A model generated the notes under the pieces. That model did not search any database. It was not told the origin of the DNA and worked only from the letters and a program-made list of their open reading frames with translations. Shown piece by piece: positions 1 to 41,023 of a stretch of 41,023 nucleotides of DNA; the stretch's first letter is position 1; each line of letters starts with the position of its first letter. The position numbers were made by a program, and so were the translations under genes. Origin of the DNA: Dehalococcoidia bacterium (GTDB taxonomy: Bacteria; Chloroflexota; Dehalococcoidia; Dehalococcoidales; SURF-40); NCBI GenBank assembly GCA_003599745.1, contig QZJL01000026.1, positions 1 through 41,023 on the forward strand, given 5' to 3'.

Positions 1-72
1 GGCCTGGCTGAGAGGCCGGAACATCTCGAACTTTTTGTTGCACCCGGTGCAGACGTATTCGTAGATTGGCAT
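1..72 (-). CDS. FmdB-type zinc ribbon protein (partial)
   Basis: Only the first 24 codons lie in the window; the gene runs off the left edge. The visible N-terminus begins MPIYEYVC and has a CxxC pair (CTGC) followed by KKFEMF, the standard opening of the short FmdB/CxxC-CxxC-SSSS zinc ribbon family. These are small putative regulatory or metal-binding proteins of unclear role. An in-frame ATG seven codons upstream (position 93) is an alternative start, but the family normally begins at MPIYEY. The second cysteine pair is outside the window, so the family call rests on the N-terminus alone. Confidence 0.75.
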   Translation of the reverse strand, partial: MPIYEYVCTGCNKKFEMFRPLSQA

Positions 73-169
73 TTTCTTAGCTCCCGTTGTCATGTTACGC
101 TATTTTTTGGCTTCGAGTCAAACACGACGCTATTCTGTTTGGCGCATAAACCCAAGTAGGCTATAATAA

Positions 170-1051
170 GTGCTTATGAAACCCAGAAAATATTCCCCCA
201 AGAGTATAAACGACCTCGATATGACTCATTGGAAAGAGTACAACGATGTCATTACTGACAGTCTGTGGCTTTTCCCTAAACGGGACGACAGCGGTTTCCA
301 TTCTCCAGAGTACTGGGGAAATTTCATACCGCAGATTGTAACCCAGGCGGTGTTGAGATTTACCAAGAAAGGTGAGACGGTACTCGACGGTTTCCTCGGG
401 CTGGGGACGACCCTCATCGAGTGCCGACAACTTGGACGCAATGGCGTAGGTGTTGAGCTAGTTCCCTGGGTAGCAGAAAAGGCGAAGTGGTTCATCGCCC
501 ACGAATCAAATAATGGTGGTATCAAAACTCTAGTAATACAAGGTGATAGCAGACTTCCAAAGACAAAGTTAGAGGTTGAAAAGGCGCTTCAGGAATGCGG
601 GACATCAAAAGCTCAACTTTTGATTTTGCATCCGCCTTACCACGATATTATTAAGTTTAGTGATTTGGAAGCTGACTTATCAAATGCCAAAACAGAGGAA
701 GATTTTTACACACAATTTGAGCAAGTCTTAGAAAATTACGATGATGTCCTAGAAGAAGGGCGTTATCTCGTTTTAGTCATCGGGGATAAATACGCTAAAG
801 GCGAATGGATACCATTAGGTTTCAGAACCATGGAGAGAGTTCTCAGGCACGGGTACACGCTCAAGAGTATATGTGTAAAAGACATAAAAGAGAACAGAGG
901 CAAAAGGAATAAGATTAGTTTATGGCGTTATCGTGCGTTGAGAGGCGGTTATTATATATTCAAACACGAATATATAATGTTCTTCAAGAAAGATGCGAAG
1001 AAAAAAGATAGACGAAAACCTACCAATACCTCGAAGAGCAAGGAATGTTAG
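170..1051 (+). CDS. DNA methyltransferase (adenine-N6 or cytosine-N4), restriction-modification
   Basis: A 293-aa AdoMet-dependent DNA methyltransferase. A motif I variant, DGFLGLGT (about residues 73-80, usually DPFxGxGT), binds AdoMet, and a motif IV variant, HPPY (about 154-157), is the catalytic tetrapeptide of amino-methyltransferases. The preceding segment around residues 52-70 looks like motif X, giving the order X-I-IV. The start is GTG at 170 with AGTAGG upstream; ATG at 176 is the alternative. The gene is clearly more AT-rich than the chromosome around it and is followed without a gap by a nuclease gene, so it is probably the protective half of a horizontally acquired type II-like system. 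The target base and sequence cannot be read from the sequence. The gene could also be an orphan methyltransferase if the neighbour is inactive. Confidence 0.85.
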   Translation: MLMKPRKYSPKSINDLDMTHWKEYNDVITDSLWLFPKRDDSGFHSPEYWGNFIPQIVTQAVLRFTKKGETVLDGFLGLGTTLIECRQLGRNGVGVELVPWVAEKAKWFIAHESNNGGIKTLVIQGDSRLPKTKLEVEKALQECGTSKAQLLILHPPYHDIIKFSDLEADLSNAKTEEDFYTQFEQVLENYDDVLEEGRYLVLVIGDKYAKGEWIPLGFRTMERVLRHGYTLKSICVKDIKENRGKRNKISLWRYRALRGGYYIFKHEYIMFFKKDAKKKDRRKPTNTSKSKEC

Positions 1052-2206
1052 GTGCAAACTACCCACGTTTTCATAGTCGATACCATTACTTTCAAATACC
1101 ACCTTGAGTATCAATTTGCCGGCACTGGCGCAAAAGATAATTCCATAGATTTCAATGCTTCGCCTTACTCAACCCTCGCTGCTGCCACTGAGAACAACCT
1201 GGTCGGAATGATGGCAGATTCCCAAAGGGTAAGAGCAGGCGATTATGTAATATTTTACCTGCAACAAAATGCGTCTGAGGGAGTTTACGAAGGTAAATTC
1301 TATGGGATATTCAAGGTAAAACAAGCACCCTCTTTCCTGGACAACAACGATTCCGGGCAATTTCTTAAAGACCTCCTACGAAAATCCCTAACTTACCGAA
1401 CTTTGATTGAGCCATATGAAGTGTATGCCAAGGGTGTTACTGAATGGGAAACTCTGGATGAGATAAAACATGTGCCTTCACCATGTCAGATGCTTTGGAG
1501 CCTAATCTATCGGAAGTTGAAAGGGAATAGAGGTAATACGATGATTACCGTCTATGAAAGTGAACACCTTTTCCAACTCCTTAGAGATAAGAATAATCAC
1601 AGACCGTTAGAAGGTGCGGACTTTACATTGGATGTTGAGAACCAAGAAATTTGCCTTTCGTCAACCCCTCAAGTTTATTCGGGGCGGCAAGAAAGGATAG
1701 ATATATTGCCGAGGTTAGCAAGAAAATTAAAAGAGGGGAAAGCTTTTGAGGCTCACCTGCAAACATACATTGTACAAAATATCGGAAGAAATACAAACAC
1801 TGATCTAGACGCTTGTTTATTAGACACGTTAAGATTGGAATGGCTTGGAAATGAAGTATCTTGTGGGGTCGGGATGCAAAGAATAGATATACTGCTGGAT
1901 ACTTTGAAAGACGTAACGAGGATAATCATCCCGATAGAATTGAAAGCTACACAAGCCAATCCTGATAACACCTTTCAATTACAGAGGTACGTAGATTGGC
2001 TTGAGCAATATTACATACCTAATAGAATTGGTGACATCCAACCTGTCTTAGTTTCTTTACCTACGAACAGAGCTTCTCGTAATTATGCTCAGTTAATAGA
2101 CGCGTTCCACAGATTTAATGCCAATAATCCTCAATGTTTGCCTCTGAAATATATTGAATATATCGAATACGATGGCAATCTTGTTTTTCAAGTTGCCCCT
2201 TACTAA
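1052..2206 (+). CDS. PD-(D/E)xK endonuclease with EVE/PUA-like N-terminal region
   Basis: A 384-aa probable restriction endonuclease paired with the methyltransferase upstream. The C-terminal part carries a PD-(D/E)xK signature: D279 in QRIDIL, then E296 and K298 in IPIELKA. This matches the NucS/DUF91-like nuclease core that cleaves DNA. The N-terminal ~95 residues (RAGDYVIFYL, then YGIFKV) resemble an EVE/PUA-like fold, which in other proteins reads modified bases; this part is an inference. It starts with GTG directly after the TAG of the methyltransferase, in the same reading frame, with AAGGA 8 nt upstream. AT-rich like its partner. Specificity cannot be inferred. Confidence 0.75.
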   Translation: MQTTHVFIVDTITFKYHLEYQFAGTGAKDNSIDFNASPYSTLAAATENNLVGMMADSQRVRAGDYVIFYLQQNASEGVYEGKFYGIFKVKQAPSFLDNNDSGQFLKDLLRKSLTYRTLIEPYEVYAKGVTEWETLDEIKHVPSPCQMLWSLIYRKLKGNRGNTMITVYESEHLFQLLRDKNNHRPLEGADFTLDVENQEICLSSTPQVYSGRQERIDILPRLARKLKEGKAFEAHLQTYIVQNIGRNTNTDLDACLLDTLRLEWLGNEVSCGVGMQRIDILLDTLKDVTRIIIPIELKATQANPDNTFQLQRYVDWLEQYYIPNRIGDIQPVLVSLPTNRASRNYAQLIDAFHRFNANNPQCLPLKYIEYIEYDGNLVFQVAPY

Positions 2207-2237
2207 CTCATTAAATAATCATTCAAGGAGGTTCTTC

Positions 2238-2537
2238 ATGCCCACGCCCGGTGAAACATTCAAGAAACTGGACCCCGAGCTTTTGAAGATGGTCAGTGAG
2301 ACCAGAAAGTTCGCTTTCGAGACCGAGGGGGCGCTTTCCCCAAAGTACCGATACCTCATCGCCATGGCGATGGACGTCGGCAACGGCGCCACCCACAGCG
2401 TGACCGGTCTGGCGAAACAGGCCATTGCCACCGGGGCGACCAAACAGGAGATTGCCGAGGCGGTGCGCGTCGCCCACTACATCAAGAGCGCCTCGGTTCT
2501 GAACGTGGCCGGCAAGGCACTTGAAGACCTGCTCTAG
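2238..2537 (+). CDS. carboxymuconolactone decarboxylase (AhpD-like) family protein
   Basis: A 99-aa all-helical protein of the carboxymuconolactone decarboxylase/AhpD family. The body (SPKYRYLIAMAMDV, then GATHSVTGLAKQAIATGATKQEI) follows the family pattern, including the conserved His. The CxxC pair that gives AhpD its disulfide reductase activity is absent, so a peroxidase-linked role is not supported. I chose ATG 2238 because AAGGAGG lies 7 nt upstream; a longer open frame overlaps the nuclease gene and has no ribosome site. It precedes a flavoprotein and a ferredoxin on the same strand, although 140 nt separate it from the flavoprotein, so co-transcription is possible but not certain. Substrate unknown. 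Confidence 0.8.
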   Translation: MPTPGETFKKLDPELLKMVSETRKFAFETEGALSPKYRYLIAMAMDVGNGATHSVTGLAKQAIATGATKQEIAEAVRVAHYIKSASVLNVAGKALEDLL

Positions 2538-2677
2538 GCCGCTTTCCCTCAAGCTTGACGCAGCGTCCCCAAAGATAATATTATAATCACGGAATTATGT
2601 CTTTATGTCCCAGCGCATCGGGTAAATTCCCCGGCGGCCGTATTAGGCCTGTCCGGGGCAGCCGGAGGGAGCCAGCT

Positions 2678-3958
2678 ATGGATTACGATTTGATTGTGGT
2701 TGGCGGCGGGCCGGGCGGTCTGATGGCGGCCAAGACCGCCGCCGAAGACGGCCTCAAAGTGCTGCTCGTCGAGCGCAAGAAAAACGTTGCCGAGATTGCC
2801 CGCGCCTGCCTCCAGATTTTCTACATCAACAAGATAACCCCCAACCCCGAGACCGGCAAAGGCGAGCCCAACATGGATGGCTACATTGACCCGGTATCGG
2901 CGGAAATCCTGCCGGAGAAATGCCGTTTCCACTTCCCGGTGCCCGGCTTTAGCCTCGACTTTAGCGGGTCGGTGCGGGCTTATTACAACTGGGTGCAGAT
3001 ATCACCCAGGGGCTACCGGATTCACCGTTATGTCCCCGATGAGAAGGTCTGGGGCTTTTACTACCAGAAAGAGGCTTTCGTTGCCCAGCTTCTGGCGGCG
3101 GTCGAAAAAGCCGGGGTTGAGGTGATGCCCGAGGCATCGGCGGTCAGCGCCGCCAACACCCCCGGCGGCGTCGAGGTCAAAGTGAAACGGGGACAGACCG
3201 AAGAGACCATCAGGGGAAAGAACGCCATCGCCGCCGATGGTCTCAACTCCCGCATCGTGCAGAGCCTGGGGCTCAACGAAAACCGCCGCATCGGCGCGCC
3301 GCGCCATATCGTGGCCTATATCTTAGAAGGGGTAGTTGCACCCTCGCATGACACCTCGCTCTTATCCTGGACCATACCCAGCGTGAGCGGCGGCGGCAAC
3401 GTCTGGATGGGGCTGCTGGCCGGTGGCCGTAACATTCTGGGCGTCGGTTCCGGGGCGGACAAGCCCCCGGCGGCCATCCTCGACGCTTTCCTCAAGCTGC
3501 CCGCCTTTTGGGACTGGTTCAAAAACGCGAAAGTCGTTGATAAAAAGGTCACCGCGGTGGCGCCCCGGGCTTCCCTCAAAGAGCCGGTGGCGGGCAACGT
3601 GGTCATCGTCGGCGACGCCGGGGCCTCCGCCGAGGCCTGGATACAGGGAGCGGTGGCAAGCGGCTACCAGGCGGTGAAGGCCATCGAGAAAGAGCGCAGC
3701 GGCCAGCCCGGCTACAAAGACTACATCAACTGGTGGCAGAAGGCGTTTGCCTTCAACTACTCGGCCTACCAGAAGCTGCTCGCCCGGGTCTATCCCCTGA
3801 ACCGGGTCTGCAACGACGACGATATCGATTACCTTTTCCAGCTTTTCCAGGATGAAATCGGCATCCCGGCGCTTATGGTCACCACCAACCTGGAGAGGGT
3901 AAAGAAGGGACGCCCCGAGCTTTACGAGAAGATTAGAGCCAGCCTTACCGGCGGTTAG
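2678..3958 (+). CDS. geranylgeranyl reductase-like FAD-dependent oxidoreductase
   Basis: A 426-aa flavoprotein of the geranylgeranyl reductase family, which in other organisms saturates isoprenoid double bonds of lipids or quinones. The N-terminus has the dinucleotide-binding GGGPGG motif (residues 9-14). The mid-to-C-terminal VGDAGASAEAWIQGAV segment is the family's second FAD-contact motif (GDA). ATG 2678 is preferred over upstream starts because the Rossmann strand begins at once and GGAGGGA lies 8 nt upstream. A ferredoxin gene follows after 27 nt, a plausible electron donor. The exact substrate is not known; a polyprenyl chain is only the family expectation. Confidence 0.8.
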   Translation: MDYDLIVVGGGPGGLMAAKTAAEDGLKVLLVERKKNVAEIARACLQIFYINKITPNPETGKGEPNMDGYIDPVSAEILPEKCRFHFPVPGFSLDFSGSVRAYYNWVQISPRGYRIHRYVPDEKVWGFYYQKEAFVAQLLAAVEKAGVEVMPEASAVSAANTPGGVEVKVKRGQTEETIRGKNAIAADGLNSRIVQSLGLNENRRIGAPRHIVAYILEGVVAPSHDTSLLSWTIPSVSGGGNVWMGLLAGGRNILGVGSGADKPPAAILDAFLKLPAFWDWFKNAKVVDKKVTAVAPRASLKEPVAGNVVIVGDAGASAEAWIQGAVASGYQAVKAIEKERSGQPGYKDYINWWQKAFAFNYSAYQKLLARVYPLNRVCNDDDIDYLFQLFQDEIGIPALMVTTNLERVKKGRPELYEKIRASLTGG

Positions 3959-3985
3959 AGATTAGAGAGAGGAGAGTTCAGTATC

Positions 3986-4252
3986 ATGGCTTATCGAATC
4001 AGCGCGGATTGCGAAAAATGTGGCTCCTGCGAGCCGGAATGCGAAAACCAGGCCATCAGCGAAGGCGGAGAGACCTACGTTATTGACCCCGAGCGTTGCA
4101 CCGAGTGCATCGGCAACTATAAGGAGCCGAGGTGCTTTGAAGTCTGCCCGGTAGCCGCTCCCGAGCGTGACCCGGAGCGCAAGGAGACCAAAGAACAGCT
4201 CCTGGAAAAGTGGCGCAAACTGCACCCCGGCAAAGAACCGAAACTGTTCTAG
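3986..4252 (+). CDS. 2[4Fe-4S] ferredoxin, YfhL/Alvin-like
   Basis: An 88-aa ferredoxin. The first cluster motif is CxxCxxCxxxC (C9, C12, C15, C19). The second is extended, CxxC-x8-CxxxC (C38, C41, C50, C54), as in Allochromatium-type and YfhL ferredoxins. A charged, Lys/Glu-rich tail of about 30 residues follows. It acts as a small cytoplasmic electron carrier. It lies 27 nt after the geranylgeranyl-reductase-like gene with GGAGAG before the ATG, so the two are probably one transcript and may work together. It ends 21 nt before the convergent protease lipoprotein gene. Confidence 0.9.
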   Translation: MAYRISADCEKCGSCEPECENQAISEGGETYVIDPERCTECIGNYKEPRCFEVCPVAAPERDPERKETKEQLLEKWRKLHPGKEPKLF

Positions 4253-4273
4253 GTGCTCAGTCAGGGACGGTCG

Positions 4274-6880
4274 CTATTTCAGCTGCGGCAGGTAAGTGTT
4301 AACCGTGTTGGCCGAGATAGCGAAGCCGATGCCCTCCACGCCGCTGCCCACCATCTTGCTGGTGATGATGCCGATTACCTGCCCCCGCAGGTTGAGCAGT
4401 GGCCCGCCGCTGTTGCCCGGGTTGACCGCCGAGTCGGTCTGCACCCAGGTGATGTTGCGACCGCCGTCGTAGTCTATGGTAGAAACTAGACCGCTCGTCA
4501 CCGAGACGCTTTCATTCCCCAGGGGGTAACCGAGCACAATCACCGTCTGCCCCAGGGCGACCCTGCTCAGGTCGCCGAATTCGAGGTAAGGAAGGTTGGC
4601 GGCCTTGATTTCGATGGTCGCCAGGTCGCGCACCATGTCCCGTGATTTTACGGTAGCCTGGTAGCTTGTGCCGTTGCTGAGATAGACGGTTATCTCTTTC
4701 GACCCGCTGATGACGTGGTTGGCGGTCAAAATCAGGCCGTCGGGCGAAATCAGGAAACCCGAGCCTGACCCCAAATCGGTCTTGATACGCACCACCGCAG
4801 CGCGTGCCCGGCTGGTGACTTCCTGCGCCGTCAGGTCCTTGAGTCGGCTGGCGTCGGGGATGATGATTGAGTCCTCGTTGACCTCGACCCCCGCCTTGCG
4901 TGGCATCCAGTAGGGCGAATAGTCGTTTGTCGTGTTGTTGGTCAAGCGGATGATATTGCTGCCGTCGCGGTTCATAATGTAGATTTCGGCCTCGTCAGAA
5001 TCACGGAACCCGTGAAAGGCAATCTTGCTGCCGTCCGACGACCATGACGGATGGTTTGTGCTATAAGAGTTGGCCGTCAACTTGGACACGCTTGTCCCAT
5101 CGCTATTCATAACGTAAATGCCCCTGCCACTTCGGTCAGACTGGAACAATATTTTCGTCCCATCCGGTGACCAGACTGGGAAAGTATCTGATTCAGGGCT
5201 GTTTGTCAGCCGGCGCTGGTTTGAGCCATCGGCGTTCATCACGTATATTTCGTTGTTGCCATCTCTGTCGGAGACAAAAACAATCTTAGAACCATCAGGC
5301 GACCAAGCTGGATAATCGTCGTAAGCCGAGTTATCTGTTAGACGAACAAGGTTTGAGCCATCAGCGTCCATCATGTATATTTCCGGCAGGTCGTTTTCCC
5401 AGGACTGGAAGGCGATTTTGCTGCCATTAGGTGACCAGGCAGGTTCATAGGCACGCAAATCAGTGAGAGAAACTTTCCGGGTGCCGTCATCGTTGATGGT
5501 GAAAAGGCCGTTGTCATCGCGAAAAACGATGCGCCGGCCGTCCGGCGAAACCGAGATATTCCCGAGGTCGATGCCACTGGTGGTAAGCCGTTTCAGATCA
5601 GTGCCGTCAACGCCCATAATGTAAATATCCAACTCATCAGTCTTCCCTTCAGAGAGAAAGGCGATGCGGTCGGGCAGAACGTTGACGCCGGTAGAACCGG
5701 CTTTGGTGATGTCCCCCTGCGTAGCCTGAGCCTGAATGGTGTAGGTGCCGGCATTGTCGCCAGCGGTGAAAAGACCTCCCGGTGTGATGACACCACCGCC
5801 GCTCTCCAGGTTCCAGGTGAATTCCAGGCCGGTGATGCGGTTGCCGTACCGGTCGGCGCCCACCGCCACGAACTGCTGGGTCATCCCCATGCCGATTTCC
5901 GCCTTGTCCGGCCCGATGACCACCTGTTCGAGGTCGTCGGGAACGACCGTGAGCGGGGCTTCGGCTTCGAGGGTTTTGTCGCCCTGGGTCACTCTGACTT
6001 TCACCGTATTGGCATATGTTCCCGCCACCTTGTCGGCGGTGAACATTCCATCCGGTGTAACGGAACCGGCGTCTTCGTTGGTTCCTGTCCAAGCGGGCGT
6101 CATCTCAGTTACCCGGTTGCCATACTGGTCGGTGGCGGCCACCTCAAGCTGCCGGGTTTCCCCGGCGGCAACCTCGGTCTCGGGAATCACCACCGCGTCA
6201 AGCGGGTCGGGACTAACGGTTACCGAAGCCGTGCCTTCGGCGGTGTTCGCCTCGAAACTCGAGGTGACGACGATGCCCCGGTCGAAGATTCCGGCTTTCG
6301 TGCCCGCGATAAGGCTGGTGCCGCTAAGCGCGCCGGCGTCCGGAGCCGCCGTCCAGTTGAGCGGCGCTTCGGGAATGGGGTTATCGTAGGCATCAACCGC
6401 CACCGCCGTGAATTCCTGGCTCTGGCCGATTGCCATCCCGGCCTGTTCCGGGGTAATCTTAACACCACCCAGAGCCCCGTGTTCCACGGTGATGACCAGC
6501 GTCTTGCTCGTGGTCTTCGGCGGGTTGCCCTGCTTGATGGCGGTTAGGGTGACGGTGTTATCTCCCGCCTTCGTGAACTCGTGGGTTACCGGCTCGTCCT
6601 TGGTGGTGCTGGTAGCGGTGCCACCATCGCCGAAGTTCCAGTGGAACTCATCGGCTTTGCTGAAGAACGCGGAGGTGGTGTTGCTGAAGGTTACAGTGAG
6701 CGGCGCCGCCCCGCTGGTGATGTCGGCCTTGAGATTGGCGCTGGGAGTACAGCCGGTGGCAAAGAGAACGACCGCAAACAGCCCCAGCAGACCAAGCGCT
6801 GCGATGCCGCGCAGTATGCGAAAATTCAACGGGTGGCGGGGGAAAACTAGCAAGATGGGGCTTGAAAGCGAAAGGTTCAT
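4274..6880 (-). CDS. lipoprotein: PKD and Big-like domains, TolB-type beta-propeller, trypsin-like protease
   Basis: A ~868-aa secreted lipoprotein. The N-terminus has a hydrophobic segment ending in a lipobox (FATGC), so it should be lipid-anchored outside the membrane. Next comes a PKD domain (FHWNFGDGG, roughly residues 50-135), then three Big-like/Ig-like repeats to about 405. Six PD40/WD40-like repeats with the pattern PxWSPDGSKIxFxS (about 410-660) would form a complete six-bladed TolB-type propeller. The C-terminal ~170 residues are an HtrA-like protease with His (TANHV), Asp (DLATIEI) and Ser (GNSGGP) all present and no PDZ domain. ATG 6880 is favoured over GTG 6889 because GGAGAGG lies 8 nt upstream of it and overlaps the GTG. 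A sigma70-like promoter precedes it. A proteolytic envelope or surface-sensing role is inferred. Confidence 0.88.
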   Translation of the reverse strand: MNLSLSSPILLVFPRHPLNFRILRGIAALGLLGLFAVVLFATGCTPSANLKADITSGAAPLTVTFSNTTSAFFSKADEFHWNFGDGGTATSTTKDEPVTHEFTKAGDNTVTLTAIKQGNPPKTTSKTLVITVEHGALGGVKITPEQAGMAIGQSQEFTAVAVDAYDNPIPEAPLNWTAAPDAGALSGTSLIAGTKAGIFDRGIVVTSSFEANTAEGTASVTVSPDPLDAVVIPETEVAAGETRQLEVAATDQYGNRVTEMTPAWTGTNEDAGSVTPDGMFTADKVAGTYANTVKVRVTQGDKTLEAEAPLTVVPDDLEQVVIGPDKAEIGMGMTQQFVAVGADRYGNRITGLEFTWNLESGGGVITPGGLFTAGDNAGTYTIQAQATQGDITKAGSTGVNVLPDRIAFLSEGKTDELDIYIMGVDGTDLKRLTTSGIDLGNISVSPDGRRIVFRDDNGLFTINDDGTRKVSLTDLRAYEPAWSPNGSKIAFQSWENDLPEIYMMDADGSNLVRLTDNSAYDDYPAWSPDGSKIVFVSDRDGNNEIYVMNADGSNQRRLTNSPESDTFPVWSPDGTKILFQSDRSGRGIYVMNSDGTSVSKLTANSYSTNHPSWSSDGSKIAFHGFRDSDEAEIYIMNRDGSNIIRLTNNTTNDYSPYWMPRKAGVEVNEDSIIIPDASRLKDLTAQEVTSRARAAVVRIKTDLGSGSGFLISPDGLILTANHVISGSKEITVYLSNGTSYQATVKSRDMVRDLATIEIKAANLPYLEFGDLSRVALGQTVIVLGYPLGNESVSVTSGLVSTIDYDGGRNITWVQTDSAVNPGNSGGPLLNLRGQVIGIITSKMVGSGVEGIGFAISANTVNTYLPQLK

Positions 6881-6934
6881 TACCGTCACCTCTCCGGCAA
6901 ATTTGGCGCCCGAAAGCCCGAATATCCGATTATG

Positions 6935-6962
6935 ATAATAACATAACCTTTATGATTGTCAA
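6935..6962 (-). promoter_or_regulatory. sigma70-like promoter for the propeller-protease gene
   Basis: On the minus strand a perfect TTGACA (-35, 6957-6962) is followed after 16 bp by TATTAT (-10, 6935-6940), about 55 nt upstream of the ATG at 6880. Confidence 0.6.
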
Positions 6963-7031
6963 CCAGGATACGGCCACTTAATGCGCAAATTCTCATTGGA
7001 CACCCTCTGTTTCGAAAAATCTACCAAACGG

Positions 7032-7060
7032 TTGCTAAATAAACCGGAGTCGGGTAAAAT
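7032..7060 (+). promoter_or_regulatory. sigma70-like promoter for the phytoene-desaturase-like gene
   Basis: TTGCTA (7032-7037), a 17-bp spacer, then TAAAAT (7055-7060). It lies 55 nt upstream of the preferred ATG at 7116, in the divergent gap shared with the propeller-protease gene. Confidence 0.5.
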
Positions 7061-7115
7061 CTAAGCGGGCTTGCTTTCCCTTTCTGTCCCTGAAATTTTA
7101 ATGGGGGTAGCGGAA

Positions 7116-9047
7116 ATGAAGCTGTACGACAAAAGCGGCAACACCATGGTAGAAGTCTATAAACTGGAGCGCCGGGGCGACGACCTGGTGATGCAGACCA
7201 ACATCCTGGAAAGCATGCCGGTCGATGTCTATGTCAAGCCGGCGGAGTTCTGGCGCTTTCTCCGGATGGCGATGAAATCCGGCGTCATCGGCTACGTGCC
7301 CGCCTTTTTCTGCAAGGCCTGGGCCAGGCGCAACCAGAAGCCGGTGACAAAAGAAGCACCAAAGCCCAAAGCCGGGGCCAAACCCGCCGAAGCTCCCAAA
7401 GCCGCGCCACCGCCGTCCAAAGTTGAAACTCCCGCGCCCGCCGTCGTTAAGGATGCCGCGCCGCTGGCTCCCGGCGAGTATGACATCGCCATCGTGGGCG
7501 CGGGCAACAACGGCCTCATCGTGGGCGCCTACCTCGCCAAGGCCGGCCTCAAGACCTGCGTTCTCGAATCGCGCGACTTCATCGGTGGCGGCGTGGTTAC
7601 CCGCGAAGCCACCGTGCCGGGCTTCAAGCACGACCTGGGGGCGACTGCCGCTCTCTGGATTGACCAGAACCCCATCATCAAAAACGACGAGTTGGGGCTG
7701 GTCAAGAAATACGGCTTAAAGTTCCTGCCCATACCCGAGGTGCAGGAAGTCATCATCTTCCCTGACGACCGTAACATCACCATCTACCACGACCTCGATA
7801 AGACCTGCGCCTCCATCGAGAAAATCAGTCCCAAAGACGCCGAGCAGTTCCGTAAGTACGTCGAATGGGCGACGCCCTTCTTCAAGCCGGTGCTGCGCGG
7901 CTCGAACATGCCCCCCGCCCCATTCGGCAGCTTCATCACCATGCTCTCCGGCTCATCGAAGGGCCAAGAGCTGATTCACACCATGTTCTCCAGCGCCTAC
8001 GACGCGGTGAACGACTGGTTTTCCAGCGACGAGATGAAGATTGCCGCTACCCGCTGGGCGGCGCAGGCGCGCGTCAGCCCCTACGAGTCAGGTACGGCAG
8101 AGGGTATCGAGTTCATGGCGCCCTACTCGGTGCTCTACGGCGCTAAAGCCATCGAGGGCGGCGCCGGGCGCTTCACCGAAATCCTGGGGCAGGCCATCAA
8201 GGACTTCGGCGGTGAAATCCGGACAAACGCCAGGGTAAAGCAGGTGCTCATCAGGGATAACAAGGCCGAGGGCGTGGTGCTCGATAGCGGTGAGACCGTC
8301 CGCGCCCGCAAAGGCGTGGTGATGGGACTCAACATCAAGCAAATCTTCCCGGCGATGGTTACCGACGCCAAATTACCCGACGGCTTCGTCAAGAACGTGC
8401 AGGCGCTCAAACCGCAGCGCGTCCAGTACATGACCATCCACCTCGCCATGAACAACGCACCCAAGTATAAAGCCGGCGGCGACGTTGACCGGGGCTTCCA
8501 GGTGCAGACCTTCCCCACCGCCAACTTCCAGGAGTTTATGGACGGGCTGACCGAGATGTATCGCGGCAAGGCGAAGTGGGGCTCGCCGGGCATCATCTGC
8601 TCCACCATCTTCGACCCCACCCGCGCCCCCGAGGGCAAGCATACCCTCTGGGTCGCCCACCAGGAGCCCTACTACGTGGAAGGCGGGCCGGAGCAGTGGG
8701 ACAAGATTGGCGAGGAAGTCTGCGACAAGATACTAGCGACCATCCGACAGCACACCACCAATATGGACGACGCGAACATCATCGCTAAAAAGTTCCTCAC
8801 GCCGCTGGAATACTCGCGCTGGGACGAGTCCTGGATTGACGGCGAGCCGAGCCACATCGGCGGCTACCTGACCCAGTACATGTCGAACCGCCCGTTGCCG
8901 GGCTGGAGCGGCTACAAGATGCCGGTGGACTCACTCTACCTCTGCGGGCCTTCGACCCACCCGGGCACGGGGCTTAATGCCGGAGCGCGCGCCCCCGCCA
9001 ACGTCATCATGAAAGACCTGGGCATCGAGTTCGATAAAGTAATTTAA
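7116..9047 (+). CDS. phytoene desaturase-like FAD/NAD(P) oxidoreductase with extra N-terminal domain
   Basis: A ~643-aa protein. The first ~75 residues form a compact domain I do not recognise (starting MKLYDKSGNTMVEVYKLERR). A flexible Ala/Pro/Lys-rich linker of about 45 residues follows, then a COG1233-type oxidoreductase. That core shows the Rossmann motif GAGNNG, an ExR segment (LESRDFIGGG) and, at the C-terminus, YLCGPSTHPGTGLNAGARAP, the FAD-contact signature of the phytoene desaturase/carotenoid isomerase superfamily. Family members oxidise or isomerise hydrophobic polyenes, but many are of unknown function. No carotenoid genes are adjacent, so carotenoid synthesis should not be assumed. 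ATG 7116 was chosen; ATG 7101 and TTG 7071 are in-frame but lack a better ribosome site. Confidence 0.82.
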   Translation: MKLYDKSGNTMVEVYKLERRGDDLVMQTNILESMPVDVYVKPAEFWRFLRMAMKSGVIGYVPAFFCKAWARRNQKPVTKEAPKPKAGAKPAEAPKAAPPPSKVETPAPAVVKDAAPLAPGEYDIAIVGAGNNGLIVGAYLAKAGLKTCVLESRDFIGGGVVTREATVPGFKHDLGATAALWIDQNPIIKNDELGLVKKYGLKFLPIPEVQEVIIFPDDRNITIYHDLDKTCASIEKISPKDAEQFRKYVEWATPFFKPVLRGSNMPPAPFGSFITMLSGSSKGQELIHTMFSSAYDAVNDWFSSDEMKIAATRWAAQARVSPYESGTAEGIEFMAPYSVLYGAKAIEGGAGRFTEILGQAIKDFGGEIRTNARVKQVLIRDNKAEGVVLDSGETVRARKGVVMGLNIKQIFPAMVTDAKLPDGFVKNVQALKPQRVQYMTIHLAMNNAPKYKAGGDVDRGFQVQTFPTANFQEFMDGLTEMYRGKAKWGSPGIICSTIFDPTRAPEGKHTLWVAHQEPYYVEGGPEQWDKIGEEVCDKILATIRQHTTNMDDANIIAKKFLTPLEYSRWDESWIDGEPSHIGGYLTQYMSNRPLPGWSGYKMPVDSLYLCGPSTHPGTGLNAGARAPANVIMKDLGIEFDKVI

Positions 9048-9053
9048 GACTGG

Positions 9054-9093
9054 CCTGTCATTGCGAGCCATCCGGCAGGAGGCGAAGCAATCT
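9054..9093. repeat. REP-like dispersed repeat (GTCATTGCGAG type)
   Basis: The stretch reads CCTGTCATTGCGAGCC, then GGAGGCGAAGCAATCTGGG. It matches the general form of a short intergenic repeat (GTCATTGCGAGC ... GCGAAGCAATCT) that I know from many bacterial genomes. Only this copy was noticed in the window. It lies immediately after the stop codon of the phytoene-desaturase-like gene. Confidence 0.5.
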
Positions 9094-9105
9094 GGGCGGG
9101 GAATA

Positions 9106-9140
9106 AAGAAGGGGGACGGGAGAAATTCGCCCCCCTTCTT
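9106..9140. terminator. bidirectional hairpin terminator
   Basis: A perfect 10-bp inverted repeat, AAGAAGGGGG (9106-9115) and CCCCCTTCTT (9131-9140), with a 15-nt loop. It lies between two convergent genes and has A-rich and T-rich flanks, so it could end transcripts from both sides. Confidence 0.65.
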
Positions 9141-9164
9141 GTATGCCCATATATCGTTGGAGAA

Positions 9165-10925
9165 TTAATTTCCGGTATCGGCAGGGTCATCACCTTGGTT
9201 TCTCTGATTAGACATGTAGGCATCGGTCATAAATGCCAGTAATAGCTTGATACCTTTGTCAGTTCTTTCAACAAGGTTCCGGAAATGGCTTTTTAACGTC
9301 CCATGCTCACTGATTATTTTCTTCCGAATCTGGTCTTTCTCGGTTGTGTCAGACACGTGTGCCGAAAATTTCGTCCGGAGGAATTGAATTTCCCCGAGGG
9401 GAGAGATTATTTGATCTATTTCTTGATTATTAATGCCTTTAGCCTTCAGTATTGCCCCAAGCAATTTGATACTGCCGAGTTTGGGGTCATAACAGTTGAG
9501 TGATTGGCCTAACCCCTTAATATACGGATAATTAAATCCTTCGACTACTAATTTATCCAGGGTTTGAATTTCGTCTGCCCATTCCTTAACGGAATTAGAG
9601 ACAACGTAATTAAGCTGAGTACATAAGCTCGAATCACGGCAGGCCCATAGTTTGCTCTTGCTTTTTGATAGTTCTTCTAAGGATGACTTCAGCTCTGAAA
9701 GCGGCTCATACGATATGTCCCACTCCGCTTTGAAATCAGTCTTCAATGCTCTCTCCGATATTCCTGCCTTCGGATTCTCATTGTATTGCTTCCAGTGCAA
9801 TTGTTCATTATGAGGAAGGTCCCCCAAATAACATAAATATGTGAAAACCTGCCCGGCTTCATTAATATCATAAGTTTGCAGATACCAGCTATTCCTGCAA
9901 CTAATATTACGTTGGTCTAAATTGTACTTTTCCGTGTCTTGCTTGTACTTCAATAAAACATCTGGCTTGAAAAAGGCGGGGGAAGTCTCAAATGGTTTAT
10001 CCGATTCAACGAAGTAATTTCCGAGCTCACGAGGGTCGCATGAAAGCTCATCAACTCTCTTATGTTTCCAGTCCCAAGCTATAAATGTTTCGTATTTTTT
10101 CGGTTCTAAATCTTTGTCTGTTAGCCTTGCCAGCATTACCTTACGAGGTTGTCTGTTGCGAATGACCTGAAAGCCTCTTATCCAGCTTGAAGTAGCTTCT
10201 CTCTTTTGATTAAATAAAATTCCCCTATGAGCGTAAATTTCGTTTGTCTCGTCACTGAAATCAGCCTTTTGTTGGTCTTTCTGGTCTACACCCACCCCTT
10301 TGTCATAGACAACCCTATCGAAAAATCGGATAAGCACTGACCTGTTCAAAAAGAGGTGAAAATCAAGCACATCCTGCTTGATGGTCGTTATGTGCCCGCC
10401 CTCTGGCGGATACAATATTTTAATGACTTCCTCAATATCACCATCTTTGTTTAGCCTGCAATAGGCCTTCCTCTCACCCATAAAATGGAGGCCGTGCAGG
10501 TGAGTCAGAAATTGCGATACTTCTATGTATCCCTTTTTATCACCCTTGCCTTCAAAGTATCGGAGGAACGTAACAGGTTGTGCTTGAGCGAGTATTTTAG
10601 AGTAGTTCGATTCAAAAGGCTTTGAGATAAAGTGCTTTAGCTCGCCGCGCTTACCGAATCTGTATCCATACCCCCAGGAGTCTTGAAAACTTTGCCATTT
10701 CAGCAGGTCCTGAACGTAATCGCCTTTCAAGCTCTTGGATGGGACAATAACTGAATAGACGAAACTTGCTTTGAAAGAGCAATATAGTGGGATGTCCCCT
10801 GCCCTGGTATTCAGAAGAAATTGGAGAAAATCATTCTGTTCTAAGCACTTGTTATAATCCTCAGTTCCCAATTTGGGCAACCGGGAAATTGATTCAAGCT
10901 CTTTTAATATTTGCTCAGCGTCCAT
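9165..10925 (-). CDS. unknown AT-rich protein with C-terminal HEPN-like motif
   Basis: A 586-aa protein I cannot assign to a named family. No signal peptide or membrane segment is evident, so it is probably cytoplasmic. The centre is rich in aromatic and charged residues (FKPDVLLKYKQD, then QLHWKQYNE). The C-terminal ~130 residues are helical and contain LRTKFSAH, where R517 and H523 fit the Rx4-6H signature of HEPN ribonuclease domains found in abortive-infection and toxin proteins. The gene stands alone, has markedly higher AT than its neighbours and is bounded by terminators, all signs of transfer. A phage-defence role is an inference from that motif and context; it could equally be an uncharacterised enzyme. 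Start ATG 10925. Confidence 0.6.
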   Translation of the reverse strand: MDAEQILKELESISRLPKLGTEDYNKCLEQNDFLQFLLNTRAGDIPLYCSFKASFVYSVIVPSKSLKGDYVQDLLKWQSFQDSWGYGYRFGKRGELKHFISKPFESNYSKILAQAQPVTFLRYFEGKGDKKGYIEVSQFLTHLHGLHFMGERKAYCRLNKDGDIEEVIKILYPPEGGHITTIKQDVLDFHLFLNRSVLIRFFDRVVYDKGVGVDQKDQQKADFSDETNEIYAHRGILFNQKREATSSWIRGFQVIRNRQPRKVMLARLTDKDLEPKKYETFIAWDWKHKRVDELSCDPRELGNYFVESDKPFETSPAFFKPDVLLKYKQDTEKYNLDQRNISCRNSWYLQTYDINEAGQVFTYLCYLGDLPHNEQLHWKQYNENPKAGISERALKTDFKAEWDISYEPLSELKSSLEELSKSKSKLWACRDSSLCTQLNYVVSNSVKEWADEIQTLDKLVVEGFNYPYIKGLGQSLNCYDPKLGSIKLLGAILKAKGINNQEIDQIISPLGEIQFLRTKFSAHVSDTTEKDQIRKKIISEHGTLKSHFRNLVERTDKGIKLLLAFMTDAYMSNQRNQGDDPADTGN

Positions 10926-11012
10926 CTATGGGTTCTTATCTTCTCTTATAACTCTAATGAATAGAAACTGCAAAATTTCCGCTAGACGCTATTTTATCAT
11001 TGCATAACAACA

Positions 11013-11039
11013 AAGGCACAGTCCTTACGACTGTGCCTT
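11013..11039 (-). terminator. hairpin terminator after the amidase-like gene
   Basis: Perfect 9-bp inverted repeat AAGGCACAG (11013-11021) / CTGTGCCTT (11031-11039) with a 9-nt loop. On the minus strand the hairpin runs into a T-rich stretch, fitting termination of the gene ending at 11083. Confidence 0.6.
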
Positions 11040-11082
11040 ATTACCTAATGAGCAGAAATATTTTTTGACTATCTCTGAACCT

Positions 11083-12129
11083 TTACCATCTCGCGTTCTG
11101 GATATACTGCTCGGCGGACTCTCTATTCGTATCCGGCATTTTCTTGAGGAACAGGTTGGGCGGGAACTTCGAGACGTATTTGCCGTAGGCGTTGGTGTAA
11201 AGCTCTTTGCAGATATTGGGGATGGTGTGCTGGCGGCGGAAGCTGGCGATGGGGATGGTGGCTTCGACCAGCGTCTGGAAAGGCGAGATAGCCTCGGCCA
11301 TCAGGCGGCCGTCGTAGTCGTAAATCGAGGAACGGCCAACTCCATGGTCTTGAATTAAGTCATCGGTGTTGAGAGAGTTGTTCACGAAGAAGCCATAGAC
11401 GCTATTGGAGATGCAGTTGGCGGCGAAGTCCACCCGCATGGTGTCGCCGAGGCCGCCCCGGAACGATACCGGGCGGGTGCCCCAGTGGCCGGCGCCCAGC
11501 GTCATGTAGCGAATGAGCATCTCCGCCCCTTTCATAGCGAAGCAGCGGGCGGCTTCGGGGTCGTAAATCTCCGGCAGGATGGCGATATTGCCGATGTCCG
11601 TTCGGGCGACCGGGAAGATGGCGTCCGCCCCGTAGCGCTCTTTGTAGGCATCCAGCACGTCATAGACCGTGGTGCCGAAGCCCAGCCCCGGCATATTACG
11701 CAGTTTCCAGCGGGTGTGGACGATTTTGCCGTCCGGGCCGACGATGACCCCGAGATAGAAGAAATGACCCGGCCAGTCCGCTAACCGTCCCTTGGCCCCG
11801 AACTCGATGTAACAGTTGTATTTTTTAGCGCGCTCGCCGATGGCCTCGGTCTCCTCGCCGGGGACGTCCACCGCCACCCGCATTTGCTCCTCGCGGTTCC
11901 AGAGGATGCTTGAGCCGGTAAGCGGAAATTCGTGAAAGACGAGCAGGTCCTTGTGGCGGCGGCTCTGGGTGAAGTCTATAAGCTGGAGCATCAGGTTGAG
12001 GTTGTTCTTGATGCCTTGCTGGTAGTTCTTGATGTCGAGCGTCATCTGCTTCGACTGGATGACGGTGACGACGACGTCGTCACCGCGCAGGGGCACCACT
12101 TCATAGTTGGGTAGCGGTTTTTCGGCCAT
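11083..12129 (-). CDS. aliphatic-amidase-like nitrilase superfamily protein, catalytic Cys missing
   Basis: A 348-aa nitrilase superfamily member closest in pattern to aliphatic amidases (AmiE). Conserved landmarks are the Glu of DLLVFHEFPLTG, the Lys of HTRWKLRN, and PEAARCFAMKGAEMLIR, which matches the AmiE segment after the nucleophile. Aligned from MKGAE backwards, the AmiE catalytic Cys166 position is Leu here (AILPEIYDP). The usual C-N hydrolase chemistry is therefore unlikely, and the protein may bind a ligand or use other chemistry. It has a strong ribosome site (AAAGGAG) before ATG 12129. It is divergent from a paralogue at 12392 that has the same loss. Substrate unknown. Confidence 0.82.
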   Translation of the reverse strand: MAEKPLPNYEVVPLRGDDVVVTVIQSKQMTLDIKNYQQGIKNNLNLMLQLIDFTQSRRHKDLLVFHEFPLTGSSILWNREEQMRVAVDVPGEETEAIGERAKKYNCYIEFGAKGRLADWPGHFFYLGVIVGPDGKIVHTRWKLRNMPGLGFGTTVYDVLDAYKERYGADAIFPVARTDIGNIAILPEIYDPEAARCFAMKGAEMLIRYMTLGAGHWGTRPVSFRGGLGDTMRVDFAANCISNSVYGFFVNNSLNTDDLIQDHGVGRSSIYDYDGRLMAEAISPFQTLVEATIPIASFRRQHTIPNICKELYTNAYGKYVSKFPPNLFLKKMPDTNRESAEQYIQNARW

Positions 12130-12276
12130 CGTGCTCTCCTTTAAGAATATGGATTTAGATACGTGCTAGAGTTGCCTTGCGGCAACACGGGGGAAATCGG
12201 CATGGGGTAAGCTGTTCACCATCATAATCACCCGCATAAAAAGCTGGAATTTCAGGGCGTAATATGGTACGATAGC

Positions 12277-12305
12277 AATGCCGCTTTGGATTATATCGCG
12301 GCATT
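12277..12305. promoter_or_regulatory. 8-bp inverted repeat between divergent amidase-like genes
   Basis: AATGCCGC (12277-12284) and GCGGCATT (12298-12305) are perfectly complementary with a 13-nt AT-rich loop. The element lies about 85 nt upstream of the ATG at 12392, inside the shared divergent gap. It could be an operator or an RNA hairpin; no regulator can be named. Confidence 0.35.
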
Positions 12306-12391
12306 TGTGCGACTGTCAATCGGCGGAGATGGGTGGGGGGGCACCGATACGGAAGTTGCCGCCCGGGTAGCGGCGTGTCAGGAGGTACGGT

Positions 12392-13459
12392 ATGCCATAC
12401 AAGGAAGCCCCTAACTACGAATGCGTTCCCCTCCGCAGCGAAGAAGTGGCACTCGCTGCTATCCAGTCAAGACTGCGTGTCATTGACACCAGTTCTCCCG
12501 ACGCTGCCCGCGAAGGTAAGAAGAAGAACATCGAGCACATGGCCAAGCTGGCGGCGCAGGCCCAGGGCTGGGGCAAAAAAGACTTGCTCTGCTTCCACGA
12601 GTCGCCCATCGGCGGTTATACGCCTGCTTGGAAAAAGGACGATTTCCTGGCGGCGGGCGTGGACTTCCCCGAGGGCGAGGAAATTGAGGCCATCGGCCAG
12701 ATTGCCATAAAGTACAAGTGCTACCTCGAGTTCGGCTGCTACGCCAAGCTAAAGGAATGGCCCGGTCACTTCGTGAACATGGCGACCATCATCGGCCCGT
12801 CCGGTAAGGTGATTTACGGGAGTTGGAAGAAGCGTAATCTTTCGTCCTTTGCCGACCTGGGCACCACCATCTACGACGTGCTTGACGAGTTCACCAAACG
12901 TTACGGCTGGGACCAGGTATTCCCGGTCTGCCGTACCGACATCGGCAATATCGCCATCATTCCTGAAATCAATGAGCCGGAGATGGGGCGCATCTACGCC
13001 ATGAAGGGCGCGGAAATCCTGGTGCGCTATATGACGCTGGGCGCGGGACATTGGGGCACCAGCCCGCTTTCCGGACCGCACGGCGGCCCTGACAACACTT
13101 TTGTGATGGATATGCAGGGGATGTGCATCAACTCCGGCGTTTACGGCGTCTATGTCAACAACGCCGTTACCGAAGAAGACGGCCTGACGCTGGACATCGG
13201 CTGCGGTCACAGTTGCATCATCGATACCGAGGGGAAGATTATGATAGAGGCAAGTTCCCCGCTGGAGACCTGGGCGGCCGCCACCATTCCCCTGGCAGCC
13301 TACCGCAAGCGCCACTGGATACCACGCTTCCCCAAAGAGCTATTCAGCCACGCTTATGATAACTACGTTCCTAGATTTCCGCCCAACAGCTACATTGAGA
13401 AGCAGCCTCAATCCCTCAGGGAGCTGGGACAGCACTACGCTGGGATTGCGAGATGGTAA
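12392..13459 (+). CDS. aliphatic-amidase-like nitrilase superfamily protein, catalytic Cys missing (paralogue)
   Basis: A 355-aa paralogue of the divergent gene at 11083, sharing the opening YxxVPLR, GNIAI(I/L)PEI, MKGAEILVRYMTLGAGHWGT and the RW C-terminus. The catalytic Glu (LLCFHESPIGG) and Lys (YGSWKKRN) are kept. The nucleophile position is Ile (AIIPEINEP), so the Cys is lost here as well, and the nearby Cys of the first copy is Tyr/Ile-rich sequence here. AGGAGG lies 8 nt before the ATG. An acyl-CoA synthetase follows 51 nt downstream on the same strand, so the two may be co-transcribed and act on related carboxylic acids or amides. That link is inferred. Confidence 0.82.
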   Translation: MPYKEAPNYECVPLRSEEVALAAIQSRLRVIDTSSPDAAREGKKKNIEHMAKLAAQAQGWGKKDLLCFHESPIGGYTPAWKKDDFLAAGVDFPEGEEIEAIGQIAIKYKCYLEFGCYAKLKEWPGHFVNMATIIGPSGKVIYGSWKKRNLSSFADLGTTIYDVLDEFTKRYGWDQVFPVCRTDIGNIAIIPEINEPEMGRIYAMKGAEILVRYMTLGAGHWGTSPLSGPHGGPDNTFVMDMQGMCINSGVYGVYVNNAVTEEDGLTLDIGCGHSCIIDTEGKIMIEASSPLETWAAATIPLAAYRKRHWIPRFPKELFSHAYDNYVPRFPPNSYIEKQPQSLRELGQHYAGIARW

Positions 13460-13510
13460 GAGTAGGGATTGGCTTTTTGTGTGACTTACGATCGACGCTG
13501 GAGGCTGAGA

Positions 13511-15091
13511 ATGGCAAAGTGGAGTTCCCTGAGAGAAGATACCTGGCGCGACGTGATGGAGTGGAGCGCCCGCATCTACCCCGATAAAGTCGCCATCGTC
13601 GCCCCGGAAGACGGGCGGCGCTACACCTACGCCGAGTTTAACGAGCGCACTAACCGCCTCTGCAACGCCCTGCTGGGCATGGGGCTGAAAAAGGGCGATA
13701 GGCTCGGGGTGCTGGCCACCGATGTCCCCGAATACCTGGAGATTGCCAGCGCCTCGAAGGCCGGTTTCGCTTACGTGCCCCTCAACTGGCGGCTGAAACC
13801 CGCCGAGCTTGTCTATATCCTCAACGACTCCGGGGCGAAAGCGGTCTTCGTCGAAGAGAAGTTCTTCGATGCCATCCGCGCCGTCAAAGACCAGGTGACT
13901 GCCTTAAAGCACCTCATCGCCCTTGACGGTAAACCGACCGATATGCCGACTTATGAGGAATGCATGAAAGCCTCGCCGGAGGACCCCGGCATAGACGTGG
14001 TGATGAACGACCTGCTGGGCATCGTCTATACCAGCGGTACCACCGCTATGCCCAAGGGGGTCATCAAGAAGCACCGCGACGTCGTCCGCTACACCCGCCT
14101 GGCGAACTCGGGGCAAATCCGTAATGACAGCCGCTGTCTCGGCATGTGGCCGCTTTTCCACGTGGCACTGCTCCACGCCAACTTCATGTTCATCAAGTGC
14201 GGGGCAACGGCATATCTGCTCAAGCGTTTTGACGTGGAGAAAGTCTTAAAGCTCATCAACGATGAGAAAATCACGCATCTGGCGGGGGCGCCAACTATGC
14301 TCGTCCGTCTCACTGAGCACCCCGACCGCCCAAAGTATGATACCTCCAGCCTGCACTCCATCGCCTACGCCGGGTCGCCGATGCCGGTCGAGGCCATCAA
14401 GCGGGGCATCGCCGCCTTCGGTCCGGTCTTCCACCAGGGCTTCGGCATGACCGAGGGCACCGGCCAGACGGTGCTCACCAGGGAAGAGCACCTGCTCGCC
14501 ATCACCGACCAGTCCAAAGAGAAAATCCTGGCCTCGGTGGGTAAGCCCCTGCCCGGCTGCAAAATGCGCATCGTGGACGACGATGACAAGGACGTACCGA
14601 AGGGCCAGCCCGGGGAAATCCTCTTCAAAAGCGACGCTATCATCGAGGGCTACTGGCACAAACCAGCCGAAACCGCCGAGCTACTGCGGGGTGGCTGGCT
14701 GCACACCGGCGACATCGGCAGGGTGGACGAGGACGGCTACGTCTACATCGTTGACCGCAAGAAGGACATGATTATCTCCGGCGGGGAAAACATTGCCTCG
14801 AAGGAAGTCGAAGGCGTGCTTTACGCTCACCCTGCGGTGCTGGAATGCGCCGTCATCGGTGTGCCCAGCGAGGCATGGGGCGAGGACGTAAAGGCCATCG
14901 TCTCGCTCAAAGAAGGCATAACCGCCACCGTCGAGGAAATCATGCAGTTCGCCGCCGAGCGTCTGGGCGGCTACAAGAAACCGAAGTCGGTGGAAATTTG
15001 GCCGGAGCTGCCCAAGAACCCGGTCGGCAAAATTCTCAAGCGCGAGATGCGCGAGAAGTACTGGGCCGGCCACGAGAAGCGTGTCCACTAG
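13511..15091 (+). CDS. acyl-CoA synthetase (AMP-forming)
   Basis: A 526-aa ANL superfamily ligase that activates a carboxylic acid to its AMP ester and then its CoA thioester. Motifs are the phosphate-binding loop YTSGTTAMPKG, GFGMTEGTG, GWLHTGDIGRVDEDGYVYIVDRKKDMI and the C-terminal PKNPVGKILKRE with the catalytic Lys. ATG 13511 is chosen because GGAGG lies 8 nt upstream and the family's N-terminus begins here; an open extension to 13469 lacks support. It follows the amidase-like paralogue and overlaps the next gene by 11 nt. Length fits medium- to long-chain fatty-acid or aryl-acid ligases; the substrate cannot be told. Confidence 0.9.
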   Translation: MAKWSSLREDTWRDVMEWSARIYPDKVAIVAPEDGRRYTYAEFNERTNRLCNALLGMGLKKGDRLGVLATDVPEYLEIASASKAGFAYVPLNWRLKPAELVYILNDSGAKAVFVEEKFFDAIRAVKDQVTALKHLIALDGKPTDMPTYEECMKASPEDPGIDVVMNDLLGIVYTSGTTAMPKGVIKKHRDVVRYTRLANSGQIRNDSRCLGMWPLFHVALLHANFMFIKCGATAYLLKRFDVEKVLKLINDEKITHLAGAPTMLVRLTEHPDRPKYDTSSLHSIAYAGSPMPVEAIKRGIAAFGPVFHQGFGMTEGTGQTVLTREEHLLAITDQSKEKILASVGKPLPGCKMRIVDDDDKDVPKGQPGEILFKSDAIIEGYWHKPAETAELLRGGWLHTGDIGRVDEDGYVYIVDRKKDMIISGGENIASKEVEGVLYAHPAVLECAVIGVPSEAWGEDVKAIVSLKEGITATVEEIMQFAAERLGGYKKPKSVEIWPELPKNPVGKILKREMREKYWAGHEKRVH

Positions 15092-15809
15092 CTTGTCAGG
15101 CCAGTTTCAGCTTCTCAAAGCGCTGGCCGGGGCGGGAGTAGGCTCGCGCCGCCAGATGGCCGAGGCCATCAAGCAGGGGAGGGTGGCGGTGAACGGGAAG
15201 GTCGCTTCCGACTTCCGCCTGACCATCAGCCCGGATGATAAGGTCACATTCGACGGCCACCCGGTGAACCTGAAGCCGGGCAAGAAGCTCGTCTATCTGA
15301 TGCTCAACAAGCCGCCCGGCATTCTCACCACTACCCGCGACGAGCGGGGGCGCGACACGGTGATGGCGCTTTTACCGCCGAAATACCGCAACCTCGGTCT
15401 CTATCCGGCGGGGCGGCTCGATAAAGACTCCACCGGCCTGCTGATACTGACAAACGACGGTAACCTCACCTACAAGCTGACCCACCCGAAGTTCGAGCAT
15501 GAGAAAGAGTACCTGGTGCGCCTCGATAAGCGGCTTGTGCTGGTTGATGCCGACCGGCTGAAGCGGGGCATTTTGCTTGAGGATGGCCGTACTCGTCCCG
15601 CCACCATCAAGCCGGCTGCCGAGCCTTTAAGCTACCGCATCACGGTGCACGAGGGCAAAAAACGCCAGCTCCGTCGCATGTTCGCGGCCTTAGGCTACCG
15701 GGTGGAAGCTTTGCAGCGTGTCCGCATCGGCAGACTGCTGCTGGGCACCCTCAAGGAAGGCGAGTCGCGCGAGCTTACCCAGGCTGAGGTCGCCAGCCTG
15801 ATGGGATAA
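15081..15809 (+). CDS. RluB/RsuA-family pseudouridine synthase
   Basis: A 242-aa rRNA pseudouridine synthase. It has an N-terminal S4 RNA-binding domain (GSRRQMAEAIKQGRVAVNGKV, about residues 18-40) and a catalytic core with the family motif GRLDKDSTGLLILTNDG, in which the Asp of RLD is the nucleophile. KKRQLRRMFAALGY is the C-terminal RNA-contact motif. The GTG start at 15081 overlaps the end of the acyl-CoA synthetase by 11 nt, implying translational coupling. The family modifies 23S (RluB/E/F) or 16S (RsuA) rRNA; which one is not decidable here. A weak hairpin terminator lies at 15900. Confidence 0.92.
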   Translation: MSTSLSGQFQLLKALAGAGVGSRRQMAEAIKQGRVAVNGKVASDFRLTISPDDKVTFDGHPVNLKPGKKLVYLMLNKPPGILTTTRDERGRDTVMALLPPKYRNLGLYPAGRLDKDSTGLLILTNDGNLTYKLTHPKFEHEKEYLVRLDKRLVLVDADRLKRGILLEDGRTRPATIKPAAEPLSYRITVHEGKKRQLRRMFAALGYRVEALQRVRIGRLLLGTLKEGESRELTQAEVASLMG

Positions 15810-15833
15810 GTCCTTCAGCTTAGCTTTAAAAAG

Positions 15834-15880
15834 TGGCGACCTTGGGGCGATCGAACGCCCGACGCACGGTTTAGGAAACC
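15834..15880 (-). pseudogene. tRNA-Arg(CCT) 3'-half fragment
   Basis: On the minus strand this reads as an anticodon arm around CCT (GGTTTCCTAAACC), a variable region, a T-arm-like GGGCG-TTCGAT-CGCCC and a 3' end closing in GCCA. The matching 5' half (acceptor and D arm) is not found in the next 300 nt, and the T loop is one nucleotide short. It is therefore a broken tRNA or a tRNA-derived attachment site left by an integrated element. It lies at the edge of a 516-nt stretch with no intact gene. Confidence 0.6.
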
Positions 15881-15899
15881 ACCCCCTGCCTCTTCCCTT

Positions 15900-15926
15900 C
15901 CAGCCTGTCGGCTGGGTGATGTTTTT
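15900..15926 (+). terminator. weak hairpin terminator
   Basis: CCAGCC (15900-15905) and GGCTGG (15910-15915) form a 6-bp stem with a 4-nt loop, with a run of five T at 15922-15926 a few bases later. It may end the acyl-CoA synthetase/pseudouridine synthase transcript. Confidence 0.4.
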
Positions 15927-16121
15927 GGGGGATGGGAGAGCAACCTGCCTCCCTCCCACGATACTAGGGGAATATTTTTAAAGCTTTCACCTGATTAAAT
16001 GTCACAACTTTGTAATATTTCCTGCCCCTATGTTATGACTTTGAAACCCCTCGCCGTCTAGAATTCAGCTAGGTCATTTCGATATAAATAAGAATGGCGC
16101 TCGGCGGAAAGTAACTGCCCG

Positions 16122-16240
16122 ACTGAGGCATTCTTCATCCGGGGAAACGGCGTACTCGAGGTTGCCGTTCCCAAATCGCCGCCGTCAAACCCAAAAGGAT
16201 TAAGGTTTCGGCCAAGAAGAAGGAAAAATCAACCAAGTAA
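16122..16240 (+). pseudogene. Hsp20 small heat-shock protein remnant (3' end)
   Basis: From 16122 one frame reads TEAFFIRGNGVLEVAVPK, which matches the conserved end of the alpha-crystallin domain (usually NGVLEVTVPK). A different frame then gives KPKRIKVSAKKKEKSTK and a stop at 16238-16240, the usual Lys-rich Hsp20 tail. A frameshift near 16176-16185 separates the two, and there is no upstream start or domain body. It is a decayed fragment of about 40 codons and should not be expressed as a working chaperone. Confidence 0.55.
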
Positions 16241-16325
16241 GCTCCATAAAAACACTCCCGCTTTCTGAAGCTCGCCGGCTCCATCGAGCAGCCGGTTCAT
16301 GATAATATCAAGTTTAGGAGGTAAG

Positions 16326-16721
16326 ATGAAAAAGTTAGAGGAGCTTTTCCAGTCGGCGGACTGGAAGACCGAAAAACACGTGCCGACTATTGACTGCGCC
16401 GACCAGGTGAAAGCCGGTGAGCTTTTTATCGTCACCGTTTCGGTTGGTAAAGAGATAGCCCACCCCAACACCACCGAGCACCACATCCGCTGGATTTCGC
16501 TTTTTTTCCTGGCGGAGGGCGATAAATTCCCCTACCAGGTAGGGCGCGGTGAATTTACCGCCCATGGCGAATCGGTTGACGGTCCCAACAAGGGGCCGGT
16601 CTACACCAACCACGAAGTCGCCTTCACCCTTAAAATCAGTAAGCCTGGCACACTCTACGCCACCTCCCTGTGCAACATCCACGGCCTCTGGAAATCGGAG
16701 AGGGAAATCAAGGTCACCTAG
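16326..16721 (+). CDS. superoxide reductase (neelaredoxin/class II desulfoferrodoxin)
   Basis: A 131-aa superoxide reductase, which reduces superoxide to peroxide without making oxygen. The Fe(His)4Cys centre is readable: H18 in EKHVP, H46 in AHPNTTEHH, H52, C116 and H119 in CNIHG, with the conserved Glu-Lys pair (E16, K17). The N-terminal desulforedoxin domain is absent, so this is the one-iron form. ATG 16326 is preferred because AGGAGG lies 5 nt upstream. It is the first gene of a same-strand redox cassette (glutaredoxin, FTR-rubredoxin, flavodoxin). The rubredoxin domain in that cassette is a natural electron donor. The cassette fits defence against oxygen in an anaerobe. Confidence 0.93.
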   Translation: MKKLEELFQSADWKTEKHVPTIDCADQVKAGELFIVTVSVGKEIAHPNTTEHHIRWISLFFLAEGDKFPYQVGRGEFTAHGESVDGPNKGPVYTNHEVAFTLKISKPGTLYATSLCNIHGLWKSEREIKVT

Positions 16722-16758
16722 CCGGGCATGTTTACGGCAGAATACAAGGAGAGGCAGC

Positions 16759-17046
16759 TTGGACGATAATGTGAAGCACGTCCCAGGCAGGCAGGCCGGC
16801 CAGATCATGCTTTATGCCCTCAGCACCTGCGTCTGGTGCGCCAAGACGAAGAAACTGCTGGACGAGATGGGCGTGGCCTACGATTACGAATATGTTGACC
16901 ACCTCCAGGGCGAAGCCAAGGAACAGGCTATCCGGGAGGTGAAAAACTGGAACCCGGCGTGCTCTTTCCCCACCCTGGTAATAAACGACCGGACCTGCAT
17001 CGTCGGCTTCAAGGAAGATGAAATCCGAGGAGTGTTAAAGCCGTGA
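16759..17046 (+). CDS. glutaredoxin-like protein
   Basis: A 95-aa thioredoxin-fold protein of the glutaredoxin family. The active-site motif is CVWC (C24, C27) after MLYALST, and SFPTLVIND supplies the cis-Pro region. [11 protein letters not shown] closes the fold. TTG 16759 is the start: AAGGAGAGG lies 5 nt upstream, whereas the longer frame overlaps the superoxide reductase gene. The stop codon overlaps the start of the FTR gene by 4 nt (GTGA), so translation is coupled. The partner reductase is probably the FTR-like protein next door rather than glutathione, an inference from adjacency. Confidence 0.88.
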
Positions 17047-17552
17047 CCGCATCCGAAATCGCCCCGGCGGAAGTTGATGAACTCTACGACCGGCTGAACC
17101 GCGAAGCCGAGACAGTGGGTTATCACCTCAACCCGGACACTGATTTCACCAGGGAGCTGGTGAAAGGACTGATTACCAACCAGCGGCGGTACGGTTACTG
17201 GGCTTGCCCCTGCCGCCTGGCCTCGGGAGTCAAGGCCGATGACCTGGACATCGTCTGCCCCTGCGACTACCGCGACGCCGACCTCCTGGAATATGGCGCC
17301 TGCTACTGTGCCCTTTACGTATCCGGGGCGGCGCTGAAAGGTGAAAAAAAGATTGAGAGCATCCCCGAGCGCCGGCCGCCGCCGGAGGAAAGGGGTCAGC
17401 CAGAGGCTAAGGCTCGAATCGGCGGACTTACCAGGGTCTCGCTGCCGGTTTGGCGGTGCCGGGTCTGCGGCTACCTCTGCGCCCGGGACTCGCCCCCGGA
17501 GGTGTGCCCTATCTGCCGGGGCAAACAGGAACGCTTCGAGCGGTTTCTCTAG
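17043..17552 (+). CDS. ferredoxin:thioredoxin reductase catalytic subunit fused to rubredoxin
   Basis: A 169-aa two-domain protein. Residues 1-95 match the catalytic beta subunit of ferredoxin:thioredoxin reductase. Six cysteines sit in CPC (55, 57), CPC (72, 74) and CYC (87, 89) and supply the [4Fe-4S] cluster and the redox disulfide. Residues 135-169 form a rubredoxin-like iron site (CRVCGY, then CPICRG). It overlaps the glutaredoxin gene by 4 nt, a strong hint that it reduces that glutaredoxin. The fused rubredoxin may carry electrons onward to superoxide reductase. Such fusions are less common than the single FTR subunit. GTG start. Confidence 0.9.
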
Positions 17553-17584
17553 CCTTAAAGACTGATTTACGGGAGGTTGATTAT

Positions 17585-18049
17585 ATGAAAAAAGTACTGG
17601 TCGCCTATTTCAGTGCCGCGGGCACGACCCGGCAGATGGCCGAGTTCATTGCCGAAGGCGCGCGTTTCAGCGGACAGCAGGTCAGCACCAGGAATATCGA
17701 GGACATCAGGGACGCCTCCGAGCTGGCGGGATATGACGGTTACATATTCGGTTCTCCCACCTACTCCCTCGACCTGCCCGGACCGATGAAAACCTTCCTG
17801 CTCCTGGCGGAGAAGGCCAGGCTTGGAGGAAAATTAGGCGGCGCTTTCGGCTCCTACACCCATGACGTCGGCTACCAGCACGACGCCCACGCCCCCGCCA
17901 TCATCATGGAGACCCTGCAAAGTTCCGCTAAAATGATACCCTTTGAGCTTGGGGCGCTGACCTTGAATGAGGAACTCCTCAAGACTAAAGAAGGCCTGAA
18001 AGCCTGCCAGGACTACGGCCGGGTCTTCGGTGAAACGCTGGGCGAGTGA
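17585..18049 (+). CDS. flavodoxin-family protein
   Basis: A 154-aa FMN-binding flavodoxin-like protein. The phosphate loop is FSAAGTTRQMA, and the isoalloxazine contacts are FGSPTYSLDLPGPMK and FGSYTHDVGY. ATG 17585 has AGGTTG upstream and removes an extension that overlaps the FTR gene. It lies 32 nt after the FTR-rubredoxin gene on the same strand and is probably the last gene of the redox cassette. It can serve as an alternative low-potential carrier under iron limitation or oxidative stress. It could instead be a WrbA-like quinone reductase, though it is shorter than typical WrbA. Confidence 0.85.
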   Translation: MKKVLVAYFSAAGTTRQMAEFIAEGARFSGQQVSTRNIEDIRDASELAGYDGYIFGSPTYSLDLPGPMKTFLLLAEKARLGGKLGGAFGSYTHDVGYQHDAHAPAIIMETLQSSAKMIPFELGALTLNEELLKTKEGLKACQDYGRVFGETLGE

Positions 18050-18103
18050 GCGGTACTTAAATACGGGCAGCTTTCATGCCAGATTGTGCCGCCCGCAAAA
18101 TCG

Positions 18104-18553
18104 TTATTGGGTTATCACCAGCGTCCCAACCATCGTCTGGGGATGGAAATCACACCGGAAAAAATAATCCCCCGGTGTGGTGGGCGCAGTGAACTGATAC
18201 GTAATCGTCCCCGGCCCGTTGACGACCCGCCCCGGGAAAATCGTGGTTCTGGCGGAGGAATCAGTGTAAAGGGCGAAGTTGTGGGGAATGCCCCGGTCCT
18301 GATTGTCGAGGATGATGTTAACTTCCGCCCCGGCGGGCACGGTTATGGTGCTTTTGTCGAAGACAAGATTCCTGGCGACCAGACTGACGGTGATGCCATC
18401 GGCGCCGGTAGTCGAGGCGGGTGGGGAAGCCGGGGGGGTATCAGATGGAGGCTCGCCGATATTGGAATCTGAGCCGCAGGCAGAAAAACCCGCCAGCGAC
18501 AGCGCCATCACCAGCACCACCAGCGCGACTGACCCCAAAAGCCTCAGCTTCAT
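18104..18553 (-). CDS. cupredoxin-domain lipoprotein
   Basis: A 149-aa exported blue-copper-like protein. A hydrophobic N-terminus ends in a lipobox with Cys26 (GFSAC), followed by a Pro/Ser-rich linker. The cupredoxin fold carries copper ligands H91 (PHNF), C134 (FRCDFHP), H137 and M141. It should sit lipid-anchored outside the membrane and pass electrons or bind copper. AGGAGG lies 8 nt before ATG 18553. It is convergent with the flavodoxin gene and divergent from the HtrA gene. Its electron partner is unknown; a nearby oxidase is not present. Confidence 0.88.
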   Translation of the reverse strand: MKLRLLGSVALVVLVMALSLAGFSACGSDSNIGEPPSDTPPASPPASTTGADGITVSLVARNLVFDKSTITVPAGAEVNIILDNQDRGIPHNFALYTDSSARTTIFPGRVVNGPGTITYQFTAPTTPGDYFFRCDFHPQTMVGTLVITQ

Positions 18554-18735
18554 TTGACATCCTCCTGAAAATAACGCTCAATCTTGCGAAACGCTTTTGC
18601 TCCGGCGGTTTTGTATGACGCCGCTTTTTTGAGTAGCTCATTGTAAAATACTAGAGACTCGGACATCGAATAGTTATAAAATAGGGACGCGATATGTTGC
18701 AAATTTATGACATTTTAAGTTTCTATTAAGGAAAG

Positions 18736-18756
18736 TCACCACTGGTGATATATACT
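18736..18756 (+). promoter_or_regulatory. operator-like palindrome and -10 element upstream of the HtrA gene
   Basis: TCACC-ACT-GGTGA (18736-18748) is a perfect dyad. It is followed by TATACT (18751-18756), a good -10 element, 30 nt before the ATG at 18787. No good -35 is visible, so transcription may need an activator or an alternative sigma factor. Confidence 0.4.
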
Positions 18757-18786
18757 GAAATTAGCGATGACTTTTAGGAGGCCTCA

Positions 18787-19941
18787 ATGAAAATAAGCGT
18801 CCTGCTCACCTCCGTCCTGCTGACGGTTACACTGGCGTTGGCCGGCTGTGCCGCGCCCGGTGCTCCGGCTTCGTCAGAGCCACCGGAAACGGCGGGCACA
18901 TCAAACGAAACGCTCCCGGGCGCGCCGGCGCTCACCGAGCTGGAAACGCTACTGGAGGAAATCTATTCCCGGGTCAACCCTTCAGTGGTCAACATCAGCG
19001 TCGTCGAAAGCCAGATTCCCGGTTTTCCGCTCCCCCGCCGGGCCGAAGGCTCGGGATTTGTCTGGGATACCGAGGGCAACATCGTAACCAACCGTCACGT
19101 CATCGCCGATGCCGGGAAAATCACGGTAACTTTCTACGACGGCAGCATCGTTCCCGGCATAGTGGTCGGGGCCGACGCCGACAGCGACCTGGCGGTGGTC
19201 AGGGTGGATGTGCCCCCCGACCAGCTCAAGCCGGTCGAAGTGGCGGACTCGTCCATGGCCAGGGTGGGACAGCTGGCGGTTGCTATCGGCAACCCCTTCG
19301 GCCTCCAGGGCACCATGACGGTGGGCTTTATCAGCGGCCTGGGACGGCTCATCCCCGCCGATGAGAATGCCCTGGGCGCGACTTACAGTATCCCCGACAT
19401 CATCCAGACCGATGCCCCCATCAATCCGGGAAACTCCGGAGGGGTGCTGCTGGACTCCTCTGGAAAGCTGATTGGCGTGACCCAGTCCATCGCCACCGAG
19501 TCAGGTACTTCGTCAGGCGTCGGTTTCGCCATACCTTCGGCGATTGTGCAGAAGGTTGTCCCGGCGCTGGTCGCCAGCGGACGCTATGACCATCCCTACC
19601 TGGGTATCAGCATCACTTCGCTTGACCCCGACCTGGCGGCGGCCATGAACCTTGCCGCCAGCCAGCGCGGCGCCCTGGTGATAACGGTCACCGACGGCAG
19701 CCCGGCGGCAAGGGCTGGCATCAGGGCAAGCGAAGGGGAGGTGACCATAGACAGCCAACCGGTGGCAATCGGTGGAGATGTCATCATCAGGTATGACGAC
19801 ATCGTTGTCAGAAGCTCGGACGACCTGGTCACCTTCCTCGCCCGCTACGGGTCGGCGGGTCAGGTTGTCACCCTGACGGTGCTGCGCGGCGGCGTCGAAG
19901 TCGAGGTGCCGGTCACCATCGGGATACGCCCCGGTTCATAG
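18787..19941 (+). CDS. HtrA/DegP-like serine protease lipoprotein
   Basis: A 384-aa envelope protease. The signal sequence ends in a lipobox (LALAGC, Cys21), so it is probably membrane-anchored on the outside. A trypsin-like domain holds His (TNRHVIAD, about 104), Asp (SDLAVV, about 134) and Ser (NPGNSGGV, about 217). A single PDZ domain covers roughly residues 270-380 (YLGISITSLD to the end). It degrades or refolds damaged exported proteins. AGGAGG precedes the ATG, and the GNAT gene begins at the very next base after its stop. It is distinct from the propeller-protease at 4274, which lacks PDZ. Confidence 0.93.
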   Translation: MKISVLLTSVLLTVTLALAGCAAPGAPASSEPPETAGTSNETLPGAPALTELETLLEEIYSRVNPSVVNISVVESQIPGFPLPRRAEGSGFVWDTEGNIVTNRHVIADAGKITVTFYDGSIVPGIVVGADADSDLAVVRVDVPPDQLKPVEVADSSMARVGQLAVAIGNPFGLQGTMTVGFISGLGRLIPADENALGATYSIPDIIQTDAPINPGNSGGVLLDSSGKLIGVTQSIATESGTSSGVGFAIPSAIVQKVVPALVASGRYDHPYLGISITSLDPDLAAAMNLAASQRGALVITVTDGSPAARAGIRASEGEVTIDSQPVAIGGDVIIRYDDIVVRSSDDLVTFLARYGSAGQVVTLTVLRGGVEVEVPVTIGIRPGS

Positions 19942-20463
19942 ATGCCTGACGCTATGGCCAAAGACCGCTTGCTGATACGCGACGCCCGCCCCCGGGAGCT
20001 TGGCGAGGCGGCACGAGTCATCAGGGACGCCTATCTCGAATACGAAAGGTTTTTCCCGCCGGAAGCCTGGAAATCTTATCTCGATGACATTATGGACGTA
20101 CGCCGCCGCCGTAACGTTTCCGAACTAATTATCGCCGAAATGGGCGGGAAAATCGCCGGGGCGGTGACGCTTTACCCGGACGGTTTCCGCTCAAAACATG
20201 AGTCCTGGCCCCGGGGCTGGGCCGGTATCCGCCTGCTGGCGATACACCCCGCTTTCCGGGGCAGAGGCATTAGCCGTGCGCTGATGGCGGAATGCATCCG
20301 CCGCTGCCGTGAGCGCGGTATAAGGACAATCGGCCTCCATACCGCCAAAATCATGGCGGTGGCGCAGGGGATGTATGAGCGCATAGGTTTTGTACGCGCC
20401 CCGGAATACGACTTTCACCCCAGGCCGGGCACGGTGGTGATGGCCTACCGGCTTGAGCTTTGA
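19942..20463 (+). CDS. GNAT-family N-acetyltransferase
   Basis: A 173-aa acetyl-CoA-dependent acetyltransferase. The acetyl-CoA binding motif A reads LLAIHPAFRGRGISRALM, and the C-terminal YERIGFVRAPEYDF is typical of the family. It starts at the ATG directly after the HtrA stop codon with zero spacing, so it is probably translated by coupling. Another in-frame ATG lies four codons inside. The substrate is unknown; proteins, small amines or antibiotics are all possible for this family. Confidence 0.85.
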   Translation: MPDAMAKDRLLIRDARPRELGEAARVIRDAYLEYERFFPPEAWKSYLDDIMDVRRRRNVSELIIAEMGGKIAGAVTLYPDGFRSKHESWPRGWAGIRLLAIHPAFRGRGISRALMAECIRRCRERGIRTIGLHTAKIMAVAQGMYERIGFVRAPEYDFHPRPGTVVMAYRLEL

Positions 20464-20464
20464 G

Positions 20465-20974
20465 CTAAACGTTTTCGCCCTGGTAGGCTCCCCGGTAGCC
20501 CCGCGTGGGACGGGAAAGCCGTAAAAAGACCAACTGCACGATGCGGGAGTTTCTTTCCAGCCGGAAACCGAGCGGGTTATAGACCACGAGCAGCGACTGG
20601 GAACGGCCGTGGTAACCGGCGTCCCAGACGGCGTTGTGCACCGCCACCCCGCAACGCAGCAGGCTCGAACGGGGACGTCCCAGCGCCATCACGTTTTCCG
20701 GCAGGCTGACAACCTCATTATAGGTGATGAGATAGCTGCCGGGCACCAGAAACATCGCCCCGGAATTATCAAAGGCCAGCGGTGTGGTGGGCGGCACAAC
20801 CCGACCAGCATTGCTTTGGGCGATACAGCCCACCGAAAGCATCATCGCCACTTCACGCAGGCTCATATCGAAACCATTGGGCTGAAGCTGGGCTTCGAGG
20901 TCAACGTAGTCCGCCACCAGCGGCGGCTCACCCTCTACCAGGCGCTTTATTTCGCCACGCGATAAGACTGACAA
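20465..20974 (-). CDS. dcd: dCTP deaminase-family protein
   Basis: A ~169-aa member of the dCTP deaminase/dUTPase fold, supplying dUMP or dUTP for thymidylate synthesis. Key segments are GRPRSSLLRCGVAVHNAVWDAGYHG, here quoted only as its core (SSLLR and DAGYHG), and QPNGFDMSL near the N-terminus. The C-terminal RGYRGAYQG is the flexible lid. I chose TTG 20974 because family members open with xxLSxxxIKxxL and GGGGG lies just upstream; TTG 21004 is the longer option. Whether it deaminates dCTP or only binds dUTP cannot be told. It is convergent with the GNAT gene, 1 nt apart. Confidence 0.82.
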   Translation of the reverse strand: MSVLSRGEIKRLVEGEPPLVADYVDLEAQLQPNGFDMSLREVAMMLSVGCIAQSNAGRVVPPTTPLAFDNSGAMFLVPGSYLITYNEVVSLPENVMALGRPRSSLLRCGVAVHNAVWDAGYHGRSQSLLVVYNPLGFRLERNSRIVQLVFLRLSRPTRGYRGAYQGENV

Positions 20975-21116
20975 ACCGCACCCCCAAATCAGGCTTTCGT
21001 GCAATCATAACATCACCCCGCGCCGGCTGGCAACGGCGCTGGCGGGGTCAAACTGCCCAAAATGAGCCATTTACGGTCGCCCTTACATTTGACAGTCCCT
21101 GCATAAGGCGGTTAGC

Positions 21117-21512
21117 ATGCGAAGAGAAGCAATGGAAAGAGATGAGTTCGAGAGACTGGTCGCCAAAGCGATAAAAGCCCTGCCCGGGGAGTTTTTGGCC
21201 CGGCTGGAGAATATTGATATCGTGGTCGAGGATGCCCCGACCAGGAGTCAGCTCCGGGAGCAGGGGCTGGCGCGCGGCGAAACACTGCTCGGGCTGTATG
21301 AGGGAGTGCCCCTCACCGAGCGGGGCGCCCATTACGGGCTGGTGCCCCCGGACAAGATTACCATCTTCCAGGAACCTATCGAAGAAAGCTGCGACAGTGC
21401 CGTGCAGATTATTGACGAGGTCGCCAGCGTGGTACGCCATGAAATCGCCCACCACTTCGGCCTGAGCGATGCCCGGCTCGATGAACTGGAAAACCGGCGG
21501 CACCCAGGCTAA
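21117..21512 (+). CDS. minimal zincin-type metallopeptidase family protein
   Basis: A 131-aa small metallopeptidase (DUF1025/MMP-like). VVRHEIAHHFGLSD contains the HExxH zinc motif (HEIAH), with a further His and Asp that fit the third-ligand position of this short family. A helical N-terminus (ERDEFERLVAKAIKALP) precedes it. Start options are ATG 21117 (AAGGCGG upstream) and ATG 21132, where the family usually begins. A TTGACA at 21089 with TTAGCA 17 bp later would favour the shorter form. It overlaps the convergent regulator gene by 4 nt. The physiological substrate is unknown. Confidence 0.8.
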   Translation: MRREAMERDEFERLVAKAIKALPGEFLARLENIDIVVEDAPTRSQLREQGLARGETLLGLYEGVPLTERGAHYGLVPPDKITIFQEPIEESCDSAVQIIDEVASVVRHEIAHHFGLSDARLDELENRRHPG

Positions 21513-21853
21513 ATCAAGCGGCCGGCGGGGACACTTTCCTGTTTCTGAACCGATGCCTGACGGGGTCGGCGCGGCTTCCTGGGTTTCCAGCCCAGGACCA
21601 TGAGCAGTTCGCCCACGGCGGCGGTGCCGGCCTCATCGCGAAGCGGCATATCCAGGTGAATCCGGTACTCATTTTGCCGGCCCACACGGTTCCGAGTGAT
21701 ATAGCCCGCCTGCTCCAGGTCGCCGATGATGCGGTGGACAGCCCTTTCCGTAATGCCCACAGTATCACCAAGCTCCCGGGCAGTGCTGTGGCGGCGCCTG
21801 GCAATCGCCAGGAGCACCAGACCATGATTGGTGATGAAGGAAAACTCGGTCAT
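21509..21853 (-). CDS. winged-helix (MarR-like) transcriptional regulator
   Basis: A 114-aa DNA-binding protein. Residues 20-70 form a winged helix: STARELGDTVGITERAVHRII gives the recognition helix and RVGRQNEYRI the wing, written here only in part. The C-terminus is basic (PRKPRRPRQ) and may add DNA contacts. A near-consensus promoter and a perfect 16-bp palindrome lie directly upstream, so it probably represses itself. The fold resembles small ArsR/MarR-type single-domain regulators. No ligand site is evident. Target genes beyond itself are unknown. It overlaps the metallopeptidase gene by 4 nt at its end. Confidence 0.82.
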   Translation of the reverse strand: MTEFSFITNHGLVLLAIARRRHSTARELGDTVGITERAVHRIIGDLEQAGYITRNRVGRQNEYRIHLDMPLRDEAGTAAVGELLMVLGWKPRKPRRPRQASVQKQESVPAGRLI

Positions 21854-21876
21854 CGCCGCCTCGAATAAATAAACAT

Positions 21877-21892
21877 ATAATTCCTGAATTAT
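21877..21892. promoter_or_regulatory. perfect palindrome, probable autoregulatory operator
   Basis: ATAATTC-CT-GAATTAT is a perfect 7+2+7 inverted repeat. It sits between the -10 element (21900) and the start codon (21853) of the winged-helix regulator, overlapping the expected transcription start, the classical place for a repressor. Confidence 0.55.
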
Positions 21893-21899
21893 TCTTCAC

Positions 21900-21928
21900 A
21901 TTATAATCTTACCTTATCATACTGTCAA
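21900..21928 (-). promoter_or_regulatory. consensus sigma70 promoter of the winged-helix regulator
   Basis: On the minus strand: TTGACA (21923-21928), a 17-bp spacer and TATAAT (21900-21905). Both hexamers match the consensus exactly. Confidence 0.75.
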
Positions 21929-21995
21929 GAGGCAGGAGAATCTCTGCATGTACAGGTACATACAGGAGGGCGCTGAAAGCGCTTTTGAATATTAA

Positions 21996-22217
21996 GTTGG
22001 TGGAGATGAGTATCAACAGGTAGAACTTTTCCACCACGGCAACACCGGCGTGTCATTCTACCCGTCAGGCGAACTTTCCTACCGGGGTTTACAAAACGGT
22101 ATGCCGGGTGGCACCGGGACTTACTACGATGAGGAAGGAAACGCCCTGTCAGGCATCATGTTCTCAGGCGGTCTTAAGCTGCTTGTAGAGGGTTTCCACA
22201 TGGTGCTTGTGCTCTAA
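21996..22217 (+). pseudogene. MORN-repeat-like fragment without a start codon
   Basis: Between two stop codons this frame encodes about 73 residues with MORN-like texture: FYPSGELSYRGLQNGMPGG, then GTYYDEEGNAL. There is no good ATG at its beginning (an internal GTG is possible), no ribosome site, and the end runs into the antiparallel ferritin-like gene. It looks like the remnant of a longer MORN-repeat protein. The rest of the 310-nt gap holds only the regulator promoter and palindrome. Confidence 0.4.
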
Positions 22218-22670
22218 TTCCTGCAGAGCCAGCTCTTCCAGCAGCGTTCTGACCTCGCCCGGCGGGTGGATTTCAGCCAGTTCCAGGTAAAACTTGTTGG
22301 CGTCCCTCTCCCAGCTAGCCGCCATGAGCAGGACATCTGCCACCGACATATCGTCGGTGGGGGTCGGCTGCCCTTCGTCTTCGGCAATCTTAAGGTCAAC
22401 AACCTGCCCGGTTTTCAGCCCGCCCACTTTAATGTCACCCCGCAGGTAGCTCTCCAGGTGCTCGCGATGTCCCTGTTCGACCTGGGCCATGTCGTGGAGG
22501 GCTTTGCTCACTGCCTTGTCTTTCACCCGGCTGCTTAAATTCAAATAGAGCAGCCGCGCCTGTGTTTCTTTCTGGATGGCCCGGTTCAGAACTTCTTTGA
22601 TTGTCCACTGCATCGGCATATCCTGTACCCCCATTCCGGTTAGAGAATCCCGGTGCGAAACTTTCGGCAA
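22164..22670 (-). CDS. ferritin-like/rubrerythrin-type di-iron protein
   Basis: A protein of up to 168 aa with the four-helix ferritin-like fold. Carboxylate/His metal ligands appear as E in AIQKETQARLLY, EQGHREHLESYL, SWERDANKFY and LELEHKHHVETL-type sequence (ALQELEHKHH near the end). No rubredoxin domain is present, so it is the short erythrin type, probably reducing peroxide or storing iron. This suits the oxygen-defence gene set in the window. The start is uncertain: TTG 22670, ATG 22634, ATG 22619 and ATG 22613 are all in frame, and homologues often begin near MQWTIKEVL. Confidence 0.82.
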   Translation of the reverse strand: MPKVSHRDSLTGMGVQDMPMQWTIKEVLNRAIQKETQARLLYLNLSSRVKDKAVSKALHDMAQVEQGHREHLESYLRGDIKVGGLKTGQVVDLKIAEDEGQPTPTDDMSVADVLLMAASWERDANKFYLELAEIHPPGEVRTLLEELALQELEHKHHVETLYKQLKTA

Positions 22671-22765
22671 GTCCCCTCACTAACATATTACCTTATTTTT
22701 AACCCGAGGCCAACCCCCGCCCCAAGGATGCAAAATAACATTTCCTCAAAGCTAATTAAAGAATG

Positions 22766-22794
22766 TTGACAGGTTACGAGACTTGCGATACGCT
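22766..22794 (+). promoter_or_regulatory. sigma70-like promoter for exonuclease III
   Basis: A perfect TTGACA (22766-22771), 17-bp spacer, then TACGCT (22789-22794), 38 nt upstream of the preferred ATG at 22833. Confidence 0.55.
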
Positions 22795-22832
22795 TAGGCT
22801 GAACTCGAAACCCGGTTTCAGGAATGCGCAAG

Positions 22833-23621
22833 ATGACGACCGGTTCCCCAAAAGAGATAAGGCTGCTTTCCTGGAACGTCAACGGCATCCGGGCGGTAAA
22901 GGTCAGAGGTTTTCTCGACTGGCTCAAACGGGACATCCCGGACGTTCTCTGCCTCCAGGAGACCAAAGCCACCCCCGAGCAGCTTGAGCCGGAACTGCGC
23001 CAGCCAGAAGGCTATCACACCTACTGGAACCACCCCGAAAGGAAGGGCTACGGCGGGGTGGCTACTATGAGCCGCCTTGAACCGCGCCGCGTTGCTCTAA
23101 AGCTCGGCAACGAAATCCTGGATGCCGAGGGTCGCGTCATACTCACCGAACACCCGGGGTTTATCCTGCTTAACGTCTATTTCCCCAACGGTAAAAAGGA
23201 TGCTTCCCGCCTGAAGTACAAGATGGATTTCTACCGCGAGTTCCTGGCCTATGCCGACACCCTCGTAAGCAAGGGAGAAAAGCTGGTCGTTTGCGGCGAC
23301 TACAACACCGCCCACAAGGAAATTGACCTGGCGCGCCCCAAGGCCAACGAGAAAATCTCGGGGTTCTTGCCCGAGGAACGGGCCTGGCTGGACGAGCTGG
23401 TGGCGCATGGCTACAGCGATACCTTCCGCCACTTTAACCGGGAACCCGGCCAGTATTCCTGGTGGGACATTAAGACCGGGGCGCGGGCGAGGAACGTCGG
23501 CTGGAGGATTGACTATTTTTTTATCAGCAACAACCTCCTGCCCGCCCTGCAAAGCGCTTTTATCCTGTCCGGGGTCACCGGCTCCGACCACTGTCCGGTG
23601 GGCATCGTCCTGAGAATCTAG
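22833..23621 (+). CDS. xth: exodeoxyribonuclease III / AP endonuclease
   Basis: A 262-aa EEP-fold nuclease that cuts DNA at abasic sites and trims 3' ends in base excision repair. Motifs are LLSWNVNGIRA, CLQETKA (metal-binding Glu), VCGDYNTAHKEID (catalytic Asp-Asn) and the closing GSDHCPVGI with the catalytic Asp-His. ATG 22833 is preferred over 22824 because AGGA then has a 9-nt spacing rather than none. It is a single-gene unit with its own promoter. Confidence 0.95.
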   Translation: MTTGSPKEIRLLSWNVNGIRAVKVRGFLDWLKRDIPDVLCLQETKATPEQLEPELRQPEGYHTYWNHPERKGYGGVATMSRLEPRRVALKLGNEILDAEGRVILTEHPGFILLNVYFPNGKKDASRLKYKMDFYREFLAYADTLVSKGEKLVVCGDYNTAHKEIDLARPKANEKISGFLPEERAWLDELVAHGYSDTFRHFNREPGQYSWWDIKTGARARNVGWRIDYFFISNNLLPALQSAFILSGVTGSDHCPVGIVLRI

Positions 23622-23785
23622 CACAACCTGCCCGCCCCAACTTGCCTCGTATCTCCACTCAAATGCAACCCACGATTGACAGCTACGAGCAAAAAGGGGA
23701 ATAATTAGACAAACAGAAACTCGGCTGTCAATAGATACGGCAATATTACAGATGATTTTTCCGCATCTATTTTACTAGTTCCCTG

Positions 23786-23814
23786 TTGACAGGCGTAAAT
23801 CTATGTGATAATAT
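23786..23814 (+). promoter_or_regulatory. sigma70 promoter of the hisHF-regulator operon
   Basis: TTGACA (23786-23791), exactly 17 bp, then TAATAT (23809-23814). The transcription start is expected near 23821, 36 nt before the GTG of hisH. Confidence 0.7.
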
Positions 23815-23825
23815 AACGAATATAC

Positions 23826-23839
23826 GGCAAGTATATGCC
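23826..23839. promoter_or_regulatory. GGCA-N6-TGCC dyad at the hisH transcription start
   Basis: GGCA (23826-23829), AGTATA, TGCC (23836-23839) is a perfect dyad just downstream of the expected start point. Its geometry equals that of known archaeal NrpR operators (GGAA-N6-TTCC and GGTA-N6-TACC), with a different third base. A nrpR homologue lies 3.7 kb away. Binding by NrpR is only a guess. Confidence 0.35.
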
Positions 23840-23856
23840 ATATGTTGGAGCATTGA

Positions 23857-24489
23857 GTGACCGTGCCGCAACCGGTAATTACCATCATTGACTACGGCGC
23901 CAGCAACCTGCGCAGCGTGACCAACGCTATCCGCCGTCTCGGCTACCAGCCGTTGGTAACAGGTTCGGCCAAAGAGATTGCCGGGGCTGATGCCGTGATA
24001 TTGCCCGGCGTCGGCGCCGCGCCGGATACGATGGTCAGCCTTGATAAACTGGGGCTGTTGGCGCCCATCAAAGAGTACATCGCGGCGGGGCGGCCATTTC
24101 TGGGAGTCTGCGTCGGTCTCCAGGTGCTTTTCACCAGCACCGAGGAAGGCGGCGGCGCACCCTGCCTGGACATCATCCCCGGACGGGTGAAAAAGCTGTC
24201 GGGCGACCTCAAGATTCCCCATATGGGCTGGAACCAGGTAAAGCAGCTGGTGAGCCACCCGCTCTTCCGGGGAGTTCCCCAGACCGCCAATTTTTACTTC
24301 GTGCACAGTTACTATGCCGACCCGGCTGACCGCTCGGTGGTCATCGGCGCTACCGACTACGGCCAGGCGTTCGCCAGCGTCATTGCCCGGGGAAGCATGG
24401 TCGCCACCCAGTTTCACCCGGAAAAGAGCGGGGAGAGCGGCCTGAAAATCTACGATAACTTTATCAGGATGGCCGGGGCAGGGAAATAA
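23857..24489 (+). CDS. hisH: imidazole glycerol phosphate synthase, glutaminase subunit
   Basis: A 210-aa class I glutamine amidotransferase that supplies ammonia to HisF in histidine synthesis. The nucleophile elbow is GVCVGLQ (Cys), and the catalytic His and Glu are in [12 protein letters not shown]. The opening [12 protein letters not shown] and LPGVGA are HisH-specific. The start is GTG 23857 with a GGAG upstream. It ends 2 nt before hisF, so the two subunits are co-translated. The rest of the his pathway is not in the window. Confidence 0.95.
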
Positions 24490-24491
24490 AG

Positions 24492-25259
24492 ATGCTCACC
24501 AAGCGAATCATACCCTGTCTCGATGTTAAAGACGGGAGGGTGGTCAAAGGCACCAGCTTCGCCAGGCTGCGCGACGCCGGCGACCCGGTGGCGCTTGCCA
24601 GCTTCTACTACCGGGAGGGCGCCGACGAACTGGTCTTTCTGGACATCACTGCCACGCCGGAAGGCCGCGATACCATGGTGGAAGTGGTCGAGCGCATCTC
24701 GGAGAAGGTGTTTATGCCGCTCACCGTGGGCGGCGGGCTGCGCGCCGTGAGCGATATGCGGCGGCTGCTTATGGCCGGGGCCGACAAAGTCTCCATCAAC
24801 AGCGCCGCAGTCAGCACGCCGGAGCTCATCAGCGAAGGCGCCGCCAAGTTCGGCAGTCAGTGCATCGTAGTCGCCATTGACGCCAAGCGCCTCGAAAATT
24901 CGAAAGAACCGCGCTGGGAGGTCTACATCCACAGCGGCCAGAAACCCACCGGTAAAGATGCCCTGGCCTGGGCGGAGCGGGCGGTAATGCTGGGCGCCGG
25001 TGAAATCCTGCTCACCAGCATTGACGCCGACGGCCACAAGGCGGGCTACGACCTGGAACTAACCCGCATCATCTCGGAAGCGGTCAGCGTGCCGGTCATC
25101 GCCAGCGGCGGCGCGGGCACGCCGGAAGACCTCTACATGGCATTGACCGAGGGCAAGGCCGACGCCGTGCTCGCCGCCAGCATCTTCCACTACGGTACCC
25201 ACCCCGTCGGCGAAATTAAGAAATATCTCAAGCAAAAAGGCATCGCCGTCAGAGTTTAG
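24492..25259 (+). CDS. hisF: imidazole glycerol phosphate synthase, cyclase subunit
   Basis: A 255-aa (beta/alpha)8 barrel that closes the imidazole ring using ammonia from HisH. The catalytic Asp residues are in [12 protein letters not shown] (near the N-terminus) and VVAIDAKR. The phosphate sites are VGGGLR and [12 protein letters not shown]. Full length for the family. ATG 24492 follows the hisH stop by 2 nt. A regulator gene follows 15 nt downstream on the same strand, which ties histidine synthesis and nitrogen control into one transcript. Confidence 0.96.
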
Positions 25260-25274
25260 CAGAGAGGGATATAG

Positions 25275-25943
25275 TTGTTCCGCATCATCATCCTCAGTGA
25301 CGAAAAGCAGGCTACCACCGAAATCGAAAAGGCGCTTGCCGGACGTGGTTTCATCTGCCTTACCGCTACGAACGAAAGCCAAATCGCGCCGCCGGGCAGC
25401 CGCCCGCCCGACCTGGTACTGCTCAACACCAACGGGCCGACCAGCTACGCCCGCTTTCGCGAGCTGTCGGCGGCCATCAAGCGGGAAAAGAAACTGCCGG
25501 TGATGGTCGCCCTGGGCAAAGAGGGGCTGGAGAGTTTCGGCTTAGAACACGCGGTTGACGATTTCGTCACCCGTCCTTTCGACCCGGCGGAACTGGCGCT
25601 GCGCGCCAGCCGCCTGATAAGGCAGAGGGAGACCCACGACGGCGGCCGGCCAATCACATCGGGCGAGCTGGTCATTGACCCATCAAGGTGCGAGGTCCGG
25701 CTTGGCGCAGACCGGGTAACACTGACCTTCAAGGAATACCAGCTTCTCAAGTTCCTGGCCACTCACCCGGGCCGGGTATTTGGCCGCGAAGCCCTGCTGG
25801 ACCGGGTCTGGGGCAGTGACTACTACGGGGGCGACCGCACCGTGGACGTTCACGTCAGAAGACTCAGGCTCAAGCTCGAAGAAAAGGGCGGGCAGTTCAT
25901 CGAGACCGTGAGGAACATCGGCTACCGCTTCCGCGACCGGTAG
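25275..25943 (+). CDS. OmpR-family regulator with degenerate receiver (GlnR-like)
   Basis: A 222-aa protein: an N-terminal receiver-like domain (1-105) and a C-terminal winged helix (130-222). The latter ends in VDVHVRRLRLKLEE and IGYRF, typical of OmpR/PhoB proteins. The receiver keeps the acidic pair (D9, E10), but the phosphorylation site is Asn (N51 in DLVLLNTN) and the conserved Lys is Arg (R100 in TRPF). Normal phosphotransfer should therefore not work, and no histidine kinase is adjacent. Orphan OmpR-type regulators with atypical receivers next to nitrogen genes recall actinobacterial GlnR. The 11-bp repeats before glnA support that reading. TTG start at 25275 with GAGAGGGA upstream. 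Confidence 0.82.
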   Translation: MFRIIILSDEKQATTEIEKALAGRGFICLTATNESQIAPPGSRPPDLVLLNTNGPTSYARFRELSAAIKREKKLPVMVALGKEGLESFGLEHAVDDFVTRPFDPAELALRASRLIRQRETHDGGRPITSGELVIDPSRCEVRLGADRVTLTFKEYQLLKFLATHPGRVFGREALLDRVWGSDYYGGDRTVDVHVRRLRLKLEEKGGQFIETVRNIGYRFRDR

Positions 25944-25967
25944 CCGTCGCTGCCCAAAACCCCTTTT

Positions 25968-26016
25968 GTAACAAGAAATTAACCCGCCGTTAACATGCCG
26001 GAAACATTACCGTACT
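25968..26016 (+). promoter_or_regulatory. five 11-bp direct repeats, OmpR/GlnR-type operator before glnA
   Basis: Pentamers recur at exactly 11-bp steps: GTAAC (25968), TTAAC (25979), TTAAC (25990), GAAAC (26001) and GTACT (26012), each followed by 6 nt. This is the layout of GlnR sites in actinobacteria (GTnAC-n6-GAAAC-n6) and, more broadly, of OmpR/PhoB-family tandem boxes. The array ends one base before the -35 element of the glnA promoter, the position of an activator that touches RNA polymerase. Confidence 0.65.
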
Positions 26017-26017
26017 A

Positions 26018-26046
26018 TTGTTAAGCTATCGGTAATCCAATATACT
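26018..26046 (+). promoter_or_regulatory. sigma70-like glnA promoter
   Basis: TTGTTA (26018-26023), 17-bp spacer, TATACT (26041-26046), 58 nt before the glnA ATG. The -35 is imperfect, as expected for an activated promoter, and abuts the direct-repeat array. Confidence 0.6.
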
Positions 26047-26104
26047 TGTAAAAGCCATAAAAGCCCCGACACGGATAACCGGATAAAAATAAGGAGAGCA
26101 AAAT

Positions 26105-27448
26105 ATGACTGACAAAAGTCGCCAGGAAGCCAAGGATTATGTCCTGCGGACGGTCAAGGAGCGCAACGTCAAGTTCCTGAGGCTGTGGTTCACCGACATC
26201 CTGGGGATACTCAAGAGCTTCGCCATCACCCGCGAGGAACTGGAAGGCGCTCTGGAGGAAGGGATGGGTTTCGACGGTTCCTCCATCGAGGGTTTTGCCC
26301 GCATCGACGAAAGCGACATGGTGGCCCTCCCTGACCCGACCACCTTCCAGATAATGACCTGGAAGCCCCGTGAAGAAACACTGGTCGCCCGGATGTTCTG
26401 TGACGTCCTGCGCCCCGGCGGCGAGCCTTTCGACGGCGACCCCAGGTACGTCCTCAAGCGAAACCTGAAAAAGGCCAAAGACCTGGGTTACACCTTTTAC
26501 GTCGGCCCGGAACTGGAATATTTCTATTTCAAAAATGACAAAAACACCGAGGTACTGGACAACGCCGGTTACTTCGACTGGACACCGATGGACGCCGCCA
26601 ACAAGACCCGTAAGGAAACCGTGCTCGCCCTCGAGGATATGGGCATCGGCATCGAATACTCCCACCACGAGGTTGCCGCCAGCCAGCACGAAATTGACAT
26701 GAGGTACACCGACGCCCTGACGATGGCCGATAACGTGATGACCTACCGGCTGGTGGTGAAAGAGGTCGCCCAGGAAAACGGCTACTACGCCACGTTTATG
26801 CCCAAGCCAATCTTCGGAAGCAACGGCAGCGGTATGCACGTTCACCAGTCGCTTTTCAGAGGCAACTCGAATGCCTTTTTCGACCCAAAGGACAAGTATC
26901 ATCTTTCAAAAATTGCTAAAGCCTACATCGCCGGCCTGCTGAAACACGCCCCGGAAATCACCGCCATCACCAGTCAGTGGGTCAATTCCTACAAGCGCCT
27001 GGTGCCGGGCTACGAAGCGCCGGTTTACCTGTCCTGGGCGCGGCGCAATCGCTCCGACCTCATCCGCGTCCCCGAATACCGGCCTGGCAGAGAAAAAGCC
27101 ACCCGTATCGAGTACCGCTCGCCCGACCCGGCCTGCAACCCCTACCTGGTCTTCAGCGTAATGCTGGCCGCCGGCCTCTACGGCATCGAGAAAGGTCTAG
27201 AACCGCCGACGCCGGTCGAGGAAAATGTCTACGAAATGACCGATAAAGAAAGAAAGGCACGGGGCATCGGCACCCTGCCGGCCAGCCTGGAAGAAGCCAT
27301 CCTGCTCACCGAGAAAAGCAAGCTGGTGCGCGAGGCTCTCGGCGAACACGTCTTCAATGCCTTTATAGAGAACAAGAAAATCGAGTGGGACCAGTATCGC
27401 ATCCAGGTGACGGAATACGAAATCAAAAAGTATCTGCCCCTGCTCTAG
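26105..27448 (+). CDS. glnA: glutamine synthetase, type I
   Basis: A 447-aa type I glutamine synthetase, joining ammonia to glutamate with ATP and forming dodecamers. Signatures are MGFDGSSIEGF, the Mg-binding YVGPELEYFYF, ATP-site FGSNGSGMHVHQS and RIEYRSPDPACNPYL. The length, without the ~25-residue insertion, favours the I-alpha type, normally controlled by feedback and binding proteins rather than adenylylation; a Tyr is nonetheless present in NVYEMT. AAGGAGAG lies before the ATG. It has its own promoter and repeat-array operator. It is flanked by the OmpR-type regulator upstream and NrpR downstream. Confidence 0.96.
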   Translation: MTDKSRQEAKDYVLRTVKERNVKFLRLWFTDILGILKSFAITREELEGALEEGMGFDGSSIEGFARIDESDMVALPDPTTFQIMTWKPREETLVARMFCDVLRPGGEPFDGDPRYVLKRNLKKAKDLGYTFYVGPELEYFYFKNDKNTEVLDNAGYFDWTPMDAANKTRKETVLALEDMGIGIEYSHHEVAASQHEIDMRYTDALTMADNVMTYRLVVKEVAQENGYYATFMPKPIFGSNGSGMHVHQSLFRGNSNAFFDPKDKYHLSKIAKAYIAGLLKHAPEITAITSQWVNSYKRLVPGYEAPVYLSWARRNRSDLIRVPEYRPGREKATRIEYRSPDPACNPYLVFSVMLAAGLYGIEKGLEPPTPVEENVYEMTDKERKARGIGTLPASLEEAILLTEKSKLVREALGEHVFNAFIENKKIEWDQYRIQVTEYEIKKYLPLL

Positions 27449-27468
27449 AAGAACGATAGTCAAGAAAG

Positions 27469-27493
27469 AGTGGCGGCCACAACCGCCGCCACT
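27469..27493 (+). terminator. hairpin after glnA
   Basis: AGTGGCGGC (27469-27477) and GCCGCCACT (27485-27493) form a perfect 9-bp stem with a 7-nt loop 20 nt after the glnA stop. There is no strong T run, so termination may be partial and allow some read-through into nrpR. Confidence 0.5.
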
Positions 27494-27512
27494 TCCGTCT
27501 TCACCTGGCTGG

Positions 27513-27525
27513 CTGATATAATCAG
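27513..27525. promoter_or_regulatory. dyad overlapping a -10 element upstream of nrpR
   Basis: CTGAT-ATA-ATCAG (27513-27525) is a perfect inverted repeat, and it contains TATAAT (27517-27522), a possible -10 for nrpR, 31 nt before its GTG. No good -35 is visible. Self-repression is possible. Confidence 0.35.
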
Positions 27526-27552
27526 GCCGCCACCCCGGGACGGAGGGAGAAA

Positions 27553-28569
27553 GTGGTGCAGGCCGCCGGCAGCGATACCGAGCGAAAAATCATCGCCATC
27601 TTAAAAGTCCTGAGCGAGTCTTCGGAGCCGCTCGGCTCAATCACCATCGCCCGCGAACTGGAGCGCCACGGTATTTCGCTTTCCGAGCGGGCTATCCGCT
27701 ACCACCTCAAAATCACCGACGAGCGTGGTTACACCCAGCCGATGGGACGCGACGGCCGTATGCTGACGCCACAGGGCATCGAAGAACTCAGGATGGCGCT
27801 GGCCCCGGAAAAGCTGAACTTCATCAACGAAAAGCTGGAACTCCTGGCCTTCCAGACAAGCTTCGACCCGCAAAAGCGCTCGGGGCTTGTACCAATCAAC
27901 ACCACGCTCATTGACGGAAAACTTTTCCCGGCCGCCCTGGACGTGATGGGCGAGGTCTTCGACGCCGGCATCTGCGTGAGCGAACTCGTAGCCACCGCCG
28001 GAGAAGGCGAAAAACTCGGCTCAGTGGTGGTGCCGCCGGGTAAAATCGGCCTGGCGACCGTCTGCGGCGCGGTCATCAATGGCTTCCTGCTCAAATGCGG
28101 GGTGCCGGTCGAGTCGCGTTTCGGCGGTGTCCTTGAAATTCGTAACCACCAGCCCCGGCGGTTCGTGGCGGTCATCAGTTACGGCGGCACCTCGGTTGAC
28201 CCGTCCGAGCAGTTTATCCGGGCACATATGACCAGTGTCTCGGAAATCACCCGGAGCGGCAACGGCAAAATGCTGGCTAATTTCCGGGAACTGCCCGCTC
28301 CCGCACGGGCAGCCGTCGTCGAGAAAATCGCGCTGCTCAAAGAAGCCGGCATCGGCGGTGTCTATGCTCTGGGCAACACCAGCGAGCCGGTCTGCCAGCT
28401 GGCGGTCGGCTTAAACCGCATCGGCATGGTGCTGGTGGGGGGACTCAATCCCCTGGCCGCCGTCTTCGAGCGTGGTATCACCGTGGACAACTTCGCCGAG
28501 AGTGGCCTGATTGACTACCGCGAGCTGGTAAACTTCCGCGAACTGCCGAAGACACAGAACCTCAAGTAA
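27553..28569 (+). CDS. nrpR: NrpR-family nitrogen regulator
   Basis: A 338-aa protein with an N-terminal winged helix (ERKIIAILKVLSES, then LSERAIRYHL and GYTQPMGRDGRMLT) and one NrpR regulatory domain. The latter is seen as FDPQKRSGLVPIN, GKIGLATVCGAVINGFLLKCG, and YGGTSVDPSEQFI with MTSV. NrpR is the 2-oxoglutarate-responsive repressor of nitrogen genes in methanogens such as Methanococcus. Bacterial homologues are less studied. It sits 104 nt downstream of glnA, strengthening a nitrogen role. GTG start at 27553 with CGGAGGGA upstream; GTG 27556 is an alternative. The single-domain form implies dimerisation for full function. Confidence 0.88.
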   Translation: MVQAAGSDTERKIIAILKVLSESSEPLGSITIARELERHGISLSERAIRYHLKITDERGYTQPMGRDGRMLTPQGIEELRMALAPEKLNFINEKLELLAFQTSFDPQKRSGLVPINTTLIDGKLFPAALDVMGEVFDAGICVSELVATAGEGEKLGSVVVPPGKIGLATVCGAVINGFLLKCGVPVESRFGGVLEIRNHQPRRFVAVISYGGTSVDPSEQFIRAHMTSVSEITRSGNGKMLANFRELPAPARAAVVEKIALLKEAGIGGVYALGNTSEPVCQLAVGLNRIGMVLVGGLNPLAAVFERGITVDNFAESGLIDYRELVNFRELPKTQNLK

Positions 28570-28671
28570 ACTTCCCGCTACTTACAGGCCAACACCTGCC
28601 TCCGCTTCCTCAGTAGTATCGCGGTGTCGCTGGCCCGAACTTAAGAGAGGGCAGAAAAGGCGTTACAAACA

Positions 28672-28711
28672 GAAAGGCAACCCTTCCACCCTTGGAAACG
28701 GGTTACCTTTC
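28672..28711 (+). terminator. long hairpin after nrpR
   Basis: GAAAGGcAACCC (28672-28683) pairs with GGGTTaCCTTTC (28700-28711) with one mismatch. A shorter internal TTCC/GGAA pair extends the structure. It lies 100 nt after the nrpR stop. Confidence 0.5.
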
Positions 28712-28731
28712 TACCACGCTATTCAATTGTA

Positions 28732-28753
28732 GGGACGGCGATTACGGCGTCCC
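28732..28753 (-). terminator. hairpin near the end of the zinc ribbon gene
   Basis: GGGACG (28732-28737) and CGTCCC (28748-28753) form a 6-bp stem, extended by inner CG pairs. It lies downstream of the minus-strand gene ending at 28772. It may instead be a dispersed intergenic palindrome. Confidence 0.35.
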
Positions 28754-28771
28754 GGAGTCGTGGCCCAGAGC

Positions 28772-28912
28772 CTAGCCCTTGCCGATGCGGAACATCTTGG
28801 TGCCGCAGACGGGACAGACTCCCTGGGTGGCGGGCTTGCCATTTTTCATGGTGATGTTCTTGGGGTTCTTGATTTCCCTCTTGGTACGACACTTGACGCA
28901 ATAGGCCTGCAT
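28772..28912 (-). CDS. small zinc ribbon protein (DUF5679-like)
   Basis: A 46-aa protein with two zinc knuckles, CVKC near the N-terminus and CPVCGTK near the C-terminus, joined by KNITMKNGKPATQG. This matches the DUF5679 type of very small ribbon protein seen in Chloroflexota and related lineages; function unknown, with nucleic-acid binding likely. ATG 28912 is chosen because AAGGAGGAAGC lies just upstream; the longer open frame has no such site. A TTGACA/TATGTT promoter precedes it. Confidence 0.85.
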   Translation of the reverse strand: MQAYCVKCRTKREIKNPKNITMKNGKPATQGVCPVCGTKMFRIGKG

Positions 28913-28943
28913 GAAGCTTCCTCCTTCATTAGGTTTGATTTGA

Positions 28944-28972
28944 AACATACACCACCTGAGTCTGCTTGTCAA
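28944..28972 (-). promoter_or_regulatory. sigma70-like promoter of the zinc ribbon gene
   Basis: Minus strand: TTGACA (28967-28972), 17-bp spacer, TATGTT (28944-28949), 32 nt before the ATG at 28912. Confidence 0.6.
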
Positions 28973-28989
28973 TAGGCAAAACGGCCATT

Positions 28990-29018
28990 TTGGCTCAAGA
29001 GTAAAAATTTTATACTAT
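28990..29018 (+). promoter_or_regulatory. sigma70-like promoter of selD
   Basis: TTGGCT (28990-28995), 17-bp spacer, TACTAT (29013-29018), about 53 nt before the TTG start of selD. It runs back to back with the promoter of the divergent zinc ribbon gene. Confidence 0.4.
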
Positions 29019-29070
29019 ATCAGTTGCCATTTTATCTCAGGCAGGCTAAACTAGACGGCGGGAGGGAAAC

Positions 29071-30111
29071 TTGGCTGAGCCAAAACGCCTCACCGAGACC
29101 GTGCACGGCGCCGGTTGAGCCTGTAAAATCGGTCCGGGAGACCTGAACGAAGTGCTGGCCTCGCTGCCGCTTATCAGCGACCCCAACCTCATCATCGGCC
29201 TGGAGCGGGCAGAGGATGCCGGCGTGTACCGCCTGAGTAGCGAACTGGCGCTCATCCAGACGGTGGACTTCTTCACGCCCATCGTGGATGACCCCTACCA
29301 GTTCGGCCAGATTGCGGCGGCCAACGCCTTGAGCGACGTTTACGCCAAGGGCGGCAAGCCCCTGACCGCTCTCAACATCGTCTGCTTCCCCATCAAAACC
29401 CTCGACCGCGCTGTCCTCAAGGAAACCCTGCGCGGCGGGCTGGACAAGCTGCGCGAGGCCGGTGTCCTGCTTATCGGCGGGCACAGCATTGACGACCCCG
29501 AGATGAAATACGGTCTTTCGGTTACCGGTGTCATCCATCCGGAAAAGGTGGTCTTCAACCAGGGGGCCAAACCCGGCGACCGGCTGATTTTGACCAAGGC
29601 CATCGGCACCGGCGTCATCGCCACCGCCATCAAGCGGGGCGCCGCCAGCGATGAAGTCATCGGGGAAGCGGTTAAATCTATGGCAATGCTGAACCGGCGG
29701 GCAAGCGAGCTGATGATGGCAGCCGGAGCGAGCGCCGCCACCGATGTCACCGGCTTCGGGCTGCTGGGGCACGCCGCCGAGATGATAGAAAACACTGATG
29801 TCGGCCTAGTTATCCATTCCCGCGAGGTGCCGTTACTGCCGGGCGCGGTGGAAGTGGCGAAGGAAGGATTTGCCCCAGGCGGGCTGGGGCGTAACCGAGA
29901 CTACCGCCAACATATGGTTGATTTTGCCAAATCTGTCCCCGAATACTTACAGGACCTGCTCTTCGACCCGCAGACCTCGGGCGGGCTGCTCATCGCCCTG
30001 GCGCCGGAAAGAGCCGCGAAGTTGATGAAAGACCTGAAAAACGCGGGTATCAAAGCTGCGGTCGTAGGGGAGTTTACCAGTAACAATAAAGGGAAAATTT
30101 CGGTAGTGTAA
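29071..30111 (+). CDS. selD: selenide, water dikinase; selenoprotein with in-frame UGA
   Basis: A 346-aa selenophosphate synthetase, making the selenium donor for selenocysteine and selenouridine. Translation from TTG 29071 (GGAGGG 5 nt upstream) reads LTETVHGAG, then TGA at 29116-29118, then ACKIGPGDL. Known SelD proteins have HGAG-C/U-xCK(I/L) at this site, so the UGA is selenocysteine at residue 16, with the catalytic Lys at 19. The rest continues in the same frame: TTDFFTPIVD-like QTVDFFTPIVDD, GGHSIDDPE, TDVTGFGLLGHAAEM and DPQTSGGLL. An automated call would begin after the UGA and lose the active site. A short hairpin after the UGA may be the SECIS. The selA/B/C genes are not in the window. 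Confidence 0.93.
29131..29143 (+). promoter_or_regulatory. candidate bacterial SECIS hairpin
   Basis: GGTC-CGGGA-GACC forms a 4-bp stem with a 5-nt loop, beginning 12 nt after the UGA. The loop lies about 17-21 nt downstream, where bacterial SECIS elements place their apical loop. The stem is short, so the assignment rests mainly on position. Confidence 0.4.
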
Positions 30112-30171
30112 GTACCTGCCTGAAAACTATTTGGAACCTATCCCCTGTATCCATAGTACAATCCCTCTCAA

Positions 30172-30192
30172 TCTCCCTTTGCCAAAGGGAGA
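30172..30192. repeat. intergenic palindrome 1
   Basis: TCTCCCTTT-GCC-AAAGGGAGA is a perfect 9-bp hairpin 60 nt after selD. It could serve as the selD terminator. Together with the palindrome at 30221 it makes up most of the recognisable content of the 365-nt gap 30112-30476, which otherwise holds only a promoter for the next gene. Confidence 0.5.
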
Positions 30193-30220
30193 GGGTATTG
30201 TCCACTTTCCAGTGCCATTT

Positions 30221-30254
30221 CCCCCTTTATGAAAGGGGGACTAAGGGGGATTGC
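30221..30254. repeat. intergenic palindrome 2 (CCCCCTTT-AAAGGGGG)
   Basis: CCCCCTTT-ATG-AAAGGGGG (30221-30239) followed by ACTAAGGGGGATT. A related element at 32347 has CCCCTTCC arms and then ACATAAGGGGAT, so the two appear to be divergent copies of one dispersed repeat. Confidence 0.45.
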
Positions 30255-30413
30255 CGTTACGCATCCCCTCTATGACACCTGTAGAAAGGGATTATTTTAT
30301 TGAAAACGCGAATGGCAGCAAGTATTCGTGATTACCATTAGGCAGACATCCCGATAAAATGCTTCTCTTAGCCAGTTAGAGACAGTAAGTAACCTTTAAT
30401 ATTAAAACTTTCG

Positions 30414-30422
30414 TGGTATAAT
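30414..30422 (+). promoter_or_regulatory. extended -10 promoter
   Basis: TGGTATAAT (TGn plus consensus TATAAT) lies 55 nt before the ATG at 30477. No clear -35 is present, as is common for extended -10 promoters. Confidence 0.5.
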
Positions 30423-30476
30423 CTTTTTCATAAAAAGCGCTATTTACGCTAAGGTAGTCGATTAATGGGAGAAACA

Positions 30477-30875
30477 ATGACATCTATAAGCCTTGGTGTC
30501 CCTTGGAATAAGAAAAATAAAACAACAGGTCTGCATATTGGTATGACTGGGCAATCTCATAGTTGGGAAATCTTCATGCAGAATAGATACGCACTTGGGT
30601 ATGAACTTTATACAAAGGAATACAATAAAGTCAAATCTGATTTGGACGCGGGACATCCCATAAAAATTGTCTTACTTCGTAACGACAAAGACCACAAAAA
30701 GCGAGGTGAAGCCTATCTCGTTAACCTGCGCCAAGTTGGACCGACTAAGAAATATTATAGATACGATTTATCCCTTGGTGTGCCTATTGAAATACGTCCT
30801 TACAAATATTTGCCGAATGAAAGACTTAAGTTTAATGGAGTTAGAGTCATCTCGGAATCTTCAACCAAGTTTTAG
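30477..30875 (+). CDS. hypothetical protein, AT-rich
   Basis: A 132-aa protein I do not recognise. It is basic with many aromatic residues (SWEIFMQNRYALGYELY, KKYYRYDLSLGVPIE). The pattern of short beta strands around HPIKIVLLRND and GEAYLVNLRQV might suggest a small beta-barrel such as a PUA/EVE-like fold, but that is weak. No signal peptide or membrane segment. ATG 30477 has GGGAG 5 nt upstream and is favoured over ATG 30465. The gene is far more AT-rich than its surroundings and is followed 12 nt later by a DUF151 nuclease gene with the same bias, so the pair was probably acquired together. Confidence 0.6.
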   Translation: MTSISLGVPWNKKNKTTGLHIGMTGQSHSWEIFMQNRYALGYELYTKEYNKVKSDLDAGHPIKIVLLRNDKDHKKRGEAYLVNLRQVGPTKKYYRYDLSLGVPIEIRPYKYLPNERLKFNGVRVISESSTKF

Positions 30876-30887
30876 TGCTGGGTATTT

Positions 30888-31325
30888 ATGATGAAATTAA
30901 TAGAGATGATAGTGGATTCTGTGCGAGAAAACAAAGAACATCCTCAGCCTAATAAGGTCGTGATCTTACGAGAAAGAGAAGGAGAAAGGTATCTTCCTAT
31001 TTGGGTTGTCGAATCCGGAGCCGAATCTATAGCAGTTTGGCTTCAAGGGATTAATTTGCCAAGACCTTTAACTCATGATTTCATTATAGACATAATCAAC
31101 ACTGTCGGACTAAAAATTGATAAAGCAATAATTAATAAACTAGAGAAAGAGACTCACTATGCTATTCTAGTATTATCATCGACTACTAAACATTATGAAA
31201 TCGACTGCCGACCTTCTGACGCGTTGGCAGTCGCCATAAGAGCCAATGCTCCCGTCTTCGCTGACGAGGAAGTTTTGAAAAAAGCAGCAGTGAAGCTACC
31301 TAATTCAATAGACTCTAATACATAA
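30888..31325 (+). CDS. bifunctional nuclease family protein (DUF151)
   Basis: A 145-aa protein of the DUF151/BFN family; characterised plant members degrade DNA and RNA. Typical segments are RYLPIWVVESGAESIA, RPLTHDFI, and EIDCRPSDALAVAIRANAPVFADEEVL, written here in short pieces; the RPSDA motif is diagnostic. There is no C-terminal UVR domain. The ATG pair at 30888/30891 has only a poor ribosome site, and the start is 12 nt after the preceding AT-rich gene, so coupling is likely. Function in bacteria is not settled. The following 233 nt up to 31558 hold only short broken frames. Confidence 0.85.
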   Translation: MMKLIEMIVDSVRENKEHPQPNKVVILREREGERYLPIWVVESGAESIAVWLQGINLPRPLTHDFIIDIINTVGLKIDKAIINKLEKETHYAILVLSSTTKHYEIDCRPSDALAVAIRANAPVFADEEVLKKAAVKLPNSIDSNT

Positions 31326-31558
31326 GATTACAGGCCCATCACTTGAGGAACACGGAATTGTCTTCGCCTTGCCACAGACAAGCTGAAAGCTTTTTGCCCA
31401 ATTAGATTTAGTTCTCGACCAATTTCTCATCAAAGGTCACTTAGAGATTGCTTGAACGTACATATGAAACGGAAGACATCCCGATGACGCCATAGAAGCC
31501 CTAGCAAGTGTAAAATTAGCTGATTTCCAAACAGAAGGTCTGTCCAAATTGTAACTTG

Positions 31559-32146
31559 CTACCTGACCAGCAGCCCTTTTTGCACCATCTCAAAGAACCC
31601 CTCGGCAATCTCGTCATGGGAAAGCCGTCCCTGGGGGTGATACCAGAACAATAGCGAGTTGCACAGCCCGATGATAGCCAGCGACGCCAGACGGATATCT
31701 AGCTTGCGGTAAATGCTTTTTTTGACGGCTTCCTCGAGGGTGCGGGCAAGCAATTTGTTACGCCGGTCGATGATGCGGTTCACCTCGGACATCTCCAGTG
31801 AAGCCAGCACGTGCCGCTCGGTCAAAAACAGCGTCCCCGCCTCACGGAACTCGGCATTGAAGCGCACGTGCTCCCGGATGATTTCTTTTAGCCGCTGCTC
31901 CGGCACGAGGTCGGCTTTCTCGACTCTCACCAGCCCCTCGTTCAAAGAGTTGACCGCCTGGGAGATAATGTCAGCCAACAGGCGCTCTTTAGAGTCAATA
32001 TAGTAATAGAGGCTGCCCTTGAGCATGCCGACTTCCTTAGCGATATCCTGGAGCGTCGTACCGTGGTATGTCCGGTCGCAGAACATGCGGGCGGCGATTT
32101 TCAGGATTTGCTCCTTGCGCGAACCGCCTTCGATTTCTTCAGGCAT
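31559..32146 (-). CDS. TetR-family transcriptional regulator
   Basis: A 195-aa repressor-type protein. The N-terminal helix-turn-helix covers about residues 10-55 (ILKIAARMFCDRTYHGTT, then DIAKEVGMLKGSLYYYIDSKERLL), the TetR signature. The C-terminal helices would bind an effector; the relatives by pattern are FadR/AcrR-type regulators that sense acyl-CoAs. ATG 32146 has AGGAGG 6 nt upstream, better than the extended frame to 32173. It is divergent from the SDR-to-AOR cluster and almost certainly regulates it; a dyad in the shared gap is a likely site. Confidence 0.88.
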   Translation of the reverse strand: MPEEIEGGSRKEQILKIAARMFCDRTYHGTTLQDIAKEVGMLKGSLYYYIDSKERLLADIISQAVNSLNEGLVRVEKADLVPEQRLKEIIREHVRFNAEFREAGTLFLTERHVLASLEMSEVNRIIDRRNKLLARTLEEAVKKSIYRKLDIRLASLAIIGLCNSLLFWYHPQGRLSHDEIAEGFFEMVQKGLLVR

Positions 32147-32224
32147 AACTTGCCTCCTATGTGTCAATGACAAATCAATTCGTTTCCGACACCAAAAGAT
32201 ACATTACCAACCCCTGACCTGCGC

Positions 32225-32253
32225 TTGACAAAGATACCCTATTGCTCTAGCAT
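32225..32253 (+). promoter_or_regulatory. sigma70-like promoter of the SDR-AOR operon
   Basis: Perfect TTGACA (32225-32230), 17-bp spacer, TAGCAT (32248-32253), leading to an untranslated leader of about 175 nt before the ATG at 32436. Confidence 0.5.
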
Positions 32254-32273
32254 ATAACTGGCATTATATCAAA

Positions 32274-32287
32274 CAAACGCTAGTTTG
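32274..32287. promoter_or_regulatory. candidate TetR operator
   Basis: CAAAC-GCTA-GTTTG is a perfect dyad about 14 bp downstream of the likely transcription start of the catabolic operon, between it and the divergent TetR gene. Its position would block early elongation or initiation. Confidence 0.45.
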
Positions 32288-32346
32288 GCGATACCCCAAA
32301 AAGCAGGGTGTCATAGAGGGGCGAAGCCACTCTAAAAGTAAATTAA

Positions 32347-32390
32347 CCCCTTCCTGCCCAAATCCATCAGGGAAGGGGACATAAGGGGAT
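32347..32390. repeat. dispersed CCCCTT palindrome
   Basis: CCCCTTCCTG (32347-32356) pairs with CAGGGAAGGGG (32368-32378) with one bulge, followed by ACATAAGGGGAT. It resembles the palindrome at 30221. It lies in the leader of the operon and could also form an RNA hairpin there. Confidence 0.4.
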
Positions 32391-32435
32391 AGGTTACAAA
32401 ACTATTTCTTAACACCCCGAAGGAGGATTGCGCGA

Positions 32436-33203
32436 ATGAGACTGAAAGACAAGGTAGCCATCGTTACCGGGGGCGGTCAGGGCATCGGCCAGGCCATCGC
32501 CATGGGGCTGGCAGAGGAGGGCGCCGCGGTGGTCATCGGCCAGCGGCACGCCGAGCGGGCTGATGCGGTCGCCAAAGACATTATCGCCAAAGGCGGCAAG
32601 GCGGTCGGCACCAGCCTGGATATATCAAGTCAGGCGCCCTGCGATGCCATCTGCCAGCTCGCCAAAGACAAGTTCGGCGGGCTGGACATCCTGGTCAACA
32701 ACGCCGCGCTCTACGGCGACATTGACTTCAAGCGCTGGAGCGACTGGACCGAAGAAGAGTGGGCCAACAGCTTCAACATCAACGTCGTCGGCGGCTGGCG
32801 CATGTGTAAGGCGGCGGTGCCCCTGATGCGGGAACGCGGCAAGGGCAAGATTGTCAACATCAGCTCGGCCACGGTGCACCAGGGCTTCCATGGCCTGCTG
32901 CCCTACACCAGCTCCAAGGCGGCGGTTATCTCCAATACCCGGGGAATATCCAAGGCGCTGGGACGCTACAACATCACCGTGAACTGCCTAGCCATCGGCT
33001 ACGTGGCCACCGAGGCTTCTTTGAAAATGGCGAGCTACTCCGAGGCGGGCGAAAAAGCCCTGATTGCGATGCGCGCCATCCAGCGCCGGCAGGTGGCCGA
33101 AGACCAGGTAGGCACCGTGCTTTACTTCGCCACCGACGAATCTGACTTCGTCACCGGCCAGTGCGTCTGCGTGGACGGCGGCACCGAATTCACCGGCATG
33201 TAA
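32436..33203 (+). CDS. short-chain dehydrogenase/reductase
   Basis: A 255-aa classical SDR that oxidises or reduces an alcohol/ketone with NAD(P). The cofactor motif TGGGQGIG is at about residues 12-19, NNAA replaces the usual NNAG, and the catalytic Ser (NISSA), Tyr and Lys (YTSSK) are all in place. A C-terminal CVDGGTEFTGM closes the fold. AGGAGG precedes the ATG. It is the first gene of a five-gene same-strand cluster, with 31 nt before the next gene. It probably handles an alcohol intermediate of the pathway. Confidence 0.92.
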   Translation: MRLKDKVAIVTGGGQGIGQAIAMGLAEEGAAVVIGQRHAERADAVAKDIIAKGGKAVGTSLDISSQAPCDAICQLAKDKFGGLDILVNNAALYGDIDFKRWSDWTEEEWANSFNINVVGGWRMCKAAVPLMRERGKGKIVNISSATVHQGFHGLLPYTSSKAAVISNTRGISKALGRYNITVNCLAIGYVATEASLKMASYSEAGEKALIAMRAIQRRQVAEDQVGTVLYFATDESDFVTGQCVCVDGGTEFTGM

Positions 33204-33234
33204 CCCGAAAACCACGAATACTGGAGGAAAACCA

Positions 33235-34656
33235 ATGGCGCTGAAAGATGATTTAGCCGCCATACTGGGGTCAGACTACGTTTCCGATGACCCCGAGATA
33301 CTGGCGAAATACGCTGCGGACTGGAGCCTTGTCCAGCCGAGGCAGCCTGATGTGGTGGCGCGCCCCGGTAATACCGAGGAAGTGCAGGCGGTCATAAAAA
33401 ACGCCAGCGACCGTGGTATCCCGGTGACGCCGCGTTCATCCGGTGTCGGCTACTACGGCGGCGGCATCCCCTCCCAGGGCGGCATCATCGTTGACCTGGG
33501 CCGCATGAACAAAATATTGCAGATTGACCCGCGTAACAAGAAGGTAAAAATTGAGGCGGGTGCCACCTGGGCACAGGTGCAGGCGGAAGCCGCCAGGTCG
33601 GGCATGATGGTCTGCAGCCCGCTGCTGCCTCATCCGGCGAAGTCGGTGGTCACCAGCGCCCTGGAACGTGAGCCAATCCTCATTCCCAAGACGGAATACA
33701 GCGACCAGGTGCTCACCCAGGAGCTGGTGCTCGCCAGCGGCGAGCTTTTCTGGACGGGTACGGCGCTGGGCAAGGCCATGAAAGACCAGTGCTTCCCCGA
33801 CGCCTTCGTACCCGGCGCCCGGCTCTGGAACGGCGCCCAGGGCACGCTCGGCATCACCACCTGGGCGAATATCAAAGCCGAGTTTCTGCCGGTCAAGGAC
33901 AGGACCTTCTTCATAGCCTTCGACCGCCCGGACGATATGGTCGAGGCGCTCTACCGCATCGAGCGCCGCATGCTCGGCTACGAGTGCCTGGCTTTAAACC
34001 GCACCAACCTGGCGGCCATACTCGGCAGTGGAGGCGAAAAGGCCAAAGACAAGCTGTCTCCCTGGACGATAATTCTAATTGTTTCTGCCCTGGACTATTT
34101 CCCCGATGAGAAAATCGCCTACGAAGAAGAATCGCTGGCCGAGATAGCCAAGTCGCTAAAATTCAAAACCACGCACACTTTAGCCGGAATCACCGGGCTT
34201 GACGCCAAACTACCCGCCGTGCTCAGAAAACCCTGGGCGGACGAGCCTTACTGGAAACACCGCCAGGCCGGGGCCTCCACCGACATCTTCTTCCACACTA
34301 CCTTAGACCGCGCTGCCGAGTTCGAGGAAGCCATCAACAAAATAGCCGTCGCCGGTGGCTTCGATACCGCCGACGTTGGCGGCTATTTGCAGCCGCTCGA
34401 CCGGGGGCGCGCCGGCTTTCTCCAGTTCGGCCTGCGTTACCACCCGGAAGATAATGCCGAGGTCAGCCGGGCAAGGGAGTTCCACCGGCAGGCCAGCGAG
34501 ACGGTCGCCAGAATGGGCGGCTTCTTCACCACTCCCTACGGCGGGTGGGCCGACCTGGTCTATTCTCACACCGCCGGCTACACCTCGACCCTGAAAATCG
34601 TAAAAGACGCCTACGACCCCAAACACATCCTCAACCCCGGCAAACTGTGTTTCTAG
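33235..34656 (+). CDS. FAD-linked oxidase, GlcD/VAO-type (first copy)
   Basis: A 473-aa flavoenzyme with an FAD-binding type 4 (PCMH) domain. PDVVARPGNTEEVQAVI, TPRSSGVGYYGG and GGIIVDLGRMNKI are the FAD-binding strands. GAQGTLGITTWANIK follows, and the C-terminal cap ends in YDPKHILNPGKLCF. Such enzymes oxidise 2-hydroxy acids or aromatic alcohols. The Fe-S protein gene starts 12 nt later, the usual arrangement for a flavin subunit that passes electrons to a CCG-type iron-sulfur partner, as in glycolate or lactate oxidase complexes. Substrate is not evident. Confidence 0.88.
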   Translation: MALKDDLAAILGSDYVSDDPEILAKYAADWSLVQPRQPDVVARPGNTEEVQAVIKNASDRGIPVTPRSSGVGYYGGGIPSQGGIIVDLGRMNKILQIDPRNKKVKIEAGATWAQVQAEAARSGMMVCSPLLPHPAKSVVTSALEREPILIPKTEYSDQVLTQELVLASGELFWTGTALGKAMKDQCFPDAFVPGARLWNGAQGTLGITTWANIKAEFLPVKDRTFFIAFDRPDDMVEALYRIERRMLGYECLALNRTNLAAILGSGGEKAKDKLSPWTIILIVSALDYFPDEKIAYEEESLAEIAKSLKFKTTHTLAGITGLDAKLPAVLRKPWADEPYWKHRQAGASTDIFFHTTLDRAAEFEEAINKIAVAGGFDTADVGGYLQPLDRGRAGFLQFGLRYHPEDNAEVSRAREFHRQASETVARMGGFFTTPYGGWADLVYSHTAGYTSTLKIVKDAYDPKHILNPGKLCF

Positions 34657-34668
34657 GAGGAGACGACA

Positions 34669-35958
34669 TTGAGCGCCGAAGAAAGAAAACCCTCCCTGCC
34701 CACCGACGAGTTTAACCGAAAGTGGTACTGGGACTTCCGTAAGAATGCCTGGTACTGCCTGCGCTGCAATAACTGCAAGTGGATTGACAACTGGGAGGTC
34801 AAGGACGCCCGCTTCGCGCGCATCTGCCCCTCCAACGCCTACTACCTCTTCGATACCTACGCCGCCCAGGGGCGTATGGACGTGAGCCTCGACCTGATTG
34901 ACGGCGTCTTGAAATACGAGGACGACCCCGAGATTCTGGACATCCTTTACGCCTGCAACACCTGCGGTGGCTGCGACGTGATGTGCAAGGGCGTCCACGA
35001 TATGAGTCCCATCAATGTGATTTTGGAAATGCGCGCCAAAATGGTCGAGGACGGCCAGCTGCTGCCCCAGTACCTGCCAATACTCGAAAGCCTGCGCCGG
35101 GAAGACAACACCATGCTGGGGAAAAAGGCCGACCGGGGCAAGTGGGCCGAGGGGCTGGGTATCAAGAACCTCGCCGAGGAGAGCGCCGAGGTCGCCTTCT
35201 TCACCGGCTGCCGCTTCAGCTTCGACGAGGAGCTGTGGAAAATCCCCCGCGCCATCGCTGGAATTTTCAAGGACGCTGGGGTAGACTTCGGCATCATGGG
35301 CAAGGACGAAAACTGCTGCGGCTCACGCCCCGCCCAGATGGGCTTCAAGGGCGAGTTCACCAAGTATGCCGAGAACAACATTGACGCCTGGAAAAACGCC
35401 GGCGTCAAGACGGTGGTCACCGCCTGCTCCGACGGCTACTATGCCATGAAACGCCTCTACCCCGAGGTCGGCTCGAAGGTGGAAGTGCTGCACATGGTCG
35501 AGTTTCTCGCCCGGCTTATCGAGCAGGGCAAAATCAAGCTTACGAAAAAAGTGCCGATGAAGGTCACCTACCACGACCCCTGCCACCTGGGCAGGCGGCT
35601 CTCGCAGGCCATCAGCGTTTTCAACCCCAACGAGCGCTCGATGGGCATCTACGAGCCGCCGCGTGACATTATCAAGGCCATCCCCGGCGTGGAAATGGTG
35701 GAAATGTTCCGCAACCGCGAGTGCGCCTGGTGCTGCGGCGCCGGCGGCGGCGTCATCGACACCTACCCCGACTTCAACAGCTATACCGCGACCCAGCGCA
35801 TTATCGAAGCTCAGGAGACCGGTGCCGAGGCCATCGTCACCGCCTGCCCCTGGTGCGAGCGCAGCCTTGGGGACGCCATCAAGGAAACAGGTGCAAAAAT
35901 CAAGGTTATTGACCTGGTGGAACTGGTGGATAGCGCCCGCCAGCGAGGAGGTAAGTAA
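34669..35958 (+). CDS. CCG-domain iron-sulfur oxidoreductase subunit
   Basis: A 429-aa (Fe-S)-binding protein. Two cysteine clusters near the N-terminus (CLRCNNC with CPS, and CNTCGGCDVMC) would hold [4Fe-4S] centres. Two CCG-type domains follow (ENCCGSRP with HDPCHLG, and CAWCCGAGGG with ACPWCERSL), as in HdrD, GlpC and LutA. These domains pass electrons to quinone, menaquinone or a disulfide. TTG start at 34669 with AGGAGG 8 nt upstream. Its stop overlaps the next ATG by 1 nt (TAATG). It is probably the shared electron sink of the two FAD oxidases flanking it. Confidence 0.9.
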   Translation: MSAEERKPSLPTDEFNRKWYWDFRKNAWYCLRCNNCKWIDNWEVKDARFARICPSNAYYLFDTYAAQGRMDVSLDLIDGVLKYEDDPEILDILYACNTCGGCDVMCKGVHDMSPINVILEMRAKMVEDGQLLPQYLPILESLRREDNTMLGKKADRGKWAEGLGIKNLAEESAEVAFFTGCRFSFDEELWKIPRAIAGIFKDAGVDFGIMGKDENCCGSRPAQMGFKGEFTKYAENNIDAWKNAGVKTVVTACSDGYYAMKRLYPEVGSKVEVLHMVEFLARLIEQGKIKLTKKVPMKVTYHDPCHLGRRLSQAISVFNPNERSMGIYEPPRDIIKAIPGVEMVEMFRNRECAWCCGAGGGVIDTYPDFNSYTATQRIIEAQETGAEAIVTACPWCERSLGDAIKETGAKIKVIDLVELVDSARQRGGK

Positions 35959-37583
35959 TGCCTTACGGTGATGAAAAGCACAGCTTGATTTTTCAGGAAC
36001 TGACAAATATCCTGGGCGAGGAAAACGTGCGCCATGGCACGGCCACCATGACCGCCTACTCCCGCTGCCTTTTCGCGGTCGCCACCTTGAACCGCGCCCG
36101 CAAGCCGGAGTTCGTGGTGCTGCCCCGCGATACGCAGGATATCCAGAATATCGCCAGGCTGGCGACGCGCTACGAGTTCCCTTACTCAATCATGGGTTCC
36201 GGGGTGATGATGCCCCTGCACAGCGCCGCCAAGCGCTACTGGTGCATCATTGACCCCAAGCGCATGAACCGCGTCGAAGTTGACGAAAAGAACATGTTCG
36301 CCGTCATCCAGCCCTACGTCACCCACGCCCAGTTACAGGCCGAGGCGATGAAGCGCGGGCTTTTTAACGGCATACCCCTGGTGGGGGCGCAGGCGATGGC
36401 GCTCGCCAATCACGTCTGGCACGGCTGGCACGGCAGCGCCTACCGCACTGGTTTCGCCACCCGCAACATCCTGGGTATGGAGTGGGTGCTGCCCACCGGC
36501 GACATCATGACCACCGGCTCGCTGGCGGTGCCCAACGCCGGCTACTTCTGGGGCGAAGGCCCCGGCCCCGACCTGCGCAACCTGCGCAAGGGTCTGGTCT
36601 CGGAAAACGGCTCGCTGGGCATCATCACCAAACTGGCGGTGAAGCTCCACCCCTGGCCCGGCCCGAAGTACTTCCCGGTGGCCGACATCCGCCCCTGCAA
36701 GACGAGCGAGCTGCCTGATGACTTCCAATGGCACTTTATCAACTACCCCACCGAGAAGGCCTGCGCCGACGGCATGTACGCCATCGGCAAGGCGGAGATT
36801 GGCGGCATCATGCAGCGCTGGGGCACCCAGCTCATCGCCTGGGAATACGCCAAGTCCAACGAGGAATACTTGAAGCTGCTCGAAGAAGGCTACTGGCGCA
36901 AGGAGTGCCTCAACCTGGTCGCCATCTGCCTTTTCCCCTTCACCTCGGCGAAACAGGTCGCCTATGAGGAAAAGGTGCTGTCCTGCATCATCGAAAGGAC
37001 CGGCGGTAAAGAGGTTAGCCAGGAAGTCTATGATAAACTTAAGCCCTTTGTCGCCAACACTCTCATCCGCGATAACTACGGCTTTCGCTGGACGAGGCCG
37101 GGCAACACCATGCACACCTCGATGCTTTTTGCCGACTCGCTGGACGCGGTTTTCAACGCCCAGGAAGAGCACTGGCAGCACATCGAAGGCTACAAACCGC
37201 CCTTCCTCGACGACAACGGCGAGTCCGCCTGGGTGCTGCCCTTCGACTTCTGCCATTCCGGCGGCTGCACGGTTGACCAGAGCCACGAAAAGCTGGAACC
37301 GGTCTGCCAGGAAGTCATGAAAGAGGCCATGGACTGGCTGCAGCACGACATCAAGGCCGGGATGTGCGCTTTCACCACCAACCTGGCGCCGGCGGATGTC
37401 GTGGGCCCGAAATTCGCCAACTACCACCTGCCGCTGGCGAAAATCAAGAAAGCCCTCGACCCCAAGAACGTCGCCAACGCTGGCCGTTTCATTGATGTGG
37501 CGAGAGTGGAAAAAGCCCAGCAGGAAGCCGCCGAGAAGGCCAAAGCCCAGCAGCCCCCGCCGGAAGCACCGAAGGCTCATTAG
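35958..37583 (+). CDS. FAD-linked oxidase, 4-cresol dehydrogenase/vanillyl-alcohol oxidase type
   Basis: A 541-aa flavoprotein of the VAO/PCMH family. The FAD domain includes KPEFVVLPRDTQDIQNI and YSIMGSGVMM. The segment GEGPGPDLRNL, followed by SENGSLGIITKLAVKL, matches the GPGPxL and GIVTK region of p-cresol methylhydroxylase and vanillyl-alcohol oxidase. The C-terminal tail of about 30 residues is Ala/Gln/Pro-rich. Family members hydroxylate or oxidise para-alkylphenols. Here no cytochrome c partner is present, and the adjacent CCG iron-sulfur protein probably takes the electrons. The 1-nt overlap with that gene argues for a tight complex. Confidence 0.87.
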   Translation: MPYGDEKHSLIFQELTNILGEENVRHGTATMTAYSRCLFAVATLNRARKPEFVVLPRDTQDIQNIARLATRYEFPYSIMGSGVMMPLHSAAKRYWCIIDPKRMNRVEVDEKNMFAVIQPYVTHAQLQAEAMKRGLFNGIPLVGAQAMALANHVWHGWHGSAYRTGFATRNILGMEWVLPTGDIMTTGSLAVPNAGYFWGEGPGPDLRNLRKGLVSENGSLGIITKLAVKLHPWPGPKYFPVADIRPCKTSELPDDFQWHFINYPTEKACADGMYAIGKAEIGGIMQRWGTQLIAWEYAKSNEEYLKLLEEGYWRKECLNLVAICLFPFTSAKQVAYEEKVLSCIIERTGGKEVSQEVYDKLKPFVANTLIRDNYGFRWTRPGNTMHTSMLFADSLDAVFNAQEEHWQHIEGYKPPFLDDNGESAWVLPFDFCHSGGCTVDQSHEKLEPVCQEVMKEAMDWLQHDIKAGMCAFTTNLAPADVVGPKFANYHLPLAKIKKALDPKNVANAGRFIDVARVEKAQQEAAEKAKAQQPPPEAPKAH

Positions 37584-37600
37584 AGGTGCAGGAGAGAGCG

Positions 37601-39337
37601 ATGGACAAGTTTATCCGGGTTGATATGAGCACGGGGAAAGTCAACACCAGCCCTATCCCCGATGAGTATAAAGGGCTGGGAGGACGGGGACTTACATCGA
37701 CCGTCATCGCCCGCGAGGTTGACCCGAGGGCGCATGCTTTAGCCGGCGAAAACAAGCTGGTCATCTCTCCGGGGCTGCTTTCCGGCACGCCCGCCGCCTG
37801 CTCGGGAAGACTTTCCTTCGGGGCGAAAAGCCCGCTCACCGGCGGTATCAAGGAGTCCTCGCCGGGCGGCGTCAACGCCATGAAGCTGGCCCGCCTGGGC
37901 ATCGCCGCTATCATCGTCGAGGGGCTGCCGCCTAAAGATGAGCTTCATCTGCTGCACGTTGACCGCGAAGGCGCTCACCTGGAGCCGGCGGGCAAGCTGA
38001 AGGGGCTGGGCAACAACGCCGCCGTCGCCGCCCTGACCGAAGAGTTCGGCGACAGGGTGGGCTATTTGAGCATCGGCCAGGCGGGCGAAATGAAGCTCGC
38101 GGCAAGCTCCGTCGCCGCCACCGACATGGAAAACCGTCCCAACCGCCACGCCGGGCGCGGGGGGCTGGGCGCGGTGATGGGGTCAAAAGGCTTAAAAGCC
38201 ATCATCCTCGACGAGCGCGGTACCGGCCCCATTGACCTGGTTAACTCAAGTGAGTTTTTACGCTTTAACAAGATGTGGTCGGGGGCGGTGCTGGCTGACC
38301 CGGCCACCGGTAAAGGCATGCCCATCTACGGCTCGCCGTCGGCGGTCGCCATCCTCAACCAGGAAGGGGGGCTACCCACCCGTAATTTCCGCTACGGCCA
38401 GTTCGAAAAAGTTGAAGAAGTCTCCGGCAAGAAGCTGCGCCAGACATTGAAAGAGCGCGGCGCCAAGATGACCATGCCCTGCTCGCCCGGCTGCGTGGTG
38501 CGCTGCCACCGCAATTACCACGGCAAGGACGGCCGGTTCGCCGGCAAGTCACCTGAATATGAGACATTATGGGCTTTCGGCCCCAATCTGGAGATTGGCG
38601 ACCTGGATGCCATTGCCGAACTTGGCAACCTCTGCAACGACTACGGGGTGGATACGATTGACACCGGCGTGGCGGTCGCCATGGCGATGGAAGCGGGCAT
38701 TATCAAATTCGGCGACGCTCAGGGGGCGCTTGAGCTGGTGCGGGAAATTGGCCGCGGCAGCTACCTGGGGCGCATCATGGGCAGCGGCGCCGCTACTGCC
38801 GCCCGGGTTTTCGGCGTGGCGCGCGTGCCGGTGGTCAAAGGGCAGGCCATGGTCGCCTACGACCCGCGCGTTATCAAGGGCATGGGCGTTACCGAGTCCA
38901 CGTCCACAATGGGGGCCGACCATGGGGCGGGCTACATGGTGGGCGTGAACCTGGGCTGGGTGCCCAACTGGCGCAAGGTCCCCAAGCTCAGCACCGAGGG
39001 ACAGGTGGAAGCCTCGCGGGCTATTCAGACCTTCCAGATTGCGATGGACTCGACCGGCCTCTGCCAGTTCACCCACACCCCCCTGCTCAACTCGAAGGAG
39101 GGAATGGAAGGCGTGGTCGGCATGCTCAACACCAAGTTCGACTGGCGGTGGCAGGAAGCCGACTTTATGGCCTGGGGAGAGAAGCTGCTGAAAATCGAGC
39201 ACGAATATAATATTGCCGCCGGCCTCGGCCCGGAGTCCGACCGGCTGCCGCTGTTTTTCTACAAAGAGCCGATCGCGCCGCTAGGCGCGGTCTTCGATGT
39301 GCCGGAAAAAGAGATGGGAAAGTTCTATAACTTCTAG
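37601..39337 (+). CDS. aldehyde:ferredoxin oxidoreductase (tungsten/molybdopterin)
   Basis: A 578-aa AOR-family enzyme that oxidises aldehydes to acids with ferredoxin as acceptor. The pterin-binding N-terminal domain shows GGRGL, SGRLSFGAKSPLTGGI and RHAGRGGLGAVMGSKGLKAI, quoted in pieces. The [4Fe-4S] ligands are CSPGCVVRC, and a distal Cys is in STGLCQF. The length is near the family's ~600 aa. ATG 37601 (AGGAGAG upstream) is preferred over GTG 37586. It is the last gene of the SDR-oxidase cluster, 17 nt after the VAO-type gene, and would take the aldehyde formed upstream. The enzyme is oxygen-sensitive, pointing to an anaerobic host. Confidence 0.93.
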   Translation: MDKFIRVDMSTGKVNTSPIPDEYKGLGGRGLTSTVIAREVDPRAHALAGENKLVISPGLLSGTPAACSGRLSFGAKSPLTGGIKESSPGGVNAMKLARLGIAAIIVEGLPPKDELHLLHVDREGAHLEPAGKLKGLGNNAAVAALTEEFGDRVGYLSIGQAGEMKLAASSVAATDMENRPNRHAGRGGLGAVMGSKGLKAIILDERGTGPIDLVNSSEFLRFNKMWSGAVLADPATGKGMPIYGSPSAVAILNQEGGLPTRNFRYGQFEKVEEVSGKKLRQTLKERGAKMTMPCSPGCVVRCHRNYHGKDGRFAGKSPEYETLWAFGPNLEIGDLDAIAELGNLCNDYGVDTIDTGVAVAMAMEAGIIKFGDAQGALELVREIGRGSYLGRIMGSGAATAARVFGVARVPVVKGQAMVAYDPRVIKGMGVTESTSTMGADHGAGYMVGVNLGWVPNWRKVPKLSTEGQVEASRAIQTFQIAMDSTGLCQFTHTPLLNSKEGMEGVVGMLNTKFDWRWQEADFMAWGEKLLKIEHEYNIAAGLGPESDRLPLFFYKEPIAPLGAVFDVPEKEMGKFYNF

Positions 39338-39351
39338 GGCAGCGAAGGGAT

Positions 39352-41023
39352 TTATCTGTCGGAAAACGGTTTTTGCCTTTTCAGGCGGAACGTAATCCCG
39401 GCGATTGCCAGCATCACGGCAACAATGCCCCCGATGAGCCACCAGTTAACACTCCGGGCGGCTTGGGAGTCATCTTCCCCGGGCACCGGCAAGGCTTCCA
39501 TCTGGTTCGAAGTTGGTTCGACTACGGTGGGGGTTTCTTCTCTGACTACGAACGAGCCGACGAGGCCGTTAACATCAACCGCGTAAGTGCCGGGCTCATT
39601 GTCTGAGGTGGTGAACGCGATATTATCGCTGCTTCCTCCCGCCAGGGTTATTCGTCTGGTATCTATTACCTCCCCGTTTATTTTGAGTATCGCCTCATAG
39701 GTGCCATCGGTCTCGCCGGTATTGGTGACGCTTACCGAGATAGTTATTGTCTCTCCAATTTCGGCATCACCCGGTGATATAGAAAGAGAGCCGATGGTAA
39801 AGTGAGCCGGAGTCCTGGGGACAATCACCTGATACTCGCCTTCCAAATCGCCGATGCCGACGATGTGCCTCCCGGCTTCTCCCGCGATTACGCTGAAACT
39901 TACCGTTTCCTGGCGGTTACCGCCCAGCGTGATTTCTTTTGTCTGCGTTAGCCCGCCGTCAACCTTGAGGTCCAGCGTGTAGCTGCCGCTCAGGTCTCCG
40001 GTGTTGGCGGCCATAACGCTGATGGTAACGTTTTCTCCGACGGTCGCTTCTTCGGGAACTATCGCCAGGTCGGAAATCGCAAAGCTGGCGGGCGCGGTTC
40101 GGGCCATAATCACGTAAAGGCTGAAATGGCTGATTTTGGCGCTGACGGAGTTGTTTTCGGGGTCAACGGTGCTTTCGAGCAGAACCCATCTGCCGAGTCC
40201 CATATCGTAGGTGCCGATTACCAGGTCCTTTTTATCAACATCGGCTGGTATTGAACCTTCGTCATGTGAATCGTATTTGATGGTCAGGTCAATCGGCGGG
40301 TCGAAGCTGACGCCATCGGGCTGGACATTGTAGATGACACCGACCGCCTTGAGGTAGACTCCCCAGCTCTGTACCGACTCCGGCAGGTCTCTCTGGACTA
40401 ATACGGAAATGGCGTTGAACCGGCCGGTGCCGATTTCGGCAGTCGTCCCTTTCGGTATGCTGATGGTGACCTTCTGGTCAACGCTCCTGGCGGTGACAGG
40501 ATAGACGAAAGTGTTACCCGCCATAACATCGGACACCGGCGTCGTCGCGCCGCCGCCACCACCTCCTCCGCCACCGCCGCCGCTACCACTAACCGGAATC
40601 TCGGTGAAGTTGGCGGTGATGGCGTAGTCATCGTTCATTGTGATGGTCGTACTGGCTGAATTGGCGTTAGCTATCGTGCTTACGTCACCTGTCCAGTTAC
40701 TGAATTGCCAGCCTGATACGGGAGTGGCGGTGATGGAAACCACCTCACCAACGGCATAGGTGTGACTGCCCACTGAGGGTGTTACTGCGCCACTGCCACT
40801 TACCGACGTGGTCAGGTTCCACGCTACCCGGACAAAGTTAGCGGTGATGGTATAATCATTATTCATCGTAACGGTGGTATTGGCCGAGTTAACGTCGGCC
40901 ACCGTGCTCACATCTCCCGTCCAGTTGACGAATGCCCAGTTAACGGCGGGAATAGCGGTAACATTCGCCGATGCCCCCACCGGGTAGGTGTGAGTGCCCA
41001 CCGACGGGGTTACCGAGCCGCTG
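39352..41023 (-). CDS. surface protein with InlB-type B repeats and CARDB domains, membrane-anchored (partial)
   Basis: The 3' part (557 codons) of a larger gene; the start is beyond the right edge. Reading from the N-terminal side it has B-repeat units of 76 residues (TATPVSGWQFSNWTGDVST type), a run of 11 glycines, a ZU5-like/immunoglobulin-like region, two CARDB-type domains (ISDLAIVPEEATVGENVTI and a related copy), and a C-terminal transmembrane helix (WWLIGGIVAVMLAIAG) followed by basic residues. It should be exposed outside the cell and held by the C-terminal anchor, perhaps in adhesion. It is convergent with the AOR gene, 14 nt apart. Confidence 0.85.
   Translation of the reverse strand, partial: SGSVTPSVGTHTYPVGASANVTAIPAVNWAFVNWTGDVSTVADVNSANTTVTMNNDYTITANFVRVAWNLTTSVSGSGAVTPSVGSHTYAVGEVVSITATPVSGWQFSNWTGDVSTIANANSASTTITMNDDYAITANFTEIPVSGSGGGGGGGGGGGATTPVSDVMAGNTFVYPVTARSVDQKVTISIPKGTTAEIGTGRFNAISVLVQRDLPESVQSWGVYLKAVGVIYNVQPDGVSFDPPIDLTIKYDSHDEGSIPADVDKKDLVIGTYDMGLGRWVLLESTVDPENNSVSAKISHFSLYVIMARTAPASFAISDLAIVPEEATVGENVTISVMAANTGDLSGSYTLDLKVDGGLTQTKEITLGGNRQETVSFSVIAGEAGRHIVGIGDLEGEYQVIVPRTPAHFTIGSLSISPGDAEIGETITISVSVTNTGETDGTYEAILKINGEVIDTRRITLAGGSSDNIAFTTSDNEPGTYAVDVNGLVGSFVVREETPTVVEPTSNQMEALPVPGEDDSQAARSVNWWLIGGIVAVMLAIAGITFRLKRQKPFSDR
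40606..40815 (-). repeat. B-repeat unit, complete copy
   Basis: Encodes one Listeria-Bacteroides (InlB B-type) repeat, from LTTSVSGSG to AITANF. The next copy begins 228 nt away (76 codons) and is highly similar in protein sequence. Confidence 0.7.
40834..41023 (-). repeat. B-repeat unit, copy cut by window end
   Basis: Second copy of the same 76-residue unit, running into the right edge. The shared core is FxNWTGDVSTxAxxNSAxTTxTMNxDYxITANF-like, spread over both copies; only key residues are given. Confidence 0.7.

Follow-up and report, generated by a model that had tools for sequence, protein, structure and literature searches.

A putative GlnR-like operator array upstream of glnA in a Dehalococcoidia genome, and a candidate nitrogen regulon in its relatives

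The closest described counterpart of the locus considered here is actinobacterial GlnR (M. tuberculosis, 8hih; Saccharopolyspora erythraea, 8hig and 8hml; S. coelicolor; M. smegmatis), an orphan OmpR-type nitrogen regulator with a degenerate phosphorylation pocket. Its boxes are given as gTnAc-n6-GaAAc in S. coelicolor, arranged a-b-a-b, and as t/gTAAC-n6-Gc/aAAC in M. smegmatis; in the complex with RNA polymerase four DNA-binding domains lie head to tail, and the receiver homodimer uses Asp50-Arg52-Thr9 contacts (PMC10704036). A genome-wide study in M. smegmatis describes the motif as AC/T-n9-AC and Gn2AC-n6-GnAACA, with binding abolished by changing the motif adenines, and actinobacterial GlnR acts as both activator and repressor (PMC3662644). 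Bacillus GlnR/TnrA share a name and a physiological role with it but differ in family, being MerR proteins (PMC10704036). The GlnR literature found in our search concerns actinomycetes, with nothing relevant on GlnR in Chloroflexi, and for Dehalococcoidia the same search brought up no transcriptional regulator of nitrogen. This class includes organohalide respirers used in bioremediation; in D. mccartyi 195, the nif operon and the ammonium-transporter and P-II genes have been reported, from array work, as markers of nitrogen status (PMC3462421). A candidate nitrogen regulator for the group, with its DNA code and regulon, can now likely be named, and GlnR relatives outside Actinobacteria may be of use in studying how nitrogen is sensed through a degenerate receiver domain.

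In the window (the whole 41-kb stretch of Dehalococcoidia DNA that was analysed), an array of short direct repeats lies between glnA and the gene for an OmpR-type regulator. The preferred reading, with a probability of roughly 0.86, is that the array is the operator of this adjacent GlnR-like orphan regulator, which would activate glnA, and that the same regulator and box make up a nitrogen regulon throughout the lineage. It is supported by the conservation of the boxes, their geometry, their recurrence at nitrogen genes, the kinship of the protein to GlnR and the degeneration of its receiver pocket. The features of the locus are:

23857..24489, + strand: hisH, upstream in the same gene run
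24492..25259, + strand: hisF, ending 15 bp before the regulator gene
25275..25943, + strand: OmpR-type regulator gene starting at TTG; its GlnR-like product of 222 aa joins a degenerate receiver to a winged-helix DNA-binding domain
25968..25972, + strand: box 1, GTAAC, from the sequence and the relatives' array
25979..25983, + strand: box 2, TTAAC, from the sequence and the relatives' array
25990..25994, + strand: box 3, TTAAC (GTAAT or GTAAC in most relatives)
26001..26005, + strand: box 4, GAAAC, next base A (GAAACA), the promoter-proximal box
26012..26016, + strand: fifth pentamer, GTACT, within the n10 spacer of the relatives and unconserved
26016..26021, + strand: TATTGT, inferred -10 hexamer, 10 bp past box 4, at the position of the relatives' TAnnnT (by homology)
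26018..26046, + strand: TTGTTA-17-TATACT promoter-like match, a possible second promoter, off the conserved position
26105..27448, + strand: glnA, type I glutamine synthetase, presumed target
27553..28569, + strand: NrpR-domain regulator gene (HTH_12 + NRD1_2), 104 bp past glnA, possible second nitrogen regulator

Read directly from the window sequence, the five pentamers of the original prediction start at 25968, 25979, 25990, 26001 and 26012, each step exactly 11 bp. All are present where they had been placed, but the fifth is unconserved among the relatives' sites and was rejected as part of the operator: the conserved unit of the putative operator is four boxes, not five. Pentamers of a and b type spaced 11 bp apart, often four in number, are shared with GlnR, as is a nitrogen-gene regulon, here predicted from sites, that includes glnA.

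The host order is inferred to be Dehalococcoidales, the related contigs that carry names being Dehalococcoidia or Dehalococcoidales. In the intergenic DNA that follows the regulator gene in same-order relatives, a 54-bp site recurs, with the consensus KTAAC-n6-TTAAC-n6-GTAAT-n6-GAAACA-n10-TAnnnT. Conservation of the 11-bp repeats in related genomes, proposed earlier as a check, is indeed found, and at period 11 only: 34 locus strands carry four-box arrays above threshold at this period, and none at any other period from 8 to 15. Scanning both strands of about 0.97 Mb with an iterated matrix yields 50 sites of at least 18 bits, where the reversed control yields 1. Of these 50 sites, 46 precede amtB, glnB or glnA, a count biased towards nitrogen genes by the choice of loci around the regulator, and the others fall at the ends of contigs or ahead of a small ORF. 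In some genomes (G037, G058 and G097, for example) the regulator is present with no site directly after it, although sites can occur elsewhere in those genomes.

In PhoB promoters the box ends 10 bp from the -10, and the activator replaces the -35. By analogy, the spacing from box to -10 in the relatives would correspond to PhoB-type promoter geometry; a position fixed 10 bp ahead of the -10 distinguishes these sites from those of GlnR. The window -10 is most likely TATTGT at 26016-26021, weaker than its counterparts in the relatives, and not TATACT at 26041. The original prediction had drawn the promoter as TTGTTA (26018-26023), 17 bp and TATACT (26041-26046), one base beyond the fifth pentamer: the letters are there, but their position is wrong relative to TAnnnT in the relatives, and the match was rejected as a conserved promoter. 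The alternative that survives best keeps the same regulator and takes this match as the promoter, with the regulator acting from further upstream (class I) or as a repressor. Its hexamers score 9/12, TATACT is nearer to consensus than TATTGT, and both modes of action are on record for actinobacterial GlnR (PMC3662644); against this, 38 of the 49 box-only arrays have TAnnnT at +10 past box 4, while none of the other offsets between 0 and 24 accounts for more than 6, which leaves the alternative unlikely. The period and offset comparisons were both made without using the -10. The inverted repeat ATTACCG-n17-CGGTAAT at 26006-26036 was also discarded, since its left arm falls in the spacer that varies among relatives.

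On the preferred reading, that of an operator serving the TATTGT promoter, four winged-helix domains would bind head to tail to boxes 1-4, one per 11-bp helical turn, and the last copy, 10 bp ahead of the -10, would lie over the -35 zone as in PhoB-type promoters. RNA polymerase would thereby be recruited, and glnA activated rather than repressed and transcribed under nitrogen shortage, which would be the signal. The degenerate receiver probably provides a surface for oligomerisation and signal reception rather than a phosphorylation switch, and the regulator would then work independently of phosphorylation.

How far does this arrangement extend beyond glnA? A sequence-only model of 31 sites, run over 101 genomes, gives 60 matches at E <= 1e-4, 55 of them before nitrogen genes or a second regulator copy by our assignment, a few of these assignments resting on the coordinates of glnA rather than on the sequence of the locus. 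The other five precede a P-type ATPase gene, an unassigned 454-aa gene and a small ORF beside the regulator, or fall at a contig end or where there is no clear array. The site before the 454-aa gene (L119, G097:C5:29454) is strong and the gene has no NCBIfam match; it may be an unexpected member of the regulon. Sites precede amtB, glnB and glnA outside the regulator cluster as well, and amtB-glnB(-glnA), not glnA alone, is the chief target in most relatives. Recurrence at other nitrogen genes, also proposed earlier as a check, is found in the relatives (amtB, glnB, glnA, nif), and the window genome has a site at glnA only; glnA stands as the presumed target there.

The lineage-wide regulon would comprise amtB, glnB and glnA, with nif and nitrite-reductase genes added in some genomes; nif genes among the predicted targets are a further difference from GlnR. 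A site precedes nifH in G063 (the gene scores above its NCBIfam cut-off), a nifB-like gene in G083 (309.5 bits, cut-off 343.7), a homocitrate-synthase-like gene in G012 (well under its cut-off) and, in G058 and G066, a P-II-like gene accompanied by ferredoxin-nitrite reductase (481 bits, cut-off 594). At L120 and L132 the order is site, P-II-like gene, ferredoxin-nitrite reductase gene, which points to control of nitrite assimilation. G083 has weaker sites too, ahead of nifH, of modA and of a gene for a second GlnR-like regulator that itself precedes modABC. This second regulator (L220:8642-9361, - strand) sits in the nif region with an 11-bp array of its own, and is possibly a nif-dedicated paralog.

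The protein itself was predicted to be of the OmpR family with Asn at the phospho-Asp position, and so it proves: Pfam Trans_reg_C matches at E 1.6e-27, and residue 51 is Asn. No Pfam receiver domain matches the regulator ORF; the AlphaFold model (mean pLDDT 88) has both a receiver fold and a winged helix. Across 39 orthologs the phospho-Asp column reads E 20, D 7, A 6, T 2, L 2, N 1 and H 1, the Thr/Ser position of the pocket is mostly Leu, and the Lys position is variable. Kinship to GlnR, also part of the original prediction, is supported by PDB matches, the tree, the fit of boxes 3-4 to the published motif and the degeneration of the receiver across orthologs. Compared by sequence with the PDB, the regulator matches 8hig best (120.8 bits; titled as S. 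erythraea GlnR), next 8hih (108.7; the M. tuberculosis initiation complex with GlnR), then 8hml and RegX3 (100.6); with a profile of the 39 orthologs the scores are 174 for 8hig, 165 for 8hih and 162 bits for RegX3. Two same-order paralogs, taken as controls, match MtrA/RegX3 best in the PDB, not GlnR. GlnR is the nearest solved homolog by sequence, the DNA-binding domain being 55% identical in structural alignment. A fold search with the full-length model does not separate GlnR from other OmpR proteins because the angle between the domains is uncertain (pTM 0.57), and only the DNA-binding domain alone is informative.

A 65-row tree places the regulators together with two GlnR sequences and wider relatives in a single clade (bootstrap 100, SH-aLRT 99), set apart from 23 other regulators; the GlnR rows, taken from PDB alignments, span only about residues 32-219, the wider relatives were picked by similarity to the window-type regulator, and the bootstrap had not fully settled. 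The clade also takes in the second regulator of G083, first labelled a paralog. Asn51 and Asn53 stand where actinobacterial GlnR has the Asp50/Arg52 pair, in a column that varies among orthologs. Because the Asp50/Arg52 contacts are not kept, the protein is not filed as GlnR proper; a GlnR-like sister lineage, which would work like GlnR, is the better description. Its host also lies outside Actinobacteria.

Another possibility, though a rather improbable one, is that a different OmpR-family protein, such as a PhoP/PhoB-type phosphate regulator, binds the array and the adjacent gene is a mere neighbour. Tandem 11-bp direct repeats are general to OmpR/PhoB proteins, PhoP/PhoB boxes included, the window genome has other OmpR-type proteins (9 matches), and PhoB is the best NCBIfam profile for the regulator; its 136.8 bits are nevertheless far under the equivalog cut-off of 296.2, and PhoB membership was rejected. 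Shared with PhoB/PhoP-type activators are the repeats and the 10 bp from box end to -10, whereas the box letters differ, the targets are nitrogen rather than phosphate genes (none of the identified targets is a phosphate gene) and most orthologs have no phosphorylatable Asp. The site also adjoins the regulator gene again and again, it is this regulator and not its paralogs that lies nearest to GlnR, and boxes 3-4 of the relatives, GTAA[TC]-n6-GAAACA, fit the published M. smegmatis GlnR motif.

The genomic setting differs from that of GlnR in that the regulator gene is embedded in a glutamate-synthase/hisF run. Close orthologs occur in 48 of the 101 same-order genomes, separated from paralogs by a gap in score (at least 142.6 bits against at most 125.9). 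Their usual layout is oxidoreductase, gltB1, hisF, gltB2, gltB3 and regulator, followed by amtB, glnB, glnA and nadE, with asnB or nrpR joining in some relatives; gene labels come from clustering and reading of the sequences unless a family search named the gene. The regulator usually closes the glutamate-synthase/hisF run directly before amtB-glnB-glnA, its neighbours being hisF/glt genes on one side and amtB/glnB/glnA on the other. The gene clusters identified around the regulator include no histidine kinase gene, which marks it as an orphan. Inside the glutamate synthase run, hisF lies apart from other his genes at L033, L041, L048-L050, L052, L060 and others. The window has a reduced form, hisH, hisF and regulator followed by glnA and nrpR, with 2 bp between hisH and hisF, 15 bp between hisF and the regulator gene, and 161 bp from there to the start of glnA; the glutamate synthase genes of the window's genome are on a different contig.

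NrpR operators are palindromic. NrpR, the archaeal nitrogen repressor, shares the role of nitrogen regulator and has a homolog beside glnA here, and it could be this homolog that mainly controls glnA, with the array as a relic. In the window an nrpR-like gene follows glnA, several relatives have one close to the regulator, and neither amtB nor the P-II gene (glnB) was found in the window's draft genome, which is 78% complete, the two being either lost or absent from the assembly. NrpR belongs to another protein family, however, which does not explain 11-bp direct repeats, and no archaeal NrpR operator (GGAA-n6-TTCC or GGTA-n6-TACC) was seen by eye upstream of glnA (25940-26104); on both grounds it is considered an unlikely binder of the array. 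The array occurs independently of nrpR in relatives, and the four boxes in the window are intact, 25968-26021 scoring 36.6 bits with a matrix of the relatives' sites that leaves the window out. A relic is, if anything, slightly less probable than binding by another OmpR protein. That the boxes are a chance or low-complexity repeat, being short and AT-rich, is scarcely credible given their specificity for period 11 and their conservation over dozens of genera.

By its score the array is more than a chance repeat. Against 36.6 bits for the array, 5000 Markov resamples of the intergenic stretch peak at 16.3, and non-overlapping sites in the rest of the window, both strands, reach at most 4.0 (the array's own overlapping registers aside). 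When up to 3 mismatches are allowed, the four-box pattern has 1 match in the 1.56-Mb assembly, as does a control read backwards. A model of 31 relatives' sites, the window site among them, gives E 5.6e-8 for the glnA site in its own genome and no better than 0.2 for all other matches; the weak ones on C54 (E 0.24) and C71 (E 0.69) show no convincing array. With glnA carrying the sole significant site, either the regulon is very small in this genome or the incomplete MAG is missing amtB and the P-II gene. The presence of nrpR-like genes near the regulator in several relatives suggests two nitrogen regulators in one lineage.

Among 151 Chloroflexota genomes sampled, regulator scores of at least 202 bits are confined to the window's order and class, with at most 183 elsewhere. 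More remote relatives of the regulator are encoded next to glnA, glnB or nadE in Omnitrophota, Armatimonadota, other Chloroflexota and one MAG whose title gives Actinomycetota; MAG record titles may be wrong. GlnR-type control may well be an old cross-phylum system rather than an actinobacterial invention: OmpR-type regulators with degenerate receivers and the same 11-bp GTAAC/GAAAC code would accompany glnA, glnB or nadE in Dehalococcoidia and other Chloroflexota as well as in Armatimonadota and Omnitrophota, and Dehalococcoides nitrogen fixation would also be governed through a second, nif-linked paralog. This proposal stands at slightly better than even. Dehalococcoidia-type loci occur in MAGs titled Deltaproteobacteria (L134, L146, L152, L177), titles that are probably wrong. 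Strong 11-bp GTAAC/GAAAC arrays accompany distant GlnR-like regulators at L179, L189, L184, L181 and L182, whose lineages are Armatimonadota, Omnitrophota and a distant Chloroflexota lineage.
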